A program made the position numbers and the translations under genes. From Erysipelothrix sp. HDW6A (GTDB lineage: Bacteria; Bacillota_I; Bacilli_A; Erysipelotrichales; Erysipelotrichaceae), in the NCBI RefSeq assembly GCF_011400295.1, contig NZ_CP049859.1, positions 1,550,001 through 1,614,000 of the forward strand: 64,000 nt of DNA. Reading direction: 5' to 3'. Shown here piece after piece: positions 1 to 64,000 of the stretch (positions within the stretch are counted from its first letter, which is position 1; each line of letters begins with the position of its first letter). Under the pieces are notes generated by a model. The model did not search any database. It saw only the letters and a list, made by a program, of their open reading frames with translations, and was not told the origin of the DNA.

Positions 1-1728
1 AAACTCAACCCAACCATCCCATAAAGGCTTAATTCCATCGTTCCAAATAATCATCATTGCATCTTTAATCGATGTGAGGATTGGTTCAAGTACAGTCGTA
101 TAAATAAGCGATAGCGTGTCTTTAATTCCGTTCCACGCGTTCAATACACTTTTCTTGAAACTGTCGTTCGTAAGCCATAGCTGAGTGATTGCTCCAACCA
201 CTGCCATGACAACCGCAATGATTGCTACGATAGATAAGTTTGTTGCACCAAATATTGTTACGAGTAAGTCAAACGAACCTTTCAAAAGACCCATTTCGCT
301 TGTCCATAATTTAAATAACCCAAGGCCTCCACCAATAAGATTGAACAACGTTTGTACTTTAGGGATTAAACCTATGACTCCTAAAGTCGAAAATCCAGCG
401 ATTACAGCTGCCAAAGTTGAAAGAATAGGGACCTTGTATTTATCAAGAAATGATCCTATACCTTTAGCAAACCCAAGCAGTTGTTGTACCTTTTCTGATA
501 CTTTATCAACCCCGTTCGCTTGTTCATTCCAATCAAAGTCAAGACCTGACATATCAACTGCACCACCGCCGACATCGGCTCTGCCAGAAGCTCCTGTAGA
601 TCCGTTATCTTGAGGTTGGTGCATAACGTGTAAATCGTCAAAGTCGGCAAGTCCTTTTAATTCTTTTTTTAGTTTCTTTGCTGATCCAGTTGCTTTATCG
701 ATTCCTTTTGCTGCAGTTCCAGAGGAACCCCCTAGACTACCCATAGATGTCGTAATGTCTTTAATATCTGAACCAACTGTTTTGGCTTGTTTAGATGTTC
801 TACCAAATAAGGCAGATACCCACCCCACTGCCATTTGCACTACTTTTGCAAAGGCAATTACATAAGGTATTGCTGTATTAATTGCATTTGTGATTCCATT
901 AAAAAAGCCAGCTATATTAGACTGGCCAATTGCATTAATCACGTCTGCAATACCACGCGTGATTGCTGTTTTAACGTTTATCATTGATGTTGCAATACCG
1001 CCCGTTGAGTTGCGTGCTTGATCTTCAAAGCTTTGAAATCCTTTGACTCCTTCTTTGTTTAATTTTATCAATTCAAGCATGAAATCATTCATTGAAACTG
1101 TTCCATTACGTAAGCTTTCGCCAAGTTTATCCGAACTTGCATATCCCATTGATAACGCAACTTGTTTTAGTTGGGCCGGCATTGCTGACATAGCAGTACG
1201 CCACTCCATCATGTCAGGTTTTCCTTTGCTATAGGCTTGACTTAATTGCTCAATGGCGGATCGTTGCATATCCATTGGCGCATTACCTGCTAAAACAGCA
1301 TTATTCATTGCAAGAAACATCTCAGTTGATGCTTTAATATTTCCATTAGCACTCGTGAAACGTTGTACTGATAATGTCGCATCGTTCAAGGTTGTAGGCA
1401 AGCCTTTTAACTTTTCACTAAGTCGATTAACCGATTGCTGTGAGTGTTCTGCACTGATACCAAGATTACTCATCGTCCTAGGGAAGTTATTCAAAGCATC
1501 CACTCTAGCAATTGCACCATCAAGATTAGTGATGATTGATTGAATAACTTTTCCTATACCAAGAGCTACGATTGCGGTTTTCATAAACTTAAATCCACTA
1601 ATGACACCTTTGCTTGTTCTTGACGAACTCTTTTCTAAACTAGCAAGGGTATTGTTTGTGCTCGTTATTTCTTTTTTTAAGTCGCTCGTGTTTGCGGTAA
1701 TTAAAATTTGTAGTTCTTCAATTGTCAT
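1..1728 (-). CDS. Tail tape measure protein (N-terminal 576 residues, runs off the window)
   Basis: I translated this frame from the ATG at 1728; it stays open to base 1. The N-terminus MTIEELQILITANTSDLKKE and the following segment (pairs of helices, then a stretch about choosing subsets, LKGLPTTLNDATLSVQRF) are typical of TP901-type tape measure proteins. Two hydrophobic stretches follow, around residues 290-310 and 470-530. The start overlaps the stop of the gpT reading frame by 4 bases (ATGA), so translation is coupled to the chaperone gene. The protein would set tail length and be ejected with the DNA. Total length cannot be known from this window. Confidence 0.9.
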   Translation of the reverse strand, partial: MTIEELQILITANTSDLKKEITSTNNTLASLEKSSSRTSKGVISGFKFMKTAIVALGIGKVIQSIITNLDGAIARVDALNNFPRTMSNLGISAEHSQQSVNRLSEKLKGLPTTLNDATLSVQRFTSANGNIKASTEMFLAMNNAVLAGNAPMDMQRSAIEQLSQAYSKGKPDMMEWRTAMSAMPAQLKQVALSMGYASSDKLGESLRNGTVSMNDFMLELIKLNKEGVKGFQSFEDQARNSTGGIATSMINVKTAITRGIADVINAIGQSNIAGFFNGITNAINTAIPYVIAFAKVVQMAVGWVSALFGRTSKQAKTVGSDIKDITTSMGSLGGSSGTAAKGIDKATGSAKKLKKELKGLADFDDLHVMHQPQDNGSTGASGRADVGGGAVDMSGLDFDWNEQANGVDKVSEKVQQLLGFAKGIGSFLDKYKVPILSTLAAVIAGFSTLGVIGLIPKVQTLFNLIGGGLGLFKLWTSEMGLLKGSFDLLVTIFGATNLSIVAIIAVVMAVVGAITQLWLTNDSFKKSVLNAWNGIKDTLSLIYTTVLEPILTSIKDAMMIIWNDGIKPLWDGWVEF

Positions 1729-2407
1729 TCGTCAATCTCACCTCCTAACATGATTGTGTTTCTACGTGCAATACGTTCCATATCATCATCCGACATAGTA
1801 GTGTGTTTTGTCTGACTATGATATGGTTCCTTAGGATATTTCTTGGGGTCATTAAAAGCTTGCAGTACATATAAGCCCATTAAATGAGCAATTTCATCTG
1901 CAAACTTTGCTTTGTTAATTTCTTTTTCTTTGAATACATCGAGATGCTTTATAAATTGATTTGGAGTAAGATTCCAATAATAATCTAGTTGCATTCCAAT
2001 ACGTATAGCATCAACCTCTTGGTTTCGCCACTCTTCCCCGAAGAAAACTTTCCTTACCCTTCGATTACCTTGTCGATTTCCTCCATCGCTTGTTTGGCTC
2101 TGGTTTTCTTCAGTGTTCTCATCTTCTCCACCGAAAGGTCTCGTGATAAAAAACCATCACGAACAAGAGCTTCAGTAACATCAAGTACAAGTAAGTCCAT
2201 GTCATTCTCAGGCTCTTCTAAATATGCGTCAATCTTTTTTAATGCAATGCTGTTTGACATACCAACGGTTCCATCTTCTTTAACACCCGCTTTTTCAATA
2301 AAACGAGCCATGTTACGAATGGTATTATCAGAAACAACATTACCTATTGGTTCTTTTTGTGTTTGTTCAATCGCATCAATAATTGATGCCGTAAATTTAA
2401 ACTCCAT
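1725..2407 (-). CDS. Tail assembly chaperone gpGT (programmed -1 frameshift product)
   Basis: The gpG frame contains T TTT TTA, a perfect X XXY YYZ slippery heptamer, at codons 86-87 (2147-2153). Shifting -1 there enters a frame with no stop until 1725. The predicted fusion is 227 residues: the first ~87 of gpG, a polar linker, then the T domain with FFGEEWRNQEVDAIRIG and QLDYYWNLTPNQF. The T domain alone could start at the ATG at 1994, but that ATG has no Shine-Dalgarno sequence and would cut the conserved-looking segment before it. This is the lambda G/GT arrangement, where the low-abundance fusion loads tail tube subunits on the tape measure. The frameshift is inferred from the sequence, not measured. 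Confidence 0.85.
2054..2407 (-). CDS. Tail assembly chaperone gpG-like protein
   Basis: A 117-residue protein starting at an ATG with the Shine-Dalgarno sequence TAGGAGGA a few bases upstream. It is mostly helical and polar, without signal or membrane segments. Its position between the tail tube gene and the tape measure gene, together with the slippery heptamer inside it, identifies it as the G-type tail chaperone. The C-terminal ~30 residues after the slip site are present only in the unshifted product. In long-tailed phages the G protein is made in large excess over GT and coats the tape measure during tail assembly. Confidence 0.85.
   Translation of the reverse strand: MEFKFTASIIDAIEQTQKEPIGNVVSDNTIRNMARFIEKAGVKEDGTVGMSNSIALKKIDAYLEEPENDMDLLVLDVTEALVRDGFLSRDLSVEKMRTLKKTRAKQAMEEIDKVIEG
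2147..2153 (-). promoter_or_regulatory. Slippery heptamer for -1 ribosomal frameshift (TTTTTTA)
   Basis: Read on the minus strand in the gpG frame it is T TTT TTA, matching X XXY YYZ. The codon register was checked: the TTA codon begins 258 bases (86 codons) after the gpG start. The -1 frame is open from here through the T region to 1725. A stimulatory structure downstream was not assessed. Confidence 0.85.
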
Positions 2408-2415
2408 AGTTCCTC

Positions 2416-2895
2416 CTATTTAGCTGCCGTGAATGTTGGCGCACCCGATACACGTAATGACATACTGAATCCTGCTACACTATCAAGTCCTTTTTCAGCA
2501 TCTTTAATCGACTTAACAAATGCTTTAAAGCTCCATTCGGCACCACTCGGATAGGTTACAGTCCAGTCACGGACTTCACGACTGTTTGCTAGCTTAAGTA
2601 ATGTTTCAAATGTTTTGTGGTTGAATAGGTATCCCTCCACAGAAACCTCGCCTGCATCTTTTGAACCTGCAATAAACTCTTTGAAATCACCTTCACTGTC
2701 GTGTGTTGTAATGTCAATTTCTTCACTTTCAAGACCAATTTCACCAATACTTGTAAGGTCACCAATTTTTGTGTCCTCTGTTTCTGGTGAAATTTTAGCC
2801 AATGTTAATTTCGTACCAATCGTACGTTTTTCTTCTTTACTCACATTTTCTTCCTCCGTTTCGTTAATTGGATTAATTTCGTTTTTTGTAGTCAT
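2416..2895 (-). CDS. Major tail tube protein
   Basis: A 159-residue protein with an AAAGGAG ribosome site before the ATG. The first ~40 residues are charged and probably disordered. The rest reads as a compact beta-rich domain (ETEDTKIGDLTSIGEIG, FKEFIAGSKDAGEVSVEGYL, DWTVTYPSGAEWSFKAFVKS, GFSMSLRVSGAP). This matches the phage major tail protein family of TP901-1/phi13-like siphoviruses. It is directly upstream of the gpG/gpGT gene, its usual place. It would polymerise into the hexameric tube around the tape measure protein. Confidence 0.85.
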   Translation of the reverse strand: MTTKNEINPINETEEENVSKEEKRTIGTKLTLAKISPETEDTKIGDLTSIGEIGLESEEIDITTHDSEGDFKEFIAGSKDAGEVSVEGYLFNHKTFETLLKLANSREVRDWTVTYPSGAEWSFKAFVKSIKDAEKGLDSVAGFSMSLRVSGAPTFTAAK

Positions 2896-2898
2896 TTG

Positions 2899-3213
2899 CT
2901 ACTCCTTTCGTTCAAAGGTTAAATTTTGTCTGTAATAATCAGGATGTGGTAATTCATTGTTGCTTCTATTTATCCAGCCTTCAACTAATAGAGTTTCTAT
3001 TAATTTAATCTCAAGGTCTGTTCGTTCATTTGATTGTAGTGCAAATATTTCGACTCTTAGGAATTGTCTGTAAAACGCTACTCCATCATGACTAGCTCGT
3101 CCTTCATTAGATAAACTCCAGACTAAACACGGGTAATCTTTGTCTGTGTTTGGGTAGTCTTGAAATACGTTATTTGTAACCTTCTGGAGTTGGTTTTGTA
3201 CTTCTTTTCTCAT
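2899..3213 (-). CDS. Tail terminator / tail completion protein
   Basis: A 104-residue protein between the HK97 gp10-like gene and the tail tube gene. N-terminal MRKEVQNQLQKVTNNVFQDY is followed by DYPCLVWSLSNEG, a mid segment FLRVEIFALQSNERTDLEIK and a C-terminal ending in YYRQNLTFERKE. Size, fold pattern and position match the gpU/gp17-like tail completion proteins that cap the tube at the head end. It overlaps the upstream gene by 4 bases, so translation is probably coupled. The assignment rests on synteny more than on a recognised motif. Confidence 0.65.
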   Translation of the reverse strand: MRKEVQNQLQKVTNNVFQDYPNTDKDYPCLVWSLSNEGRASHDGVAFYRQFLRVEIFALQSNERTDLEIKLIETLLVEGWINRSNNELPHPDYYRQNLTFERKE

Positions 3214-3737
3214 TTTTTCAGCTCCTTGATCATTCGTTTACGAATGGAACTCGACATATCATCACTTACTGTCTCTTTGTATTTCTGTGCTGCAGGGTTC
3301 ATGAATTGTTGTGCTTTTTGTCCGCGTACTAAGATAAACGTTTCTTCTCCTGCACTGATAGTTATAAAGCGATATCTATCATAATCAGGAAAATCTTTTG
3401 CGTTCACAAACCAAGGCGTATCACGATATTGAAGTATAACTCCTTTTGGAACTATATCAGCAGTTCCTTTACCTACTGGTCCCGTTCCAAATTCAACATA
3501 CATTGCTGCTTCTTGGTTTGTATGAACTCGACCAACTACACCTTTTCCATCACTTTCTACCTCAGCTTTAATCGAACGACGTAAATCACCAGTAATCCCA
3601 GTGGGCGCGTTTCTCTTTGCATCTTTTTGAATAGCTAAAGTTTTACGACGCACCTCTTTGACCACCTCATCATGAACAATCTTAGGCGCTTTATTCATCT
3701 TGCTAAGCAATTTATCAAGACCTTTAATTACAGACAT
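3210..3737 (-). CDS. HK97 gp10-family head-tail/tail component
   Basis: A 175-residue protein. The segment KDAKRNAPTGITGDLRRSIK followed by AAMYVEFGTGPVG is the signature of the HK97-gp10_like family (a helix of lysine-rich residues, the NAP-TG-L-SI motif, then YVEFGTG). These proteins act at the head-tail interface or in tail assembly. It sits between head closure and tail completion genes and overlaps the upstream gene by 10 bases. The C-terminus (AAQKYKETVSDDMSSSIRKR) is slightly longer than in many family members. Confidence 0.85.
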   Translation of the reverse strand: MSVIKGLDKLLSKMNKAPKIVHDEVVKEVRRKTLAIQKDAKRNAPTGITGDLRRSIKAEVESDGKGVVGRVHTNQEAAMYVEFGTGPVGKGTADIVPKGVILQYRDTPWFVNAKDFPDYDRYRFITISAGEETFILVRGQKAQQFMNPAAQKYKETVSDDMSSSIRKRMIKELKK

Positions 3738-4042
3738 AGTATCTTGAGGTGTGAATCTTGATGCAGAACTTCAACTACTTCATAATCAATCCCGCCATAA
3801 GATAGCGTGTAACCTTTTTCAACGCTTTCGCTTGGATTGCAGGTAATCATCAACTTCGCATCAACGTCAATACCAAAATTTTCCTTTAGCATCTTGTTTG
3901 ATGTCGGATTAACGTTACATTTGGTTTTGCCTGCTTCTCTTGAAGTTCCGTTCTTGCGACCGCCTTCGTCATCAATTTTTTTGTCTATGGTATAAAAGGT
4001 TACTGTTTTATCATAGAAGTATTTATCCATGAGTTCATTCAT
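3728..4042 (-). CDS. Head closure / head-tail adaptor protein
   Basis: I chose the ATG at 4042, which overlaps the stop of the connector gene; a GTG at 4069 in the same frame is a less likely start. The 104-residue product contains DKTVTFYTIDKKIDDEGG, then TKCNVNPTSNKMLKENFG, then LSYGGIDYEVVEVLHQDSHL. This matches the small beta-barrel head-tail joining proteins (gp16 of SPP1, phage_H_T_join), which close the connector after packaging. Synteny (connector, closure, gp10-like, terminator) supports the role. Confidence 0.7.
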   Translation of the reverse strand: MNELMDKYFYDKTVTFYTIDKKIDDEGGRKNGTSREAGKTKCNVNPTSNKMLKENFGIDVDAKLMITCNPSESVEKGYTLSYGGIDYEVVEVLHQDSHLKILCL

Positions 4043-4400
4043 CTTTGAAGGGATTAACACCGATAACACCTACTTTCCTAAATCGATTGAGAATAACAGT
4101 ATGAGAACCAAAGAGTTCAGCATCCGTTTGAGATATCATTGATTGAAACACTGTATTACTAAAGGAAATTGATTGTCCATTATCCGATATTGATGAAATA
4201 ACATCGCCATCATTTTTCTTTTGTTGTTTTGATTGCTCAACGATCATCTCTGCAATCGTTCCCGACAGAATAAAAGGTATATCTACTCTGTTGAGATATA
4301 CCTTCACTCTGTTTAGTATTAGTTCAATTTGCTTTTCTTCAAGATTAAGATCAGAGTCCAAGACTTTGATATAATCTTTAATTGCTTGGACTATTTCCAT
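4035..4400 (-). CDS. Head-tail connector (gp6/gp15-like adaptor)
   Basis: A 121-residue protein beginning MEIVQAIKDYIKVLDSDLNL, a run of amphipathic helices typical of the QLRG/gp6-like DNA packaging adaptor family, followed by IAEMIVEQSKQQ. It comes directly after the capsid gene and before the head closure gene, the normal position for the protein that docks under the portal. No enzymatic motif is present. The spacing to the capsid gene is only two bases. Confidence 0.7.
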   Translation of the reverse strand: MEIVQAIKDYIKVLDSDLNLEEKQIELILNRVKVYLNRVDIPFILSGTIAEMIVEQSKQQKKNDGDVISSISDNGQSISFSNTVFQSMISQTDAELFGSHTVILNRFRKVGVIGVNPFKDE

Positions 4401-4402
4401 AA

Positions 4403-5353
4403 TTACTCGCCAGCTGGTTCAGGTACAGGTTTCTCTACTGTTACTTCAATGACGCCGTTAGTAATTTCTGCAAATAAAGTAACACCATTAAATAGTGTCG
4501 AACTTGTTGTAGCGTTAATTGTATTGGCTTCTTTAACTAATCCAATAAGACCAAGTTCGTCTGATACAACAGTCTTTCCTTCAAACACCTTTCTTGCCTC
4601 ACCATTCACGTCAATATACATTAGATTGATGTTATCTACTGCTGTAGCATAAACCTTGCCACGAGGCACAGATGCATTAATTAAGACAATTCCTGCGCCA
4701 GTGAAGTCTTTAAGTAAGGTCAACCCAAAACCAACAGATGTTCCATTAGCAATCGCTTCTTCACCAAGATATTCACCAGCATCTTCAGGGTTAATAAATT
4801 GTACAATTTGGAACTCTCCATAGTCCTCAAACAACGCATTCAATTTACCCCACGCTTTACCAAACGCAGCCTGTAAACCTTTGGCTTTCATTTTTGTTGG
4901 TGCTGTTGCAAGGTAATCAAAGAAATCAGTACGCACATTCTTTTGCATCAAACCAAGGACTTGCTTATCTGATTTGTTCACTGCTGCATCATACCCAATA
5001 CGTTGAACTTCTTCCATTGTTACTGCCTTACGGTACTTACGAAAACCGACTTCAATTTCACGATCAAGTTCACGTTTAACGTGTGTTAATGGAATGTCTT
5101 CGCCTTCTCGAACGATTCCTTTTGCAGCATCTCCTGCTGCTGGTGTTACAACAAATTTGTATGTTTGAATCTTATTGCCTTGTTTCATTGGTAACGGACG
5201 TGTGATTCCAAGCGCTTCAGTTAACTTTACTAATGACGCACTAAAGCGTTCTACAAAGTCAATGTCTTTGGCTTTACCCATGTCTCCTTCTTTAATAATG
5301 TTACCTTCTGCGAACAATTGAATGTTTAGTGGAAATTTATGTTCTTTATTCAT
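4403..5353 (-). CDS. Major capsid protein
   Basis: A 316-residue protein starting MNKEHKFPLNIQLFAE. The interior shows the HK97-fold pattern of phage capsids: a helical N-arm (FSASLVKLTEALGITRPLPM), an extended loop (GDAAKGIVREGEDIPLTHVK), a spine helix (MEEVQRIGYDAAVNKSDKQV), and a C-terminal domain (AFGKAWGKLNALFEDYGEFQ, FINPEDAGEYLG, FTGAGIVLINASVPRGKVYA). The order scaffold then capsid is typical of SPP1-like head modules. The N-terminal FPLNIQLFA is shared with the scaffold protein encoded next to it. The C-terminal tail is proline- and glutamate-rich. Confidence 0.85.
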   Translation of the reverse strand: MNKEHKFPLNIQLFAEGNIIKEGDMGKAKDIDFVERFSASLVKLTEALGITRPLPMKQGNKIQTYKFVVTPAAGDAAKGIVREGEDIPLTHVKRELDREIEVGFRKYRKAVTMEEVQRIGYDAAVNKSDKQVLGLMQKNVRTDFFDYLATAPTKMKAKGLQAAFGKAWGKLNALFEDYGEFQIVQFINPEDAGEYLGEEAIANGTSVGFGLTLLKDFTGAGIVLINASVPRGKVYATAVDNINLMYIDVNGEARKVFEGKTVVSDELGLIGLVKEANTINATTSSTLFNGVTLFAEITNGVIEVTVEKPVPEPAGE

Positions 5354-5356
5354 TTT

Positions 5357-5986
5357 CTATCCTCCATATTTGAATAATTGTGGATGAAGAGCTATTTGTT
5401 TTTGTCGTTCTTCATCATCTTTAATGCTCATAATTTCTTGTTTTGTTATTAACTTGCCTTGTGGTTTATTTGGAACACCTGGCTTAGTAACAACTTTCTT
5501 GATTCTATCTTCAACTTGCTTATCAATAACCGAAACAAGTTTGTCGATATTCTTAATTGATTCATCCACATCTTTACCTAATACAAAATCTAGCAACTCG
5601 GGATTAAGCTCATGCTCAACTAACACTTGCCCTACGTCAACACGAAGTAATTTATTGTTAAGCTCAGCCTCCTTGGCTTCAAATGCTTTTTGCGCTTGAG
5701 TACGCGCTTCCTCTTGACGTTGTTCTTCGGTTAATGATGCTTTGCGTCGTTCTTCTGCTAAAGCGTCATCAACAGCTTTCTGTAGTACTGTTTTATTTTT
5801 AGTTTCTAAGTTAGTTGTTGCAGTTTGAACCGCTTTCGTTACAGCTCGATCAATGTCGGCTTGTGTGAATGTATCTTCTTTCGGTTTAGCAGTTTCATCT
5901 GAGTGTTCGTTACCCTCTTCTGACCCTTCTGAACCTTCGTCCGCAAACAATTGAATGTTTAACGGGAATTTAAATAAATCTTTCAT
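5357..5986 (-). CDS. Capsid scaffolding protein
   Basis: A 209-residue, strongly charged protein: N-terminal FPLNIQLFADEG, then an acidic stretch (EGSEGSEEGNEHSDE), a long coiled-coil from about residue 35 to 115 (FTQADIDRAVTKAVQTATTN, LTEEQRQEEARTQAQKAFEA), and a basic C-terminal part (RIKKVVTKPGVPNKPQGKLI). This is the DUF4355/scaffold layout of siphophages: a coiled-coil with a C-terminal capsid-binding region. It lies directly upstream of the capsid gene. The scaffold would be lost from the shell on maturation. Confidence 0.85.
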   Translation of the reverse strand: MKDLFKFPLNIQLFADEGSEGSEEGNEHSDETAKPKEDTFTQADIDRAVTKAVQTATTNLETKNKTVLQKAVDDALAEERRKASLTEEQRQEEARTQAQKAFEAKEAELNNKLLRVDVGQVLVEHELNPELLDFVLGKDVDESIKNIDKLVSVIDKQVEDRIKKVVTKPGVPNKPQGKLITKQEIMSIKDDEERQKQIALHPQLFKYGG

Positions 5987-6074
5987 AGTTTTCTCCTTCT
6001 GCCCTCTGAGTGTTCTACCTCTGAGTTCTTATGTGGTTAAAAGATTTGTGCCTTTTATTGCGTCATGCACAGGA

Positions 6075-6101
6075 CAAGAAAAAGACAGTTACTTAACTGT
6101 C
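6075..6101 (-). terminator. Intrinsic terminator downstream of the DUF4926 gene (second of two)
   Basis: On the minus strand a 7-bp stem (GACAGTT/AACTGTC) with a short loop is followed by a U-rich run (TTTTTCTT). It lies between the candidate immunity gene and the scaffold gene, inside what is otherwise a continuous late operon. Confidence 0.75.
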
Positions 6102-6135
6102 CTCATTACTATTTAGATACTTTTGATCACCTCCA

Positions 6136-6164
6136 TAATAAAAGACGGATGTTTGGTCCGCCTT
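6136..6164 (-). terminator. Intrinsic terminator downstream of the DUF4926 gene (first of two)
   Basis: On the minus strand AAGGCGGA and TCCGTCTT form an 8-bp stem with one G-U pair, followed by TTTATT. It is 15 bases after the stop codon of the DUF4926 gene. With the second hairpin at 6075 it should reduce transcription into scaffold and capsid genes unless there is antitermination. Confidence 0.7.
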
Positions 6165-6178
6165 AATTTAGATTATTT

Positions 6179-6376
6179 TTAATTAACTTTAACAAGTTCA
6201 TCAGGTGAGTAGTATTTGTCCAAAGCTTTTTCGATTGTGTTATTGTTATCATCTAAAAATTCTACGCAGTATGTTCCTTTTTGAACATCAACAATAGTAC
6301 CTAAATAACTCTTTTTTACACCAAACTCCAAATCATCGTTTTTTAGTTTAACAACATCAAATTCATTGAATTTCAT
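6179..6376 (-). CDS. DUF4926-like protein, candidate immunity protein for the MuF toxin
   Basis: I chose the ATG at 6376, preceded by AGAAAGG at good spacing; a longer reading from 6400 would overlap the upstream gene. The 65-residue product MKFNEFDVVKLKNDD...GTIVDVQKGTYCVEFLDDNN...SPDELVKV has the DUF4926 pattern: an SH3-like small barrel with DVV-L, GT/IV-V and YEVEF/D segments. It follows the stop of the MuF head protein by four bases. DUF4926 proteins are, as I recall, common neighbours of DUF6883 proteins. That makes this the likely antidote to the toxin-like end of the MuF protein. The immunity role is inference. Confidence 0.7.
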   Translation of the reverse strand: MKFNEFDVVKLKNDDLEFGVKKSYLGTIVDVQKGTYCVEFLDDNNNTIEKALDKYYSPDELVKVN

Positions 6377-6380
6377 ACTA

Positions 6381-7943
6381 TCACCCTTTCTTTTTATCAA
6401 ATGTTAAAGTAATAAATCTATATTCTTTCGAGACCTCATCTTTTTGCCATACAGTATTTAATTTCAAATAGCGATTATTAGGACCATCAATTATTATTGG
6501 AATAGTTGTTCTGGTTCCAAACTTTGTATCTCTTCTATCAAGCATAGGACTAAATGGCAATTCAAGTTTTATTTTTGCAATCAACTCGTCATAGTTTGTC
6601 TGATTATATCCAAGTACTGATTCAATTACATGAGCTTTATGTTTTCCACGCTCGCTCGAATAGTCTAGAAGGTATTTAGTGAATTTATCATCTGATATCA
6701 TTATATCATTTTCAGGCAATAAAGTACCATTCTTTATCCCACTTTTGTACAGCCTTGATTTGTTTTTTAACCTACTAAATTGCACATCGTTTTCATATTT
6801 TAAAATCTGAAAGTCTTTAATGTTTTTGGGAACGTGATCATTAACTAACTCATTGACCATTTTATTCATTTCTGTTTTATCTCTTGAATGATTTTGATGT
6901 TTAGATACTTCAATATCAAATTTATTCGGGCCTTCATTATAGGCTTGTCTTTTTGACTCATACCACTCGTCGTATGACTTTGTGGTTTTCTCCCGTTCAA
7001 GAGTAATTGGATTTTTATACACTCGATAATCTTCTTCAAACTCTAAATCTGGAAGTGTACCGCTTCTACAGTTTGGATGCATTGGTGGATAGTTAAGACC
7101 TGCTTTCGCCTCAGCTACTGGATATCTCGACTCATCCATACTAGAGCATAATGAACTTGTACGGTTATCACGTGTTGCAAAGAATAAATAGTGTGTTACA
7201 CCTAAATCTTTATAAGACTGTAGCTCTGACTGATTTTCAAAGTAGTTCATTTCAGTTCGCACCAATACTTCAGCACGATACTTAGCAACATCATATTTTT
7301 CCATGAGGTCGTTTTGGATATCAACTCTAGAACGACCAGATAGAAGTGAGGAGTTAATTAGTCTGTCTACGTCTTTAGATAATTCACCCGTGTTATCCCA
7401 TACACGTTCTGAATAGTTTTTATTGCCCACCCATCGATTAGTTAGCATCGATTGTTTCGCACTCTCGCTTAGGGCCTTTCCTTTACCTGAAAGGTCTTTA
7501 GCTAAAGTCATATATGTTTGGTCTATTGTTTTCTTGTAACCAAGAGAACTAATAGTTTTCTCATTTTCTGATATGATACGACGTTCGTTCTCCAGTTGTA
7601 ACTTTATCGCTTGTTCATTACTAATTCTCTTTAAGTAGTTTCCTCTCAACCAAGCCATATTAGAGTTGGTATTCGCACCGTTGGCAATTAAATCTTGTGT
7701 TAGATCACTTAGTAGTTTATCTACATCATGGTTTGACAACAAGTCCTTAAGTTTATCTTGTGGCATCTTAATTGACTTAGAATAATTTTTAATAATGTTA
7801 TCGATTTTCTTTTGAACCCTTTCGAGAGAATCATCATAGACGTCAGCAATATTAGAAACAGTTTGACTGGCAACACGTTCTGAATATGCAAGGCGACTAT
7901 CTTGTCGTTTTTCCCAATATTCAAAACTATGTTTCGTCTTCAT
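6381..7943 (-). CDS. SPP1 gp7/MuF-family minor head protein with C-terminal DUF6883-like toxin domain
   Basis: A 520-residue protein. Residues ~1-310 are a phage minor head protein: a coiled N-terminal half, then AEVLVRTEMNYFENQSELQS, FATRDNRTSSLCSSMD and NYPPMHPNCRSGTLPDL, the MuF/SPP1_gp7 signature with its Cys/His pair. SPP1 gp7 itself is near 300 residues, so about 200 residues are extra. The extension contains ISDDKFTKYLLDYSSERGKH, KAHVIESVLGYNQTNYDELI and a final TVWQKDEVSKEYRFITLTFD. This resembles DUF6883 (KF.YLL...GKHKA.V...LG, then a W and RFITL end). Such MuF-toxin fusions are known polymorphic toxins of temperate phages. It overlaps the portal gene by 17 bases and is followed by a DUF4926 gene. 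Confidence 0.8.
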   Translation of the reverse strand: MKTKHSFEYWEKRQDSRLAYSERVASQTVSNIADVYDDSLERVQKKIDNIIKNYSKSIKMPQDKLKDLLSNHDVDKLLSDLTQDLIANGANTNSNMAWLRGNYLKRISNEQAIKLQLENERRIISENEKTISSLGYKKTIDQTYMTLAKDLSGKGKALSESAKQSMLTNRWVGNKNYSERVWDNTGELSKDVDRLINSSLLSGRSRVDIQNDLMEKYDVAKYRAEVLVRTEMNYFENQSELQSYKDLGVTHYLFFATRDNRTSSLCSSMDESRYPVAEAKAGLNYPPMHPNCRSGTLPDLEFEEDYRVYKNPITLEREKTTKSYDEWYESKRQAYNEGPNKFDIEVSKHQNHSRDKTEMNKMVNELVNDHVPKNIKDFQILKYENDVQFSRLKNKSRLYKSGIKNGTLLPENDIMISDDKFTKYLLDYSSERGKHKAHVIESVLGYNQTNYDELIAKIKLELPFSPMLDRRDTKFGTRTTIPIIIDGPNNRYLKLNTVWQKDEVSKEYRFITLTFDKKKG

Positions 7944-9249
7944 TATTTCCTACTTCATCAAAACCGTAATTTGGGATATTGTACTTCTCACGTGCTATTT
8001 CTTCGTCTTCATCCAGGGCTTCTAGGATTTCCTTGGCATCTTTCACATCAGGAAGCCAACTGATAAGTGTTTCACGGTCTACCTTGCCCCAAAGCAACCC
8101 GATGATTTGAGCAATTTCCAGCTTGTTTTGAGGTAGATTGTGTTTAAAGATGATATCCATTTGAGAAGCGTCAACATGTTGCTTCATTCTACCAAGCGCC
8201 ACCAGTACATTTGAATATATTTCAAAGCGTTCATCCATTCCTATAGACAAGAATGTTTTTTTGTTATCGATATTTTGAATGAATGGAATAAGTTTCAACT
8301 CCAAAGCGACTCCTGATGCATTACCAGCAAATTTCTCATCACTGAGGTTAGGTGTCATTGTAACTGTATAAATATCATCAACAATTGACTTCTTAAGTAC
8401 CTCTATAGATGTTTCGTCCATAGATTTAATAAGATACTCTGCTCTTGCTCCTTCTGGGAGCATTAAGACTCTATGTGTCTTAATTGCATCCATGTCGTTA
8501 TCGTCAACTTCTGCGGCATACAAAGCTAATACTGCTGATACGAGTTGCTCCTTATCATTAATTCTATCGGACTGTAATATGTTTAGCGCATCATTCAAAG
8601 AGATTGCTTGTTCGAAATCTCCTTGGTGTTCTTCATTGTTAACATATTCAATCATAGGAATTCGACCAAATAAGTGTTGACTTGAGCGCTCCTCATCTAA
8701 GATTATCGAACCTTTATCGTCAACTATATAGATATTAATTTCAGAATCGTCCATAAGTGTCCACTCTTCGGTTTTTGTTTCTGAATCAAAAGTCCAAAAT
8801 ACTCCATATTCCTTGTTTCGTTCAATCGTATTATCATATTTGATAAATGAAGTATTAGGATCTAACAGTACAGAAATAATGTTAATTTGATTGTCCACTT
8901 CTTTTGCATAAATATATTCATAAGATTTACCATTAATACCGACTTTTTTTGCATTTGATAAATCTAACCGTTCGATTGTTTGTTTGTTATATTCATCAAG
9001 TAGCGGCTGAATATCAAGTCCTTCGTTCACTTGATACTGTACCGGTTGATTAAATAAAGCACCTGCGTTAATATCCACAATACGCTTACAATGATTAACA
9101 ACAACCTTGTTATTCTTTAAATCCGGATCTTTATTTCTTTCAAGAATTCTGTGTTTCCCTTTGTAATAATCTTGCTTAAGTTTAGTATTGCTTTCTTCTT
9201 CAGCTTTCTGTGCTTTAATAAAATCTATTCGTTCTCGAGTAAGTTCCAT
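7927..9249 (-). CDS. Portal protein (SPP1 gp6 family)
   Basis: A 440-residue protein. It opens with a charged helix and YYKGKHRILERNKDPD, then NNKVVVNHCKRIVDINAGAL and FNQPVQYQV, the usual start of SPP1-type portals. The middle has GVFWTFDSETKTEEWTLM and the C-terminal half DRINDKEQLVSAVLALYAAE, TPNLSDEKFAGNASGVALEL and ERFEIYSNVLVALGRM. These are the wing and stem helices of the family. The acidic C-terminus is also typical. It is placed between terminase and the MuF gene. The dodecameric portal would form the DNA channel of the capsid. Confidence 0.9.
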   Translation of the reverse strand: MELTRERIDFIKAQKAEEESNTKLKQDYYKGKHRILERNKDPDLKNNKVVVNHCKRIVDINAGALFNQPVQYQVNEGLDIQPLLDEYNKQTIERLDLSNAKKVGINGKSYEYIYAKEVDNQINIISVLLDPNTSFIKYDNTIERNKEYGVFWTFDSETKTEEWTLMDDSEINIYIVDDKGSIILDEERSSQHLFGRIPMIEYVNNEEHQGDFEQAISLNDALNILQSDRINDKEQLVSAVLALYAAEVDDNDMDAIKTHRVLMLPEGARAEYLIKSMDETSIEVLKKSIVDDIYTVTMTPNLSDEKFAGNASGVALELKLIPFIQNIDNKKTFLSIGMDERFEIYSNVLVALGRMKQHVDASQMDIIFKHNLPQNKLEIAQIIGLLWGKVDRETLISWLPDVKDAKEILEALDEDEEIAREKYNIPNYGFDEVGNNEDET

Positions 9250-10502
9250 TAATACAGCCCCTTTCGTGTTCTAACTTTTCTTTCCACCATATCGCTCTCC
9301 AGAGCGTATCTGAGTGCATCTATTCCGTGATTATCTTTATCTACGGGTATTGGCAACACATTCCCTGATTTATCTTCTTTGAACCTGTAAACGCTCAGTT
9401 CATTAATTATGTTCTGACAACTAGGATGCACAATAATTTCTAGACTTTGTAAGAACTTAATTCCAAACTCCAATGAGCCAGGACCTTTTTTTGCTGCTTT
9501 AGCGTTTATTCTCAGTTCCTTAAATTTTTCAATCGATTTAGGTTCTGCACTATCGCTTGTTATTAGTGATGAAGCTACTATTGGTCTGATTAACTCTGCT
9601 GCTTCTTCATTTGATAGATTAGTTGCTTGTAAGTCATCACATATATACAGCTTCTTCTTTTTCTTTAATTCATCAACTGAAACACGAACATAAGCGAATG
9701 GATCATCGCTGAATCCCCAGTCATTCCCGTGTCTATATTTTTCAAATGCTTCTTTGTCAAACTCTTTAACTTTCCAATTTTTAAAGATAACAGCACCCAA
9801 TACTCCCCAGTTGCCAAGTGTATAAACCTCATAGTGGTAAGGGTCTGTTTCGTTTTCCATTCCATCTACATCATCTTGTGATAGGAATAGATTGTCCTTG
9901 TAGGTTGTCTTAAGGATTGAAACATCATTACCCTCTACATACTGCTTATCGTCTTGCCATAGACCGTTAAAGTATTCGGTATAGAGCCATGATGTTTTTA
10001 ATACAGGGTTATAAGAAAAGGTCATTCGCTTTTTGAATTTCGAACGACCTCTAAGTCTTTTTTCTAATTGTTTTATCGATTTAAGATTGCACTCTGTTGC
10101 TTCTTCAACCCATATGTCAGTTAGTACCCCTTTTATCGGAGTTATTGATTTTACTTTCTCGGTATCATCAAGACCTGTGAAAAGAATTTGTGACTGGTTT
10201 AGGGTACATGTAATGACAAAGTCACTTTTATTAACATCGAAGTACTTTCGAACTTTGAAATTATTCATAGCTTTAACAATCTCGTTAAATACAGACCTCT
10301 TAATTGTTGTTGCAACGTTCCGACAGATTAAATAGTTTCGACCTTCAAGAACATCTAATACTGTACGTTGTGCTAGGCTAAATGATTTCCCACTAGATGA
10401 ACCACCGAAGTAATGTTGTTTTCTATTTTGATTATTCATCATGTGTTCTAAGTAGATTGGATTAAAACACTTTGAACTAATATTTAACTCAATCATCGTC
10501 AT
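9249..10502 (-). CDS. terL: Terminase large subunit (ATPase-nuclease)
   Basis: The product has Walker A GGSSSGKSFSLAQ, a Walker B-like ILFTGLDDTEK/IWVEEATECN region, and the nuclease segment beginning YRHGNDWGFSDDPFAYVRV. It closes with NHGIDALRYALESDM, where the last acidic nuclease residue is expected. This is the PBSX XtmB/Terminase_3 family. The open frame extends to 10568, but ATGs at 10502 and 10496 overlap the terS stop (CTGATGACGATGATTGAG) and are more likely starts. Product is about 416-418 residues. It cuts and pumps phage DNA into the head together with TerS and the portal. Confidence 0.9.
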   Translation of the reverse strand: MTMIELNISSKCFNPIYLEHMMNNQNRKQHYFGGSSSGKSFSLAQRTVLDVLEGRNYLICRNVATTIKRSVFNEIVKAMNNFKVRKYFDVNKSDFVITCTLNQSQILFTGLDDTEKVKSITPIKGVLTDIWVEEATECNLKSIKQLEKRLRGRSKFKKRMTFSYNPVLKTSWLYTEYFNGLWQDDKQYVEGNDVSILKTTYKDNLFLSQDDVDGMENETDPYHYEVYTLGNWGVLGAVIFKNWKVKEFDKEAFEKYRHGNDWGFSDDPFAYVRVSVDELKKKKKLYICDDLQATNLSNEEAAELIRPIVASSLITSDSAEPKSIEKFKELRINAKAAKKGPGSLEFGIKFLQSLEIIVHPSCQNIINELSVYRFKEDKSGNVLPIPVDKDNHGIDALRYALESDMVERKVRTRKGLY

Positions 10503-10980
10503 CAGGCACAATGTTGATTTTAATGGTTGTATCAACTTCTCCACTATGTTCAACCTCTTGCTTATCACGCCAATCTCCTGGTTTACGATTCTTCAGCCAA
10601 AATATAGCTGCGGTAGTTTCAGGAGGAACATGTTTAGTTACCTCAACCATATGAATAGTTTCTTTTTCGCTTTTTCTTTTACCATTTTCATTGTATAGGA
10701 CTTCTTTAGTCTTGATTGGCACCTCTTCAATGTAAGTATAGCCTACAGCCTTATTGAATAATGCATTCTCAACCTTACGATCAGCAGGTTCTTTGCCTAA
10801 TCGCAAAGCTTTTTCTATCTCTGGCCACTTGTTAATCCAATCATAGAGAGTCTTGGGGTTGATTCCGATGTTCTTTGCAATATCTTCATTTGTTAAGCCA
10901 TCACGAGCCCAACCCTGTATACGCAAAAGCCCTGACTCAGTAAGCCAAGGCTTTAATTTATTTGAGATTTTTCTTGTCAC
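10489..10980 (-). CDS. terS: Terminase small subunit
   Basis: A 163-residue protein starting at GTG with AAGGAGG nine bases upstream. The N-terminal domain holds a helix-turn-helix, GLTNEDIAKNIGINPKTLYD, as in terminase small subunits of the XtmA/phBC6A51 type. Then come FNKAVGYTYIEEVP and TTAAIFWLKNRKPGDWRDKQ, the oligomerisation region common to this family. The acidic end DDDD overlaps the terL start. It would recognise the pac or cos site, which is often inside or near this gene. Confidence 0.85.
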   Translation of the reverse strand: MTRKISNKLKPWLTESGLLRIQGWARDGLTNEDIAKNIGINPKTLYDWINKWPEIEKALRLGKEPADRKVENALFNKAVGYTYIEEVPIKTKEVLYNENGKRKSEKETIHMVEVTKHVPPETTAAIFWLKNRKPGDWRDKQEVEHSGEVDTTIKINIVPDDDD

Positions 10981-10994
10981 TGTTCAGGACCTCC

Positions 10995-11471
10995 TTATTC
11001 TACTCCCTTTAATTCAAATGCGTGCCATATAGAAATTGCAATAATAAAACTAACGAAAATATACACAATTAGACATGTTAATAACACTACATTTTTTACT
11101 CCAAACAACAGTAATATATAATTTGTCCCTAAAATTGCAAACATAGAAATGGTAAGAGAAAAAATCGTATTCATTAATTTTATTCCCTCACTTATACTAT
11201 ACTTTTTTATAAAACCGCATCTAATTCTATTTGGATATCTATCACCCAGACTCTTTACATTGATTTTATCAATCACAAGAATAAAGAAAGAAGTCAAAAT
11301 ACCCATTCCGTTGAGAACCTCTGTAAAAACTTGATCAACATTTAACACATTATATTTTCTTATAAAAAAATATAAAGCAAAGGATAATAGTATCAAAAAT
11401 ATATGAACTGAGAAATAGGAACTTCTGTATAATTTATACATCTTAATGAAAAAATTTTTAACTATTCTCAT
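10995..11471 (-). CDS. Membrane protein of an accessory two-gene cassette, unknown function
   Basis: A 158-residue protein with four predicted membrane spans (about residues 18-37, 48-66, 104-124, 127-149) and basic loops. I do not recognise the family. The start overlaps the upstream gene's stop by 14 bases, and the ribosome site GAGGAAGG lies inside that gene, so the two are translated together. The pair sits between the late activator gene and terS, where phages often carry added genes. A two-component soluble-plus-membrane unit in this place could be a superinfection exclusion or defence system. That role is inference only. Confidence 0.6.
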   Translation of the reverse strand: MRIVKNFFIKMYKLYRSSYFSVHIFLILLSFALYFFIRKYNVLNVDQVFTEVLNGMGILTSFFILVIDKINVKSLGDRYPNRIRCGFIKKYSISEGIKLMNTIFSLTISMFAILGTNYILLLFGVKNVVLLTCLIVYIFVSFIIAISIWHAFELKGVE

Positions 11472-12228
11472 TATTACCTTCCTCTACTAAAGAACTAACT
11501 AAATAACCAAGTTTTAAGTAAAGCTTATCTTCCCAACTACTCACCTCTGGAAGAACAAGAATTTCTTTCGAAATTTTTGAACTAAGTTTTACTTCATTCC
11601 CATCTTCGTCAAACCCTTTTGCGGTAATTGTAATCAATCCTTTTTTACTCCTAGATGCTATCTTCTTAAACGCATCTTTCTTAAATACTGCTCCCTCTTT
11701 TATGAAATTGACTTCGAAAACTGTAGATGCTACTTGAGACCCATCCTCGCACAAATCTTTAAACATATCTTCTTGACTACTTAATATCGATATATCATCA
11801 TCCATACCTATTTGCCCACTTGGTGTAGTTTTTATTTTAAGTTGTCTTAGTTTATAAAAAGAATCAATGTCAGTTACAAACATGATTTCTTTATAATGTA
11901 CATCGAATAATTCCATTAAAACTATCCTTATATCAGTCTGATTTCCATCATAATATACATTTTTCGATAAAGTATCAACCACAATAAAACGACACTTAAT
12001 CAACTTTTCGCCTCTTGATGCAAGTCTATCTCCCAATGACTGCATGGTACCCGTTTGTTGCAAAACTCCATGGTCGTTACTTTGTGATTCAATTATATGT
12101 TTATATGCGAAGTAACGACCGTTGGCTGACTTATCTTCTTCTAAAATTCTGTTTTCTAAAATTGTATTAATATTTACTTCATTTCTCCTAACTCGTTCAC
12201 TTTCAATTGTCAGAACTTTTAGCTTCAT
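11458..12228 (-). CDS. Soluble partner of the accessory two-gene cassette, unknown function
   Basis: A 256-residue protein with no signal or membrane segment. It starts MKLKVLTIESERVRRNEVNI, then KHIIESQSNDHGVLQQTGTM, CRFIVVDTLSKNVYYDG, KEIMFVTDIDSFYKLRQLKI, and in the C-terminal third KKIASRSKKGLITITAKGFD, GNEVKLSSKI. The alternation suggests an alpha/beta N-terminal domain and a beta-rich C-terminal one. I do not recognise the family and see no clear catalytic motif. A terminator-like hairpin and a -10 element (TATAAT) lie just upstream, so the cassette may be transcribed on its own, like phage morons. Confidence 0.6.
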   Translation of the reverse strand: MKLKVLTIESERVRRNEVNINTILENRILEEDKSANGRYFAYKHIIESQSNDHGVLQQTGTMQSLGDRLASRGEKLIKCRFIVVDTLSKNVYYDGNQTDIRIVLMELFDVHYKEIMFVTDIDSFYKLRQLKIKTTPSGQIGMDDDISILSSQEDMFKDLCEDGSQVASTVFEVNFIKEGAVFKKDAFKKIASRSKKGLITITAKGFDEDGNEVKLSSKISKEILVLPEVSSWEDKLYLKLGYLVSSLVEEGNNENS

Positions 12229-12257
12229 TTTGTGATTCCTTTCTCATATTTACTTCC

Positions 12258-12292
12258 ATTATACACAAAACCCACTGAGAAAGGGAGCGGGT
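12258..12292 (-). promoter_or_regulatory. Candidate promoter and terminator-like hairpin in front of the two-gene cassette
   Basis: On the minus strand an ACCC...GGGT hairpin with a TTTTGT run (about 12267-12292) is followed at once by TATAAT at 12258-12263. No good -35 is visible. The combination resembles the boundary of an independently transcribed cassette. It is weaker evidence than the other promoters listed. Confidence 0.4.
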
Positions 12293-12389
12293 CTGTATTT
12301 TTCTATGTAGAAAGGATAACATAGCTGTGGTTGTTGTTTGGCTCAATAGCCACATTACCATAATATCACGTAAAAGTGGGGCGCGACGG

Positions 12390-12566
12390 TCACTTTTTAC
12401 TAAAAGGTACTCCAGTTGCACCAATAATAAACGCTACCACTCCTAAAATAAGCCAGTCAGTGAAGTAAACAACAATTCCAGCGAGAACAAATCCCCTTAG
12501 AATTTTAACGAAGTCATCTTCAAGTGAATTGAAAATTCTTCGTTCACTATTCTTTCTGCTCTTCAC
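12390..12566 (-). CDS. Small membrane protein (58 aa), unknown function
   Basis: This small gene starts at GTG, with AGGAGG eight bases upstream; an ATG two bases before the GTG is followed directly by a stop. The product has a basic N-terminus (KSRKNSERR) and two hydrophobic segments, GFVLAGIVVYF and WLILGVVAFIIGA. The protein is too short for family recognition. Position between the late activator and the two-gene cassette suggests a phage accessory or holin-like small protein. Function is not known. Confidence 0.6.
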   Translation of the reverse strand: MKSRKNSERRIFNSLEDDFVKILRGFVLAGIVVYFTDWLILGVVAFIIGATGVPFSKK

Positions 12567-12650
12567 ATGAATTACCTCCTTTTCTTCATTGTATCAATCT
12601 AGTTAATACAATTACACAGATGAACTGTACTTTAGATGTTTTCTACAAAT

Positions 12651-13070
12651 CTAAAACTGTATAAGTATATCATCAATCCTTCTTCTTAACTTTTTCTCTG
12701 AGCAAAAGTATTCTAAAGCCACTCGCTCAATGTGTACCCGATTAACATATACTTTAGTTACTATTTCACGTTCTTCCTGTTTGAGGTTCTCTAAAAAAAA
12801 CTTCACTCTATCGGTCCGATAACGAACATTAGCAAGATCATACTGATATTTTTGTAGCTTATCGCGTAACTCTTGCTGACGAACAGAATGACTCTCACCG
12901 GAAGATGTTGTGAACTCAACCATTGCTCCAGGTGATTGAACTCCCTCTAGTATCGTTTGTAGCTGAAGTATCTTATCATCAAAGCCACGACAGACATTTA
13001 AGAGATACTTATAGTTTCTAAGCTCTGCCTTAGCATGATTGATATGAGCTCGCTTGAAGTCTACCCTCAT
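12651..13070 (-). CDS. Late transcriptional activator, ArpU/RinA-like
   Basis: A 139-residue protein. The first half is coiled-coil (FKRAHINHAKAELRNYKYLL). The C-terminal end, LEQ-like NLKQEEREIVTKVYVNRVHI followed by ERVALEYFCSEKKLRRRIDD, resembles sigma-factor region 4-type helix-turn-helix of the ArpU/RinA/LmaC late regulators. These genes typically lie between the replication and packaging modules of Firmicutes phages and switch on the late genes. The start ATG overlaps the stop of the small upstream gene (TAATG). Confidence 0.75.
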   Translation of the reverse strand: MRVDFKRAHINHAKAELRNYKYLLNVCRGFDDKILQLQTILEGVQSPGAMVEFTTSSGESHSVRQQELRDKLQKYQYDLANVRYRTDRVKFFLENLKQEEREIVTKVYVNRVHIERVALEYFCSEKKLRRRIDDILIQF

Positions 13071-13162
13071 TATTTATCACTGTCCTTAGCAATAACACAT
13101 AGTGATGTTACAAACATCCCAAGCATCCCTCCCAGGATGAAACAGATTATATTTCCTAACAT
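13070..13162 (-). CDS. DUF3789-like 30-residue membrane peptide
   Basis: A tiny gene with an AAGGAG ribosome site before ATG. The product MLGNIICFILGGMLGMFVTS plus CVIAKDSDK is one hydrophobic helix with glycine repeats. It has the look of the DUF3789 small proteins that are frequent in Firmicutes phages next to late regulators. It overlaps the activator start by one base. Function unknown. Confidence 0.6.
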   Translation of the reverse strand: MLGNIICFILGGMLGMFVTSLCVIAKDSDK

Positions 13163-13640
13163 TATTATCCACTCCTTTTTTAGGTATTACATTCATTACT
13201 TTGACACTAAATTTCCATCACTAACGACGTCCAATGTATTTCGTGTTAATTATATTAAAAACAATCCTTTCGAAAATGCCTTTTGCCCTTCATTCAATTT
13301 TTCCTAAGTTGATGAAGTGTCTCATTGACTCGTGTCTTTTTTGAGTTTCACACTCTCTCCCTATAGGTGTACTATTTATACCCTATTTTTTGTAATTTTA
13401 TAGTATTTTATTGCTATTATTCTATATTTATATACTACATATCTTCATTATGGGAAGAAAGATATAAGACACAAGACACCTAATAATCTAACAACTAGTA
13501 AACAGTAGGTTTTTCTAAAATTTATGTGTCTTATTACTTGTCTCATTGTCTTATTAGTATTGATTTTAGAAAAGTTATGAGACACTTGCTCTTTTTAAGG
13601 TAAAAAAGATATGAGACACCAAAACAACCGTTTTTTCGAG
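13163..13640. other. Non-coding region, candidate phage replication origin (iterons plus AT-rich tract)
   Basis: No convincing gene in 478 bases. The right part carries repeated ATRAGACA motifs in both orientations. Between them, about 13371-13460, lies a nearly pure A/T tract that could melt easily. It is directly downstream of the primase-helicase gene, a common place for phage origins. Confidence 0.55.
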
Positions 13641-13650
13641 TTATGAGACA
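13317..13650. repeat. Cluster of eight ATRAGACA iteron-like repeats
   Basis: Copies at 13317-13325 (inverse), 13464-13472, 13526-13534 (inverse), 13538-13546 (inverse), 13546-13554 (inverse), 13577-13585, 13611-13619 and 13643-13650. Five read ATGAGACA and three ATAAGACA. Two inverse copies are adjacent and share one base. The last copy overlaps the primase stop codon. Eight copies of an 8-mer in 334 bases are far above chance. Confidence 0.7.
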
Positions 13651-15605
13651 GCTTTTTCAACGAAATAGTATTCTCTTTTTGATCCTTTTCCTGTCACATC
13701 ATCACCATATCCTGTACGTATTTGCTTAGTGTCAAGTTTTACGTATGTACAAATTTCATTAACAAATTGACGTCTTGAGAATGGTTTTTGATACCCCGCT
13801 TCCACGCACCATAGCTTGTATTGTTGGTACCAATACACTATGGGTTCATGGGTTAACTCATTGACACTGTAACCACCTTCCTTGAGCCATGTGAGAATAC
13901 TCGATGACTCAATTTTATAAGCCTCATTGGCTTTCGTAACCACTTCAGGAACGATGAATTTACCACTCTTACGTAACGATTGATAACCCTCAATGGCAAG
14001 TCGTAGTAAGTAATTAAGTGCTGATTGTGTCGTAACTTTCTCCAAGATATTAGGGTCGAAATCTTTATCCTTACTTGTAAATGTTGCATTGAACGGTAAT
14101 ATCGTAATGCGTCGTTCCATCCCTAATGACTTGTCGCCAAACGATGGCATCTTGTTTGTAGAAAACCACAAAGTCGCATAGTTATTCAGTTCAAAAGGAT
14201 TCTGGTTCTTACGCTCTACAGTCACTCCTTCGCCCGATACAAGCTTTTTAAACTTACCAGTATCTTTAATAGTTAAAGTTGGTATATCATCACCAAGGTT
14301 CACGAGTTTGTTCTCAAGCTCTGCCACCTTAAACTTATCTTCTAAGTCAGTAAGACTCAGAGTGGATACATTACGATAACCGATGAGAGACTTTACCATC
14401 TCTAATATTGTTGACTTACCATTGGACCCACCACCTGATAAAAAGAAGGCTTGTTGATATATAGTATTCTTACAAAGACTGTACCCAAGTATCTGAGTAA
14501 AGAGTTCAAATAACTGATCATCATTTATAAATACTTTCTTTAACACATTATGAGTATATTCATCATACGCATCGGCATCATACTCAGCATTGACTCTTGA
14601 GAAGTCCATATATTTTGAGTTATGAGGTGTCAGTCTTTGTTTACGTAAATCATAACGTCCATTCATGAGATTAATCGTATATTCATCACTTTCAGGTTCA
14701 CTAACATGTGTGATGATTTTAATGTATGACATTACTTCACTGCGCTGCCTCATGCTGATTGCAGGAAAGAGTTCCATCATCTTCAGCATGATGTCATTGT
14801 CTGTATCTTGATAATAGCCATCTTCATAAACATATGTGCGTGCATGATAGGTAACAATTTGCATATCCTTAATAATCATATCGGCGAATACATTATGAAG
14901 AAACTTACCCTTATCTGTAAACCATGATTCGTGATTACCATTAACTGTTTCAAGAGTCTCTTCATCAACAAAGGATTCATCTCTAAGTATCGTCTCTAAC
15001 TCTGATAATTTTAGAGAATCCTTAAGCACATACTTATTAATAAGCGTTATTGTTTCAATAGCTTCTTCACGCGTATACCCAGCAGACTGTAGGGTGAGTA
15101 TGTACTCATATAGAGCCTGATTACGACCATCTCCATCTGAATACCCCTTGAATAGATATTTGCTCCCAGTAGGCCTTAACCAGCGTGGTAACTCATCGAG
15201 GTTTTTAAACGGTGTTCTCAGCTCCCAATCGAACCAAGCACCATCGGCTTTAATTCGCGTGTATGACAGCTTAGGTTCACCATTTGCTTTAATGCCCCAT
15301 GATCTGTAATCGACATAGAGCGTAAGTCCAACTTTAGCGGTTGTGTTATTCTTAATTGATTTGGAGGTTTTGAACCAGAAGTGATAACCACGACGCGTCT
15401 TCATGACTCGTGCCTTGATACCTTCTCCCCTAATAATATTAAGAAGAATTTCTGCTTCTTCACTATCGTCAACATCAACTACAACATAAGGCTCTTCAAC
15501 CATCATTCCAACATCATCAACATCACTTATTTCTTTGCGAGTAAATGTAGTCGTTAACTTATGAGCGGGCGTTTTCTTGCCTGGTACAATTTTTATATAT
15601 TTCAT
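13641..15605 (-). CDS. Phage primase-helicase (D5/P4-type)
   Basis: A 654-residue protein. The N-terminal ~130 residues have an archaeo-eukaryotic-primase-like core: EEPYVVVDVDDSEEAEILLN and MKTRRGYHFWFKT. The middle resembles D5_N (YVYEDGYYQDTDNDIMLKMM, INLMNGRYDLRKQRLTPHN). The SF3 helicase domain has Walker A FFLSGGGSNGKSTIL at about residue 390 and an arginine-containing later motif (LWFSTNKMPSFGDKSLGMER). It would prime and unwind phage DNA at the origin. The candidate iterons begin at its own stop codon. Confidence 0.9.
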   Translation of the reverse strand: MKYIKIVPGKKTPAHKLTTTFTRKEISDVDDVGMMVEEPYVVVDVDDSEEAEILLNIIRGEGIKARVMKTRRGYHFWFKTSKSIKNNTTAKVGLTLYVDYRSWGIKANGEPKLSYTRIKADGAWFDWELRTPFKNLDELPRWLRPTGSKYLFKGYSDGDGRNQALYEYILTLQSAGYTREEAIETITLINKYVLKDSLKLSELETILRDESFVDEETLETVNGNHESWFTDKGKFLHNVFADMIIKDMQIVTYHARTYVYEDGYYQDTDNDIMLKMMELFPAISMRQRSEVMSYIKIITHVSEPESDEYTINLMNGRYDLRKQRLTPHNSKYMDFSRVNAEYDADAYDEYTHNVLKKVFINDDQLFELFTQILGYSLCKNTIYQQAFFLSGGGSNGKSTILEMVKSLIGYRNVSTLSLTDLEDKFKVAELENKLVNLGDDIPTLTIKDTGKFKKLVSGEGVTVERKNQNPFELNNYATLWFSTNKMPSFGDKSLGMERRITILPFNATFTSKDKDFDPNILEKVTTQSALNYLLRLAIEGYQSLRKSGKFIVPEVVTKANEAYKIESSSILTWLKEGGYSVNELTHEPIVYWYQQYKLWCVEAGYQKPFSRRQFVNEICTYVKLDTKQIRTGYGDDVTGKGSKREYYFVEKAVS

Positions 15606-15618
15606 TGGCTCACCCTCT

Positions 15619-15930
15619 CTATTTATCTGTTTGTGTTCTTACACCATTAATATCATCTAATAATTTTAAAACTTCCATTCGCATTAACTTATACTCATTA
15701 ACATATTCTTTTAGAGTAAAGACTCGCTTACTATCTATTATATTGCGATTAATGTAACTATCCACAAGCATTGGTACATCATTATAAGCAAGTACTGTAA
15801 CAATTGGAGTATCTAGTGTTGACCCGTCCTTTTGATTTACAAGTGTCGTTTTACCTTCATCTCTTACAAGCTCATAGGATGCACCTTGACCAGCTCTGAT
15901 GTAATACTCGTCATCGAGAATTATTTTCAT
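15619..15930 (-). CDS. Hypothetical phage protein (103 aa)
   Basis: Not recognised. The product opens MKIILDDEYYIRAGQGASYE, contains VNQKDGSTLDTPIVTVLAYN, and ends with a helix FTLKEYVNEYKLMRMEVLKL. It is acidic and soluble. It lies just upstream of the primase-helicase gene and its start overlaps the previous small gene by 20 bases, so it belongs to the same translational chain of replication genes. Confidence 0.6.
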   Translation of the reverse strand: MKIILDDEYYIRAGQGASYELVRDEGKTTLVNQKDGSTLDTPIVTVLAYNDVPMLVDSYINRNIIDSKRVFTLKEYVNEYKLMRMEVLKLLDDINGVRTQTDK

Positions 15931-16075
15931 ATTGTTTCCTCACTTTTTGTATCATTTCATTTACTTCAGCCTCACTAAATACTTTAGGATCATTCATATG
16001 AGTAAAACCACTTAAGAACAGTATCAGTATGCTGCCACCAACTCCAATTAAAATACCAAGTAATAAGTCATTCAT
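15911..16075 (-). CDS. Small membrane protein (54 aa)
   Basis: Small gene found by reading the minus strand. The product MNDLLLGILIGVGGSILILF forms one N-terminal membrane helix, followed by a polar, helical tail (FSEAEVNEMIQKVRKQYENN). Its start overlaps the upstream gene's stop by 8 bases and its stop runs 20 bases into the next gene. Function unknown; phage replication modules often carry such single-span proteins. Confidence 0.55.
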   Translation of the reverse strand: MNDLLLGILIGVGGSILILFLSGFTHMNDPKVFSEAEVNEMIQKVRKQYENNSR

Positions 16076-16241
16076 CTTTCTTTACCTTTCTATAATAGAA
16101 ACACTTGTAACGTCTCTCATCGCGTTTTTTCATGGTTTTTAAAGTGTAAACTACCATTACTATTGCAAACACAGTTCCAATGACTACAATAATAACGAAT
16201 AATGAGACGAGAATGTTTAATGATGTTTCTAGATTAATCAT
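16068..16241 (-). CDS. Small membrane protein (57 aa)
   Basis: The start ATG is part of an ATGA overlap with the preceding frame and has GAGGA upstream. One long hydrophobic helix (ILVSLFVIIVVIGTVFAIVM) is followed by a strongly basic tail (TMKKRDERRYKCFYYRKVKK). Not recognised. It is translationally linked to both neighbours by short overlaps. Confidence 0.55.
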   Translation of the reverse strand: MINLETSLNILVSLFVIIVVIGTVFAIVMVVYTLKTMKKRDERRYKCFYYRKVKKDE

Positions 16242-16341
16242 TCCTCATCACCAACAACCACATACGTCTCATGGAATACGTCAGGTTTATATGGGTAAAA
16301 CTCACCATAAATTCATTTATTAGTTTTTCTGCTCTATACAT
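16234..16341 (-). pseudogene. Short phage gene with a probable 1-bp frameshift
   Basis: The ATG at 16341 has AAGGAG upstream and begins MYRAEKLINEFM. In that frame translation continues to a stop at 16234 with an atypical sequence. In another frame the same bases give GEFYPYKPDVFHETYVVVGD EE and stop at 16238, making the ATGA overlap with the next gene that its neighbours also show. This suggests the intact gene was about 35 residues and one base has been lost near 16300. It could also be a sequencing error. Confidence 0.5.
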
Positions 16342-16405
16342 ATTTTCTCCTTAATATTTTATTTTATTTTAGAAACTTTTAACACTCTATGTGTATTCTT
16401 TGTGA

Positions 16406-16411
16406 TATAAT
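16406..16411 (+). promoter_or_regulatory. Extended -10 promoter element for the plus-strand small membrane gene
   Basis: TGATATAAT, a TGN-extended perfect -10 (TATAAT), lies 28 bases before the start codon. No clear -35 is seen, which is common with extended -10 promoters. Confidence 0.55.
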
Positions 16412-16438
16412 TAACCCAACAATATTTGGAGGTTAACT

Positions 16439-16642
16439 ATGAGATTTAAAGTTTCAGGTGACTTGGGTGGAATGATTGTGATACTAGCTGTTTTTGGCGT
16501 TTCATTTGGTATTTGCTCTTGGATTGTTGAAACAGCTTATCGTTACCTGGGTAAGAGCATTAATTCTAGAGGTTCATTCCTTTTACAGTTTATTTTATCC
16601 GCATTATTGGCTGTGATAGTTGTATCTTTATTAGCATTGTAA
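16439..16642 (+). CDS. Small membrane protein on the opposite strand (moron-like)
   Basis: A 67-residue protein with GGAGG before the ATG. Two hydrophobic segments are visible: GGMIVILAVFGVSFGICSWI and FILSALLAVIVVSLLAL. It is the only rightward gene within the leftward replication module. It has its own extended -10 promoter and its own terminator, so it forms a complete monocistronic unit. That is the layout of a phage moron expressed in the lysogen. A role such as superinfection exclusion is possible but not shown. Confidence 0.65.
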   Translation: MRFKVSGDLGGMIVILAVFGVSFGICSWIVETAYRYLGKSINSRGSFLLQFILSALLAVIVVSLLAL

Positions 16643-16645
16643 TTT

Positions 16646-16668
16646 GAAGGTGAAAACCTTCTTTTTTT
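16646..16668 (+). terminator. Intrinsic terminator of the moron-like gene
   Basis: Perfect 6-bp stem GAAGGT/ACCTTC with a GAAA tetraloop, followed by seven T. It starts four bases after the stop codon. Confidence 0.85.
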
Positions 16669-16726
16669 ATTTAAATCAGCAGAGTCTATATCTAACAACT
16701 ACTATCAATCACTATTCACTTTATAT

Positions 16727-17083
16727 TTATTTCTGCTTCTTAGGACTAAAACACGCTAGAAATTGACCTAATGGAATGCTATCGTCCCTGTACTCGTTTG
16801 TTTGTATATATCCCTCAATGATTTTTGAGATGGTAACTATTTGACCTTCCTTGATTTCTCCGGCGCTTTCGTAATATTCTGTATCGTCATATGACCAATT
16901 ATTCGCATCACATACCCATTCCGAGCCTACAACTAATTTATCTTTACGATTAAGGTAGTCATCAATTTCAGAGTATAACTTCTCAACTTCAATTAATTCT
17001 TTTGGATCATTGTAAGTAATATCAAACTCTTCAGCTTGAAACATTAGTCTTGCAAAATACCATTCTGCTCTATTCATATCCAC
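16727..17083 (-). CDS. Hypothetical phage protein (118 aa)
   Basis: Not recognised. Acidic, soluble protein. The N-terminal half is helical (NRAEWYFARLMFQAEEFDIT, IEVEKLYSEIDDYLNRKDKL); the C-terminal half looks beta-rich (VGSEWVCDANNWSYDDTEYY, EGQIVTISKIIEGYIQT). It overlaps the upstream gene by 10 bases. Member of the replication-module operon. Confidence 0.6.
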   Translation of the reverse strand: MDMNRAEWYFARLMFQAEEFDITYNDPKELIEVEKLYSEIDDYLNRKDKLVVGSEWVCDANNWSYDDTEYYESAGEIKEGQIVTISKIIEGYIQTNEYRDDSIPLGQFLACFSPKKQK

Positions 17084-17406
17084 CCTAGCTCCTTTAATTT
17101 TTGATGTATTGCGAGGTGTAGTTTGTTACATACAAAACTATTGTCACCATGAGCGTTTGTCATTATCCAATATTTCTTACTATTAAGATTGAATGTTATA
17201 GTTTGATACTTACCTTCATATCTTAATCCTTTCCCGATATACCCTAAGTCACTAAACATCTTATCTGCTAGATTATCACTTTGCAGTTCTACACTGTAAC
17301 AACGCTTCTTGTACGTGTCTTCTACCACACGAATAGCTTCGTCCTCTGAGTTTGCTCGCACTTTTACAATTGTTCCATTATCTAAAATACAGTGATACTC
17401 ATTCAT
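17074..17406 (-). CDS. Hypothetical phage protein (110 aa)
   Basis: Not recognised. Begins MNEYHCILDNGTIVKVRANS, with a small alpha/beta N-terminal unit (EDEAIRVVEDTYKKRCYSVE). The C-terminal part has ITFNLNSKKYWIMTNAHGDN and CNKLHLAIHQKLKELGW. No metal or catalytic motif is evident. It overlaps both neighbours by 8-10 bases. Confidence 0.6.
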   Translation of the reverse strand: MNEYHCILDNGTIVKVRANSEDEAIRVVEDTYKKRCYSVELQSDNLADKMFSDLGYIGKGLRYEGKYQTITFNLNSKKYWIMTNAHGDNSFVCNKLHLAIHQKLKELGWI

Positions 17407-17569
17407 ACTCCACCTCCACGCTGTAACCCATATAGGGTAACTTTTGAGTAATCATTGAATTGACCACTTGAATACTGAAAGCCAATTCTTCATATACTTC
17501 GTGTATATCGTTTAAGTGACCCAGTATCTGGTCGTAATATTTTACGGTATACTTTACTTTTCGTCGCAT
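17399..17569 (-). CDS. Hypothetical phage protein (56 aa)
   Basis: I prefer the ATG at 17569 (MRRKVKYTVKYYDQIL), because it follows the upstream stop directly (TAATATG); an in-frame start at 17593 would overlap that gene. The product is helical, soluble and unrecognised. Confidence 0.5.
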   Translation of the reverse strand: MRRKVKYTVKYYDQILGHLNDIHEVYEELAFSIQVVNSMITQKLPYMGYSVEVEYE

Positions 17570-17570
17570 A

Positions 17571-17711
17571 TTATTTATTCTCTTTATCTTCAATAAACAC
17601 GGTAATAATTATTTGTTTAACAAGGATAATCACAAGAAGTGCAACCACAGCAATTAATGTACACAGCACAAGTCCGAACAATATATTTAATAGTACATCG
17701 ATGTTAAACAT
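17571..17711 (-). CDS. Small membrane protein (46 aa)
   Basis: Found by reading the minus strand. The ATG overlaps the end of the upstream gene, whose last codons supply GTGGAG as ribosome site. The product is one long hydrophobic helix (LFGLVLCTLIAVVALLVIIL) plus a short charged tail (FIEDKENK). Function unknown. Confidence 0.55.
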   Translation of the reverse strand: MFNIDVLLNILFGLVLCTLIAVVALLVIILVKQIIITVFIEDKENK

Positions 17712-17895
17712 GATCTTTATTCTCCACTTCATATATCAGCCTATTCACAATCGATATAACACTCAGTAGTGCAGAGGATAACAACTCAATCGACTCTTTA
17801 TTATTCAATCTATTTCTACCACTTTGAATACTTACTTCTTTGACTGTGTCATACGCGATATTCAATGTATGTTTCATCTGAGTCGTATTACTCAT
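17704..17895 (-). CDS. Hypothetical phage protein (63 aa)
   Basis: Not recognised. Helical protein, MSNTTQMKHTLNIAYDTVKE then NNKESIELLSSALLSVISIV. Linked by 8-base overlaps to the VRR-NUC gene upstream and the small membrane gene downstream. Confidence 0.55.
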   Translation of the reverse strand: MSNTTQMKHTLNIAYDTVKEVSIQSGRNRLNNKESIELLSSALLSVISIVNRLIYEVENKDHV

Positions 17896-18190
17896 AATCT
17901 AAAATCTCCTTTATTATTGTTTTAAACGATTCATAATCATAAACTACATACGTTAAACCTTTGGCTCTTTGTATTCGTTCAATGAAATGCGTTTGTAGCT
18001 CTGTAGGCTTGTTTTTACCTACCTTAAGTTCAATAGCTACAAACTTACTGTTAACGTTCAGTAAGATGTCACTAACGCCTCTAGAAGCAAATGCACTACC
18101 GTGCTGGTTGACGGCTACAATTGGATAACCGTTCTTTTCTTGATCACGGCACCATCTCAAACACTTCTTCTGTAAATCAGTCTCTTTCAT
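17888..18190 (-). CDS. VRR-NUC domain nuclease
   Basis: The start chosen is the ATG at 18190 (MKETDLQKKCLRWCRDQEKN), which overlaps the upstream stop; a longer frame begins at 18226. The 100-residue protein has the VRR-NUC pattern: an E in the first helix, GVSDILL, then the PD-(D/E)XK core VAIELKVGKNKPTELQ, and a C-terminal TYVVYDYESFKTII. Single-domain VRR-NUC proteins are standard in phage replication modules and are thought to cut branched DNA such as Holliday junctions. Confidence 0.85.
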   Translation of the reverse strand: MKETDLQKKCLRWCRDQEKNGYPIVAVNQHGSAFASRGVSDILLNVNSKFVAIELKVGKNKPTELQTHFIERIQRAKGLTYVVYDYESFKTIIKEILDYE

Positions 18191-18365
18191 ATTCAATCTC
18201 ATCTTCAACCAGATAATAATCATCAAGTAAACACACTGGACACACTGTCATCGTTACATTGTGTCTATCGCCAAATTGATTAGCTACACCATAAACTTTC
18301 TCATAGGTCGTATGAATGTTTTCAGGCATCGAAAACTCACAATTGCAATTATTACATCTGAACAT
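18177..18365 (-). CDS. Zinc-ribbon-like phage protein (62 aa)
   Basis: I chose the start MFRCNNCNCEFSMPE at 18365; upstream codons belong to a frame overlapping the SSB-like gene. CNNCNC near the N-terminus and CPVC about 35 residues later could bind one zinc ion. The C-terminus is acidic (DDYYLVEDEIEYERD). The function is unknown; it may be a DNA-associated or regulatory protein of the replication module. Confidence 0.55.
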   Translation of the reverse strand: MFRCNNCNCEFSMPENIHTTYEKVYGVANQFGDRHNVTMTVCPVCLLDDYYLVEDEIEYERD

Positions 18366-18387
18366 AATATCTAAGACAAAGAGTGGG

Positions 18388-18852
18388 TTAATCCCACTCC
18401 TCGTCGTCCTCGTCTTCATCTACTTCAGGTTCAGGAGCTGGCTTACTATTCTTTTTCGTTTTTGAAGTAAATACATCTGTGGTTGAAAACATTTCTTTAA
18501 TGTTATAAAACATTTTGATGTTTCCATCCTCATCTTTTTCATCTCCTTCTACTCCAATAATGTTGGCGCGAATATATTTACCAACAAAATCATCCGTATC
18601 ATATTCTTCTACTCCAGGCAGTACTCTACTTGCTAGAATATTTAATGCAGTCATTGCGCCTTCATTGATTTTACTTCTTTTTTTAATTTGATAATTGTTA
18701 CTAATTCCCTGTCCTAATTCATTTTGAAAATAAACAGTGATTTTTCCAAAATCATCCATTTTGTCATCTACTTTGGTAACTTTGAGAAGGACTTTCTCAC
18801 CCTCTTCACTAATCCAACCGTTTCCCGTATTTGCATTTGTAAATTTTGCCAT
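18388..18852 (-). CDS. Phage single-stranded DNA-binding protein (SSB-like)
   Basis: A 154-residue protein. A predicted beta-rich core (KVLLKVTKVDDKMDDFGKIT, GKYIRANIIGVEGDEKD) is followed by a Lys/Pro linker and the very acidic end EVDEDEDDEEWD. That tail with a terminal aromatic residue is the hallmark of SSBs that recruit partners. The gene is next to the exonuclease and annealing protein genes, completing a recombination set. Overlap with the exonuclease gene is a single base. Sequence resembles DUF2815/DUF669-type phage proteins less than it resembles this architecture, so the SSB role is inferred. Confidence 0.6.
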   Translation of the reverse strand: MAKFTNANTGNGWISEEGEKVLLKVTKVDDKMDDFGKITVYFQNELGQGISNNYQIKKRSKINEGAMTALNILASRVLPGVEEYDTDDFVGKYIRANIIGVEGDEKDEDGNIKMFYNIKEMFSTTDVFTSKTKKNSKPAPEPEVDEDEDDEEWD

Positions 18853-19910
18853 TATTTAGTACCTCCTATATTTTTAATTGACTGTCTAATGGTTTCTTTT
18901 GTTTCTACATTCAAGTATTCTTCGTACAGTTTAGGGTATGATTCCTTGAATGCTTCTACATCAAAGGACTCAACATCCTTAACTGTATTAGAAAGCGTAA
19001 TCTCATACTTTGAACTGGAAACTACTGCTTTTGTGTCTGTTTCTCCAAATTGTGTAAGGAGATACTTTTTTATTGCACTTTCAGAGTCTTTAACTAATTT
19101 CTCCACTTTTTTCATTTCATCAAGAAGTGGCTTGTTTTCATCAATAATTTTTAAATGAGTCTCTATTGAATCGTCGATGTCTTCTACCACATTTGTACGA
19201 AGTATCTTTAATATTTCCGCATCCTTCTTCTCATCGAAATCAGGACTAACTTTACCTTCGATATGTTCTTTGTGCCATTTTTCTGCTAGTAATATGTACT
19301 GATTGATTTCGTCGTCATCTAGTCGGAATGAAATTATCTTTACTGTTTCTTCACTTGCAATAAACAAACTTGGATCATCGTAGATATCATCACTCAAGAA
19401 AGCTACTGCAAAAAGTATGTTCTTAACCCCAAGAAGATGAGCATAAAGCATTGCTTGAATCTTGTAGTAGAGTGGAATATCCTCTTGCCAATCTTCAGCT
19501 CTCTTGGTTGTCTTGATTTCAATAACTCCCCTAGGCTTACCAGTTTTCTCACTAACTATGAGTGCATCCCACATACCACCAAATATCTTGTTCTCAGGGT
19601 AATAATCAAATCGACGTTTCATAAAGTCCTTGCCCCAGTACTCTTCACCATCAATTACCTTTCCAACTTTAATAGTTCTTCTTAGAAAATTAATGATTTT
19701 TGGTTCAATTACTTTACCAGCGATAGTATAAATCGTATCTTCAAACGGTGGAGAGTAAACCTTGGTCATATCGCACCAAGTTGCAAACGGAGTATTCCAA
19801 TTGTTTAAACCTAGTATCGCCGCAAGACGCGTGCCAGTTACCTTCTTAACTCGTCCTAACTTCCCCACCTCAACATTGCTATTTGTAAGCTTATATTCCA
19901 CTGTGAGCAC
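18852..19910 (-). CDS. YqaJ-like recombination exonuclease
   Basis: A 352-residue protein. VTGTRLAAILGLNNWNTPFA is the start typical of YqaJ. Catalytic residues are visible in GGMWDALIV and GVIEIKTTKRAEDW (the PD-(D/E)XK motif), then YYKIQAMLYAHLLGVKN with the conserved Q and Y helix. The C-terminal third is a coiled region (VEKLVKDSESAIKKYLLTQF). This is the lambda-exo-like partner that resects DNA ends for the ERF annealing protein encoded next to it. The two genes are 5 bases apart. Confidence 0.85.
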   Translation of the reverse strand: MLTVEYKLTNSNVEVGKLGRVKKVTGTRLAAILGLNNWNTPFATWCDMTKVYSPPFEDTIYTIAGKVIEPKIINFLRRTIKVGKVIDGEEYWGKDFMKRRFDYYPENKIFGGMWDALIVSEKTGKPRGVIEIKTTKRAEDWQEDIPLYYKIQAMLYAHLLGVKNILFAVAFLSDDIYDDPSLFIASEETVKIISFRLDDDEINQYILLAEKWHKEHIEGKVSPDFDEKKDAEILKILRTNVVEDIDDSIETHLKIIDENKPLLDEMKKVEKLVKDSESAIKKYLLTQFGETDTKAVVSSSKYEITLSNTVKDVESFDVEAFKESYPKLYEEYLNVETKETIRQSIKNIGGTK

Positions 19911-19915
19911 CTTCT

Positions 19916-20593
19916 TTAAATTTCATCGATTTCGTCCTCTAGTCTCATTATTAATTCTATTGCGACATTATTTGTAGGTTTTGATTTCATAATAGAATTG
20001 ATTTCTTTTACTAAGTCGTTATGCTCACCAGTTTCTTTAAGTTGGTCACGGAGGTCTTTTATGATTCTTTTATTCTCTGCTGTAGCAAGTTCCTCAGTCT
20101 CCATAATCTCTTCTTTAATTTCGTCACGTTTACTTGGAGCCACATACGCTGTTTTCTTTGGTTTAGGAAGTGGTTCATCAGCCTCTGGATCGTTGTTATC
20201 ATTAATCAAGAAGTTAGTACTGATAAAGTATTTAAGTGCTCCTGTGAGCGCTTTGTATATTCCTTTATCACCCATATCTGCTCCCTGGCCAAACGCATAA
20301 TAGAGTCGTTCCTCATTCGTATCAGTATCAATTAATTTAGCTTCAACTTTTACTTCAGTTAAATGCTGCTTAGAGGTTATATTTTGAACAAAGTTAGTTT
20401 CAATTGGATTAAATACAAAATCTAAGCCAACTTGTTCTATCGCAGACTCGAAATGTTTCTTATACTGTGCTTCTGTAATATAGTTATATTCTTGGTTAGT
20501 GTTAGTTCCGTCTTTTTCCCATTGGACTCTTGATAGGATTTTACGAATCTCAAATATTTTACTCACTATTCCTTGTACTTCTGTTTTACTCAC
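19916..20593 (-). CDS. ERF single-strand annealing protein from an internal start
   Basis: The GTG at 20593 is codon 652 of the polymerase frame and is preceded by GAGGAGG at eight bases. The resulting 225-residue protein starts at SKTEVQGIVSKIFEIRK and has the normal length of phage ERF proteins. It carries the complete ERF core (KDGTN.NQEYNYITE, QGADMGDKGIYKALTGA, then acidic NDPEADE) and a coiled C-terminus. It would anneal strands resected by the neighbouring exonuclease. Whether the fusion, the short form or both are made cannot be told from sequence. Confidence 0.7.
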   Translation of the reverse strand: MSKTEVQGIVSKIFEIRKILSRVQWEKDGTNTNQEYNYITEAQYKKHFESAIEQVGLDFVFNPIETNFVQNITSKQHLTEVKVEAKLIDTDTNEERLYYAFGQGADMGDKGIYKALTGALKYFISTNFLINDNNDPEADEPLPKPKKTAYVAPSKRDEIKEEIMETEELATAENKRIIKDLRDQLKETGEHNDLVKEINSIMKSKPTNNVAIELIMRLEDEIDEI

Positions 20594-22546
20594 GACAATA
20601 TCCTCCTCTTCGCCCTTAGCGATAAAATCATCATATTTCTTCTTAGTAATATCCTGAGCTTCATTCCATTCATCAGAAATGATATCGCCCTTATTAAATA
20701 CACGAACCTCATCATCGAGTTTCTTGTATGTTTTACGCTTTACAATTTGTTGTAATTCTTTACCCAATTCACTTTCTCCTTTTCCAATAAAGTCATGAAT
20801 TCGTTTTGTTGCCATATTGATATAGAATTCCTTATCAATTTGGTCAATTGTTACCTCATTATTGTTGTCAATTAAACAACGTTCAGGTAAACTTGCAATC
20901 TTATCTTTACGCATTGCTTCGTGTTTGATTTTATAAAGTGTTCCATCTTTGTGGTCTTTGCTTGCGTATACTCTGTTAACTCTATTTACTTCAACCATTC
21001 CGTTGTGACTTTCCCACATAACCTGGTCATATGTTCCACCAGCTTTAGCAATCATTTGAAAGTCTAATGGATCATTACATTGATTGATGGTTACTTCTGG
21101 ACTAATTCCTTTGATGAAGTAATCAACAATTGCCTTTGAAACTATGACAAGGGATCCATTCTCAAGTGTTCGACCACCGTATGTTGCAAGATATCCACCT
21201 TTTGTTTTAATTTTCCCGTTGTCCATTTCGACCATGTAGTTGTTAACGTCTTTTTGATGAACTGACTTAATCAAGTCATATTCAAGTGTAATCCGTGTTC
21301 TTTTCTGCCACTCATCAAAGACTTCATAAACTGCGTCATTGTCTTTCTTTGAATATTTGAACATGATACCGTCAGTGTTTGATTGAATCAGTTTGAAACT
21401 TTTTATCTTCATCTCTAATTTTTCAATCAAATCAATTAAGAGAAGCTGACCAGTAATACATACACTGTTTGCCATTCGCGGGTCATAAAGTGCATTGTAT
21501 TGGTTCTTAGAAGCCCCATAGGTCGTATTGTTAACGAGTTTCAACGGTTTCTGTTTTGCAGTGTCTCCAATTGATTTATAGTACACACGGTCATTACAAG
21601 ACTGCTCAAAGAGTTCAGGACTTTTCACAGCTCTTGATAGAAACTCATACTCATTCATCATGGATGGATAAAATTGAAGTCCATCAGCATTGATAATTAT
21701 TGAGTCATCATCAAGTGTCATATGAAAGTTTGGAAGTGCACCGTGCAGTCCACCCCAGGCAATACGGTGTTCAATGTCTCCAATGAGAACATTTCTGTAG
21801 GACTTATACTCTGGGTCAACTTCACTAAAGAAGTCATTGACCTCATCGTTAACCACTTCTATGTTTTGTGGTCTTGAGTAGACTGTCTCATCACTCCAAG
21901 TGAGTGGTTTAGCATATCGTCCTACTAAATATGCAGCAACAAGTTTCGCATTAGTCATTGACAATGCATTTCTCTCATCGATACCCGACATCTCGCCTAA
22001 CATAATTTTAGTTTGGAGATAGTCTTGCCGTTCCATGAATACTCTCTCCGTCGCATCAACATCAAACTTGTTATATTCAATGTTTTCTTCCCACTCTTTA
22101 TCAGTGAGTGGTCTATCGATATCAAAAGGAACACTACTCTCAAGTATCTTCATACCGAGGTTTCCTTCAATTGCTTTAAGTGATAACGACAACATAAGAT
22201 CATCTCTACTATCAAACGAGTCAAAGCATTTATATTCACCTTTGGGAAACTTATACCAAAGCCATGCTTGCTGTCTGTCATTTATGATGAAATCGTTCAA
22301 CTCTTTTATTTCTTCATTAGAGAAACCAAGAGTAATCGCATGAAGAATGTGGTCATCATAGTGTTTGGAGTTAAACCCACATAACCAGATATTGTTACGT
22401 GTCAGCCACTCTTTAACTTTGAGTCCAACGCTTACATCCGTATGCTTTGAAATGAACGTCTTATACTGTCCTCTCTGATTTTTAAATACTATGGACCAGC
22501 CATGTTTGAACACTTCAACGTCGTAGAATGTCACACCGCTAATCAT
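19916..22546 (-). CDS. Family B-like DNA polymerase fused in frame to an ERF annealing protein
   Basis: An 876-residue open frame. Residues ~1-190 form a 3'-5' exonuclease: FYDVEVF (Exo I), CGFNSKHYDDH (Exo II), YNKFDVDAT (Exo III). The polymerase follows: INADGLQFYPSMM (motif A), KLVNNTTYGASKNQYN (motif B) and LIQSNTDGIMFK (motif C). The polymerase part ends near residue 600 (INMATKRIHDFIG). After a charged linker, residues ~652-790 are an ERF domain: WEKDGTNTNQEYNYITEAQY and GADMGDKGIYKALTGALKYF. These two proteins are normally separate genes. A GTG with a strong ribosome site inside the frame (20593) probably gives free ERF as well. Confidence 0.85.
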   Translation of the reverse strand: MISGVTFYDVEVFKHGWSIVFKNQRGQYKTFISKHTDVSVGLKVKEWLTRNNIWLCGFNSKHYDDHILHAITLGFSNEEIKELNDFIINDRQQAWLWYKFPKGEYKCFDSFDSRDDLMLSLSLKAIEGNLGMKILESSVPFDIDRPLTDKEWEENIEYNKFDVDATERVFMERQDYLQTKIMLGEMSGIDERNALSMTNAKLVAAYLVGRYAKPLTWSDETVYSRPQNIEVVNDEVNDFFSEVDPEYKSYRNVLIGDIEHRIAWGGLHGALPNFHMTLDDDSIIINADGLQFYPSMMNEYEFLSRAVKSPELFEQSCNDRVYYKSIGDTAKQKPLKLVNNTTYGASKNQYNALYDPRMANSVCITGQLLLIDLIEKLEMKIKSFKLIQSNTDGIMFKYSKKDNDAVYEVFDEWQKRTRITLEYDLIKSVHQKDVNNYMVEMDNGKIKTKGGYLATYGGRTLENGSLVIVSKAIVDYFIKGISPEVTINQCNDPLDFQMIAKAGGTYDQVMWESHNGMVEVNRVNRVYASKDHKDGTLYKIKHEAMRKDKIASLPERCLIDNNNEVTIDQIDKEFYINMATKRIHDFIGKGESELGKELQQIVKRKTYKKLDDEVRVFNKGDIISDEWNEAQDITKKKYDDFIAKGEEEDIVVSKTEVQGIVSKIFEIRKILSRVQWEKDGTNTNQEYNYITEAQYKKHFESAIEQVGLDFVFNPIETNFVQNITSKQHLTEVKVEAKLIDTDTNEERLYYAFGQGADMGDKGIYKALTGALKYFISTNFLINDNNDPEADEPLPKPKKTAYVAPSKRDEIKEEIMETEELATAENKRIIKDLRDQLKETGEHNDLVKEINSIMKSKPTNNVAIELIMRLEDEIDEI

Positions 22547-23823
22547 GGTCGTTCTCCTCTTCTTATAAAGTCTAGTAACACTTCTTTACCAAAATCACTT
22601 CCTTTGGCAACAGTGTTATAAATCTGTGTTTCTAATGTTCCTTTTGTAAGTAAATAATAGTAACTACATTTCGAGTTCTGACCAATACGATGAATTCTAT
22701 CCTTTGCTTGGTCGTTCACTGTACTACTCAGTGTTGGTTCGTAGAAGATAATCGTGTCACTTGCAAAGAGGTCAATTCCTGCGTTTGCGGTTTGATACTG
22801 GCAAACGATAACCTGTTCCGTTTCATCACTTTGAAACTTCTTCCAGATGTTTTTATCCTTCTGGTCACCATCAAGAACTAAGTGCTTAATATTACTTTTC
22901 TCAAGATAGTGTCTTATTGATTTTATAGAGTGTTTGAATTCAGCAAAGATTACTGTTTTCTTATCTCCTCTTGCCTCAAGTAGTTCACCAAGTATTTTCA
23001 ACTTGTCACTTTTTAATGAGTGAATTTGACCTTCTTCATTTACGATAAACCCACTGGCAATTTGACGTAGCTTAATCGTTCGTACTAAAGGATTACTTGC
23101 TTCGATTTCTAACTCTTTGATAAAGTTATCCATCATCTGTTTGTAGAGTTTCTTCTCTTTAAGTTCAACTTTAATTACTTCATCTGGAAGCTTATCTGGT
23201 AAATCAAGACATTCTTCCTTGGTTATGCGATAACAATGATTATTGATAATCTCTATTAACTCGTCAGTGTTTCGGTACTTGTACGGTTTAAAGAACTGGT
23301 TTAACAAGCAATAGCGATCACTGAATTTCTTATATGTATTAAATATTGAGTTATCAAGAAAATCATATTGAGCCCAATACTCTTCCAAGTGGCCATTACT
23401 CATGGGTGTACCTGTTAAGATATAACGATACTTGCTACCATTTCGAGCCATCTTTCTTACTGCTTTCGAACGTTTACTCGTTCTATGTTTAATTGAATGA
23501 CTCTCATCAAGTACAATGCAGTCCCATTTCTTCTCGTATATTTCAGCTCTTCGCCACACTTTGTCATAATTAATGATTTCAAGTTCACCAATTGACTCTC
23601 TACGTCTCTTTGGGAGCTTATCGAGGTCCCTTGACCAGCTACCTAAGGTCGATAGTGGAGCGATGATAATCGCGTTACTAATCAAGCCGTGTTCGAATAG
23701 GTAAGCAAGATGGAATAGGATTGGTAATGTTTTACCACTTCCCTGGTCCATAAAGAGAGCGAAAGCATTGTTTTGCATAAGATGCTTACGCGCCACTACC
23801 TGATGTGAATATAGCTTAATCAT
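22543..23823 (-). CDS. SNF2/DEAD-type phage helicase
   Basis: About 426 residues starting at the ATG at 23823 (MIKLYSHQVVARKHL); an in-frame TTG at 23832 is possible. Motif I is FMDQGSGKTLPIL, motif II DESHSIKH, motif III ILTGTPMSN, and motif VI KDRIHRIGQ. The order and DESH/RIHRIGQ identify SNF2-family superfamily 2. Such small SNF2 proteins are usual beside the polymerase in phage replication modules. The stop overlaps the polymerase start by 4 bases. Confidence 0.9.
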   Translation of the reverse strand: MIKLYSHQVVARKHLMQNNAFALFMDQGSGKTLPILFHLAYLFEHGLISNAIIIAPLSTLGSWSRDLDKLPKRRRESIGELEIINYDKVWRRAEIYEKKWDCIVLDESHSIKHRTSKRSKAVRKMARNGSKYRYILTGTPMSNGHLEEYWAQYDFLDNSIFNTYKKFSDRYCLLNQFFKPYKYRNTDELIEIINNHCYRITKEECLDLPDKLPDEVIKVELKEKKLYKQMMDNFIKELEIEASNPLVRTIKLRQIASGFIVNEEGQIHSLKSDKLKILGELLEARGDKKTVIFAEFKHSIKSIRHYLEKSNIKHLVLDGDQKDKNIWKKFQSDETEQVIVCQYQTANAGIDLFASDTIIFYEPTLSSTVNDQAKDRIHRIGQNSKCSYYYLLTKGTLETQIYNTVAKGSDFGKEVLLDFIRRGERP

Positions 23824-24427
23824 TTCTCTCAATTACCATACCTGGTTGTTTACCAATTACAGAGTGAGTGGTGAATATGTCATAACGCTGTTTATCCTCG
23901 AAACTATTACCCCAGGTACATGTCCCACATTTATCAAGAACAATACCTGTATAGATAACATTGTTTAGTTCAAAGACCACTGTGTCGTAGAGTTGGTGGG
24001 TTCTAAATCCAGCTCTCACGTTACCTAAAGAAGTGTGAGCAGTTGCAAGAACTACTTTATGGTCATAGAGGTACATTCCTAGATCATTAACTGTGAAATC
24101 ATTTGTTGATAAACCTGAAGCTGTTGTTGTTCCACTTGAGCCATCGCCTGTGTAATAATTGGTAAATAACACATCTGTGGTAGCTGCTGTCCTACCGATT
24201 TCCTCAATCTCACTTATTAAATCCAGTTCATTCTTTATTTCTTTATTGGACTTTTGAAACTCACGAATGTCGTCGGATACCTCATTAATTTCATTTCTAA
24301 GTTTTTCCTGTACTATTCTCGTCTTGTGCTGCTGATTGATTAGATAAACCGCACATGATAAAATGAGTACAGAAAGAATGATTTTAGCTGCCGGGCTAAT
24401 TGTTCTTTCCTTTTTTATTTCTTGCAT
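23816..24427 (-). CDS. Membrane-anchored protein with a 3D/RlpA-like double-psi barrel domain
   Basis: A 203-residue protein. A signal anchor (IILSVLILSCAVYLINQQ) is followed by a coiled-coil (EKLRNEINEVSDDIREFQKS). The C-terminal domain has YYTGDGSSGTTTASGL, VVLATAH, and VIYTGIVLDKCGTC near the end. This resembles 3D (Asp-box) or RlpA-type double-psi beta-barrels, several of which act on peptidoglycan. The usual closing DIYFD-like segment is replaced by RYDIFTTHS. It is unusual to find a cell-wall-type domain in an early replication operon. The substrate is unknown. Confidence 0.6.
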   Translation of the reverse strand: MQEIKKERTISPAAKIILSVLILSCAVYLINQQHKTRIVQEKLRNEINEVSDDIREFQKSNKEIKNELDLISEIEEIGRTAATTDVLFTNYYTGDGSSGTTTASGLSTNDFTVNDLGMYLYDHKVVLATAHTSLGNVRAGFRTHQLYDTVVFELNNVIYTGIVLDKCGTCTWGNSFEDKQRYDIFTTHSVIGKQPGMVIERND

Positions 24428-24708
24428 TTCTCACGTTCCTTTTCTAATTCTTCTAAGTGCTTCTTATACTTAGTAAGATTGGCTTCATAGTTTCTCAGTT
24501 CGTAATTGAATTTTTTACATAATTCTGTTTCTGCTACTCCAAATTCTTTAGAATATTGATAGATGAAGAACCATGTAGGAATCTTCTTGCGATCAACAAG
24601 CTTTAATCCTGAAGCTGTCCATTTATGTTTATACTTTCTGACTAATTGTTTTGCAGTAGTTAAATAAATTTCTAATATATCTTGCACTTCACTCCATGTT
24701 AAGTTCAT
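24415..24708 (-). CDS. Hypothetical phage early protein (97 aa)
   Basis: Not recognised with certainty. The first ~50 residues (TWSEVQDILEIYLTTAKQLV, WTASGLKLVDRKKIPTWFF) could form a winged-helix-like unit; the rest is a coiled-coil (YEANLTKYKKHLEELEKERE). It may bind DNA. Its stop overlaps the next gene's start. Confidence 0.5.
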   Translation of the reverse strand: MNLTWSEVQDILEIYLTTAKQLVRKYKHKWTASGLKLVDRKKIPTWFFIYQYSKEFGVAETELCKKFNYELRNYEANLTKYKKHLEELEKEREKCKK

Positions 24709-24723
24709 AATGATTTCCTTTCT

Positions 24724-25119
24724 CTACTTATCTAGTAAGCGTACTTTTTCAATACTGAATTCGAGTAATTCTTTAGTAATAAATGTCATAGAATGCCCTG
24801 TCAGTTTTGATATTGATTTAATTCTTAAGTACAATTCACCATTCACTGAAATACTGTGATTTAGTTTTTCGAATCCTATTTTTGGTGAGAATACTAACTG
24901 ATCTGAGTCATCATTCACTACTAACTCAATCGGATTGATATAATCTTCATATGGGAGACCAAACAGAGTACAAACATCTAAGAGCTTGTTTTCAGGTATA
25001 TAGTGTGAGCTTTGTCTCCAACGCTCTATCGCAGACTTAGACACATCTAAATATCGAGCAAGCTCTCTAATACTGATATTGTCTCTTTCCATTAATTTTC
25101 TTAATTCAATTTCTTTCAT
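24724..25119 (-). CDS. XRE-family regulator with a second, RHH-like C-terminal segment
   Basis: A 131-residue protein. The N-terminal ~55 residues are a helix-turn-helix, NISIRELARYLDVSKSAIER W. The C-terminal ~40 residues, GELYLRIKSISKLTGHSMTF ITKELLEFSIEKV, read like a ribbon-helix-helix or Arc-like unit (a strand, then two helices with a SMTFIT turn). If so, it combines two DNA-binding folds. It is the first gene of the leftward replication operon and so may be its regulator. Confidence 0.65.
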   Translation of the reverse strand: MKEIELRKLMERDNISIRELARYLDVSKSAIERWRQSSHYIPENKLLDVCTLFGLPYEDYINPIELVVNDDSDQLVFSPKIGFEKLNHSISVNGELYLRIKSISKLTGHSMTFITKELLEFSIEKVRLLDK

Positions 25120-25190
25120 TTACGTTCTCCTTTCTCAATAGTTAAATTGTTTCCTCCATGCTATTATTACAATAGAAAGCTGGTGATAAT

Positions 25191-25406
25191 ATGAAACGTT
25201 GTACACACTGTGGAGCAGATACAACAATTACAGATTATGATGCATCATATGGACCGGTTAAATTAGAAATGGTATCTACAGGACATTCTTAAGTTCCACA
25301 AGAACTCAAGATAGTACCTGATACATTTATCCCTGTTCGTCCATATATGTGTACAAATTGTGGTCATCTTGATTTATTTAGATATCATCCTGAAATTAAG
25401 GAATAA
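25191..25406 (+). pseudogene. Zinc-ribbon gene interrupted by an in-frame TAA
   Basis: The frame from the ATG at 25191 gives MKRCTHCGADTTITDYDASY..., is stopped by TAA at 25290-25292, and then continues in the same frame with VPQELKIVPDTFIPVRPYMC TNCGHLDLFRYHPEIKE to a stop at 25404. CTHC and CTNC form an obvious zinc ribbon split by the stop. One base change (for example from CAA or AAA) explains it. The intact protein was about 71 residues. Confidence 0.7.
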
Positions 25407-25410
25407 TTTA

Positions 25411-25694
25411 CTATCTTGATACCTCAACTATGTATCCATTAACGGTCTTAATTGAAACATCACTATTCTCAGTAGCGGTGTTTCTTTAGTTCAAATGATG
25501 TACACACCTTCGCGATCACTGCAGGTTAACAAATTATTATTTTCTTTTTCTACAAATCCTCCATCATCATTATCATAGAAATCAGCTTTAACTGTTTTTC
25601 TATTTGAAATGTGAGTAAATGTGAATGGACCAATCCTAACTAAACTTTTATTAGGATCACTTTAATTAGAATTACTATTATTTGTTTCCATCAT
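25411..25694 (-). pseudogene. Degenerate phage gene with stop codons and a frameshift
   Basis: Reading leftward from the ATG at 25694, protein-like segments appear in order: METNNSNSN, stop, then SLVRIGPFTFTHISNRKTVK ADFYDNDDGG and LLTCSDREGVYII, stop. In another frame TATENSDVSIKTVNGYIVEV SR follows, ending at 25411. The pieces look like one ordinary ~90-residue protein that has lost function. No family recognised. Confidence 0.55.
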
Positions 25695-25786
25695 TTCCCC
25701 CTTGCCCTTTTTAACGTTCCAGCTACTTACTCATTTCTTTTACTTATTCACCTTGGTATACTTTCTATATAGAAAGAAGGTATTTT

Positions 25787-26308
25787 ATGCATGTAACTAG
25801 AGAATCACTTTATCGTGATATTTATAACGTTTTAACCAACTATCAAAATGACCCCAGATCGTTTACATCATTTTGGAATAACTCAAATAAAGAATTACCC
25901 AACCATCAGGTCCTCCAAGCTATCTTTGATTACAAAATGATTGAAGGTATAAGTTACGAAAGAGTAGGCTCCGGGCAACTTAGGGGAGTTGTTCGAGATA
26001 TCAATTACTTAAGCTCAAACGGCTTGCGTTTTATAAAATATTATGATAATTTCTCAAAATCTGATATTGATATCCTTTCATTACTGAGTGATAACTCGGG
26101 TCTTGTTGAATACTATGCACTCAAGGATAAACACTCAACACTCAAAAATTTTCTAACTACCATTTTGTTTATAGTTATTACTGCTCTTGTAACAGTTTTT
26201 ATAAACAATTACTTTAGCCGAGATTATCAAACTGACAATCAATCTGGTCAACCAGCAATTCAACTGTCACAACACTACGTGATAGATCATCACAGCGAAC
26301 AGATATGA
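25787..26308 (+). CDS. Winged-helix-like protein with a C-terminal membrane anchor
   Basis: A 173-residue protein with GAAGG before the ATG. The N-terminal ~95 residues (ESLYRDIYNVLTNYQNDPRS, HQVLQAIFDYKMIEGISYER, IKYYDNF) resemble YjcQ-type winged helices found in phage immunity regions. Residues ~118-140 (LTTILFIVITALVTVFINNY) are a membrane span. The last 95 bases overlap a convergent gene. It may be a lysogeny accessory protein; function is not established. Confidence 0.6.
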   Translation: MHVTRESLYRDIYNVLTNYQNDPRSFTSFWNNSNKELPNHQVLQAIFDYKMIEGISYERVGSGQLRGVVRDINYLSSNGLRFIKYYDNFSKSDIDILSLLSDNSGLVEYYALKDKHSTLKNFLTTILFIVITALVTVFINNYFSRDYQTDNQSGQPAIQLSQHYVIDHHSEQI

Positions 26309-26414
26309 CGTTATCTGATATGTCTAGACCATATATTTTGACAACCATACCTCCATTTTTCGATATTACTTCAACCAACTTTCCTTTTGGTTTATTCACG
26401 ACTTCTAGTTCCAT
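26214..26414 (-). CDS. Hypothetical protein (66 aa) convergent with the preceding gene
   Basis: A small beta-rich protein (MELEVVNKPKGKLVEVISKN, GGMVVKIYGLDISDNVISVR CDDLS). A good AAAGGAG ribosome site precedes the ATG. It lies just downstream of the Cro-like gene and would be on the same leftward transcript. Its 3' end overlaps the plus-strand gene antisense. Not recognised. Confidence 0.55.
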   Translation of the reverse strand: MELEVVNKPKGKLVEVISKNGGMVVKIYGLDISDNVISVRCDDLSRSVVTVELLVDQIDCQFDNLG

Positions 26415-26441
26415 GACTTCTCCTTTCTAGGTATAGTAAAC

Positions 26442-26666
26442 TCAACATTCATTTTTACATGAATAATTTTCATGTTTTTTTGTAAAAAAAATATCATCTA
26501 AAGTAACTCTAAAGTGATTTGCTATTTTATTAGCGTTTCCTATTTTAATTTGGTTATAATCTTTTTCCCATGAGCAGTATGTCTGAACGCTAACTCCGAC
26601 GGCTTTTGCAACATCAGTTTGACTCTGATTATTTTTTGCTCGCAACTCTTTTAGTGTGTATTTCAC
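26442..26666 (-). CDS. Cro-like XRE regulator
   Basis: A 74-residue helix-turn-helix protein: MKYTLKELRAKNNQSQTDVA KAVGVSVQTYCSWEKDYNQI. It is divergent from the CI-like gene and is the first gene of the leftward early transcript, the place of Cro in lambdoid switches. The promoter in front has a 19-bp dyad between its -35 and -10. A second exact copy of the dyad lies inside the 3' end of this gene. The C-terminus has two cysteines (YSCKNEC). Confidence 0.8.
   Translation of the reverse strand: MKYTLKELRAKNNQSQTDVAKAVGVSVQTYCSWEKDYNQIKIGNANKIANHFRVTLDDIFFTKKHENYSCKNEC
26457..26475. promoter_or_regulatory. Operator-like 19-bp dyad, copy 1
   Basis: ACATGAATAATTTTCATGT, a perfect dyad with 7-bp arms and 5-bp centre, identical to the copy at 26692-26710. 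It is inside the 3' end of the Cro-like gene, like an auxiliary operator. Confidence 0.7.
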
Positions 26667-26686
26667 TCTTTCACCTCCTTACTCAC

Positions 26687-26715
26687 ATGCTACATGAATA
26701 ATTTTCATGTGTCAA
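26687..26715 (-). promoter_or_regulatory. Early leftward promoter overlapped by operator copy 2
   Basis: On the minus strand TTGACA (26710-26715), a 17-bp spacer, then TAGCAT (26687-26692). The spacer is almost exactly the dyad ACATGAATAATTTTCATGT (26692-26710), so a bound repressor would block RNA polymerase. Confidence 0.8.
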
Positions 26716-26721
26716 TAGTTA

Positions 26722-26740
26722 AATTGAATATATTTCATGT
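26722..26740. promoter_or_regulatory. Operator-like dyad, copy 3 (variant)
   Basis: AATTGAATATATTTCATGT. One arm (TTCATGT) is perfect; the other matches 5 of 7 positions. Its centre is 30 bases from copy 2, about three helical turns. Confidence 0.5.
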
Positions 26741-26763
26741 TTTCATACAAAACATTCAAAATT

Positions 26764-26794
26764 ACTTGATAAAATTTCAAGTATACTGTACTAT
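26764..26794 (+). promoter_or_regulatory. Repressor promoter with operator-like dyad, copy 4
   Basis: TTGATA (26766-26771), a 17-bp spacer, then TACTAT (26789-26794) precede the CI-like gene. The dyad ACTTGATAAAATTTCAAGT (26764-26782), related to the other copies, covers the -35 and part of the spacer, which suggests autoregulation. Confidence 0.65.
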
Positions 26795-26817
26795 TCAGTT
26801 ATAAAGAGGTGAAAATT

Positions 26818-27225
26818 ATGCACTTTGGAAAAAATTTAAGATACTTAAGACATAAAAATGGAATGAGTCAAGAATTTATTGCTGATAAATTAGGATATAA
26901 AAATTATACAACCATTCAAAAGTGGGAAAGTGACATGTCTGAACCAAGCATAGAAAAGCTAAACATACTAGCTAATATGTTTAATTTGACAATGGATGAG
27001 CTCGTGAATCACGATTTAACTCAAGCCGAAGACTCAATCTATGGAAACCACCAAGACAACTTAGACTATTTCGCAAATAAGCCTGAACTACTAGAACTAT
27101 ATAAAGAAATTTATAATAGTGAGTCTCTTCAACTACTATTTGATAGTGCTAAGGACTTAACTCCTGAAGCTCTTGAGTCTGTCTTATTAATTATTGAAAG
27201 TATTAAGAAAGGCGGAACGCGATGA
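26818..27225 (+). CDS. CI-like phage repressor (XRE family)
   Basis: I chose the ATG at 26818; an in-frame GTG at 26809 is part of the ribosome site AGAGGTG. The 135-residue protein has an N-terminal helix-turn-helix, NGMSQEFIADKLGYKNYTTI QKWESDMSEP, then an acidic linker and a helical C-terminal domain (YFANKPELLELYKEIYNSES, ALESVLLIIESIKK). There is no LexA-type peptidase domain. With the ImmA-like protease encoded next, it fits ICEBs1/phi105-like switches in which the repressor is cleaved by ImmA. It would keep the leftward genes off. Confidence 0.85.
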   Translation: MHFGKNLRYLRHKNGMSQEFIADKLGYKNYTTIQKWESDMSEPSIEKLNILANMFNLTMDELVNHDLTQAEDSIYGNHQDNLDYFANKPELLELYKEIYNSESLQLLFDSAKDLTPEALESVLLIIESIKKGGTR

Positions 27226-27229
27226 TAAA

Positions 27230-27514
27230 ATGCATATTGGTGTAAATTTTGAAGAGTTCTGCTATAACCATGGTATATATATTAACTTGAATAATAGTTT
27301 AGATACGTTAATAAGAGGTTTTTGTTTCTATGATGGAAATGTCTACCATGTGATATTAAATAATAGATTTGACTCACAACAACTGAAGAAAACCACTATT
27401 CACGAAATAATTCATGTATTAGAGAATCATTTTTCCTGCCATATAAATGATGCTTGGGAATGTGAGAAAGAAGTTAAAGATATGATTAAAGTAATGGAAT
27501 TAGTATTTGTTTAA
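27230..27514 (+). CDS. ImmA/IrrE-family metallopeptidase
   Basis: The ATG at 27230 gives a 94-residue protein, MHIGVNFEEFCYNHGIYINL. The zinc motif is TTIHEIIHVLENHF (HEIIH), followed by an acidic helix (DAWECEKEVKDMIKVMELVF), the third ligand region. It is shorter than ImmA of ICEBs1 (about 169 residues), but the repressor-then-peptidase order is the same. It would cleave the repressor after DNA damage or another signal. The start is 4 bases after the repressor stop. Confidence 0.8.
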   Translation: MHIGVNFEEFCYNHGIYINLNNSLDTLIRGFCFYDGNVYHVILNNRFDSQQLKKTTIHEIIHVLENHFSCHINDAWECEKEVKDMIKVMELVFV

Positions 27515-27527
27515 TGGAGGAACTTTG

Positions 27528-28100
27528 ATGAATACACAAAAACGAAAATTTAATCTTTTATGGCTTTGGCTCGAAGGATTAGTTTATACCGGAACTTTAT
27601 TTTTGTTCATATGGCTCACTAAAAGCTCTTTTAACGAACCTGACAATGCATCTCATTTTTTTATGAATGTAGGAGTATCCTTATTTTCTATAGTTGTCTA
27701 TTTCTATCTCCTATATTTACTTATCGCCTATAAAGGTGAAAAAAAACCAACGGCTCTACCCATTCTGGCATCGTCGTTAATTTTATCTTTCCCTGTAACA
27801 TACTACATTTTGACATTTGGGAATGCTTTAGTAAAAAGCAATGTGCCAAAATTAGGTAGTGCTGATGGGTGGTTGGGATTTATCGGTAACATTCTAAGTG
27901 TTCTTATCACTATCGCGGTTGTTCACCCTATGATATCTGGAAACAATAGAGAAAAAATAAATAAAGAGGACTTGGATAACCTTATTTCCAAAGAAGTTGA
28001 ACGTAAAATTAAGGAAATGTCCAAAGATTCCAATTCACCAAAGAATAAAATGATTCAATTAAAAGAAGGCAACGGAATTAGAATCATTAAGATTGACTGA
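27528..28100 (+). CDS. Lysogeny-operon membrane protein, unknown function
   Basis: 190 residues from the ATG at 27528, preceded by GGAGG. Four hydrophobic segments are visible: LWLEGLVYTGTLFLFIWL, FFMNVGVSLFSIVVYFYLLY, ILASSLILSFPVTYYILTF and WLGFIGNILSVLITIAVVHP. A charged cytoplasmic tail follows (NLISKEVERKIKEMSK). Cotranscribed with the repressor and protease, so probably made in the lysogen. It might affect superinfection; no family recognised. Confidence 0.6.
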   Translation: MNTQKRKFNLLWLWLEGLVYTGTLFLFIWLTKSSFNEPDNASHFFMNVGVSLFSIVVYFYLLYLLIAYKGEKKPTALPILASSLILSFPVTYYILTFGNALVKSNVPKLGSADGWLGFIGNILSVLITIAVVHPMISGNNREKINKEDLDNLISKEVERKIKEMSKDSNSPKNKMIQLKEGNGIRIIKID

Positions 28101-28139
28101 TTATTGTAATGGAATTAATAATTTAATAGGAGGATTTTT

Positions 28140-28538
28140 ATGAAAAAGAAGAATATGTTTATTTCAATTGTAGCGCTTGTATTATTTTTTACAGGATTGT
28201 TTTTTGTAAAACAGTACAATGATGGAAGATATGCACACGATGACTATTTTTATTATAAAGTCCCAGCTGATCAATCTACTGAAATAGAAGATCTATTTGA
28301 CGACTCAGGAAAAATTGTTGATAAAGGAAAAGAGTACAAGTTTATCGCAATTAGTGAAAATGGAGAAGAAAGAGAAGTCACATTCACAATTCAAACTAAA
28401 GACTCTGAAAAGCTACTACAACCTGGACAATATTTAAAAATTGCGATGAGTAAAGAATTATCATTAAGTGAAAAAATAATTAGTGAGTCAGACGTTCCGA
28501 AATCAGTGTTGGCTAAATTGAATTCGAAAGAAAATTAA
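28140..28538 (+). CDS. YxeA/DUF1093-family secreted protein
   Basis: A 132-residue protein with AGGAGG before the ATG. The N-terminal signal or anchor (MFISIVALVLFFTGLFFV) is followed by YAHDDYFYYKVPAD, YKFIAISENGEEREVTFTIQ and LLQPGQYLKIAMSKE, the YxeA pattern (small OB-like domain with the GxYLKI motif). These small exported proteins are frequent in Firmicutes; role unknown. It is the last gene of the lysogeny operon, possibly a lysogenic conversion gene. Confidence 0.75.
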   Translation: MKKKNMFISIVALVLFFTGLFFVKQYNDGRYAHDDYFYYKVPADQSTEIEDLFDDSGKIVDKGKEYKFIAISENGEEREVTFTIQTKDSEKLLQPGQYLKIAMSKELSLSEKIISESDVPKSVLAKLNSKEN

Positions 28539-28562
28539 AAAAACACCGGCGGTCACCGGTGT
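28534..28562 (-). terminator. Intrinsic terminator acting on leftward transcription
   Basis: ACACCGG/CCGGTGT stem (28543-28549, 28556-28562). On the plus strand no T-run follows, but on the minus strand TTTTTTT follows directly. It should stop transcription coming leftward from the integrase side, for example from the MFS gene. Confidence 0.75.
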
Positions 28563-28637
28563 CTAAGTACAACTTTGGTCTGACTGACTGACTTTTGTTG
28601 TACTCCAATTATAACATATAAAAGGAGGAAATGAATT

Positions 28638-29768
28638 ATGACATTAGCTGATATTCAAAATCTATTTAAACTTTATAAAGATAGTATCGAATGGAATGAT
28701 AAACGTAAATGCTGGACTTATGATTTTTATCATAATGACGTTCGTTATCAACGCAAATCAAAGAAATGGATCAAGTCTAAAAAGTATCTTGCTGAAGAGT
28801 CATTACTCGAACTTTGCGAAAATTTATCAACTAAGACTCCAATTAGTAGGATGACTTTTGAAGAAGTATTCTATGAATATTTAGATTTCAAAGTAGCACG
28901 TAAAAACACAAAGATTGGTGATAAGAGATATTATGATAATCATGTCAAATCTATACTCGGTCATTTGAAAATATCAGAGATTAAAGTGTCACACCTTGTT
29001 GCCTTTAGAAAAGAAATCACTGAAAAAAAGAAGCAGGATGGTAGCTACTACGACAATAGGTCTGTACAAAAAATGGACTCTGTTGTTAAACAAGTTTTCG
29101 ACTATGCAGAAAATTTCGATTATATTGACAAAAACTTAATGCGAAGAATGCCACCACTCAAAACGAATAGACCTAATAGTACATTCAAGAGAAGATATAC
29201 TAAGTATGAGGATGTACTCAAAGTACTGGATTATTTAAATGTACCTACTTATAGAGCTGCACTCGCAATATCTCTTTATACATTCATGAGACCTGCTGAG
29301 ATATTTGCCTTAGATTTTGGTGATGACTTAGGTGATCGATTTACTATTACGAAATCATGGGACTCTGAGACAAAACAACTCGGGCCTCCTAAGAACAATA
29401 AAGAAAGATATGTTGCTATTCCCCACCAATTGCGTGTAGAATTAGATATGTACTATGATTCCTTAAAGCTTTATGATTTACAAAGCGATACACCGCTGAT
29501 TGGAGTCACTGAGCGACAATCTAAGTCTTCCATAGATAAAGCCATTAAAAATGCGATATCACTCGCTAATGTGCCTGTATTCTCCTGGTATGACTTAAGA
29601 AGCACGATGATAACAAATATGTTGCGCTCTGGTGCTGATGCTTATATTGTTGCAAAAAACGCTGGGCATAATCAGGCAATGACGACAGATACCTATGCGC
29701 TTGTTGATATTGATGAGCAAAAAGAATTAGTCGAAAATATGTATGATAATTTATCTTCTAAAAAGTGA
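28638..29768 (+). CDS. int: Phage tyrosine integrase
   Basis: A 376-residue protein with AAAGGAGG before the ATG. The N-terminal part has an AP2-like arm-binding region (WTYDFYHNDVRYQRKSKKWI) and a SAM-like core-binding domain (MTFEEVFYEYLDFKVARKNT). Catalytic residues: Arg in LYTFMRPAEIFAL, box II WYDLRSTMITNML, then AGHNQAMTTDTYALV with the Tyr. In box II the usual His-x-x-Arg-His is Tyr-x-x-Arg-Ser, which occurs in some Firmicutes integrases. It lies at the prophage edge and reads toward the attachment site. Confidence 0.95.
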   Translation: MTLADIQNLFKLYKDSIEWNDKRKCWTYDFYHNDVRYQRKSKKWIKSKKYLAEESLLELCENLSTKTPISRMTFEEVFYEYLDFKVARKNTKIGDKRYYDNHVKSILGHLKISEIKVSHLVAFRKEITEKKKQDGSYYDNRSVQKMDSVVKQVFDYAENFDYIDKNLMRRMPPLKTNRPNSTFKRRYTKYEDVLKVLDYLNVPTYRAALAISLYTFMRPAEIFALDFGDDLGDRFTITKSWDSETKQLGPPKNNKERYVAIPHQLRVELDMYYDSLKLYDLQSDTPLIGVTERQSKSSIDKAIKNAISLANVPVFSWYDLRSTMITNMLRSGADAYIVAKNAGHNQAMTTDTYALVDIDEQKELVENMYDNLSSKK

Positions 29769-29770
29769 AA

Positions 29771-29797
29771 ATGGTCACCAAATGGTCACCATTTTTT
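29771..29797 (+). terminator. Intrinsic terminator after the integrase
   Basis: ATGGTCACC and GGTCACCAT pair with a single C-C mismatch around an AAAT loop and are followed by six T. It begins three bases after the integrase stop. Confidence 0.75.
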
Positions 29798-29930
29798 ATT
29801 ATTCTTCACGATTTAGGAAAACAGATCGGAAGGTATTAAATGATATTTCACCCAATTATAAGTGCATATTGGACATTATTTGAATTGACTGAAATATCAT
29901 CTAATCTGCTGTTGATAACTGCGCCATGAT
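29798..29930. other. Right prophage-chromosome junction (candidate attachment site region)
   Basis: The MFS transporter frame stops abruptly at 29901 just past the integrase terminator. The crossover core should lie near the last MFS codons (around 29901-29930, ATGGCGCAGTTATCAAC on the minus strand). The matching left copy is outside the window, so the core length cannot be fixed. Confidence 0.5.
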
Positions 29931-30983
29931 CTTTCCATACTCCAAGTTTCCAAAACCTGATGCAGTAATGGTTGCAGGGAGTGAGTTCGATGATGGATAA
30001 GCTACAGCTACTAAGACGATTGTAATTAAAGTTATAACTGTTCCAGAATTTGGGAACATGACTAAAATAACTGTCCCTACCGTAAACGCAACGGTATTGT
30101 ACAGAACAAAGAATTTAACACCAAATTTTTCTGCTAGAGCACCTGACACCATGACTGAAATTGCTCCCATGAGTGATAATAGGCTAATAAAGCTTGAAGA
30201 CTGTAAATGAGTCATGCCAGCTTCTTGCCAGAATGTTGGTGCAAAAGATGTATACCCTGTGATTAACATTGCAATTAACAATATTGCTGTCCACCACATA
30301 TAGAATGTAGAACTCTTACGAGCTTCAGCAAATGAAACGCCACCTACTACCGCTTGTTTATTATTTTCATTATCCAATTGTTTTTCCCAACCAAGAGGTT
30401 TTTCATTAAGATCTTGTGGACTCTTGATAAATAAGAAGTTAGCTAATATACCAAAAACTAAAATAACTACAGCTAAGATGAAGTATGCGCTTCTCCAGCC
30501 AAAGTTTTCAATAAGTATTCCTGAGAAGAACATTGCTACAGAACTACCAAATCCAGCACCACCGAATACTAAACCAACAACAGTTGATCTACGGTCAATA
30601 AACCATTCAGCAATAACGGAAGCTGCGGCAACGTTTGTACCAAATCCCATGACAGCACCTGCTAAAGTTCCACCTAAATAAATAAACCAAACATTTTGTG
30701 TAAATCCAAAGATTACATAGTGGAATGCACAGACTACTGTTGCAAAATACATAGCTCTCTTTGCAGTAACCTTCGCAATAAATTGAGTTGCGAATAGACT
30801 ACAAATAAATGCAGAAGATGTTGCGAATGTTACTACAAGTGAAATACTGCTCATAGGAATACTTAGTTCTTTTGCAATGCTTGGAATAAAGACCCCTATA
30901 CTTCCCAGTACCCCCAAATGTATAAACATTATAAGAAAACAACCAAACGCAACTTTATACCCTGGAAATTTATCTTTCAACAT
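29901..30983 (-). pseudogene. MFS transporter truncated at its 3' end by the prophage
   Basis: 360 residues are present; MFS proteins of this OFA/CynX-like type are normally about 400-430. The start has a GAGGT ribosome site. Ten or so membrane helices are visible from MFIHLGVLGSIGVFIPSI through TVITLITIVLVAVAYPSSN, and the A-loop motif is LFATQFIAKVTAKRAMYF. After SGFGNLEYGKIMAQLSTAD the frame stops, where helix 11 should follow. Helices 11 and 12 are probably on the far side of the prophage. A cre-like site lies upstream. The substrate is unknown. Confidence 0.8.
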
Positions 30984-31063
30984 GAGTTTACCTCATTTCT
31001 TTTAAAACAAATGCTGCATAACTTGGTGTTGTTCACAGATTGTGTCCTCCCTTCGTGAATAAC

Positions 31064-31077
31064 AGAAAGCGCTTACA
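31064..31077 (-). promoter_or_regulatory. Catabolite-responsive element (cre-like) upstream of the MFS gene
   Basis: Minus strand TGTAAGCGCTTTCT differs from the cre consensus TGWAANCGNTNWCA only at the last base. It is 81 bases upstream of the MFS start codon, so CcpA could control this transporter. Confidence 0.6.
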
Positions 31078-31251
31078 ACTTGTATTAAAAAAATATAACT
31101 TCTACTACTACTTAAATGATAGTTTACATTTAAACAATTAGCAAGCATTTGTTAGATTAAAGAAATATTTCACAATTCAACTATGTGAGTTATATCACAG
31201 ACAATTTATTTCTAAACAATTTCTAATGTGTTTAATTGACTTTTGCCCATT

Positions 31252-31281
31252 AAAAAATGGATAGTACGAATGACTTTCCAT
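31252..31281 (-). terminator. Intrinsic terminator after serine acetyltransferase
   Basis: On the minus strand ATGGAAAGT and ACTATCCAT form a stem with one mismatch, followed by TTTTTT. Confidence 0.65.
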
Positions 31282-31311
31282 TAAGTTAATCTAGTAAATT
31301 ACTATTGTAAA

Positions 31312-31818
31312 TTATCTTTTTACCGATTTTGCTGGTACACCAGCTACAATATCATGTGCTTCAACATCTTTAGTGACAACACTTCCAGCACCAATAATAG
31401 CACCCTCTCCTATTGTTATATCTCCAAGGAGAACGGCTAAGGCACCAATACGAACACCGTTTTGTAAAGTTGGGTGACGTTTAATTGGCTCTCTTACTTT
31501 ACTACCTAAAGTTACACCATGATGTACCAAGCAATCATCACCTACTATTGCTGTTTCACCAATAACAACTCCATTACCATGATCAATTACAAAGCGACGA
31601 CCAATTTTGGCAGCTGGATGAATCTCTATTTGAGTGATAAATCGTCCAAACTGAGATACAAGGCGAGCAAGGAAATACAAATGAATTGTATTCAAAAAAT
31701 GAGCTGCTCGATAAAAGCCTAAGGCATGATAGCCAGGATATAATAATATTACTTCTAATAAGCTTCTTACAGCTGGATCATTTTTCTTATAAGCTCTCGC
31801 TGTATCCAACCATTTCAT
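31312..31818 (-). CDS. cysE: Serine O-acetyltransferase
   Basis: A 168-residue short-form CysE. N-terminal helices (ALGFYRAAHFLN) precede the left-handed beta-helix: IEIHPAAKIGRRFVIDHGNG, VVIGETAIVGDDCLVHHGVT LG, and the hexapeptide repeats LGDITIGEGAIIGAGSVVTK with the ending IVAGVPAKSVKR. The DHG and HHGVTLG segments hold the catalytic Asp and His. It makes O-acetylserine for cysteine synthesis. No cysK is adjacent; it is 13 bases downstream of the deoxynucleoside kinase gene and probably cotranscribed with it. Confidence 0.9.
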   Translation of the reverse strand: MKWLDTARAYKKNDPAVRSLLEVILLYPGYHALGFYRAAHFLNTIHLYFLARLVSQFGRFITQIEIHPAAKIGRRFVIDHGNGVVIGETAIVGDDCLVHHGVTLGSKVREPIKRHPTLQNGVRIGALAVLLGDITIGEGAIIGAGSVVTKDVEAHDIVAGVPAKSVKR

Positions 31819-31831
31819 TAAACCACTCCAA

Positions 31832-32431
31832 TCATAAAGACTTTAATTTTTCATCAATTAATCCCAGTACATATGCTTTATCTTCTGGGTTATTTTCAAA
31901 ATCAAGATTATCAACATTAATTGTTAAGATTGGAGATAAATCATAATTATCAAAATACTTGCGGTATTCTGTATTTAATTTTTCCCAATATTCTCGTTCA
32001 ACAACTTGTTCATAATCACGACCACGTTTAGCAATACGACGCATTGCTTCATCAACACTAATTTCTAAATAAATCATAAGTTTTGGAACATGAACATGTT
32101 CCAACATATTTTGTAACAATTCGGTATAAATCTGGAATTCTTCATCTGACATTTCGTCACTTAAATTAAGCATTCTCGCGAAAATTGCATCACCATAAAT
32201 ACTATGATCCATAACAGCACGAGTAACATCTTTTGCTTTCTTAATATGTTCAAATCTTTTATTTAAAAAGAACACTTGTAGCGGAAAGGAATAACGCTCT
32301 CTATCATAATAAAACTTATCTAATACTGGATTATCTACTACTGGCTCTTCAAATGGCTCGTAGCCTTGCTGAGCGATTACATTCATCAAGGAGCTCTTTC
32401 CAACTCCTACAACACCCTCAATAACAATCAT
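31832..32431 (-). CDS. Deoxynucleoside kinase
   Basis: I chose the ATG at 32431 (MIVIEGVVGVGKSSLM), with AAAGAGG eight bases upstream; the open frame continues to 32500. The P-loop GVVGVGKS is at the very N-terminus, as in Dck/Dgk proteins. Further marks are YEPFEEPVVDNPVLDKFY, FPLQVFFLNKRFEHIKK and MDHSIYGDAIFARML (equivalent of the DRS motif, here DHS). The lid-like RIAKRGRDYEQ follows. It phosphorylates purine or other deoxynucleosides in salvage; the exact substrate cannot be told. Confidence 0.85.
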   Translation of the reverse strand: MIVIEGVVGVGKSSLMNVIAQQGYEPFEEPVVDNPVLDKFYYDRERYSFPLQVFFLNKRFEHIKKAKDVTRAVMDHSIYGDAIFARMLNLSDEMSDEEFQIYTELLQNMLEHVHVPKLMIYLEISVDEAMRRIAKRGRDYEQVVEREYWEKLNTEYRKYFDNYDLSPILTINVDNLDFENNPEDKAYVLGLIDEKLKSL

Positions 32432-32561
32432 GTCATAAACCTCTTTTCTCGATATAAAACGCAACACATCTTGATACGAAAATTCCATATTATTCACCAC
32501 GTTTTCATAAGTTGCATTCTAAGTTTATTATGACTAAAGAATAAATGCAAGAGTATTGCCG

Positions 32562-33482
32562 TTAATATTGTTGAAATGCTTGTAGATACTCTTCACATGC
32601 CCAATTTCGAAGACTTTCAGGTGCATCAATATAGATATTTGACCCACCACGAAGGATAAAAGTACGAGCTGCTTCATCATTCGCAAACTCTACTTCGAGA
32701 CGAAACTTGTGACTATCAATCCATGTAATCGTTTGGTTTTTTCCCCAAATATACTCACTCAAATAATCACGATCTTTTACAATCAAAGAAACCTTCACAG
32801 GTGATATCTTATATCCAAACTCTGAAAGAGATTGTCGATGACTAAATTCATCATCTTTAAGAAATTTAGTGTCCAGTACCTCAATAGAATTAATACGATT
32901 TATCTTCAAACTAAGGTATCTATTTTTCTCATCAAAGCCAAAAAGGTACCAAAGTTGATTTACGAGTACGAGTTCATACGGTTCAAAAAGATAGTTGTTC
33001 AGTGTTTGATGATTCTTTTGATATTCAATCCTAATCTTATGTTCCCTATCAATAGCATCCTCTAGCAACTCCAAATGTCTTTGGTAGGTTTGAGGATCTA
33101 CATTAAGCTGCACAGATTGGACAAAAGGATTTGAATTCACATCATTATAGTTTAGTTGTTGTGATAGTTTCGCTAAAGCTATTTGCATATCAGGTCCATA
33201 TACCGTTGTCTGCTGCATCATATTAGCAATAGCTTTCTTTAGAATTCTTCTTTGATTCATATCAAATGCTAATGGTTGAATCTGAGAACTTGATAAGAGG
33301 CGGTATCCACCTCCTGGTCCCATGATTGTCTCAATATGATATCCAGAATCAATTATTGTATCTTTGAGACGCTGAACAGCACGTGTGCTGATCTCAAGAG
33401 CATCGGATAACTCTTGTACAGATACAACACTACGTGCTGATAGAATATCTAACATGGATAAAGCATTGTTTAATTTACTCAT
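32562..33482 (-). CDS. WYL-domain transcriptional regulator
   Basis: A 306-residue protein with an N-terminal HTH_11 domain (NNALSMLDILSARSVVSVQE LSDALEISTRAVQRL). The WYL domain shows HKIRIEYQKNHQTLNNYLFE PYELVLVNQLWYLFGFDEKN, where the usual WYL triad reads LWYLFGFD. A C-terminal WCX-like end follows (FRLEVEFANDEAARTFILRG). WYL regulators sense ligands and often control metabolic or defence genes. Its start overlaps the upstream gene's stop by one base, so the pair works together. Confidence 0.85.
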   Translation of the reverse strand: MSKLNNALSMLDILSARSVVSVQELSDALEISTRAVQRLKDTIIDSGYHIETIMGPGGGYRLLSSSQIQPLAFDMNQRRILKKAIANMMQQTTVYGPDMQIALAKLSQQLNYNDVNSNPFVQSVQLNVDPQTYQRHLELLEDAIDREHKIRIEYQKNHQTLNNYLFEPYELVLVNQLWYLFGFDEKNRYLSLKINRINSIEVLDTKFLKDDEFSHRQSLSEFGYKISPVKVSLIVKDRDYLSEYIWGKNQTITWIDSHKFRLEVEFANDEAARTFILRGGSNIYIDAPESLRNWACEEYLQAFQQY

Positions 33483-34027
33483 TAAAGATTGTACCCTTTA
33501 ACAATATAACAGCGAGTCAACAAGTCGTTGAAGTCTCTGTCATTTCGACCAATTTGAACAAGACCACCCAAAGCAAGCTCAGGTAAGACGTTACTGACTT
33601 CGATGATACATTGGCGACTTAATAACTCTCCTCGGTTTACAGAGCCTGTAAATACGGTTCCTGAGAATTGTTGAATAAACTCAATATCAAACGCAATCCC
33701 ATAGTCTCGACTTATTGTCAATAAGTTTGGTTCTCTACTTCCAAAATAATCATAGAGAGTCTCAGCACCCATTACCACCAGTTGTCGTGGATCAGATATT
33801 ACAGTAGAAACTGTGTAGTCTTTGCTGTAGTGAGTGTTGTACTTTACTTCATTATAGAAGTCGATACTATCTTTCTCATTTTGAAACTTTAACGTAACAC
33901 TTACTGTCTCATCATAGTTCATTCCAAAGCGTTCCTGGAATCGTCCGTGTTGGTCACTGATAAACTGTGTTATAGTGTTTCCTTTCATTTCTAGCATTAA
34001 TTCTTGTAATGTATATCCTTGTGTCAT
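33482..34027 (-). CDS. Hypothetical protein coupled to the WYL regulator
   Basis: 181 residues from the ATG at 34027, preceded by AAGAGGTGATAAT; the frame opens upstream to 34090. The product begins MTQGYTLQELMLEMKGNTIT QF and contains YDETVSVTLKFQNEKDSIDF, NLLTISRDYGIAFDIEFIQQ and LALGGLVQIGRNDRDFNDLL. It is soluble and I do not recognise it. The one-base overlap with the WYL gene suggests a shared function. Confidence 0.55.
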   Translation of the reverse strand: MTQGYTLQELMLEMKGNTITQFISDQHGRFQERFGMNYDETVSVTLKFQNEKDSIDFYNEVKYNTHYSKDYTVSTVISDPRQLVVMGAETLYDYFGSREPNLLTISRDYGIAFDIEFIQQFSGTVFTGSVNRGELLSRQCIIEVSNVLPELALGGLVQIGRNDRDFNDLLTRCYIVKGYNL

Positions 34028-34095
34028 GATTATCACCTCTTGACTCAAGTATATAACTATTATACGACATTTAACGTCATATACTATCATTAAAC

Positions 34096-34127
34096 TAAAA
34101 AAACAAGGTCTCTTTCGAAACCTTGTC
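34096..34127 (-). terminator. Intrinsic terminator of the ABC importer operon
   Basis: On the minus strand ACAAGGTTTC pairs with GAGACCTTGT, one mismatch, followed by TTTTTTT. It is 15 bases past the stop of the substrate-binding protein gene. Confidence 0.8.
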
Positions 34128-34141
34128 TTTGAACTTAGAAA

Positions 34142-35413
34142 TTATTGATTCCAAGTGTCTTTCATTTCTGCCTTATAGCCTTCTAATGTTTCTTTAACAT
34201 CCTTGTCTTTATTAACAAGAAGGTCTTCAACAATTTTACCTGATAATTGGTACGCAGGATCTGAGTTTTCAATTACTGGTAATGGGAATAAGTTCTTTGT
34301 TGCTTCTGCAATTAATGGAGCAACTTTTGATTCTGATTCAGCATATGCTTTATCATTTTGTACTGATGTACGTACTGGCATATAACCTGTACTTGATGCC
34401 CAGTCTAATTGAGATTCTTTAGAAACTAAGTGTTTCATGTATAAGAATGCTGCTGTACGTTGTTCAGGAGTTGCTTCTGAGAACATGTAGATATCTGTAC
34501 CTTGTTGTAAGTTAACTTCACTTGGACGTAATGCTACACCGTATTCAAATTTTCCTTCTGAACCTTTTCTAACATGGCTTTCTCCAGCCATTGAGCCGAT
34601 ATTCATAGCGATTTTTTGTTCACCAAATGGTCCTGAAAGATATTTATCGGAACCAGCGATACGGAAGTAGCCTTCTTTAATACCATCTTGGTAGTATTTG
34701 ATTAAATTGACACTTGCGTCACTTGTAATGTCAAGATCTTTATTGAATTCTACGCCTGCTTCTTTCATTCCAATTGAGTAATAGTTTGTTAATGAATCGA
34801 AACCAACACCAACTACTTCACCATTTGATTTTTCATAGATTGTTTTTGAAGCTTCTTTTAGTTCTTCCATTGTTGTAGGAACTTCCACTCCATATTGTGC
34901 TAATAAATCTTTGTTATAGTAAAGAACTTCTGTTGATTTGTTGAAAGGCATACCATATTGTTTTCCATCAATTTTAGCACCGTCTAATAATGCTTTGTTG
35001 ATATCGTCAATATCTTTGATACCTAAATCTGAGTGATTCATGTATGGGTCAATGTCTACTAATAGATTTGCAACAGTTGCTGCTGTCCATAACCAGTTTG
35101 GATATGCTTGAGTAATTGTTGGTAAATCTTTAGGTGATTGCATTGCAGCATTAATTTTACTTTGAAGATCTTGGTATTTTGATTGGTTTAACAATTCAAT
35201 TTTAATTTTTGGATTATCTGCCATAAATTTTTCAGTGATTCTTGTTAAAGATTCTTCTTGTGCACCGTTCATTGCGTGCCAGAATGTTACCGTTACATCT
35301 TCTTTAATTTCAGTTACGATTGATGCATCATCTTTTGATGCTGGTTTACTTGAACACCCTACTAATACGAGTACTGCAAGTAATACAACTAAAAACTTTT
35401 TAATACTTTTCAT
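34142..35413 (-). CDS. Sugar ABC transporter substrate-binding lipoprotein (UgpB-like)
   Basis: 423 residues from the ATG at 35413, which has GAAGGAGA upstream. The lipobox is VLVGCSSKP. The mature part is a family 1 extracellular solute-binding protein: VTVTFWHAMNGAQEESLTRI TEKF, LPTITQAYPNWLWTAATVAN, YGMPFNKSTEVLYYNKDLLA and SREVSKE-like LVSKESQLDWASSTGYMPVR. This pattern is close to UgpB (glycerol-3-phosphate or glycerophosphodiester binding). It is the last gene of the operon. Strong expression is expected for a binding protein. Confidence 0.85.
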   Translation of the reverse strand: MKSIKKFLVVLLAVLVLVGCSSKPASKDDASIVTEIKEDVTVTFWHAMNGAQEESLTRITEKFMADNPKIKIELLNQSKYQDLQSKINAAMQSPKDLPTITQAYPNWLWTAATVANLLVDIDPYMNHSDLGIKDIDDINKALLDGAKIDGKQYGMPFNKSTEVLYYNKDLLAQYGVEVPTTMEELKEASKTIYEKSNGEVVGVGFDSLTNYYSIGMKEAGVEFNKDLDITSDASVNLIKYYQDGIKEGYFRIAGSDKYLSGPFGEQKIAMNIGSMAGESHVRKGSEGKFEYGVALRPSEVNLQQGTDIYMFSEATPEQRTAAFLYMKHLVSKESQLDWASSTGYMPVRTSVQNDKAYAESESKVAPLIAEATKNLFPLPVIENSDPAYQLSGKIVEDLLVNKDKDVKETLEGYKAEMKDTWNQ

Positions 35414-35424
35414 GAGTATCTCCT

Positions 35425-36687
35425 TCAAATAGTTTCTCCTCGGATTGGTAAATGTCTCAAACCATGTTTGTTTTCCAGTCTTTCTGGATGCAAACTATGA
35501 ATTGGGACTAACAGTTTTGGCGAAATTCGATCAACAATTTCCTCCAAATCTTCTACGAATGCATGACCCGTACATGCTAATCGTACAAAATCTATATTGT
35601 TTGCTGCCAACATATCTAAGAATGGTTGGTAAGCAGGATCAAATTCACCTAATGGTGACGCGTCGCTATGGATATAGACACCACCTCCTTTAAGATTTTC
35701 ATAGTTATCCACAACTTGCCATAAATAATGACCTGTGTCATCTAACAAATCCTTGTAATCTAAACGTTTGCTTTCATCAAGTTTGTAGTCTGTATCATCA
35801 TTTTGATAATACCAAGCATCGATGTTTAAACATTCCTTAAGAATGTGTGCATAAGATGCTTCTAGTACGACTTGACGTGGTGCATGTTCTACAATTGCAG
35901 CAAGACGTTTGACATTACCTGGATATGTGTTAAATGTAACTTGTTTTCCATCATTCTCGTTTACACAAGCAATGATTTTCTCTAAGAGTTCGGCTTCACT
36001 ATTGATTCGATTTACATTTCTGTCATCATCAAAACTTATCGAAACTCCCTCAATAATTAAGATATCTGTTCCGTGTACTCTTTCACAGTATGCAAGCGAA
36101 TCAGCTCTATCATAACCGTGTAAACGTAAATCACCAGTATAAGCAATTTGTAAATCTGGTGTTGTAATAATCATACCACATGCACCGTATGCATCGTGGT
36201 CGACACGCATCACTTGAACGTTAATATCTCCAACCGTAATCGTTTCTAAATTGTCTAATGGAATAATATTTCTAACGCTTGTACCATCATAGCTTGGTAA
36301 AAGGAAATCTCCTTTAGCGTTAAGACTCTCAAGCAGTACTTTTGTTTCTTTAAGTGCGTACATTGGAATTGCAGGATCTGAATAATTGACCATGCGAGTA
36401 TGATCTAAATGACAGTGACTGATAAAAATAGCAGTGTTTTCAGCATCTAAATCTTTTGCTTCTTGATAACCCATGCGTGGGTCGTATACATGATTCAACT
36501 CAGGAATTAAACCTGTTTCTAATAGGCTTAAAAGACTATCATCTTTCAATTGAATCTCTGGATTGTATTCAGTACCAAAATCAAAGAAAATTCTTGACTT
36601 TCCATATCGCACCTCAATAATCGTACCACCTATTGTAAGCACACCGCTATGAAATGTTAATGTTGTTTTCTTATCCTTTAATACCAT
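35425..36687 (-). CDS. MBL-fold metallohydrolase in the ABC importer operon
   Basis: About 420 residues from the ATG at 36687; GGGGG is the ribosome site and the start lies within the permease gene's end. The metal site is FISHCHLDHTR, then later DHDAYGACGMII, AYTGDLRLHG with the bridging Asp, and LVPIHSLHPE at the end. The layout resembles the RNase J/beta-CASP group (C-terminal HSLHP as in the ribonuclease J His). A role in RNA or in hydrolysing the imported phospho-compound are both possible. Its place between permease and binding-protein genes favours the second. Confidence 0.7.
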   Translation of the reverse strand: MVLKDKKTTLTFHSGVLTIGGTIIEVRYGKSRIFFDFGTEYNPEIQLKDDSLLSLLETGLIPELNHVYDPRMGYQEAKDLDAENTAIFISHCHLDHTRMVNYSDPAIPMYALKETKVLLESLNAKGDFLLPSYDGTSVRNIIPLDNLETITVGDINVQVMRVDHDAYGACGMIITTPDLQIAYTGDLRLHGYDRADSLAYCERVHGTDILIIEGVSISFDDDRNVNRINSEAELLEKIIACVNENDGKQVTFNTYPGNVKRLAAIVEHAPRQVVLEASYAHILKECLNIDAWYYQNDDTDYKLDESKRLDYKDLLDDTGHYLWQVVDNYENLKGGGVYIHSDASPLGEFDPAYQPFLDMLAANNIDFVRLACTGHAFVEDLEEIVDRISPKLLVPIHSLHPERLENKHGLRHLPIRGETI

Positions 36688-37489
36688 TCTTAGCAACCCC
36701 CTGAATAATTTGCTTTCTGAATACTAGATAAATAATAATAATTGGAATAATAGTTAGTGTTGCTGCTGCCATTTGTAAATGGACATCACTACCACTCTCA
36801 GTAGTAAAAGCAGAAAGACCATTATTCAATAATCGTAATTCTTTTTGGTTTGTTACAAGCAATGGCCATAGGAATGAGTTCCATCCAGAAATAAAGCTAA
36901 GGATACCAACTGTAACTAAGGCAGGTTTTGTAAGTGGGATTAAAATTTTACCAATAAATTCAATATCTCCACATCCATCAATTTTCGCAGCTTTGTAATA
37001 TGAGCTTGGAATACTCTTCAAGTAGTTTTGAAGGTAGAAAATATAGAATACACTCGCTAACGATGGAATAATAAGTGCCCAATATGTATCAATTAATTGT
37101 AACTTTGCAATTGTTAAGAAGTTTGTAAAAACAATTGACTCGTATGGAACCATAAGTAAGGAAACCATAATAAGTGTTACAAGATTTTTATGTTTGAATT
37201 CTAGTTTAACTAATGCAAAGCCAGCTAATACTGATGTTACTAAAATACCTGCTGTTGTTGTTAAAGAAACAAAAACTGTATTGAAGAAGTAACGAATAAA
37301 TGGAGCCTTTGCAAAGACCAAATCATAGTTAATAAACTGTGGGTTGGCAGGGATTAATGTTGGTGGAATACTTACCGCTTCTTGATAAGTCATCAATCCA
37401 GCTAAAACCATGTACACGAATGGGAAAATGGTTACGATAGCCATAAAGATTACAAAAAGAATACCAACTGTGTTTACAACTTTTTTCAT
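36671..37489 (-). CDS. Sugar ABC transporter permease (UgpE/MalG-like)
   Basis: A 272-residue membrane protein with six spans, starting KVVNTVGILFVIFMAIVTIF PFV. The EAA loop is YYKAAKIDGCGDIEFIGKIL IPLTKPAL, with the EAA Glu replaced by Lys/Ala as in several sugar permeases. The N-terminus MVLAGLMTYQEAVSIPPTLI P is typical of MalG/UgpE. It pairs with the other permease to form the channel. Confidence 0.85.
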   Translation of the reverse strand: MKKVVNTVGILFVIFMAIVTIFPFVYMVLAGLMTYQEAVSIPPTLIPANPQFINYDLVFAKAPFIRYFFNTVFVSLTTTAGILVTSVLAGFALVKLEFKHKNLVTLIMVSLLMVPYESIVFTNFLTIAKLQLIDTYWALIIPSLASVFYIFYLQNYLKSIPSSYYKAAKIDGCGDIEFIGKILIPLTKPALVTVGILSFISGWNSFLWPLLVTNQKELRLLNNGLSAFTTESGSDVHLQMAAATLTIIPIIIIYLVFRKQIIQGVAKNGIKG

Positions 37490-37490
37490 A

Positions 37491-38399
37491 CTATTCTTCC
37501 ACCTTTCTTAAGAGTTTATTTTGCACAAATGTAAACAATAAGATAAGGATGAACAGAATAACTGTAGCTGCCATAGCGACCCCTGGACGCTGAGCAACGT
37601 GGAACTTATCATAGATATAATACACTGCAGTTTGAGCACTATTCGCTGGACCAGCAGATCCTCCAAACAGAGCATATACTTGGGAATAAACCTTGAATGC
37701 ACTAATAAAGTTTACTGTTAGTAAGAATGTAACTGTAGGTATTAATTGAGGTAAGGTAATACGGTAGAACTTCTCCCAATTACTTGCCCCAAACATATCA
37801 GCTACTTTATAGTATTCTTCTGAAATATTACGTAGACCTGCAAGAAGGATAATGATGTTAAATGCAAGGCCTGACCAAACACCAAAGATAATGAGTGTTG
37901 TTAAAGCCATTGCTGGATTATCCAACCAGTTTACTGCAGGTACATTGAACCAGCTAAGTATATGGTTAATAATTCCGTAATCACCGTTAAAGAAATATTT
38001 AAATACAATACCAATAGCTAATGTACTTGTTACATAAGGAATAAAGAAGATTGTTTCAAATACACTTTGAATTTTTGTCTTCTTAATCTTTTCAAATACT
38101 AACCATGAGATAAGTAATGAAATAACAAGACAGATAGGAACAACGAAGAATGCATAGATTGCAGTATTCTTCATTGCAGTTTGAAATACACTGTCATTAA
38201 TTACTCGGACATAGTTATCAAATCCAGTAAAACTGAGATTTAATAAGGTTCCTTTTTGTAATGATAACCAAAAAGAACGAATTAAAGGATAGATATTGAA
38301 TAATCCAACAATAAGCAATGTAGGCAATAAATAAAGCCAAGCTTTTGGTTGGTTTTCAGCGCTATAGGCAGTAAACTTTCTTTTTATCGAGTTGAACAT
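37491..38399 (-). CDS. Sugar ABC transporter permease (UgpA/MalF-like)
   Basis: A 302-residue membrane protein with six spans: AWLYLLPTLLIVGLFNIYPL, then FFVVPICLVISLLISWLV and others. The EAA loop reads EEYYKVADMFGASNWEKFYR ITLPQLIPT, and the tail ends in PGVAMAATVILFILILLFTF VQNK. This is the UgpA/LacF/MsmF type. It is preceded by the ATPase gene with a 1-base overlap and followed 2 bases later by the second permease. Confidence 0.85.
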   Translation of the reverse strand: MFNSIKRKFTAYSAENQPKAWLYLLPTLLIVGLFNIYPLIRSFWLSLQKGTLLNLSFTGFDNYVRVINDSVFQTAMKNTAIYAFFVVPICLVISLLISWLVFEKIKKTKIQSVFETIFFIPYVTSTLAIGIVFKYFFNGDYGIINHILSWFNVPAVNWLDNPAMALTTLIIFGVWSGLAFNIIILLAGLRNISEEYYKVADMFGASNWEKFYRITLPQLIPTVTFLLTVNFISAFKVYSQVYALFGGSAGPANSAQTAVYYIYDKFHVAQRPGVAMAATVILFILILLFTFVQNKLLRKVEE

Positions 38400-39472
38400 T
38401 AATAAACACGCTCCCCTGTTTCTTTAAAGAGATAAATACGTGGATAATTAAATGAACATTTAATTACATCACCATGGTTAATCATTTCATCAATTGTTAC
38501 GATTGATTTTGCATGTTCACCATCTAATTTAAAGTTTAGAATACGTTCACGTCCAATTAATTCAACACTATCAACTGTTACTTCAAATAGTGATGATTCT
38601 TGATTGACATGAATATCTTCAGGACGTACACCTAATAGGTATTTTCCATCTGATAATTCTTGTTTAAAGCGTTCAGGAATAAAATCACTTGTACTAAATT
38701 CAAAGTCACTACCTTTGACACTTCCATTAGCAATATCGACTGGTAAGATATTGATGACTGGGTTTCCAATAAATTTAGCAACAAATAGATTATTTGGCTC
38801 TAAATATAAGTTTTGAGGGTCATCATGTTGTTGAATGACACCTTCATCCATAAGAACAATTTTGTCACTAATTGATAACGCTTCCTCTTGGTCATGAGTA
38901 ACAAAAATTGTAGTAATCCCAACTTCTTTAACTAAACGACGAATCTCCTCACGAATTCGTAGTCGTAGACGAGCATCAAGATTTGATAATGGTTCATCAA
39001 GTAATAAAATGTTTGGATTTTGTACAAGTGCACGTGTAATCGCAACACGTTGTTGTTGTCCACCAGACATTGTACCTGGTTTCTTATTTTCTAATTCTTC
39101 AATACTTGTTAGCTTCATAAATTTACGAGCAATTTTTTCAGCTTCCTCTTTTGGAATTTTCTTTTCACCTACACGTAATGGGAACATAACATTCTCCAAT
39201 ACTGTCATATGTGGGTAAAGAGCGTAGTTTTGGAATACAAAACCGATGTCACGATCTTTAGGGTGTTTATCAATCATAGTGACGCCGTTGTTTAGAATAT
39301 CCCCTTCTGTTGGATCGAGTAATCCTGCAATTAAGTTTAGGATTGTAGTCTTACCACAACCTGATGGTCCTAGCAAACAAATTAAGTCACCTTCTTCAAC
39401 TGTAAAGTTAACTTTCTTGAGAGCTTCAAAGCCATTATCAAATACCTTTCGCAAGTCTCTGATTTCAATCAT
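38399..39472 (-). CDS. Sugar ABC transporter ATP-binding protein (UgpC/MsmX-like)
   Basis: A 357-residue ATPase. Walker A is LLGPSGCGKTTIL, Q-loop FVFQNYALYPHMTV, signature MSGGQQQRVAITRAL, Walker B NILLLDEPLSNLDARLR, switch His FVTHDQEEAL. The C-terminal ~110 residues (KYLLGVRPEDIHV, ELIGRERILNFKL) form the OB-type regulatory domain of MalK/UgpC. First gene of the importer operon. Such ATPases may serve several sugar importers. Confidence 0.9.
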   Translation of the reverse strand: MIEIRDLRKVFDNGFEALKKVNFTVEEGDLICLLGPSGCGKTTILNLIAGLLDPTEGDILNNGVTMIDKHPKDRDIGFVFQNYALYPHMTVLENVMFPLRVGEKKIPKEEAEKIARKFMKLTSIEELENKKPGTMSGGQQQRVAITRALVQNPNILLLDEPLSNLDARLRLRIREEIRRLVKEVGITTIFVTHDQEEALSISDKIVLMDEGVIQQHDDPQNLYLEPNNLFVAKFIGNPVINILPVDIANGSVKGSDFEFSTSDFIPERFKQELSDGKYLLGVRPEDIHVNQESSLFEVTVDSVELIGRERILNFKLDGEHAKSIVTIDEMINHGDVIKCSFNYPRIYLFKETGERVY

Positions 39473-39848
39473 TTACGTTCCTCCTAGTAGTAAATTTCGA
39501 TTAATTAATGAGTTTTATAATAAAAAACCTCACACTTATTATACAACAACTATCTTATTTATAACATGTGTTTCAAAATATTCATTACCTCATACTCACC
39601 CCTGTATTATACCATCTAATGTTAAAAATTGGTGAAAACATTGTTATATAACATTAAATTATAGCATACAAATGAGAATAGATAAGTATTCTTAACGATT
39701 TCACATTATATGGTTGTTAATACTATTATATAACATATGAATTCATTGAATATGATCTTTTGTTAACATTCATAAAAAATAAGCTAGGAACATCATTATA
39801 TCATTATAATCAAGGGATATACAGTACCAATATACGAACTTTAAGCAC
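39473..39848. other. Intergenic region upstream of the importer operon
   Basis: About 375 very AT-rich bases between the importer operon and the rRNA operon terminator. It holds the TTATATAACA repeats and presumably the importer promoter. No gene or RNA is visible. Confidence 0.6.
39642..39735. repeat. Operator-like palindromes upstream of the ABC importer
   Basis: TGTTATATAACA, a perfect 12-bp palindrome, lies at 39642-39653. TTATATAACA recurs at 39726-39735. The copies are 170-260 bases upstream of the ATPase start. They may bind a local regulator; none is encoded adjacent. Confidence 0.4.
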
Positions 39849-39875
39849 AAAAAAAAGAACACCGAGAAGGTGTTC
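39849..39875 (-). terminator. Intrinsic terminator of the rRNA operon
   Basis: On the minus strand GAACACC/GGTGTTC with a 5-base loop is followed by eight T. It is directly after the 5S 3' end. Confidence 0.9.
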
Positions 39876-39880
39876 CGAAT

Positions 39881-39995
39881 TACCTGGCAATGAGCTATCT
39901 TCACTAGAGCGTGCCTAGCTATTGTCGCCGCTAAAGTGCTTAACTTCTGTGTTCGGGATGGGAACAGGTGTGACCACTTCGCAACTATCACCAGA
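39881..39995 (-). rRNA. rrf: 5S ribosomal RNA
   Basis: About 115 bases with the conserved 5S core on the minus strand (CACCTGTTCCCATCCCGAAC, then GAAGTTAAGC). The ends CTGGTGATAG and GCCAGGTAA are complementary and make helix I. Last gene of the operon. Confidence 0.9.
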
Positions 39996-40025
39996 TCAAT
40001 TGCTTTTACTGAGAGATAATCTCTC

Positions 40026-43173
<3,148 letters not shown>

Positions 43174-43218
43174 CAAAGATCATTCATTTCTTCTGAGATT
43201 CTTATTAAAAAGCCTCTC

Positions 43219-44889
<1,671 letters not shown>

Positions 44890-44928
44890 CAAAGACCTTT
44901 TTGCGCCTCGTTCCCTTAGCGCTTGTAC

Positions 44929-44957
44929 ATAATATCATTCATTCTATTCACTGTCAA
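44929..44957 (-). promoter_or_regulatory. rRNA operon promoter
   Basis: On the minus strand TTGACA (44952-44957), a 17-bp spacer, TATTAT (44929-44934). The bases upstream are A/T runs like an UP element. It lies about 120 bases before the 16S 5' end. Confidence 0.9.
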
Positions 44958-45037
44958 CGCTTTTAACAACTTTTTATTTTTTATTTTCATTTTCTTCACA
45001 TCTACACCATTTTATCCCTCTAAACACTGCGTTTTAG

Positions 45038-45078
45038 AAAAAAAGAAACACTATAACTTCTAATAAATTATAGTGTTT
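45038..45078 (-). terminator. Intrinsic terminator of the aromatic amino acid ABC operon
   Basis: Perfect 11-bp stem AAACACTATAA/TTATAGTGTTT followed on the minus strand by a T-run. It overlaps the stop codon of the ATPase gene. Confidence 0.9.
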
Positions 45079-45850
45079 CGACAAAAGAATTCTCATATTC
45101 CATAAACATATTAATTAACTGGTCTCTATTAAGCCGTTGTTTTTCTTCACCTTTAATATCATGGATGATTTTACCTTCATGAAACATCAACAATCTGCTT
45201 CCATATTCCAAGGCATGGTTTAGATTATGAGTTACCATAACAGATGTAATGTTTTTCTCTTTTATCATCTTATCTGTTAAGGCCATAATTGCCTCCGAAC
45301 TTTTAGGATCAAGAGCAGCAGTATGTTCATCCAAAAGAAGTACATCTGGATTATTCATGAGTGCCATTAATAAGGATAGAGCTTGACGCTGTCCACCAGA
45401 CAATTGTGCAACCTTTACATCCAGTTTATCTTCTAAGTTCATATCTAAAGTTTTCAATAGTTCTATGAAATGTTTTCTCTCATCTTGAGTAGATAATTTT
45501 CTTAGCGTGAAAAGCTTCCCTTTACCTGAAGCTAGCGATAAGTTTTCGATCACAGTTAAGGAAGGAGATGTTCCTGCAAGAGGGTCTTGGTAAACGCGTG
45601 AGATTCGTTTGAATCGTTGAAATCCTTTAATCTTCAACAAATTTTGTTTATCAAACTCAATGAAGCCATCATCAGGTTTAAGTTGACCACAAATTAAATT
45701 AAGCAATGTTGACTTGCCAGATCCATTGGACCCAATGATAGTAACAAACTCTCCTTTTTCTATTTCTAAGTTTAAATCATTATATAAGGAAGACTCTGCA
45801 CTCGTTCCACCATTAAATGTCTTATCTATATTCTTTAATGTTAACATCAT
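45068..45850 (-). CDS. ABC transporter ATP-binding protein, aromatic amino acid-type importer
   Basis: A 260-residue ATPase. Walker A IIGSNGSGKSTLLN, Q-loop SRVYQDPLAGTSPSLTVIEN, signature QLSGGQRQALSLLMAL, Walker B VLLLDEHTAALDPKSSEAI, switch MVTHNLNHALEYG. The DEHTAALDPK form is typical of the ATPase that partners LivH-like permeases and ABC_sub_bind proteins (TrpXYZ-type systems of streptococci). Last gene of the operon with a 4-base overlap to the permease gene. Confidence 0.85.
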   Translation of the reverse strand: MMLTLKNIDKTFNGGTSAESSLYNDLNLEIEKGEFVTIIGSNGSGKSTLLNLICGQLKPDDGFIEFDKQNLLKIKGFQRFKRISRVYQDPLAGTSPSLTVIENLSLASGKGKLFTLRKLSTQDERKHFIELLKTLDMNLEDKLDVKVAQLSGGQRQALSLLMALMNNPDVLLLDEHTAALDPKSSEAIMALTDKMIKEKNITSVMVTHNLNHALEYGSRLLMFHEGKIIHDIKGEEKQRLNRDQLINMFMEYENSFVETL

Positions 45851-46743
45851 AATATTTCTCCCATCCCAATCTTCTTCGCAACTTTACTTTTATTTAACAC
45901 AATAGCTACTACAAAGATAATGACTGTCGCAAGATTTAAATGTTGCGGATTCATGTTTAATTCTAATGCAATCGCAATAATTAATCGGTAAACAATTGAA
46001 CCCAGAATAACCATTGTCGTTTGTTTAATCTTTAATTTTCCAAATAATGTTGTACCTAGGATTACTGAGGACAATCCAAGAACCACCATTCCAGTACCTA
46101 AGCTAATATCAAATGTTCTTCCAACCGAAGCAGCAATACCACCACTGAATGCAACAATACCATTCGCAATTGCTAATCCGAAGATTTTCACTGTCCCGAC
46201 ATCATGACCCAAGGTTGTAACTAAACCCTCATTATCACCTGTTACTTTTAATAAATATCCAAATCTTGTTTTAAGAAGTAAATCAATTATGACCTTAACT
46301 ATCATTGTTAAGATGAATAGCACAATAATTTGGTAGTATTTCAAAACGAAGTCAGGCAAATTTAATCCACTTAAGTTCTTAGTAACAAATAAAGTGTTAT
46401 GAGCAAAGAGCGGAACATTAGAGCTCCCTGCAACCATTAGATTAATAGAGTATAATCCAGTCATTACGAGTATCCCACTTAATAAGGAACTGATTCCTAA
46501 TTTAACATGTAATAAACCAGTAATTGAACCAGCTATTAACCCTGCTATTAAAGAAGCAAGTAAAGCAATCCAAGGGTTAACTCCATTAACTATTAAGATA
46601 GCACTGACAGCAACCCCTAATGGAAAGGTACCATCAACACTCAAATCAGGAATATCTAAGATTCTATAGGAAATCATGACTCCCATTGACAAAATACCAT
46701 ACAGTAAGCCTTGAACACCTACACTTATAATGAAATCTAACAT
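45847..46743 (-). CDS. ABC transporter permease, LivH/TrpY-like
   Basis: A 298-residue protein with about eight to nine spans. It starts SVGVQGLLYGILSMGVMISY RILDIPDLSVDGTFPLG, the signature of the BPD_transp_2 permeases that go with ABC_sub_bind proteins. Later segments include VKLGISSLLSGILVMTGLYS and SLGTGMVVLGLSSVILGTTL FG. It begins one base after the binding-protein gene. It should carry the amino acid delivered by either of the two binding proteins encoded here. Confidence 0.85.
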   Translation of the reverse strand: MLDFIISVGVQGLLYGILSMGVMISYRILDIPDLSVDGTFPLGVAVSAILIVNGVNPWIALLASLIAGLIAGSITGLLHVKLGISSLLSGILVMTGLYSINLMVAGSSNVPLFAHNTLFVTKNLSGLNLPDFVLKYYQIIVLFILTMIVKVIIDLLLKTRFGYLLKVTGDNEGLVTTLGHDVGTVKIFGLAIANGIVAFSGGIAASVGRTFDISLGTGMVVLGLSSVILGTTLFGKLKIKQTTMVILGSIVYRLIIAIALELNMNPQHLNLATVIIFVVAIVLNKSKVAKKIGMGEIL

Positions 46744-46744
46744 A

Positions 46745-47710
46745 CTATCGAATCTCTGCTCTTTCTAATAATTCTTTTGGAATTTGAATTCCAAGTTCAT
46801 CCGCCATTTTCTGGCTGATAATTAATTCAGTCTCTTGAGCAGTTTGAACCGGAATTGACTGAATCGGTTTTTTATCCACCAATATTTCTTTAATCATAAT
46901 CCCTGCTTGAATACCAAGTGATTTGTAACTAATAGAATCAGTTGCAAGGATTCCTTGATCGAATTGTCCGGATTCCGCCATAAACACTGGGACTTTAAGC
47001 TCACTTGCTTGGTTTACTACTAATCCAGCTTGTGAAGCAATGGTGTTATCAGGAATTATGTAGATGGCATCAACTGATTTAGTTATCTGAGCTGCTGCAA
47101 TCGCAAGTTCACTCGGCTTACTAATACCTTGGGTAACTATTTCAATTCCTAAAGGACTCGCTATTTTCTTCACTTCTTCAATTTGGCTTGTACTATTTGC
47201 TTCACTAGTATTAAAAAGGATTCCAAGCTTCTTCATTTCAGGAAACATTGTTTTCATCAGTTCTAGTTGTTTCTTAACTGGCGGAAGATCGCTAACTCCA
47301 GTGATTGCCCCTTCAGGACTGTCAATATTTTCTACAAGACCCGCTGCCTTTGCATCCGTCACTGCACTAAACACTACAGGTATGTTCGTATTTTCAACAG
47401 CAACTAGTGCAGTCTGTGCAGCAGGTGTTGCGATTGTAAAGATTAGATCAACTCCTTGACTAACAAACTGGGAAGCAGCCATTGTAGCAGTACTAGCATC
47501 TTCATTAACCACTTTGATTTGCACATTTGCATTTTCCAATCCCGCTTGCTTTAATCCTTCCATCATTCCTTCTAAAGAATCATTTAATGCAGGATGCTGC
47601 GCCCACTGTAACACTCCAATTGTAATTTCGTCTTTATTTTTCTTTGAACAACCAGCCAGTAATAACAAACTGACAAATAATACAACACTAATTTTCTTCA
47701 TTCTCTTCAT
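46745..47710 (-). CDS. ABC_sub_bind lipoprotein, predicted tyrosine/aromatic binding
   Basis: About 321 residues from the ATG at 47710, with AAGGAGAG upstream. Lipobox LLLAGCSKK. The mature protein is PF04392-type: ITIGVLQWAQHPALNDSLEG, VNEDASTATMAASQFVSQGV DLIF, VVFSAVTDAKAAGLVENID, ITGVSDLPPVKKQLELMKTM and PVFMAESGQFDQGILATDS. It is about 40% similar by eye to the other binding protein. The leader peptide in front ends Trp-Ser-Phe-Tyr-Tyr-Tyr-Phe-Ser, which points to tyrosine or aromatic amino acids as the regulated ligand. The ligand itself is inference. Confidence 0.8.
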   Translation of the reverse strand: MKRMKKISVVLFVSLLLLAGCSKKNKDEITIGVLQWAQHPALNDSLEGMMEGLKQAGLENANVQIKVVNEDASTATMAASQFVSQGVDLIFTIATPAAQTALVAVENTNIPVVFSAVTDAKAAGLVENIDSPEGAITGVSDLPPVKKQLELMKTMFPEMKKLGILFNTSEANSTSQIEEVKKIASPLGIEIVTQGISKPSELAIAAAQITKSVDAIYIIPDNTIASQAGLVVNQASELKVPVFMAESGQFDQGILATDSISYKSLGIQAGIMIKEILVDKKPIQSIPVQTAQETELIISQKMADELGIQIPKELLERAEIR

Positions 47711-47738
47711 TTTTCTCTCTCCTTGTATCTCAAATAAC

Positions 47739-47762
47739 AAAAAAGCCGTTTCTACACGGCTT
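47739..47762 (-). terminator. Attenuator terminator of the tyrosine-type leader
   Basis: On the minus strand AAGCCGT/ACGGCTT stem followed by TTTTTT, 29 bases before the binding-protein start codon. It lies downstream of the leader peptide gene and upstream of the structural genes. Confidence 0.85.
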
Positions 47763-47830
47763 CATCATAATCATTGAATAACTAAGAAGAATTTTGTATG
47801 GAGCCTGTAGATACTTTAGCAAACACAAAA

Positions 47831-47856
47831 GGTTAATATCCACGAGGCTATTAACC
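47831..47856 (-). promoter_or_regulatory. Leader hairpin directly after the tyrosine-type leader stop
   Basis: GGTTAAT/ATTAACC stem, 12-base loop containing AGCCT (47845-47849). The loop can pair with AGGCT (47802-47806) downstream. The hairpin starts two bases after the leader stop codon, so a ribosome sitting on the stop would cover it. Same size and position as in the phenylalanine leader. Confidence 0.75.
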
Positions 47857-47858
47857 GA

Positions 47859-47924
47859 TTAACTAAAGTAATAATAGAAGCTCCATTGTTGGGCTTGAGA
47901 TGTAATAATATTGGTATTAATCAT
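47859..47924 (-). CDS. Leader peptide rich in aromatic residues (21 aa)
   Basis: ATG preceded by AGAAAGGTTGGG. The 21-residue peptide starts MINTNIITSQAQQ and ends WSFYYYFS, with three tandem Tyr codons plus Trp and two Phe. The position between promoter and terminator is that of an attenuation leader such as trpL or pheL. It would sense charged tRNA-Tyr (possibly also Trp and Phe). Confidence 0.8.
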   Translation of the reverse strand: MINTNIITSQAQQWSFYYYFS

Positions 47925-47948
47925 AATATTCCCAACCTTTCTGAAATA

Positions 47949-47977
47949 ACCATATCATTGTTTACATTTCTTTGCAA
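47949..47977 (-). promoter_or_regulatory. Promoter of the tyrosine-type leader operon
   Basis: On the minus strand TTGCAA (47972-47977), 17-bp spacer, TATGGT (47949-47954). Transcription would start just upstream of the leader's ribosome site. Confidence 0.65.
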
Positions 47978-48045
47978 GCAAATGTAATAAATTTGTATAT
48001 TTTCATTATTCAATCAATCAAAAGCACTAAACTATTCACCGCTTA

Positions 48046-49005
48046 CTATTGATTTGAAATTCTTGATAGTGTTTCTTTACTTAATTCTATACCTAAATCT
48101 TTTGCCTGGTCTTTATTGATAAATAATTCTGTCTCTTCTGAAACTACGACTGGTATCTCTTGAGCTTTCTTAGTACCACGTAATATATCATAAACAATAT
48201 CTCCACCACGTCTACCAAGTTTTAGATAGCTGAGTGACTCTGTTGCTAAGATCCCCTCATCAAAAGCACCATCTTCTGAAGCAAACACAGGAATTCTTGC
48301 CTCATTAGCAACATCTACAATCGTTGAAGTGGCAGATACAACCATGTTGTCAGTCGTGTTATAGAACGCATCAACTTTTGAAGCCAATTGTTTTGCAGCT
48401 AGCGGTAAATCTTGCATCGTCGCTACTCCTTGAGAAAGTATCTCAATACCCATTTCTTCTGCTATAGGGACTAGCGTTTCTATTTGTACCTTAGAGTTAA
48501 CCTCTGCAATGTTGTAAACAATACCCACTCGTTTAACCTCTGGTAGCAATTCTTTAACAAGTTGAAACTGCTTCTTAGCAGGTGATATATCACTTACCCC
48601 TGTAATTCTTTCTCCAGGTTTATCGTTTGACTCAACTAGTCCTGCTGCAACAGGATCAGTAACTGCATTAAATACCACAACTGTGTCAGTTCCTTCTGTC
48701 ACATTATAGGCAGTCTGAGCAGCATTCGTTCCAATCGCATATATAATATCTACTTTATCCTTTACAAACTGTTCAGCTATCAACTGCACATTTGTCATAT
48801 TCCCTTGGGCATTCTTTAGATTCACATCATAGTTATCTTTTCCAAGTTTCTCATCAAGAACATCAATCATCCCTTGATATGTCGCGTCAAGAGATTTATG
48901 TTCAGCTAGTTGAAGAACTCCAATTGTAGGTTTCTCTCCACTTTTCTCTGAACACCCTGTCAATACTAGCATTACCATTAAAAGCGTTACAATGATTTTT
49001 TTCAT
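48046..49005 (-). CDS. ABC_sub_bind lipoprotein, predicted phenylalanine binding
   Basis: A 319-residue lipoprotein; lipobox VLTGCSEKS, AGGAGGAAA before the ATG. PF04392 pattern: PTIGVLQLAEHKSLDATYQG, GNMTNVQLIAEQFVKDKVDI IYAIGTNAAQTAY, VVFNAVTDPVAAGLVESNDK, RITGVSDISPAKKQFQLVKE and PVFASEDGAFDEGILATESL. It is a paralogue of the next binding protein but has no permease or ATPase of its own. It probably delivers to the permease encoded downstream. Its leader peptide carries five consecutive Phe codons. Confidence 0.8.
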   Translation of the reverse strand: MKKIIVTLLMVMLVLTGCSEKSGEKPTIGVLQLAEHKSLDATYQGMIDVLDEKLGKDNYDVNLKNAQGNMTNVQLIAEQFVKDKVDIIYAIGTNAAQTAYNVTEGTDTVVVFNAVTDPVAAGLVESNDKPGERITGVSDISPAKKQFQLVKELLPEVKRVGIVYNIAEVNSKVQIETLVPIAEEMGIEILSQGVATMQDLPLAAKQLASKVDAFYNTTDNMVVSATSTIVDVANEARIPVFASEDGAFDEGILATESLSYLKLGRRGGDIVYDILRGTKKAQEIPVVVSEETELFINKDQAKDLGIELSKETLSRISNQ

Positions 49006-49024
49006 AGTTTCCTCCTATTCAAGT

Positions 49025-49053
49025 AAAAAAGCCATGTATACAACATGGCTTTA
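49025..49053 (-). terminator. Attenuator terminator of the phenylalanine leader
   Basis: On the minus strand AGCCATG/CATGGCT with flanking A-T pairs, followed by TTTTTT. Its 5' arm can instead pair with ACATGGCT (49070-49077), an exact 8-base complement, to form an antiterminator. Confidence 0.9.
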
Positions 49054-49095
49054 AAATGAATACTTAAGGAGCCATGTCGATTTCCATTGGAAAAT

Positions 49096-49121
49096 GGTTA
49101 ATCTCGATGGCGAAATTAACC
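49096..49121 (-). promoter_or_regulatory. Leader hairpin directly after the phenylalanine leader stop
   Basis: GGTTAAT/ATTAACC stem with a 12-base loop containing GCCAT (49107-49111). GCCAT can pair with ATGGC inside the antiterminator segment (49070-49077). The hairpin begins two bases after the leader stop. Confidence 0.75.
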
Positions 49122-49123
49122 GT

Positions 49124-49180
49124 TTAACTAAAGAAAAAGAAAAAGCTCTTACTTGCTTGTAAATTGTGAATTGTCGACAT
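49124..49180 (-). CDS. Phenylalanine leader peptide (18 aa)
   Basis: ATG preceded by AGAAAGGTCGGGG. The peptide begins MSTIHNLQAS and ends KSFFFFFS. The five Phe codons alternate TTT and TTC. The layout (promoter, leader peptide, alternative hairpins, terminator, structural gene) is that of ribosome-mediated attenuation. Function is inferred from sequence. Confidence 0.85.
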   Translation of the reverse strand: MSTIHNLQASKSFFFFFS

Positions 49181-49203
49181 TGTACCCCGACCTTTCTAAA
49201 TCC

Positions 49204-49232
49204 ATAGTATCAAAGGACAAAACAAATTACAA
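49204..49232 (-). promoter_or_regulatory. Promoter of the phenylalanine leader transcript
   Basis: On the minus strand TTGTAA (49227-49232), 17-bp spacer, TACTAT (49204-49209). Confidence 0.65.
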
Positions 49233-49307
49233 TATCTTTCTGAAAAACAATGAAAATAAATGTTGTTGTGATATAATTGTTTCATAAATTAAAGGAGAAT
49301 ATAAAAT

Positions 49308-51053
49308 ATGTACACATGGTCACTCGATGCACTTTATCCTGCATACAACGAAAAATTTGACAGTGATATTAATGAGCTAAAAAAGATTATTAGAACTATG
49401 GACTCATTATCACAGAATTTAGAAACTCAAGCTGATTTAGTAAAATGGCTTGAGACCGAAGAAGCTTTCTACACTCTAGCTATGTCTCTATCTAGCTATA
49501 TTTCATTAAACTTATCTACTGATGCTACAGATGCTGTAACAAATCAAAAGCTTGGTATCCTACAACCAATCATGAGTAGTACAGCTAAACCTTACGCTCG
49601 ATTCAAGACATTCTTAAGCAAACACCGTGACGAATTCCCTATTTGGGTTAATAGCAACGATAAAATTAAAGAATATGAATTCATGCTTCAAGAAATTATT
49701 GATCAAAGTTCCTATAACTTAAGTGACGATGCTGAAGAAGTTGTATCAAAAATGAAAATTAACGCTTCCAATAACTGGAGTCAACTTCAAACTTACTTAA
49801 CAGCTATGACAACCATTGAATTGAATGGAGAAACACAAACACTTTCTTCAATTCGTAACTTAGCATATGATAGCGATCAAACCGTTCGAAAAGCTGCTTA
49901 TGAAAAAGAACTAGAGCTCTACAAACCAATCGAAGAGAGTGTAGCATTTGCACTCAACAGTATTAAGGGAGAAGTGAACACACTTTCCGAACTTCGAGGA
50001 TATAGCTCTCCATTAGAACAAACCCTCATAAACTCTCGATTAAGCCAAGAGACATTAGATGCATTGATTGCTGCAATTGAGGAGTATTTACCAACATTTA
50101 GAAAGTTCTTTAAACATAAGGCTAAACTATTAGGACATAAAGATTCCCTTCCTTGGTATGATCTTTTCGCACCATTTGAAACATCGAATCCAAAAACATA
50201 CACCATCGAAGAATCAAAAGAGATGATCGTTTCTAGTTTCGCTGATTTCTCCGATGACTTGAGTGAAATGACACGTACTGCTTACGAGAATAAGTGGATT
50301 GACTTCTTACCTAAAGAAGGTAAATCTGGTGGAGCATTCTGTAGTAATCAACCACAGATTAAACAAAGTTATATCTTAACAAATTTTGGAGGAAGTATTT
50401 CTGATATTATCACGCTTGCTCACGAATTGGGTCATGCTTATCACGGATACATGATTGAAGACCTTGCAATTCTGAATACCGATTATACAATGCCTGTAGC
50501 TGAGACTGCATCGACATTCTGCGAAAACATTGTGTTGAATGCTGCTCTTAAAACAGTTAGCGATGAAGAAAAGATTGTACTCATCGAAAACTCAATCAGT
50601 GATTTAGCTCAAATAACTGTCGATATTCTTTCCCGTTACAAATTTGAAACGGAAGTATTCAAACGCAGAAAAGAAGAGTTCCTCTTTGCTAAAGATTTAA
50701 AAGAAATTATGTTGCAAGCACAAAGGGATACCTATGGAGATGGACTTGATGAAAATGCTATGCATCCATACATGTGGATCAATAAAGGACACTACTATAG
50801 TGGTGAACTTAGCTTCTATAACTTCCCTTATGCCTTTGGGGGGCTCTTCGCATTAGGTCTTTACCACCAATTTGAAGAAGAAGGAAAAGACTTTGTTCCA
50901 AAATACCAAGCACTTCTCAAAGCTACACCAACTGCAAGTTGTGAAGACGTTGCGAAAATGGCAGACATTGATGTCACAGATATTAACTTCTGGAAATCTA
51001 GTCTTGACGTTGTTGCTAAGCGTATCGATGATTTTATCGAATTAACAAAATAA
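49308..51053 (+). CDS. pepF: Oligoendopeptidase F
   Basis: A 581-residue M3B peptidase with AAAGGAG before the ATG. The zinc site is ITLAHELGHAYHGYMIEDL (HELGH), with the third ligand Glu in PVAETASTFCENIVLNA. The N-terminal helical half and the C-terminal YAFGGLFALGLYHQFEEEGK are typical of PepF. It cleaves short peptides inside the cell and may recycle signal or imported peptides. Monocistronic; divergent from the phenylalanine leader transcript. Confidence 0.9.
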   Translation: MYTWSLDALYPAYNEKFDSDINELKKIIRTMDSLSQNLETQADLVKWLETEEAFYTLAMSLSSYISLNLSTDATDAVTNQKLGILQPIMSSTAKPYARFKTFLSKHRDEFPIWVNSNDKIKEYEFMLQEIIDQSSYNLSDDAEEVVSKMKINASNNWSQLQTYLTAMTTIELNGETQTLSSIRNLAYDSDQTVRKAAYEKELELYKPIEESVAFALNSIKGEVNTLSELRGYSSPLEQTLINSRLSQETLDALIAAIEEYLPTFRKFFKHKAKLLGHKDSLPWYDLFAPFETSNPKTYTIEESKEMIVSSFADFSDDLSEMTRTAYENKWIDFLPKEGKSGGAFCSNQPQIKQSYILTNFGGSISDIITLAHELGHAYHGYMIEDLAILNTDYTMPVAETASTFCENIVLNAALKTVSDEEKIVLIENSISDLAQITVDILSRYKFETEVFKRRKEEFLFAKDLKEIMLQAQRDTYGDGLDENAMHPYMWINKGHYYSGELSFYNFPYAFGGLFALGLYHQFEEEGKDFVPKYQALLKATPTASCEDVAKMADIDVTDINFWKSSLDVVAKRIDDFIELTK

Positions 51054-51060
51054 TATAAAA

Positions 51061-51091
51061 ATAGAACATCACATTTGATGTTCTATTTTTT
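51061..51091. terminator. Bidirectional terminator between pepF and the next gene
   Basis: Perfect 11-bp stem ATAGAACATCA/TGATGTTCTAT, T-run on the plus side and A-run on the other. It overlaps the stop codon of the convergent gene. Confidence 0.85.
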
Positions 51092-51320
51092 CGATTAATC
51101 GATAAACTGGTTCATCCAGAGATGCCCCAAGCTGTTTAGCAAGTACCATTTGTCGTACTATCTTTAAATACGATGAGTAAAAGGGTTCGTGTTCACTGTG
51201 TACATCAAACATGGTTGCACAGGCAACAAACAACGTTACCATGTCCACAAGATCTAAAGAATCAAAATGTTCCGCAATGTACTTTACTCGATCAAGTATT
51301 TGAAGTTTCATTTCATCCAT
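51069..51320 (-). CDS. Hypothetical protein (83 aa)
   Basis: Not recognised. Helical protein, MDEMKLQILDRVKYIAEHFD, VTLFVACATMFDVHSEHEPF YSSYLKIVRQMVLAK. No membrane span or metal motif. It follows the acylphosphatase gene by 18 bases and is probably cotranscribed with it. Confidence 0.55.
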   Translation of the reverse strand: MDEMKLQILDRVKYIAEHFDSLDLVDMVTLFVACATMFDVHSEHEPFYSSYLKIVRQMVLAKQLGASLDEPVYRLIEKIEHQM

Positions 51321-51338
51321 AGTATCATCTCCTCTTGT

Positions 51339-51605
51339 TTATATTATAACAAAGTTGTTCATCGTTTTGTCAGTATCAACGTCACTAATTGTCATAGAAT
51401 TCACTTTCATTACCGGAGATAAACCTTTCTTAATTTCAGAAAGAAATACATCAAGCGATTCTTGACTACCTTGAGCATAAATTTCTACATCACCATTATC
51501 TAAGTTACTTACTGTACCCGTGATGATTAATTTATCAGCCAACATTTTACAGAGCCATCGACACCCTACCCCTTGGACTCTACCTTGTAGAATTATATGA
51601 ATCAT
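51339..51605 (-). CDS. acyP: Acylphosphatase
   Basis: An 88-residue protein. Catalytic Arg lies in GRVQGVGCRWLCKMLADKL and catalytic Asn in TVSNLDNGDVEIYAQGS, as in all acylphosphatases. The phosphate loop normally reads GRVQGVGFR; here Phe is Cys. It hydrolyses acyl phosphates such as carbamoyl phosphate or 1,3-bisphosphoglycerate. Confidence 0.9.
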   Translation of the reverse strand: MIHIILQGRVQGVGCRWLCKMLADKLIITGTVSNLDNGDVEIYAQGSQESLDVFLSEIKKGLSPVMKVNSMTISDVDTDKTMNNFVII

Positions 51606-51641
51606 AAATGGTTATCCTTTCAAAAAAAGTACCTTTCGGCA

Positions 51642-51941
51642 CTATTTTACTTGTTCGTACATTTCTTTTAAGATCGAATGTACTTCTTTGTATCCTTTAC
51701 TAAAATACTGTGAGTAAATAAGTACAGACAAAGTAATTGCACAGACTACTAAACTTACAATATCACTAGGTTTAGCAAAAATTATCGCGATTACAACAAC
51801 CATTGAGATAATAGAAATAATCATATTATTTTTCGCAAATTTATCGTGCGCAGTATTAAATCTTAACAACTCTTTAGGACGAAACTTAAAAGACTCAGTT
51901 TGTCGACGCATCATTTTTTTCTTAAATTGTTTAAATGTCAT
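51642..51941 (-). CDS. Small membrane protein (99 aa)
   Basis: A very basic N-terminus (FKQFKKKMMRRQTESFKFRP) followed by two spans, MIISIISMVVVIAIIFA and DIVSLVVCAITLSVLIYSQY. Not recognised. Lies upstream of the acylphosphatase gene on the same strand. Confidence 0.55.
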   Translation of the reverse strand: MTFKQFKKKMMRRQTESFKFRPKELLRFNTAHDKFAKNNMIISIISMVVVIAIIFAKPSDIVSLVVCAITLSVLIYSQYFSKGYKEVHSILKEMYEQVK

Positions 51942-52119
51942 AACAATCCCTCATTTCATAATAAAGTATAACAACACTTTTAGCTAAAAACAATGATTCG
52001 TAACACTAAATCGTACTTTCAGTACATTTGATTGTCTTATCAAATTATTGTGGTATTCTATACAAGGTCGAATCATTCATCCCGAATGTCCAGGGCTGTA
52101 GTGAAAGGAGGCAATTATA

Positions 52120-52548
52120 ATGAAGAAACGCATTATAATCAGTTTAATTTCGTTATTACTTGGTGGCTGCACAGTAAATATTAATACACCCGCACCAAAC
52201 GAAACCAATAATTCTGAGAAAGAAGCCATTATAGAGAGCACTTCTGATAAAAAAGAAGAGTCAGCTCCTGTTGAGATTGAAGAACCATCTAAGACCGAAG
52301 TAGTAGTTACTACTCAAAGTAAAGAAGAGTTCATCATAGCTAAATTCAAAGAGTATGGAAAAGACGTTAAAGCATCTGATTGGATTCTTAAAGAAGAAGG
52401 TCCAAAAACTGCAGTAATAATAAAAGAACTCCGTACGAATACGAGACCACTGATTAGTAAACTAATTTTCAAGTGGAATGGTTCTAGCGATAAAGCTGAA
52501 ATTTACTTCATAATGGTAGATAACAACAACCATTATGGTCAAGAATAA
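52120..52548 (+). CDS. Lipoprotein, unknown function
   Basis: A 142-residue lipoprotein (lipobox LLLGGCTVN) with AAAGGAGG before the ATG. An acidic low-complexity linker (EKEAIIESTSDKKEESAPVE IEEPSKTE) precedes a small domain (FIIAKFKEYGKDVKASDWIL). Surface-exposed; no family recognised. Terminator directly after. Confidence 0.65.
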   Translation: MKKRIIISLISLLLGGCTVNINTPAPNETNNSEKEAIIESTSDKKEESAPVEIEEPSKTEVVVTTQSKEEFIIAKFKEYGKDVKASDWILKEEGPKTAVIIKELRTNTRPLISKLIFKWNGSSDKAEIYFIMVDNNNHYGQE

Positions 52549-52572
52549 ACTTCACATTTGTGGAGTTTTTTT
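52548..52572 (+). terminator. Intrinsic terminator of the lipoprotein gene
   Basis: ACTTCAC/GTGGAGT stem with seven T following. Confidence 0.75.
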
Positions 52573-52758
52573 ATATGAAAGTGCCTTTCAAAGCCATTCA
52601 CAAACACTATTCTTTACCTTGATAAAATAAACAAGCCAAAGTTTTTCCCAAACCTTTATCATTCTTTTAATAACACTTCCAAGATATAGGTATTTCTCTT
52701 TTGATTCATGCATAAATCTAGTCTATAATTGATGTAGCTAGGTTCTTGGAGGCTTCAC

Positions 52759-53529
52759 ATGAAAAAATACATACTACCAATACTTATTCTAATATTATCC
52801 GTTGTAGCAGTCACTTTAGCTTTTCAGCAATTTGTAAAAAATGACTTTATTCTTCTAGCTTTAACAAGCGTTTCCGGATTACTTTTGTTTATACTTAGTA
52901 TCATGTTGTTTAAATCAGCAAAGGAAGACACTTCAATCTCAGAAGATACTCAATTTAATGAAACGATTACACACGAATCTAGTGTGGTAGAAGTGAATCC
53001 TATTGATGAAGTCTATACAGAAGAAGTTGAGGAAGTTGAAGTTTCTTCTAACACATTTCAAGATTTACCAATAGATTCCGATACTACAAGTGAACTTACA
53101 AGTGAAAGCATCATTACACGAGATGAAATATTAATCGAAAATCCTAATCAAATCCACGAGTCTCTTTCTAATATCAAAGCCCGACTCAAACCAAAAAGAG
53201 ACCAATATTTATTAGCGTCATTGTTTATCAACTTAATTTATTTAATGATTGTTGTCTATTTCCTGTCGAATCACTTGGATTTTAAGCAAGCTAATCTGTT
53301 AAATCAGCTGAAAGAGTTAAGCTTAAGCAATTTACTTCCATTTCACGTTCTTACGATATTAGTAGCAAGCATTACCAATTACTTAGCGTGGTATAACAAT
53401 TCTCGAATAATGGCTATTGTTACTCTAGCGCTGTATATAGTAAGTCTCATGCTCTTACCTCTCAATTTCTGGGGAGTAATAGTCCAATTGATTCTTTGTT
53501 ACCTCGGTTACAATAAGCTCTCATCATAG
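52759..53529 (+). CDS. Membrane protein, unknown function
   Basis: A 256-residue protein. Two N-terminal spans (ILPILILILSVVAVTLAF, LLALTSVSGLLLFILSIMLF) are followed by an acidic loop of about 90 residues (EEVEEVEVSSNTFQDLPIDS) and then about four spans (LLASLFINLIYLMIVVYFLS, VLTILVASITNYLAWY). No family recognised. The weak start context has TTGGAGG. Confidence 0.6.
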   Translation: MKKYILPILILILSVVAVTLAFQQFVKNDFILLALTSVSGLLLFILSIMLFKSAKEDTSISEDTQFNETITHESSVVEVNPIDEVYTEEVEEVEVSSNTFQDLPIDSDTTSELTSESIITRDEILIENPNQIHESLSNIKARLKPKRDQYLLASLFINLIYLMIVVYFLSNHLDFKQANLLNQLKELSLSNLLPFHVLTILVASITNYLAWYNNSRIMAIVTLALYIVSLMLLPLNFWGVIVQLILCYLGYNKLSS

Positions 53530-53622
53530 GATTTAACCAAGCATTAACATTCCTCCAACTCTTAAATGTTATAATATAGATGTCATAAATAGTGACTTCA
53601 ATAGGCTTACAGGGAGGAAAAT

Positions 53623-54006
53623 ATGAAGCAAGAAACAAAGAGTTATTTACTGACCACATATAAGTTATTTGCTTATCTACCTGCGTTATTACTTACTGGA
53701 ATCAACGTTCATGTAATGTTTACCTTTGGTATTAATGACTTTTTCTCACTTGATCGAGTTATTGGTTTATTGCTATTGTTTTCCCTCTTTTTATTAGCTT
53801 ACCTGATAACAAAAGGTGAAATCACTAGCCTAATATACGCACTAATGCTTATAGTTTTTTATGATATTTATATCTATACAAAACAAGATACCTCACTTTT
53901 AAGTGTTAGAGATTCAATAATACTATTTTCTGGGTATTACTTATTTATTATTATCGTTGGAATCATTCTAAAGCATCACTTAAATACTCACAACAGTAAT
54001 TCATAA
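53623..54006 (+). CDS. Membrane protein (127 aa), unknown function
   Basis: Four membrane spans: LFAYLPALLLTGINVHVMF, VIGLLLLFSLFLLAYLI, SLIYALMLIVFYDIYIY and DSIILFSGYYLFIIIVGIIL. GGGAGG precedes the ATG. Not recognised; possibly linked to the membrane gene before it. Confidence 0.6.
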   Translation: MKQETKSYLLTTYKLFAYLPALLLTGINVHVMFTFGINDFFSLDRVIGLLLLFSLFLLAYLITKGEITSLIYALMLIVFYDIYIYTKQDTSLLSVRDSIILFSGYYLFIIIVGIILKHHLNTHNSNS

Positions 54007-54009
54007 GTC

Positions 54010-54055
54010 AAAAAAACCGACCTTACTTGATAACAAGTTTTGGTCGGTTTTTATA
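54010..54055 (+). terminator. Intrinsic terminator
   Basis: AAACCGACC and GGTCGGTTT pair around a 20-base loop, T-run on both sides. It sits between convergent genes and probably works in both directions. Confidence 0.75.
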
Positions 54056-54064
54056 TAAACTATA

Positions 54065-54544
54065 TTAGTTAATTGGTTCGATACGAGCAACTTTACCAAT
54101 TGTTCTTGAATCTGACATTCCATTGATACCTACGAAGATTACTTTATAATTTTTACCTACTTCTAATCCTTCGATTACAGCTGACAATAAAGAATTAGTA
54201 GGACCATCTTCAATGGATAATTCAAAGATGCTTGGTTTCTCTGCATTCTTATCTTCCATGATTAATGTTAAAGATTCCACTTTACCTTCTAAAGCTGTTC
54301 CCTTATAAGGATCAACAACATTTAACAGTTGTAGCTCTAATGAAGTCATTGTTTCTTCTCTAACTTGAATCTTGTTTGTGATCGCTTCGATTTGCTCTTT
54401 CATGCTCTTGTTGTCAACTTGCATAGTAGCAATCTCTTGATCAGTTAAACCGCTCTTTGGCTTAGAACTACAGCCTGCTAATAAAGCAAACATAGCAACT
54501 AATACCAAAGCAATTTTTACTCCTCTATTTGTTTTGTTCTTCAT
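54065..54544 (-). CDS. Lipoprotein, unknown function
   Basis: A 159-residue lipoprotein (lipobox FALLAGCSSKP). The first half is a coiled-coil (IATMQVDNKSMKEQIEAITN KIQVREETM). The second half is a small beta domain (DKNAEKPSIFELSIEDGPTN, GKNYKVIFVGINGMSDS). Surface protein of unknown role; GGAGGG precedes the ATG. Confidence 0.65.
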   Translation of the reverse strand: MKNKTNRGVKIALVLVAMFALLAGCSSKPKSGLTDQEIATMQVDNKSMKEQIEAITNKIQVREETMTSLELQLLNVVDPYKGTALEGKVESLTLIMEDKNAEKPSIFELSIEDGPTNSLLSAVIEGLEVGKNYKVIFVGINGMSDSRTIGKVARIEPIN

Positions 54545-54651
54545 AAATTCCCTCCTGTAATAATAATATCACAAACTAACAATAATAAAATCATTTTTAT
54601 GTATTTTAGCTCTATATAAGTACGTTTTTGGTAGTTATTATGAAAGCTACC

Positions 54652-55115
54652 TTAGGAGTTAAGTATATTTACTGCTTCTTCTATATTTTTGGCACTTATC
54701 CCAATATTAGGGTCACAACGAATCCAATGTTTTTCTAATTCTTTCCAATGAAAATCTATGTCATCTAGAATTACAAACGTTTCAACAATCGGATGATTAC
54801 TTAACCATTCTTTTATTTCCTTATATCGATCAACCCCATATACATTAGTTTTATCAAACAAAGATAAATTTTCTCGCTCAAGTGCAGTTAGTAAGTATTC
54901 TGCCATGATGCTTCTTGGCTTCATATCTTGATTGAAAGAGGTACGCCATGAAGAAGACAACACAATAACTGCCCCGTTTTCATAACAATATCTTTAAGTT
55001 TTAGTATCAGTTCGCGACTCAAAAACATGTAACATCTCTCAGACTCACGATTAACTTTATGATAGTAAAAGTTACTGTTAATAACACCATCGATATCTAG
55101 GAATATAACTTTCAA
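54652..55115 (-). pseudogene. HAD-like phosphatase domain gene disrupted by a frameshift
   Basis: The frame starting with TTG at 55115 (AGAGGTGA upstream) gives KVIFLDIDGVINSNFYYHKV..., the HAD motif I DxDGV. It runs to KLKDIVMKTG and then loses sense. A different frame continues AVIVLSSSWRTSFNQDMKPR and ends at 54652 (KNIEEAVNILNS). LSSSWR is motif II of the same family (HAD domain of 'Swiss Army Knife' RNA repair proteins). The break is in a run of four G at 54972-54975; one more G restores the frame. Confidence 0.75.
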
Positions 55116-55343
55116 AAAATCACCTCTTGTATCTCTACCTATAATATACACCTACATTAGTTGAAAGAGATATTCATTTGTGTCTTTTTTAATCAAAACC
55201 ATTGAATCACGATACTTTTATTATAAGTTAATTCCCTTGCAAAAGTATAATGTTATATATTTATACTGTTTACTTATTGGAACACTAGCTGTCCACAGTA
55301 CTTTTGCTTATGATAGACTAGAAGTAAATAATAAGGAGGGCCT

Positions 55344-56093
55344 ATGAAAAGAAAAGTAAGTGTTATCTTGATAGCGTTAATAATGTTGACAGCTTGCGCT
55401 AAGAAACCTGAAGCAGATGAGCAAAAACAGCAAGCAATGCTGATTCATCCATGACTGTTTTAGAGAATGCAATCAATGAAATTATAGAAAGTGATGTAAT
55501 ATCTTATCTATTACACTTAAGTAACGAACCCAATCTATTATCAGGAAGAAAAGTCTCTTTAAATAATCTCAATGACTTCCCTCAAGCTAAAATGATTAAT
55601 GAAACATTAGTTGAGGGAGAACAATTGACAGCAACTTATATCAATGAAGGATATATTTATTATGATTTTCCTAGTGGTCAACTAAAGGAACAGTTAACTC
55701 ATGAAACACTTGAGTTTGCATATGGTGATTACTTTGATATGAATGTTGTTGCGTATCAGCTCACTGTCCTTACAAAAAGCCCAAGCTTCTATGATTCGAA
55801 GATTTTTACTACGAAATCAAAGGATGGTGGAATCTTATACATCTTAGATAAAGAGGAATGATAATGCAAAGCCACTATTAGATTCATTTGACTCACCATT
55901 AGATGAAGACGATCCAGTAAATATAGATAATGTAAGTTTTCATGTAAAGGGCTCACAATTGATAGGCTATTCAATTGAATTTAGGTCGCAACAAAATGAT
56001 TTTGGACATCAAGAAGTATTTATCGAAGCTATTAATGATGCCGTTAAGTTTGATTTCCCAGACTTTAGCAATTACATGGAAGTTCCATCGTAG
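55344..56093 (+). pseudogene. Lipoprotein gene broken by two frameshifts
   Basis: The ATG at 55344 (AAGGAGGG upstream) starts a lipoprotein signal, KRKVSVILIALIMLTACAKK, which stops after 36 codons at 55454. A second frame, from before 55451 to 55861, encodes MTVLENAINEIIESDVISYL and so on to LDKEE. The first frame is then regained near 55860 (DNAKPLLDSFDSPLDEDDPV) and ends at 56093. The parts join into one ~250-residue lipoprotein, so two compensating indels must have occurred. No family recognised. Confidence 0.65.
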
Positions 56094-56145
56094 AAATTTT
56101 GCCAAGTTTAGATATGTGAGTATTCTTGTTCAATCAAACTTGGGG

Positions 56146-56177
56146 GCATTAAAACACAAAAGTTTTAATGCTCTTTT
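56146..56177 (+). terminator. Intrinsic terminator
   Basis: GCATTAAAAC/GTTTTAATGC perfect 10-bp stem followed by TCTTTT. Confidence 0.75.
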
Positions 56178-56340
56178 CACATCATCAAAGTTCGTCTTAT
56201 TATTAGTATTTCCTCAATAATATGTAGTTGCCTTTTTTTGCTTAGACCAATGGTGAAAAACTTCAGATTCTGAAACTTTTAGATATATCACACATGCAAA
56301 TTTAGTTTTAAAATTTTGTAGGGGTTTTGTATGTGTTTCC

Positions 56341-56366
56341 AAAATAAAAACCCACTAATAAGTGGG
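56341..56366 (-). terminator. Intrinsic terminator of tRNA-Ser
   Basis: On the minus strand ACCCACT/AGTGGGT stem and TTTTTATTT run, just after the tRNA. Confidence 0.85.
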
Positions 56367-56377
56367 TGTAGTTTCAT

Positions 56378-56466
56378 ATGGCGGAGGACATGAGATTCGA
56401 ACTCACGGAAGCTTACACTTCGCCACCTTTCCAAGATGGTGCCTTAAGCCACTCGGCCAATCCTCC
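56378..56466 (-). tRNA. tRNA-Ser (anticodon GGA)
   Basis: Minus strand GGAGGATTGGCCGAGTGGCT start, anticodon loop CTTGGAAA (GGA), long variable arm, T-loop GTTCGAATC, 3' GCCA encoded. The acceptor pairs GGAGGAT with GTCCTCC (one T-G pair). Confidence 0.95.
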
Positions 56467-56543
56467 AACTGCTTTTCTATTATACATAATTATATTCACA
56501 AAAACAATCTATAAAATGTATAATAGTAGAAACGGAGGTTATT

Positions 56544-57374
56544 ATGTTACTCATTCATAAAATCCAAAACTTCGATAATCTATCTGAAACCGAAATTAAA
56601 ATTTCAGAATATATTCTAACTCATCAAAGGGAGGTATCATCGTTAACGATACAAGAACTTGCGAATGCTACCTTCACATCGCCTGCAACCATTACGCGCT
56701 ATTGTCGTAAAATGGGAACCGAAGGTTTTAGTGACTTCAAATTACGAATAGCACGAGAGCTAAGTTCACACTTTAGTGATAAACGCATTCACGATGATGT
56801 CCCCTTTGTTAAAGATGAGTCAGAATCTCAAATTCTAGAAAATATTCTAGCATTGAACTTTCAATCAATGCAGGATACTTACAACATTCTAGATCAAAAA
56901 CAATTATCAAGGGTTGCTCGAAAAATTCACGAAGCCCCTCACACATACTTATATGGGACGGGACAATCATTAATCCTCTGTCAGGACTTTCAATACAAGT
57001 TGTTTAGAATTGAAAAAGATTGCAACCTCGAGAGCATGGTGGGATTCCAATACATGAAGACCCTCACACAGCCTCAAGATAGCGTCACTATCATGGTGTC
57101 ATACTATGGAGTATCTCGAAGTAACCTAGCGCTCATTCAAAGTCTAAGAGCTCGTGGACTCTATATTGTACTCATCACCGGACCTAAAGATAATCCTTTA
57201 GTCGAGTACGCTGATGAAGTCATTCATGTAGCACCCCAAGAAACATTAATACGCAAAATGGCATCATTCTCATCTCGTACTTCAATTCAATTAGTTCTTG
57301 ATTTATTATATGCACTAATCTTTTCATTTGATTATGAACGCTATCAAAAACTCATCGAAGAAGAAAACATGTAA
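56544..57374 (+). CDS. RpiR/MurR-family regulator
   Basis: A 276-residue protein with CGGAGG before the ATG. The N-terminal HTH_6 reads SETEIKISEYILTHQREVSS LTIQELANATFTSPATITRY CRKMGTEGFSDFKLRI. The C-terminal SIS domain (TYLYGTGQSLILCQDFQYKL, DSVTIMVSYYGVSRSNLALI, LVEYADEVIHV) would sense a phosphosugar. It is convergent with the GH4 6-phospho-glycosidase gene, a likely target. Confidence 0.9.
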   Translation: MLLIHKIQNFDNLSETEIKISEYILTHQREVSSLTIQELANATFTSPATITRYCRKMGTEGFSDFKLRIARELSSHFSDKRIHDDVPFVKDESESQILENILALNFQSMQDTYNILDQKQLSRVARKIHEAPHTYLYGTGQSLILCQDFQYKLFRIEKDCNLESMVGFQYMKTLTQPQDSVTIMVSYYGVSRSNLALIQSLRARGLYIVLITGPKDNPLVEYADEVIHVAPQETLIRKMASFSSRTSIQLVLDLLYALIFSFDYERYQKLIEEENM

Positions 57375-57410
57375 AAGGCAGAAACCCTTAAGGGAATCTG
57401 CCTTCTTTTA
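57373..57410. terminator. Bidirectional terminator between rpiR-type gene and GH4 gene
   Basis: AAGGCAGA/TCTGCCTT stem enclosing a CCCTTAAGGG inner stem, with A- and T-runs on the two sides. Confidence 0.85.
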
Positions 57411-58799
57411 TTAATCAGCGATGTAAGTAACGCCAGCTGCTTCTAATTCAGCAATCTTATCTTTAAATTGTGGTAAGTAGTCTTTGTGAGCTACTAACAT
57501 TTCATTCAATAGATCTTTAGCGTATGTTCCACTTGGAATTAATGGGTTCACATTAAATGCTTGAATTGCTTTACCATAGTTACCTGTAGCTGCTGCTTCA
57601 ATTACTAATTCTTCCATTGATTTCATTAGTTGTAATTGTCCGCGTGCTGCTGGTGGGAATGATCCCCAGTTAAATGGTTCAGCACCATGTGATGTAATTA
57701 CAGAAGTAACTTCAACGACACAGTCATATGGTAAGTCAGTAATAGTACCATTATTTTGTGTACTTACTGTCATAACTGCACGTCCATCATTATGAATTGA
57801 TGAAATAATTTCACATGCTGCATCTGAGTAGTGTGCACCACCACGTTTTGCAAGTTGTTCTGGTTTGTAGTCTAATGCAGGATCTTTGTAAAGTTCAAAG
57901 AGTTCTGCTTCTGTACGTTTAACTTCTTCTGCACGTGTTTGGTGTTTGTTGTATTTTTCTAAACTTTCTTCTAACATATCACGTTCAATGTAATAGTAAC
58001 GGTGATATGGACAAGGTAACATACCTAAATCTTGAACTTGTTCTAATGTGTAGTTAATTGCTGCAATATTCGCAACTTCTGCACGTTTTTTCTTAGCAAA
58101 TTCACTTTCTGGGTTATAGAACGCATCAATAAGTTTATCTGTAACTTCTGTTCCGTCTTTATCCCATACACGATGCCAGTGGAAATGGTTCAAGCCTGCG
58201 AATTTTTCAAATAATACAGACTCATCTGGACCATAGCCCATAGCTTCATGGTTCATTTTTGTTGCCCCTACTGGAATATTACATAATCCAATTGTACGTT
58301 TCCATCCACCAACTTTAATAGCTGCTTCAGTAACCATACCTGCTGGGTTAGTAAAATCAATTAACCAAGCATTTGGTGCTAATTCACGCATATCATTAAT
58401 AATATCTAAGATTACTGGAATTGTACGGAACGCTTTAAAGATTCCACCTGCTCCATTAGTTTCTTGTCCTAATAAACCATATTTTGCAGGAATTCTTTCG
58501 TCTTTAACACGTGCGTCTAATTGTCCAACACGGAATTGTGTCGTTACAAAGTCTGCTCCGCCTTGAAGCGCTTCACGACGATCAAGAGTTAAATGAACTT
58601 CCCAATCTAGACCAGCCGCTTTAACCATACGTTTCGCCATTTCGCCAACGATTTCAAGTTTTTCACGACCCGCTTCAACGTCAACCAACCATAGTTCTGA
58701 AATGTCTAATTTATCACGACGGTTAATAAATCCTTCCATTAGTTCTGGTGTATAACTTGAACCACCACCAATTGTTACAATTTTAATTTTTTTACTCAT
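57411..58799 (-). CDS. GH4-family 6-phospho-beta-glucosidase
   Basis: A 462-residue NAD- and metal-dependent hydrolase. The Rossmann start is IKIVTIGGGSSYTPELMEGF. Family 4 marks: TTQFRVGQLDARVKDERIPA KYGLLGQETNGAGG, DFTNPAGMVTEAA, GLCNIPVG (metal Cys), LNHFHWHRVW and later NNGTITDLPYDCVVEVTSVI. The LLGQETNGAGG/CNIPVG form is that of LicH/CelF-type enzymes. It cleaves phosphorylated beta-glucosides taken up by a PTS; no PTS genes are in the window. Monocistronic. Confidence 0.9.
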   Translation of the reverse strand: MSKKIKIVTIGGGSSYTPELMEGFINRRDKLDISELWLVDVEAGREKLEIVGEMAKRMVKAAGLDWEVHLTLDRREALQGGADFVTTQFRVGQLDARVKDERIPAKYGLLGQETNGAGGIFKAFRTIPVILDIINDMRELAPNAWLIDFTNPAGMVTEAAIKVGGWKRTIGLCNIPVGATKMNHEAMGYGPDESVLFEKFAGLNHFHWHRVWDKDGTEVTDKLIDAFYNPESEFAKKKRAEVANIAAINYTLEQVQDLGMLPCPYHRYYYIERDMLEESLEKYNKHQTRAEEVKRTEAELFELYKDPALDYKPEQLAKRGGAHYSDAACEIISSIHNDGRAVMTVSTQNNGTITDLPYDCVVEVTSVITSHGAEPFNWGSFPPAARGQLQLMKSMEELVIEAAATGNYGKAIQAFNVNPLIPSGTYAKDLLNEMLVAHKDYLPQFKDKIAELEAAGVTYIAD

Positions 58800-58954
58800 A
58801 TTTCACCCTCCTAACCCCATTGTACTCTTTTGGATTTTTCTATTCAATGATAAGCCCTATCTCGGTTACCTTTTTCATCGAATCCATGTTTTTATCCAAG
58901 CAAATGAAATTAATTTTCTTAAGTTTATGCTATTATAATATAAGGAGGAATCGT

Positions 58955-59917
58955 ATGACTAAAATTCTATTAGGAACATATACTCGCCGAATAAGCGAAG
59001 GTATTTATGAAATTACTCTTGACGAAAATAATCAAGAATTGAAAGATCTTAATCTAGTAGTAAAAACACAAAACCCTACATACTTAGATTTTGATGAAGA
59101 AAGTAAAACACTCTTTAGTGTTTATCAAGAAAATGATAAAGCTGGAATCGCAGTTTACCATTTTGAAGACGATAAAGCGGAATTAGAATATACTCGTATT
59201 AACGAAGGTGTTCAACCTTGTTATGTGAGCTACCATAAGAACGAAGGTTCAATCTATGAAGCTAACTATCATGCAGGTTCAATTACAGTAACACGTGATA
59301 AAAAAGAAGATCGTGTCATTGAGTATGCAAAAGGATCTCATGCTCACTTTATTGACTTTGATCCTAAGACAGATGATGTCTTTGTTTGTGATTTAGGACT
59401 TGATACAGTTCGCAAATATCGCCTTATGAATGAGATTGCAACTTATAAAACTGCAGATGGAATGGGACCAAGACATCTTGTCTTCCACCCTACTGAACCT
59501 TATATTTACATCTTTGGAGAACTCAACAATACTATTGATGTCGTTCGTGATGAAGACTTTGATTTAGTACATGTCCAAACAATCAATACTTTACCTGAAG
59601 AAGGTATTAAGAGCTCAGGTGGAGCAATTCGCATCAGTAATGATGGTAAGTTTGTTTATGCAAGTAATCGTGGTCATGACTCTATAGCTGTCTTTAAAGT
59701 TAATGATGATTATACATTAGAACTTGTTGAACATATTCCAACTGAAGGTGAACATCCACGTGACTTCAACTTAACACCAGACAACAAATTCATGGTGGTC
59801 GCAAATATGATTACTGATAATTTAAGCCTTTTTGCAAGAGATGTTGAAACAGGTAAACTCACATTACTTCAAAAAGATGTCCATGCACCAGAACCAGTCT
59901 GTGTTCTGTTTCTATAA
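58955..59917 (+). CDS. Lactonase family protein (6-phosphogluconolactonase type)
   Basis: I chose the ATG at 58955, directly behind AAGGAGGA; the open frame extends to 58820. The 320-residue protein is a seven-blade beta-propeller of the Pgl/YkgB family: KILLGTYTRRISEGIYEITL, NPTYLDFDEESKTLFSVYQE, GPRHLVFHPTEPYIYIFGEL, GGAIRISNDGKFVYASNRGH DSIAVF, EHPRDFNLTPDNKFMVVANM. The NRGHDS segment near the fifth blade is typical. It may hydrolyse 6-phosphogluconolactone, but the family is broad. Confidence 0.8.
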   Translation: MTKILLGTYTRRISEGIYEITLDENNQELKDLNLVVKTQNPTYLDFDEESKTLFSVYQENDKAGIAVYHFEDDKAELEYTRINEGVQPCYVSYHKNEGSIYEANYHAGSITVTRDKKEDRVIEYAKGSHAHFIDFDPKTDDVFVCDLGLDTVRKYRLMNEIATYKTADGMGPRHLVFHPTEPYIYIFGELNNTIDVVRDEDFDLVHVQTINTLPEEGIKSSGGAIRISNDGKFVYASNRGHDSIAVFKVNDDYTLELVEHIPTEGEHPRDFNLTPDNKFMVVANMITDNLSLFARDVETGKLTLLQKDVHAPEPVCVLFL

Positions 59918-59923
59918 TAAACG

Positions 59924-59953
59924 AAAGGTTAATCCGTAGATTAACCTTTTTTT
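59924..59953 (+). terminator. Intrinsic terminator of the lactonase gene
   Basis: AAAGGTTAATC/GATTAACCTTT perfect 11-bp stem, CGTA loop, T-run. It may also serve the convergent gene. Confidence 0.9.
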
Positions 59954-60465
59954 AATGCTTCAATTAATTGTGGTAAATAAATTGGTAGATCTGGTGGACG
60001 TCTTCCAGAGATTAGATTACCATCTGTTACCGCTGGTTCGTCGACCCATGTAGCTCCTGCATACATAAGATCATGTTTAATACCCGGTGTACTTGTGACA
60101 GTACGTCCTTCTAAGATACCTGCTGAGGATAGTACCCATCCAGCATGACATATTTGCCCAATAACCTTATTATGTTCATCCATGTAGCGAACAAAGCCTA
60201 GAACACTCTCTAAACGCCTTAGATAGTCAGGAGCCCAACCTCCAGGAATCACAATTCCATCATATTGACTAATATCTACATTTTCAAAAGAAATTGATGA
60301 AGTAACTGACAATCCGTATTTCCCTTTATACTCATGCTCAGCAATTTCCGCAGCGATATCAACACTCGCTCCAGCTTCACGAAGTCTAATGATTGGATAC
60401 CAGAGTTCCAAGTCATCAAAGTCCGGACTTACGATTGTTAGTACTTTTTTACCTTTTAATTCCAT
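59941..60465 (-). CDS. DJ-1/PfpI-family protein
   Basis: A 174-residue protein. KVLTIVSPDFDDLELWYPII start with the conserved Glu, nucleophile elbow IGQICHAGWVLSSAGILEGR (Cys-His), and IVIPGGWAPDYLRR. This is the class I glutamine amidotransferase-like PfpI/YhbO type. Possible roles are deglycation or stress protection; activity cannot be told from sequence. Confidence 0.85.
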   Translation of the reverse strand: MELKGKKVLTIVSPDFDDLELWYPIIRLREAGASVDIAAEIAEHEYKGKYGLSVTSSISFENVDISQYDGIVIPGGWAPDYLRRLESVLGFVRYMDEHNKVIGQICHAGWVLSSAGILEGRTVTSTPGIKHDLMYAGATWVDEPAVTDGNLISGRRPPDLPIYLPQLIEALKKG

Positions 60466-60548
60466 GTCATCCCTCCTTTGTATGTATTATAGCATGGTCT
60501 TTTAGAAGACATGTGTTAAAATACTTATAAGATTATGAGGAGGAACTT

Positions 60549-61385
60549 ATGTTTGTTATTGGTTGTCACCTTTCTTTTTCAAAAGGATATAAAGGTTTAG
60601 GTTTAAAAGCTCTTGAAGTAGGAGCGAATACGTTTCAATTTTTTACTCGTTCACCACGTGGTGGTAAAGCAAAAGAACTTGATGTTTCTGATATAGAGGC
60701 ATTAAATGAAATTATTAAGGAACATGATTTTAGACATATCTTGGCCCATGCTCCCTACACATTAAATGCATGTAGTGATAAAGCATACACACGAGAATAT
60801 GCTGAAGAAGTCATGAAAGATGATATTTACCGCATGAGTTATATTAAAGGAAGTTTATATAACTTTCATCCTGGAAGTCACGTTGGTCAAGGTGTTGAAG
60901 CTGGTATTGATATGATTGCTGAGATGCTTAATCGTGTTTTAGATCCAAATCAAGAAACCATTGTTCTTCTTGAGACAATGGCAGGAAAAGGAACTGAAAT
61001 CGGACGTACATTTGAAGAATTAAAAGCTATTATTGATAAAGTAGAAGTCAAAGAGAAGCTTGGCGTTTGCTGGGATACCTGCCACTTATACGATGCAGGT
61101 TATGACCTTGTGAATGATTTAGATGGAGTTATCGCAATGTTTGATGCAGTAGTTGGACTAGATAAACTCCATGCAATTCATATCAACGATAGTAAGAACC
61201 CATTCAACTCACATAAAGACCGTCATGAAAAGATTGGTAAAGGTTCTTTAGGACAAGATGCATTTGAGAGAATCATCAACCATCCTAAGTTACGTCATCT
61301 ACCTTTCTACCTAGAAACACCACAAGACAATGACAATGGGTATGCAGAAGAAATCGAACTTCTTAAGTCTCTTAGAACTGAATAA
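60549..61385 (+). CDS. nfo: Endonuclease IV (AP endonuclease)
   Basis: A 278-residue AP_endonuc_2 TIM barrel with GAGGAGG before the ATG. Metal ligands appear in [80 protein letters not shown] and FYLETP. The length is that of classical Nfo. It cuts at abasic sites in base excision repair. Confidence 0.95.
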
Positions 61386-61475
61386 ATGCAACTTAGTTAG
61401 TTTTTATTACAACTTAGCACCTTTTTATAGTATTTGGCTATGATTTTGCTAGGATATGGGTAAAGGAGGAAGTTC

Positions 61476-61913
61476 ATGAAAGTTCTCACCAAAGAGAACC
61501 CAAATCTAGACGTAGATATCGTCATTGAATATCGTGAATTGACTCCTGAAGTAGAAGCAATACTACGTCAATTCCAAAAGAATGATATTCATGTTGAACA
61601 TCGTGGTCGAGAATTTGCGGTATCACTTAATAAAGTATTGTTTTTCGAAACTGAAACAGATTATGTATACGCCCATACACACGATGGTTCTTATAAAGTA
61701 AAATACAGATTGTATGAACTTGAAGAACTATTACCACATCAGTTTCAAAGAATTTCAAAATCAGCGATTGTAAACTGTGATCTTATCGCATCAATTGAGC
61801 GAAACTTAAGTTCATCACGTTCAGTCCAATTCTATAACACACATAAAATTGTGTACGTATCCAGAATGTTCTTTCCAATATTAAAGAAACAACTGGATGA
61901 AAGGAGCTTGTAA
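61476..61913 (+). CDS. LytTR-family DNA-binding regulator
   Basis: A 145-residue protein without receiver domain. The LytTR domain covers about residues 45-145: NKVLFFETETDYVYAHTHDG SYKVKYRLYELEELLPHQFQ RISKSAIVNCDLIASIERNL. It overlaps the next gene, which encodes a LiaF-like membrane protein, by one base. Such pairs (LytTR plus DUF/LiaF-like membrane partner) respond to envelope conditions. Strong ribosome site AAAGGAGGA. Confidence 0.9.
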   Translation: MKVLTKENPNLDVDIVIEYRELTPEVEAILRQFQKNDIHVEHRGREFAVSLNKVLFFETETDYVYAHTHDGSYKVKYRLYELEELLPHQFQRISKSAIVNCDLIASIERNLSSSRSVQFYNTHKIVYVSRMFFPILKKQLDERSL

Positions 61914-62731
61914 TGAGAAAGAAAAATTATTATTGGGGGATTATATTTACAGTTCTAGGGTTTATCTTACTTGGTAACGCCTTTAACTTATTCACTGCGA
62001 CCCCTAGCTTATTTACAATAATAATTACTGTACTATTAGTTGCTTCATCTCTAAGCAACATGCCACGACTAAACTTCTTTGGCATCATAATGCCAATCAT
62101 CGTTGCAGTTATTATTAACAGAGAAATATTAAATATTAGTGATTCACTAAACTCATGGTGGTTAATACTATCTGGAGTGTTCTTAAGTCTTGGACTCCAG
62201 AGTTTAATTCGAAAACGTCCAAAGAGTGGTAACTACTCAAATTACGATACCTATTCATCAAAATTTACTTATTCTAAAGATGATGATGACGATGAAGAAG
62301 TTATTATCATTGATAATGATACGGATGATTTCGAAAATGAGTACAAAAAAGAGGCATTCAAATATAAAGACAAAGAATCCTATAGTGAAACAATTGACCC
62401 TGATTATGTTCGTATTAATGCAACATTTACCGATAGAACGCGATATGTAAGAGCTGAGAACTTTACAGATGGTTCAATAGAGAATGATTTCGGATCATTA
62501 CGTGTTTACTTTGATCAAGCTACATTTAATCCAAACGGCGCTCACTTAAACGTTGAGTGTAACTTTGGACAAGTTGTAATCTACTTACCACGTAACATCA
62601 ATGTCATTAACAACATTAGTGCTACACTTGGTGGTGTTACCGATGATTTCAACCGCCCAGGTTACAATGCTCCTACTTTGGTCATTGATGGTGATGCGAA
62701 TTTCGGCAATATTAAGATTATCTATCTATAG
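61913..62731 (+). CDS. LiaF-like membrane protein
   Basis: A 272-residue protein. Four N-terminal spans (YYWGIIFTVLGFILLGNAFN LF, LFTIIITVLLVASSLSNM, FFGIIMPIIVAVIINREIL, SWWLILSGVFLSLGLQSLI) are followed by an acidic linker (DDDDDEEVIIIDNDTDDFEN) and a C-terminal beta-helix-like domain (ENDFGSLRVYFDQATFNPNG, LNVECNFGQVVIYLPRNINV). The DFGSLRVYF/CNFGQVVIYLP repeats are the LiaF (DUF2154) signature. It probably restrains or signals to the LytTR regulator. Confidence 0.8.
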   Translation: MRKKNYYWGIIFTVLGFILLGNAFNLFTATPSLFTIIITVLLVASSLSNMPRLNFFGIIMPIIVAVIINREILNISDSLNSWWLILSGVFLSLGLQSLIRKRPKSGNYSNYDTYSSKFTYSKDDDDDEEVIIIDNDTDDFENEYKKEAFKYKDKESYSETIDPDYVRINATFTDRTRYVRAENFTDGSIENDFGSLRVYFDQATFNPNGAHLNVECNFGQVVIYLPRNINVINNISATLGGVTDDFNRPGYNAPTLVIDGDANFGNIKIIYL

Positions 62732-62735
62732 AAAA

Positions 62736-62768
62736 GAAGGAGAGCTTAGAGCTTTCCTTCTTTTTTTC
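62736..62768 (+). terminator. Intrinsic terminator of the LytTR-LiaF operon
   Basis: GAAGGAgAGCT pairs with AGCTtTCCTTC, followed by a long T-run. Confidence 0.75.
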
Positions 62769-62925
62769 TGAAAATATCAATGAGAATTACGGAGATAACC
62801 GCAAATAAAATGATCAAATCAATACTTGACGATTGTATGTTGGAAACATACCCTGCATCAGCACCTAAGACCAACGAGATCCACGCTAAACCAAACCCTA
62901 ACATTGCACGATTATACCATTTCAT
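62746..62925 (-). CDS. Small membrane protein (59 aa)
   Basis: Found on the minus strand: ATG with GGAGGGG upstream. Two spans, MLGFGLAWISLVLGADA and IDLIILFAVISVILIDIF, and a basic end (RKKEGKL). Convergent with the LiaF-like gene and sharing the terminator stem. Not recognised. Confidence 0.6.
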   Translation of the reverse strand: MKWYNRAMLGFGLAWISLVLGADAGYVSNIQSSSIDLIILFAVISVILIDIFRKKEGKL

Positions 62926-63044
62926 ATGCGCCCCTCCTTCATAGATAAATTATATCACTATTAAATATTAAATAGCTATTTTGAAGCATACTGTTTTACA
63001 AAAATTTCAAAAACGAAGATTTATCATTTCTTTCGTTTTAACTA

Positions 63045-63073
63045 TTGATTAATACTTGAAAGCTTGTTATAAT
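63045..63073 (+). promoter_or_regulatory. tRNA-Leu promoter
   Basis: TTGATT (63045-63050), 17-bp spacer, TATAAT (63068-63073), 20 bases before the tRNA. Confidence 0.85.
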
Positions 63074-63092
63074 CTAAAAGCATTAAATATTC

Positions 63093-63177
63093 GCGGATGT
63101 GGTGAAATTGGCAGACACACTAGACTTAGGATCTAGCGCCTTCGTGCATGGGGGTTCGAGTCCCTTCATCCGCACCA
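63093..63177 (+). tRNA. tRNA-Leu (anticodon TAG)
   Basis: GCGGATGTGGTGAAATTGGC start, anticodon loop CTTAGGA (TAG), variable arm, GGTTCGAGTCC T-arm, 3' ACCA encoded. Confidence 0.95.
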
Positions 63178-63191
63178 AAATTTAATCAGAT

Positions 63192-63219
63192 ACCAATCTT
63201 AAAAAGATTGGTTTTTTTA
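63192..63219 (+). terminator. Intrinsic terminator after tRNA-Leu
   Basis: ACCAATCTT/AAGATTGGT stem, AAA loop, seven T. Confidence 0.9.
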
Positions 63220-63252
63220 TGGTTTCGATATAATTAATATGGAGGTACCACT

Positions 63253-63693
63253 ATGAAGTATTTGACATTATTCAAAGACAGCAGCGAGTACTTAACGTTT
63301 GAGTTATTAGACCGCATCGATAAATATGAGTATGTTCCTGGAGAGTTTACCCCAAAATATGATCTTGCTGTAAAGTTAAAGACACAATTCTACGAGCTAA
63401 ATTATCGTCTTGATTTTTTAGCATATAATCTCGTTAGCTTTAGAAATTCACTGAATGACTTATATCACAGCATGAATGGAAAAGCTTATCTTAACAATGG
63501 ATTCTATGATAATGACTTAACAATTAATATCCACAACATCGGTAGTCTAGGAAAAATCGAACTGAATCTAGAGATACTTCGGTATGGTGCGAATGAAGGG
63601 TTTGTTGGAGAAGATCGATTCCTATTTATAAGAGGTATGGATCAATCCTATTTACCTGAACTTATACATGAACTCGATGAGTTTCTTAATTGA
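63253..63693 (+). CDS. Hypothetical protein (146 aa)
   Basis: Not recognised. Soluble protein, MKYLTLFKDSSEYLTFELLD RIDKYEYVPGEFTPKYDLAV, with YELNYRLDFLAYNLVSFRNS and a C-terminal LFIRGMDQSYLPELIHELDE. GGAGGT precedes the ATG. Monocistronic between two terminators. Confidence 0.6.
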   Translation: MKYLTLFKDSSEYLTFELLDRIDKYEYVPGEFTPKYDLAVKLKTQFYELNYRLDFLAYNLVSFRNSLNDLYHSMNGKAYLNNGFYDNDLTINIHNIGSLGKIELNLEILRYGANEGFVGEDRFLFIRGMDQSYLPELIHELDEFLN

Positions 63694-63737
63694 AGATAAT
63701 ATCAATCAATAATCCTAAATGCTAATCAACGATACAA

Positions 63738-63775
63738 ACAGAGCCCACTATTGCGGTAGTGAGCTCTGTTTTTTT
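63738..63775 (+). terminator. Intrinsic terminator
   Basis: AACAGAGC.CACTA pairs with TAGTG.GCTCTGTT, T-run after. May also serve the convergent AraC-type gene. Confidence 0.85.
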
Positions 63776-63826
63776 AATATGAGTTTTCTGACAAATCGGT
63801 TCATTCTCTTTTAAATAATTAATTCG

Positions 63827-64000
63827 TTAATGTTGCTCCTTAAAATGATTTGGAGTCATCCCAAGATATTTCTTAAATACAATACTGAAATAACGTTGGT
63901 CTTTATATCCAACTGCATTTGCTACTTCGTATATTTTTATTGATGGATCCGTTAATAAATCGCAAGCTACCTTCATACGATAAACCGTTAGATACTCATG
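63827..64000 (-). CDS. AraC-family regulator, C-terminal end (partial)
   Basis: The frame is open to the window edge and ends at 63827. The visible 57 residues, YLTVYRMKVACDLLTDPSIK, IYEVANAVGYKDQRYFSIVF, KKYLGMTPNHFKEQH, are the second helix-turn-helix of an AraC-type DNA-binding domain. The N-terminal ligand or receiver domain is outside the window. Confidence 0.9.
   Translation of the reverse strand, partial: HEYLTVYRMKVACDLLTDPSIKIYEVANAVGYKDQRYFSIVFKKYLGMTPNHFKEQH

What the first reader, a model, noticed from the sequence alone, without database searches (positions are those of the whole stretch)
49025..49232. Phenylalanine leader peptide with attenuator in front of an ABC_sub_bind lipoprotein gene
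Seen: promoter, an 18-codon ORF ending KSFFFFFS (five tandem Phe codons), a stop, a hairpin two bases later, and an intrinsic terminator before the gene. The terminator's 5' arm (AGCCATGT) has an exact alternative partner (ACATGGCT, 49070-49077). Ribosome-mediated attenuation is classical in proteobacteria but rare in Bacillota, where T-boxes usually regulate amino acid genes. I know of no description of a Phe-rich leader controlling this transporter family.
Basis: partly seen in the sequence, partly recalled or inferred. Interest (0 to 1): 0.9.

Follow-up and report, generated by a model that had tools for sequence, protein, structure and literature searches.

The report
Phenylalanine leader peptide controlling amino-acid importer
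Upstream of an amino-acid importer gene in an Erysipelothrix bacterium lies a tiny gene packed with phenylalanine codons that probably lets the ribosome itself measure phenylalanine supply and switch the importer on; the neighbouring importer gene has a tyrosine version, and related importer genes in other bacteria of the order carry a different RNA sensor (the T-box) for the same amino acids.

Summary
An 18-codon ORF (MSTIHNLQASKSFFFFFS*) precedes a post-stop hairpin and a terminator whose 5' arm has an exact alternative partner, upstream of an ABC_sub_bind lipoprotein gene. Of 13 Erysipelothrix genomes, 11 have a Phe-rich leader at this gene and 12 a homologous Tyr-rich leader at its tandem paralogue (window 47859-47924); at least 5 have a third leader with one Trp codon. 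Pooled over 24 Phe/Tyr leaders, the antiterminator (3 of 240 shuffles as good) and an anti-antiterminator (31 of 2400) exceed chance. Homologous genes of the same family or order often carry T-boxes whose specifier reads UUC, UAC or UGG. The window's genome has 12 T-box matches, one before pheS, none here. Best reading: ribosome-mediated transcription attenuation of aromatic amino-acid import, with separate Phe and Tyr sensors. Leader peptides standing in for T-boxes in Bacillota are published for histidine genes, also in this order, so the kind is known; the aromatic set on TrpXYZ-type importers was not found in my searches. No expression data exist: sensing of tRNA charging is inferred, and my folding simulation of the switch was inconclusive.

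The parts
49124..49180 (-). Phe leader peptide ORF, MSTIHNLQASKSFFFFFS*, Phe codons 49130-49144, stop 49124-49126
   Evidence: Phe-rich leader at the corresponding gene in 11 of 13 genus genomes
49191..49195 (-). Shine-Dalgarno-like AAAGG, 10 nt before the ATG; the GTCGG at its end can pair with TCGAC of codons 2-3
   Evidence: an AGG-containing stretch precedes the other leaders too, except G014; the pairing is hardly above shuffles (463 of 2400 as low)
49145..49148 (-). segment r1 (GAGC, ending in the Ser codon), alternative partner of segment c
   Evidence: 11 Phe leaders: 87% of cells paired, columns 51:137 occur as AU, CG, GC and UA, columns 50:138 unpaired in 6 of 11; weak singly
49096..49121 (-). 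post-stop hairpin a:b (GGTTAATTTCGCCATCGAGATTAACC)
   Evidence: 100% of cells paired in 11 Phe leaders, though 5 of 8 pairs never vary; 5' arm starts 1-7 nt from the first base of the stop in 24 Phe/Tyr leaders, searched within 0-9 nt
49069..49085 (-). segment c (GGAAATCGACATGGCTC): can pair with b (OFF), with r1 (OFF) or with d (antiterminator, ON)
   Evidence: b:c 31 of 2400 shuffles as low; c:d 3 of 240
49028..49052 (-). intrinsic terminator d:e (AAAGCCATGT-TGTAT-ACATGGCTTT) with T run
48046..49005 (-). gene A: ABC_sub_bind (PF04392) lipoprotein, the controlled gene
   Evidence: E 1.9e-71; best PDB match 6hni, C. difficile CD0873
47859..47924 (-). Tyr-rich leader peptide ORF, MINTNIITSQAQQWSFYYYFS*
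   Evidence: Tyr-rich leader in 12 of 13 genus genomes; model R1 match at 47783-47897, but this sequence was in the model
47742..47763 (-). intrinsic terminator of the Tyr leader, before gene B
46745..47710 (-). gene B: second ABC_sub_bind lipoprotein
45847..46743 (-). permease (BPD_transp_2)
45068..45850 (-). ABC ATPase

Best explanation
A leader-peptide (ribosome-mediated) transcription attenuator senses the supply of charged tRNA-Phe and controls an aromatic amino-acid ABC importer. The short leader is translated as it is transcribed. When Phe-tRNA is short, the ribosome waits on the Phe codons; it covers r1 but not the hairpin just after the stop. So a:b forms, c stays free and takes d, the terminator cannot form, and the importer is transcribed. 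When Phe is plentiful the ribosome reaches the stop codon and covers arm a; b then takes c, d is left to e, and transcription ends. After release, or without translation, r1 can hold c, which also favours termination. The next gene has a homologous Tyr-rich leader, so the two binding proteins (Phe-type and Tyr-type, inferred) are switched separately while sharing permease and ATPase. Shown by sequence and comparison: the ORFs, the codons, the mutually exclusive pairings and their conservation. Inferred: translation, stalling, the ON/OFF assignment, the substrate of each binding protein. I hold leader-peptide attenuation at 0.85 and the detailed five-segment relay at about 0.6.
For: Phe-rich leader at gene A in 11 of 13 and Tyr-rich leader at gene B in 12 of 13 genus genomes. 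The rest of the peptide diverges while the aromatic run near the stop stays: SFFFFFS, SFFFFFT, SFFFIFRN, SFFFNFR, SSFFYFR, against WSYYYYFS, SFYYFYYYQ. c:d mean -14.1 against -6.9 kcal/mol in shuffles, 3 of 240 as low; b:c -16.3 against -8.8, 31 of 2400 as low, below the shuffle mean in 24 of 24 leaders. Pair counts in 11 Phe leaders: a:b 100%, b:c 95%, r1:c 87% of cells, with four pair types at one r1:c position. Hairpin 5' arm 1-7 nt from the first base of the stop in 24 leaders. T-boxes at homologous genes of the family or order read UUC (11 loci), UAC (2) or UGG (16 of the loci put in the table) at the specifier. Binding-protein clades follow leader class: Tyr 100/99, Trp 100/99, Phe 89/89. 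Solved relatives bind Tyr, Phe and Trp (PMC6816091, passages). E. rhusiopathiae, of the same genus, is reported to have complete pathways for seven amino acids, none aromatic (PMC9769512, passages).
Against: No expression, ribosome-profiling or binding data. The folding test of the switch is inconclusive: in 29 Phe/Tyr/mixed leaders c was less accessible with the ribosome at the stop than stalled (p 1e-4) but not in the released state (p 0.49), and the stop effect (0.105) was not clearly above that of shuffled controls (0.061, 24 leaders). In the window's own leader the predicted at-stop fold still pairs d upstream (0.77). r1:c is short: p<0.05 in 2 of 11 Phe, 5 of 14 Tyr, 5 of 5 Trp and 1 of 4 other leaders. 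Pocket residues do not separate the classes: Ser-Glu-Tyr in 8 and Ala-Glu-Tyr in 2 of 10 Phe-leader proteins, Ser/Thr-Glu-Tyr in 5 of 5 Trp-leader proteins, Ala-Glu-Tyr in 12 of 12 Tyr-leader and 5 of 5 mixed-leader proteins. UUC and UAC T-boxes do not sort by protein clade (L019 UUC and L020 UAC are near neighbours). The Trp class has one Trp codon and weak c:d pairing. Three Phe leaders have only three Phe codons (G002, G007, G010).
Confidence: 0.85

Rival explanations
1. The nascent peptide, not the codons, is the sensor: the ending S-F-F-F-F-F-[S/R/T]-stop holds the ribosome at the stop when free aromatic amino acid is bound, as in TnaC.
For: A final F-[S/R] before the stop recurs even in most Tyr leaders (WSYYYYFS). 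The hairpin lies where a ribosome at the stop would cover its 5' arm.
Against: The residues vary (FFFFF, FFYF, FFNF, FFIF, FYYFYYY) while aromatic codon content is kept; the Tyr leaders of G006, G009 and G011 lack the F-[S/R] ending. Leader codons and T-box specifiers of homologous genes name the same amino acids, which fits tRNA charging.
Confidence: 0.07
2. The leader senses general slowing of translation (for example by antibiotics) rather than Phe specifically.
For: A stall at the right place from any cause would do; such leaders exist in bacteria (PMC8632094, passages).
Against: Leader type matches the protein clade and the same amino acids appear as T-box specifiers at homologous genes; a general sensor needs no Phe/Tyr split.
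Confidence: 0.05
3. A plain terminator plus a chance ORF: no regulation by translation.
For: No experiment exists; terminators are common; the simulated switch is not above control.
Against: Kept ORF, codon run, stop position and pairings across the genus and in other genera.
Confidence: 0.03

Closest known systems
pheA/pheST, trp and his leader-peptide attenuators of Enterobacteria (recalled)
   Same: Short leader with a run of the regulatory codon, stop, competing hairpins, intrinsic terminator
   Different: Here the gene is an importer, and the chain has five segments (a:b, b:c, c:d, d:e) with the first hairpin right after the stop and an extra partner r1 inside the coding run; no direct comparison was made
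Listeria monocytogenes Rli60, PMC5864092 (passages read)
   Same: Ribosome-mediated attenuation in Bacillota, shown by experiment
   Different: Branched-chain codons, biosynthesis operon
His leader attenuators in bacilli and Erysipelotrichales, PMC2965389 and PMC9413887 (passages read)
   Same: Leader peptides standing where relatives have T-boxes; the second includes the same order of bacteria
   Different: His codons; his operon, hisS* or hisZ
uORFC-13-1 motif of Acholeplasma aroF, PMC8632094 (one section read)
   Same: uORF with at least one Phe codon before a terminator, aromatic pathway
   Different: Biosynthetic gene, at least one Phe rather than a run, different genus
Rfam RF01743 Leu/phe leader of Lactococcus lactis, PMC2864571 (one table row seen)
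   Same: By name a Leu/Phe leader in Bacillota
   Different: No match to it in the window or in 48000-49400 at E up to 10
TrpXYZ importer of Streptococcus suis with Trp T-box, PMC9382623 (passages read)
   Same: Same importer type, induced by amino-acid shortage through premature termination
   Different: Sensor there is a T-box with UGG; here a translated leader

Membership tests
Leader-peptide (ribosome-mediated) transcription attenuator | Short translatable ORF with ribosome-binding site | tested here: met
   18-aa ORF, AAAGG 10 nt before ATG; ORF kept in the genus. Translation itself was not tested
Leader-peptide (ribosome-mediated) transcription attenuator | Run of codons for the regulatory amino acid | tested here: met
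   FFFFF; Phe-rich in 11 of 13 genus genomes
Leader-peptide (ribosome-mediated) transcription attenuator | Mutually exclusive terminator and antiterminator | tested here: met
   c:d and d:e share arm d; 3 of 240 shuffles as good as c:d over 24 leaders; terminator
Leader-peptide (ribosome-mediated) transcription attenuator | Structure changes with ribosome position | tested here: inconclusive
   folding with a masked ribosome: effect 0.105 against 0.061 in controls
Leader-peptide (ribosome-mediated) transcription attenuator | Read-through depends on charging of the cognate tRNA | not testable with these tools
   needs experiment
T-box (RF00230) | Match to the T-box model upstream of the gene | tested here: not met
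   no match in the window at gathering score nor at E up to 10 in 48000-49400; the 12 matches of the genome lie elsewhere
Leu/phe leader (RF01743) | Match to the Rfam model | tested here: not met
ABC_sub_bind importer | PF04392 binding protein with BPD_transp_2 permease and ATPase | tested here: met
TrpX equivalog (NF041285) | Score above NCBI's cut-off of 390 bits | tested here: not met
   266.9 and 264.9 bits: relatives of TrpX, not TrpX by that rule
Tyr-binding protein like CD0873 | Ala262, Glu263, Tyr279 in the pocket | tested here: inconclusive
   gene B class has Ala-Glu-Tyr in 12 of 12 after one wrong ORF was dropped, but so do 2 of 10 Phe-leader and 5 of 5 mixed-leader proteins

The most novel reading that the evidence does not exclude
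In one bacterial family the ribosome-read leader and the T-box are interchangeable sensors for one importer family, and duplication of the binding protein went with a split of a mixed Phe/Tyr leader (as in genomes with one binding protein: YYFYFYFR, QFYFYFS, NYFYFIFC) into separate Phe-only and Tyr-rich leaders, each on its own paralogue, so that the amino acid each importer answers to is written in the codons before it.
Probability: 0.4. Interest if true: 0.75.

Novelty: new member of a known kind. Interest (0 to 1): 0.6.

Why it matters
It suggests a translated leader doing, with the same amino-acid specificities, the job that a T-box does before homologous genes of relatives, in a genome that still uses T-boxes elsewhere (including a UUC T-box before pheS). 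That makes the question of why and how RNA sensors are swapped testable within one importer family. The leader codons also predict the substrates of poorly annotated aromatic amino-acid binding proteins in a genus whose best-known species is reported to lack most amino-acid pathways.

Tried and rejected
Rejected: T-box and Rfam Leu/phe leader at this place; chance ORF. A thermodynamic simulation of ribosome positions was tried twice and did not clearly beat its shuffled control, so it is not used as support. Pocket residues were tried as an independent test of substrate and do not separate the classes. The Trp-class leaders (5 genomes) have strong r1:c pairing (5 of 5 with p<0.05) but weak c:d (-4.5 to -9.0 kcal/mol); their mechanism is left open.

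Rows dropped: G014_Y had no terminator by my rule and is missing from the folding and shuffle counts (24 of the 25 Phe/Tyr leaders used). Leaders of G002, G004 and G014 were left out of the model alignment A5 (20 of 25, plus L100-L103 = 24 rows). A wrong ORF for L092 was dropped from the tree (65 of 66 rows). Gene A of G007, which has a stop inside, was left out. The 60 upstream regions were my choice, not a random draw. Third PF04392 matches counted in G002 and G005 were not examined, so the number of Trp-class leaders is a lower bound. Leader starts were chosen by reading the printed sequences.

The CD0873-residue test was moved from met to inconclusive.

Full report
What is there. On the minus strand between a divergent M3 oligoendopeptidase gene (49308-51053) and an ABC_sub_bind lipoprotein gene (48046-49005) lie an AAAGG, an 18-codon ORF MSTIHNLQASKSFFFFFS* (49124-49180), a hairpin two bases after the stop (49096-49121), the word ACATGGCT (49070-49077) and a terminator (49028-49052) whose 5' arm AGCCATGT is its exact complement. 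The promoter is weak by consensus (8 of 12 by eye; not called at 9 of 12). FFFFF occurs in one of 739 ORF ends of the window and once in 60 shuffled windows together.

Operon. The gene is followed by a paralogue (46745-47710), a BPD_transp_2 permease and an ATPase, the layout of TrpXYZ importers. The best PDB match of both binding proteins is C. difficile CD0873, whose paper reports bound Tyr and notes Phe and Trp in the two other solved relatives (PMC6816091, passages). Upstream of the paralogue is a second leader, MINTNIITSQAQQWSFYYYFS* (47859-47924), with the same layout.

Relatives. The window lies in a 2.04 Mb single-contig genome, G000. I fetched the stretches upstream of the binding-protein matches that one search listed in the 13 genus genomes and picked the leaders by reading. 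11 of 13 have a Phe-rich leader (three to five Phe, at most one Tyr), 12 a Tyr-rich leader (two to five Tyr), and at least 5 a leader with a single Trp codon, WSN. G006 lacks gene A. G001, a fragmented assembly, has only a partial match to the protein family and no match to the leader model. The three leader classes sit on three protein groups (Tyr 100/99, Trp 100/99, Phe 89/89 support).

RNA pairing. In the Phe leaders (11 rows, alignment A2, with near-copies among them) the hairpin a:b pairs in 100% of cells, though 5 of 8 pairs never vary; b:c pairs in 95% (one pair with a change on both sides); r1:c pairs in 87%, with AU, CG, GC and UA all present at one position and another position unpaired in 6 of 11. 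Against dinucleotide shuffles over 24 Phe/Tyr leaders, c:d averages -14.1 against -6.9 kcal/mol with 3 of 240 shuffles as low; b:c -16.3 against -8.8 with 31 of 2400 (up to 7 of 100 in a single leader, G012_Y); r1:c is weaker, 296 of 2400, though below the shuffle mean in 24 of 24. The hairpin's 5' arm starts 1-7 nt from the first base of the stop in these 24 (searched within 0-9 nt; the 25th, G014, has only a poor hairpin). A ribosome on the stop would cover it and one on the aromatic codons would not (footprint size recalled). A pairing between the start region and early codons is seen by eye but hardly above chance (463 of 2400).

Model search. A covariance model from 24 leaders (R1) matched 13 of 40 genomes (own and relatives) with 24 hits, 23 of them in Erysipelothrix; 10 of 145 genomes of the family; 18 of 294 of the order, where the 29 listed hits all lie just before an ABC_sub_bind gene; and 2 of 295 in a phylum sample, the window's genome and G017. 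Six genomes outside g1 have one binding-protein gene and such a leader: G017, G153, G164, G126, G074 and G264; their leaders mix Phe and Tyr codons, G074 with mostly Tyr.

T-boxes at homologous genes. At gathering score T-boxes precede 11 of 17 loci and occur in 5 of 19, at E below 0.01, they occur in 18 of 20 loci (some loci repeat those of the earlier calls). Reading the specifier by recalled T-box anatomy gives UUC at 11 loci and UAC at 2 of the sister family f2, and UGG at 16 loci of both families (table). Peptoniphilus catoniae and Anaerosphaera aminiphila have tandem binding-protein genes with a UUC T-box before the first and a UAC T-box before the second. These proteins are homologues; the tree does not show them to be orthologues of the Erysipelothrix pair, and UUC and UAC T-boxes do not sort by protein clade. 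The window's genome has 12 T-box matches, 10 above the cut-off. Of the 11 ORFs downstream I scanned 10: serS, hisS, thrS, alaS, leuS, valS, pheS (with UUC), an amino-acid ABC transporter-like protein, an amidohydrolase, and one without a family. Among 60 further upstream regions in the family, chosen by me, 37 show a T-box word (13 of the 13 of these that I gave to Rfam were confirmed, where 20 of 60 were scanned) and 11 an aromatic leader by my reading (15 were flagged; L253, L267 and L291 overlap T-boxes, L287 lacks the layout; L263 is counted for the Tyr leader read). In genus g39 two genomes have paired FNFFFF and YYYYYY leaders with a shorter attenuator (L246-L249).

Mechanism. The best reading is ribosome-mediated attenuation: a stall on Phe codons gives a:b and c:d (read-through); a ribosome at the stop frees b to take c, so d:e terminates; without a ribosome r1 may hold c. 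Stalling and the amino acid sensed are inferred. My folding simulations do not show the switch convincingly, so the relay rests on conservation, not on energetics.

Against. Pocket residues do not separate the classes. Both proteins score below NCBI's TrpX cut-off. Three Phe leaders have only three Phe codons. The Trp class does not fit the same relay. A clean split of one mixed sensor into two is not shown: G006 and G014 have one binding-protein gene and a Tyr leader with at most one Phe near the stop, and Tyr leaders of G000, G003, G009 and G011 hold two Phe.

What is known. Leader peptides replacing T-boxes in Bacillota are described for his genes (PMC2965389 and PMC9413887, passages), the latter including six Erysipelotrichales species. 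Listeria Rli60 is shown by experiment (PMC5864092, passages), and a review reports branched-chain cases in several Bacillota (PMC6123439, passages). A Phe-containing uORF is proposed for Acholeplasma aroF (PMC8632094, section). The TrpXYZ importer is T-box controlled in S. suis (PMC9382623, passages). The search listings (one search showed 15 of 63 papers) named no paper on Phe or Tyr leaders for this importer family; the four papers with both Erysipelothrix and leader peptide were not opened for that, except PMC6123439. These searches cover open-licence PubMed Central papers only. The kind is known; the aromatic set is, as far as seen, new.

Noticed in passing
47742-47924 (-): Second, Tyr-rich leader and attenuator before the paralogous binding-protein gene, homologous to the Phe one.
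   Followed up: yes
L035, L037, L043, L055, L058: Third leader class, one Trp codon (..WSN..), before a third paralogue in five genus genomes; strong pairing of the coding stretch with a post-hairpin stretch but no clear antiterminator.
   Followed up: partly
L246-L249 (G101, G054, genus g39): Tandem binding-protein genes with FNFFFF and YYYYYY leaders and a much shorter attenuator (TTGGC / GCCAA before a GCC..GGC terminator): perhaps an independent origin.
   Followed up: no
L106, L108: Peptoniphilus and Anaerosphaera: tandem binding-protein genes carry UUC and UAC T-boxes.
   Followed up: partly
L198 (G000:C1:1381695-1381886): The window's genome keeps a UUC T-box before pheS, so it may read tRNA-Phe charging in two different ways.
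   Followed up: no
L086 (G007): The gene A counterpart of G007 has a stop inside its frame, yet its Phe leader (STFFNFR) is intact.
   Followed up: no
49181-49195 and first leader codons: The stretch at the Shine-Dalgarno can pair with early leader codons (GTTGG/CCAAC in relatives; GTCGG/TCGAC here), possibly limiting re-initiation; weak statistics.
   Followed up: partly
39882-44813 (-): An rRNA operon (5S, 23S, 16S) lies next to the importer operon.
   Followed up: no
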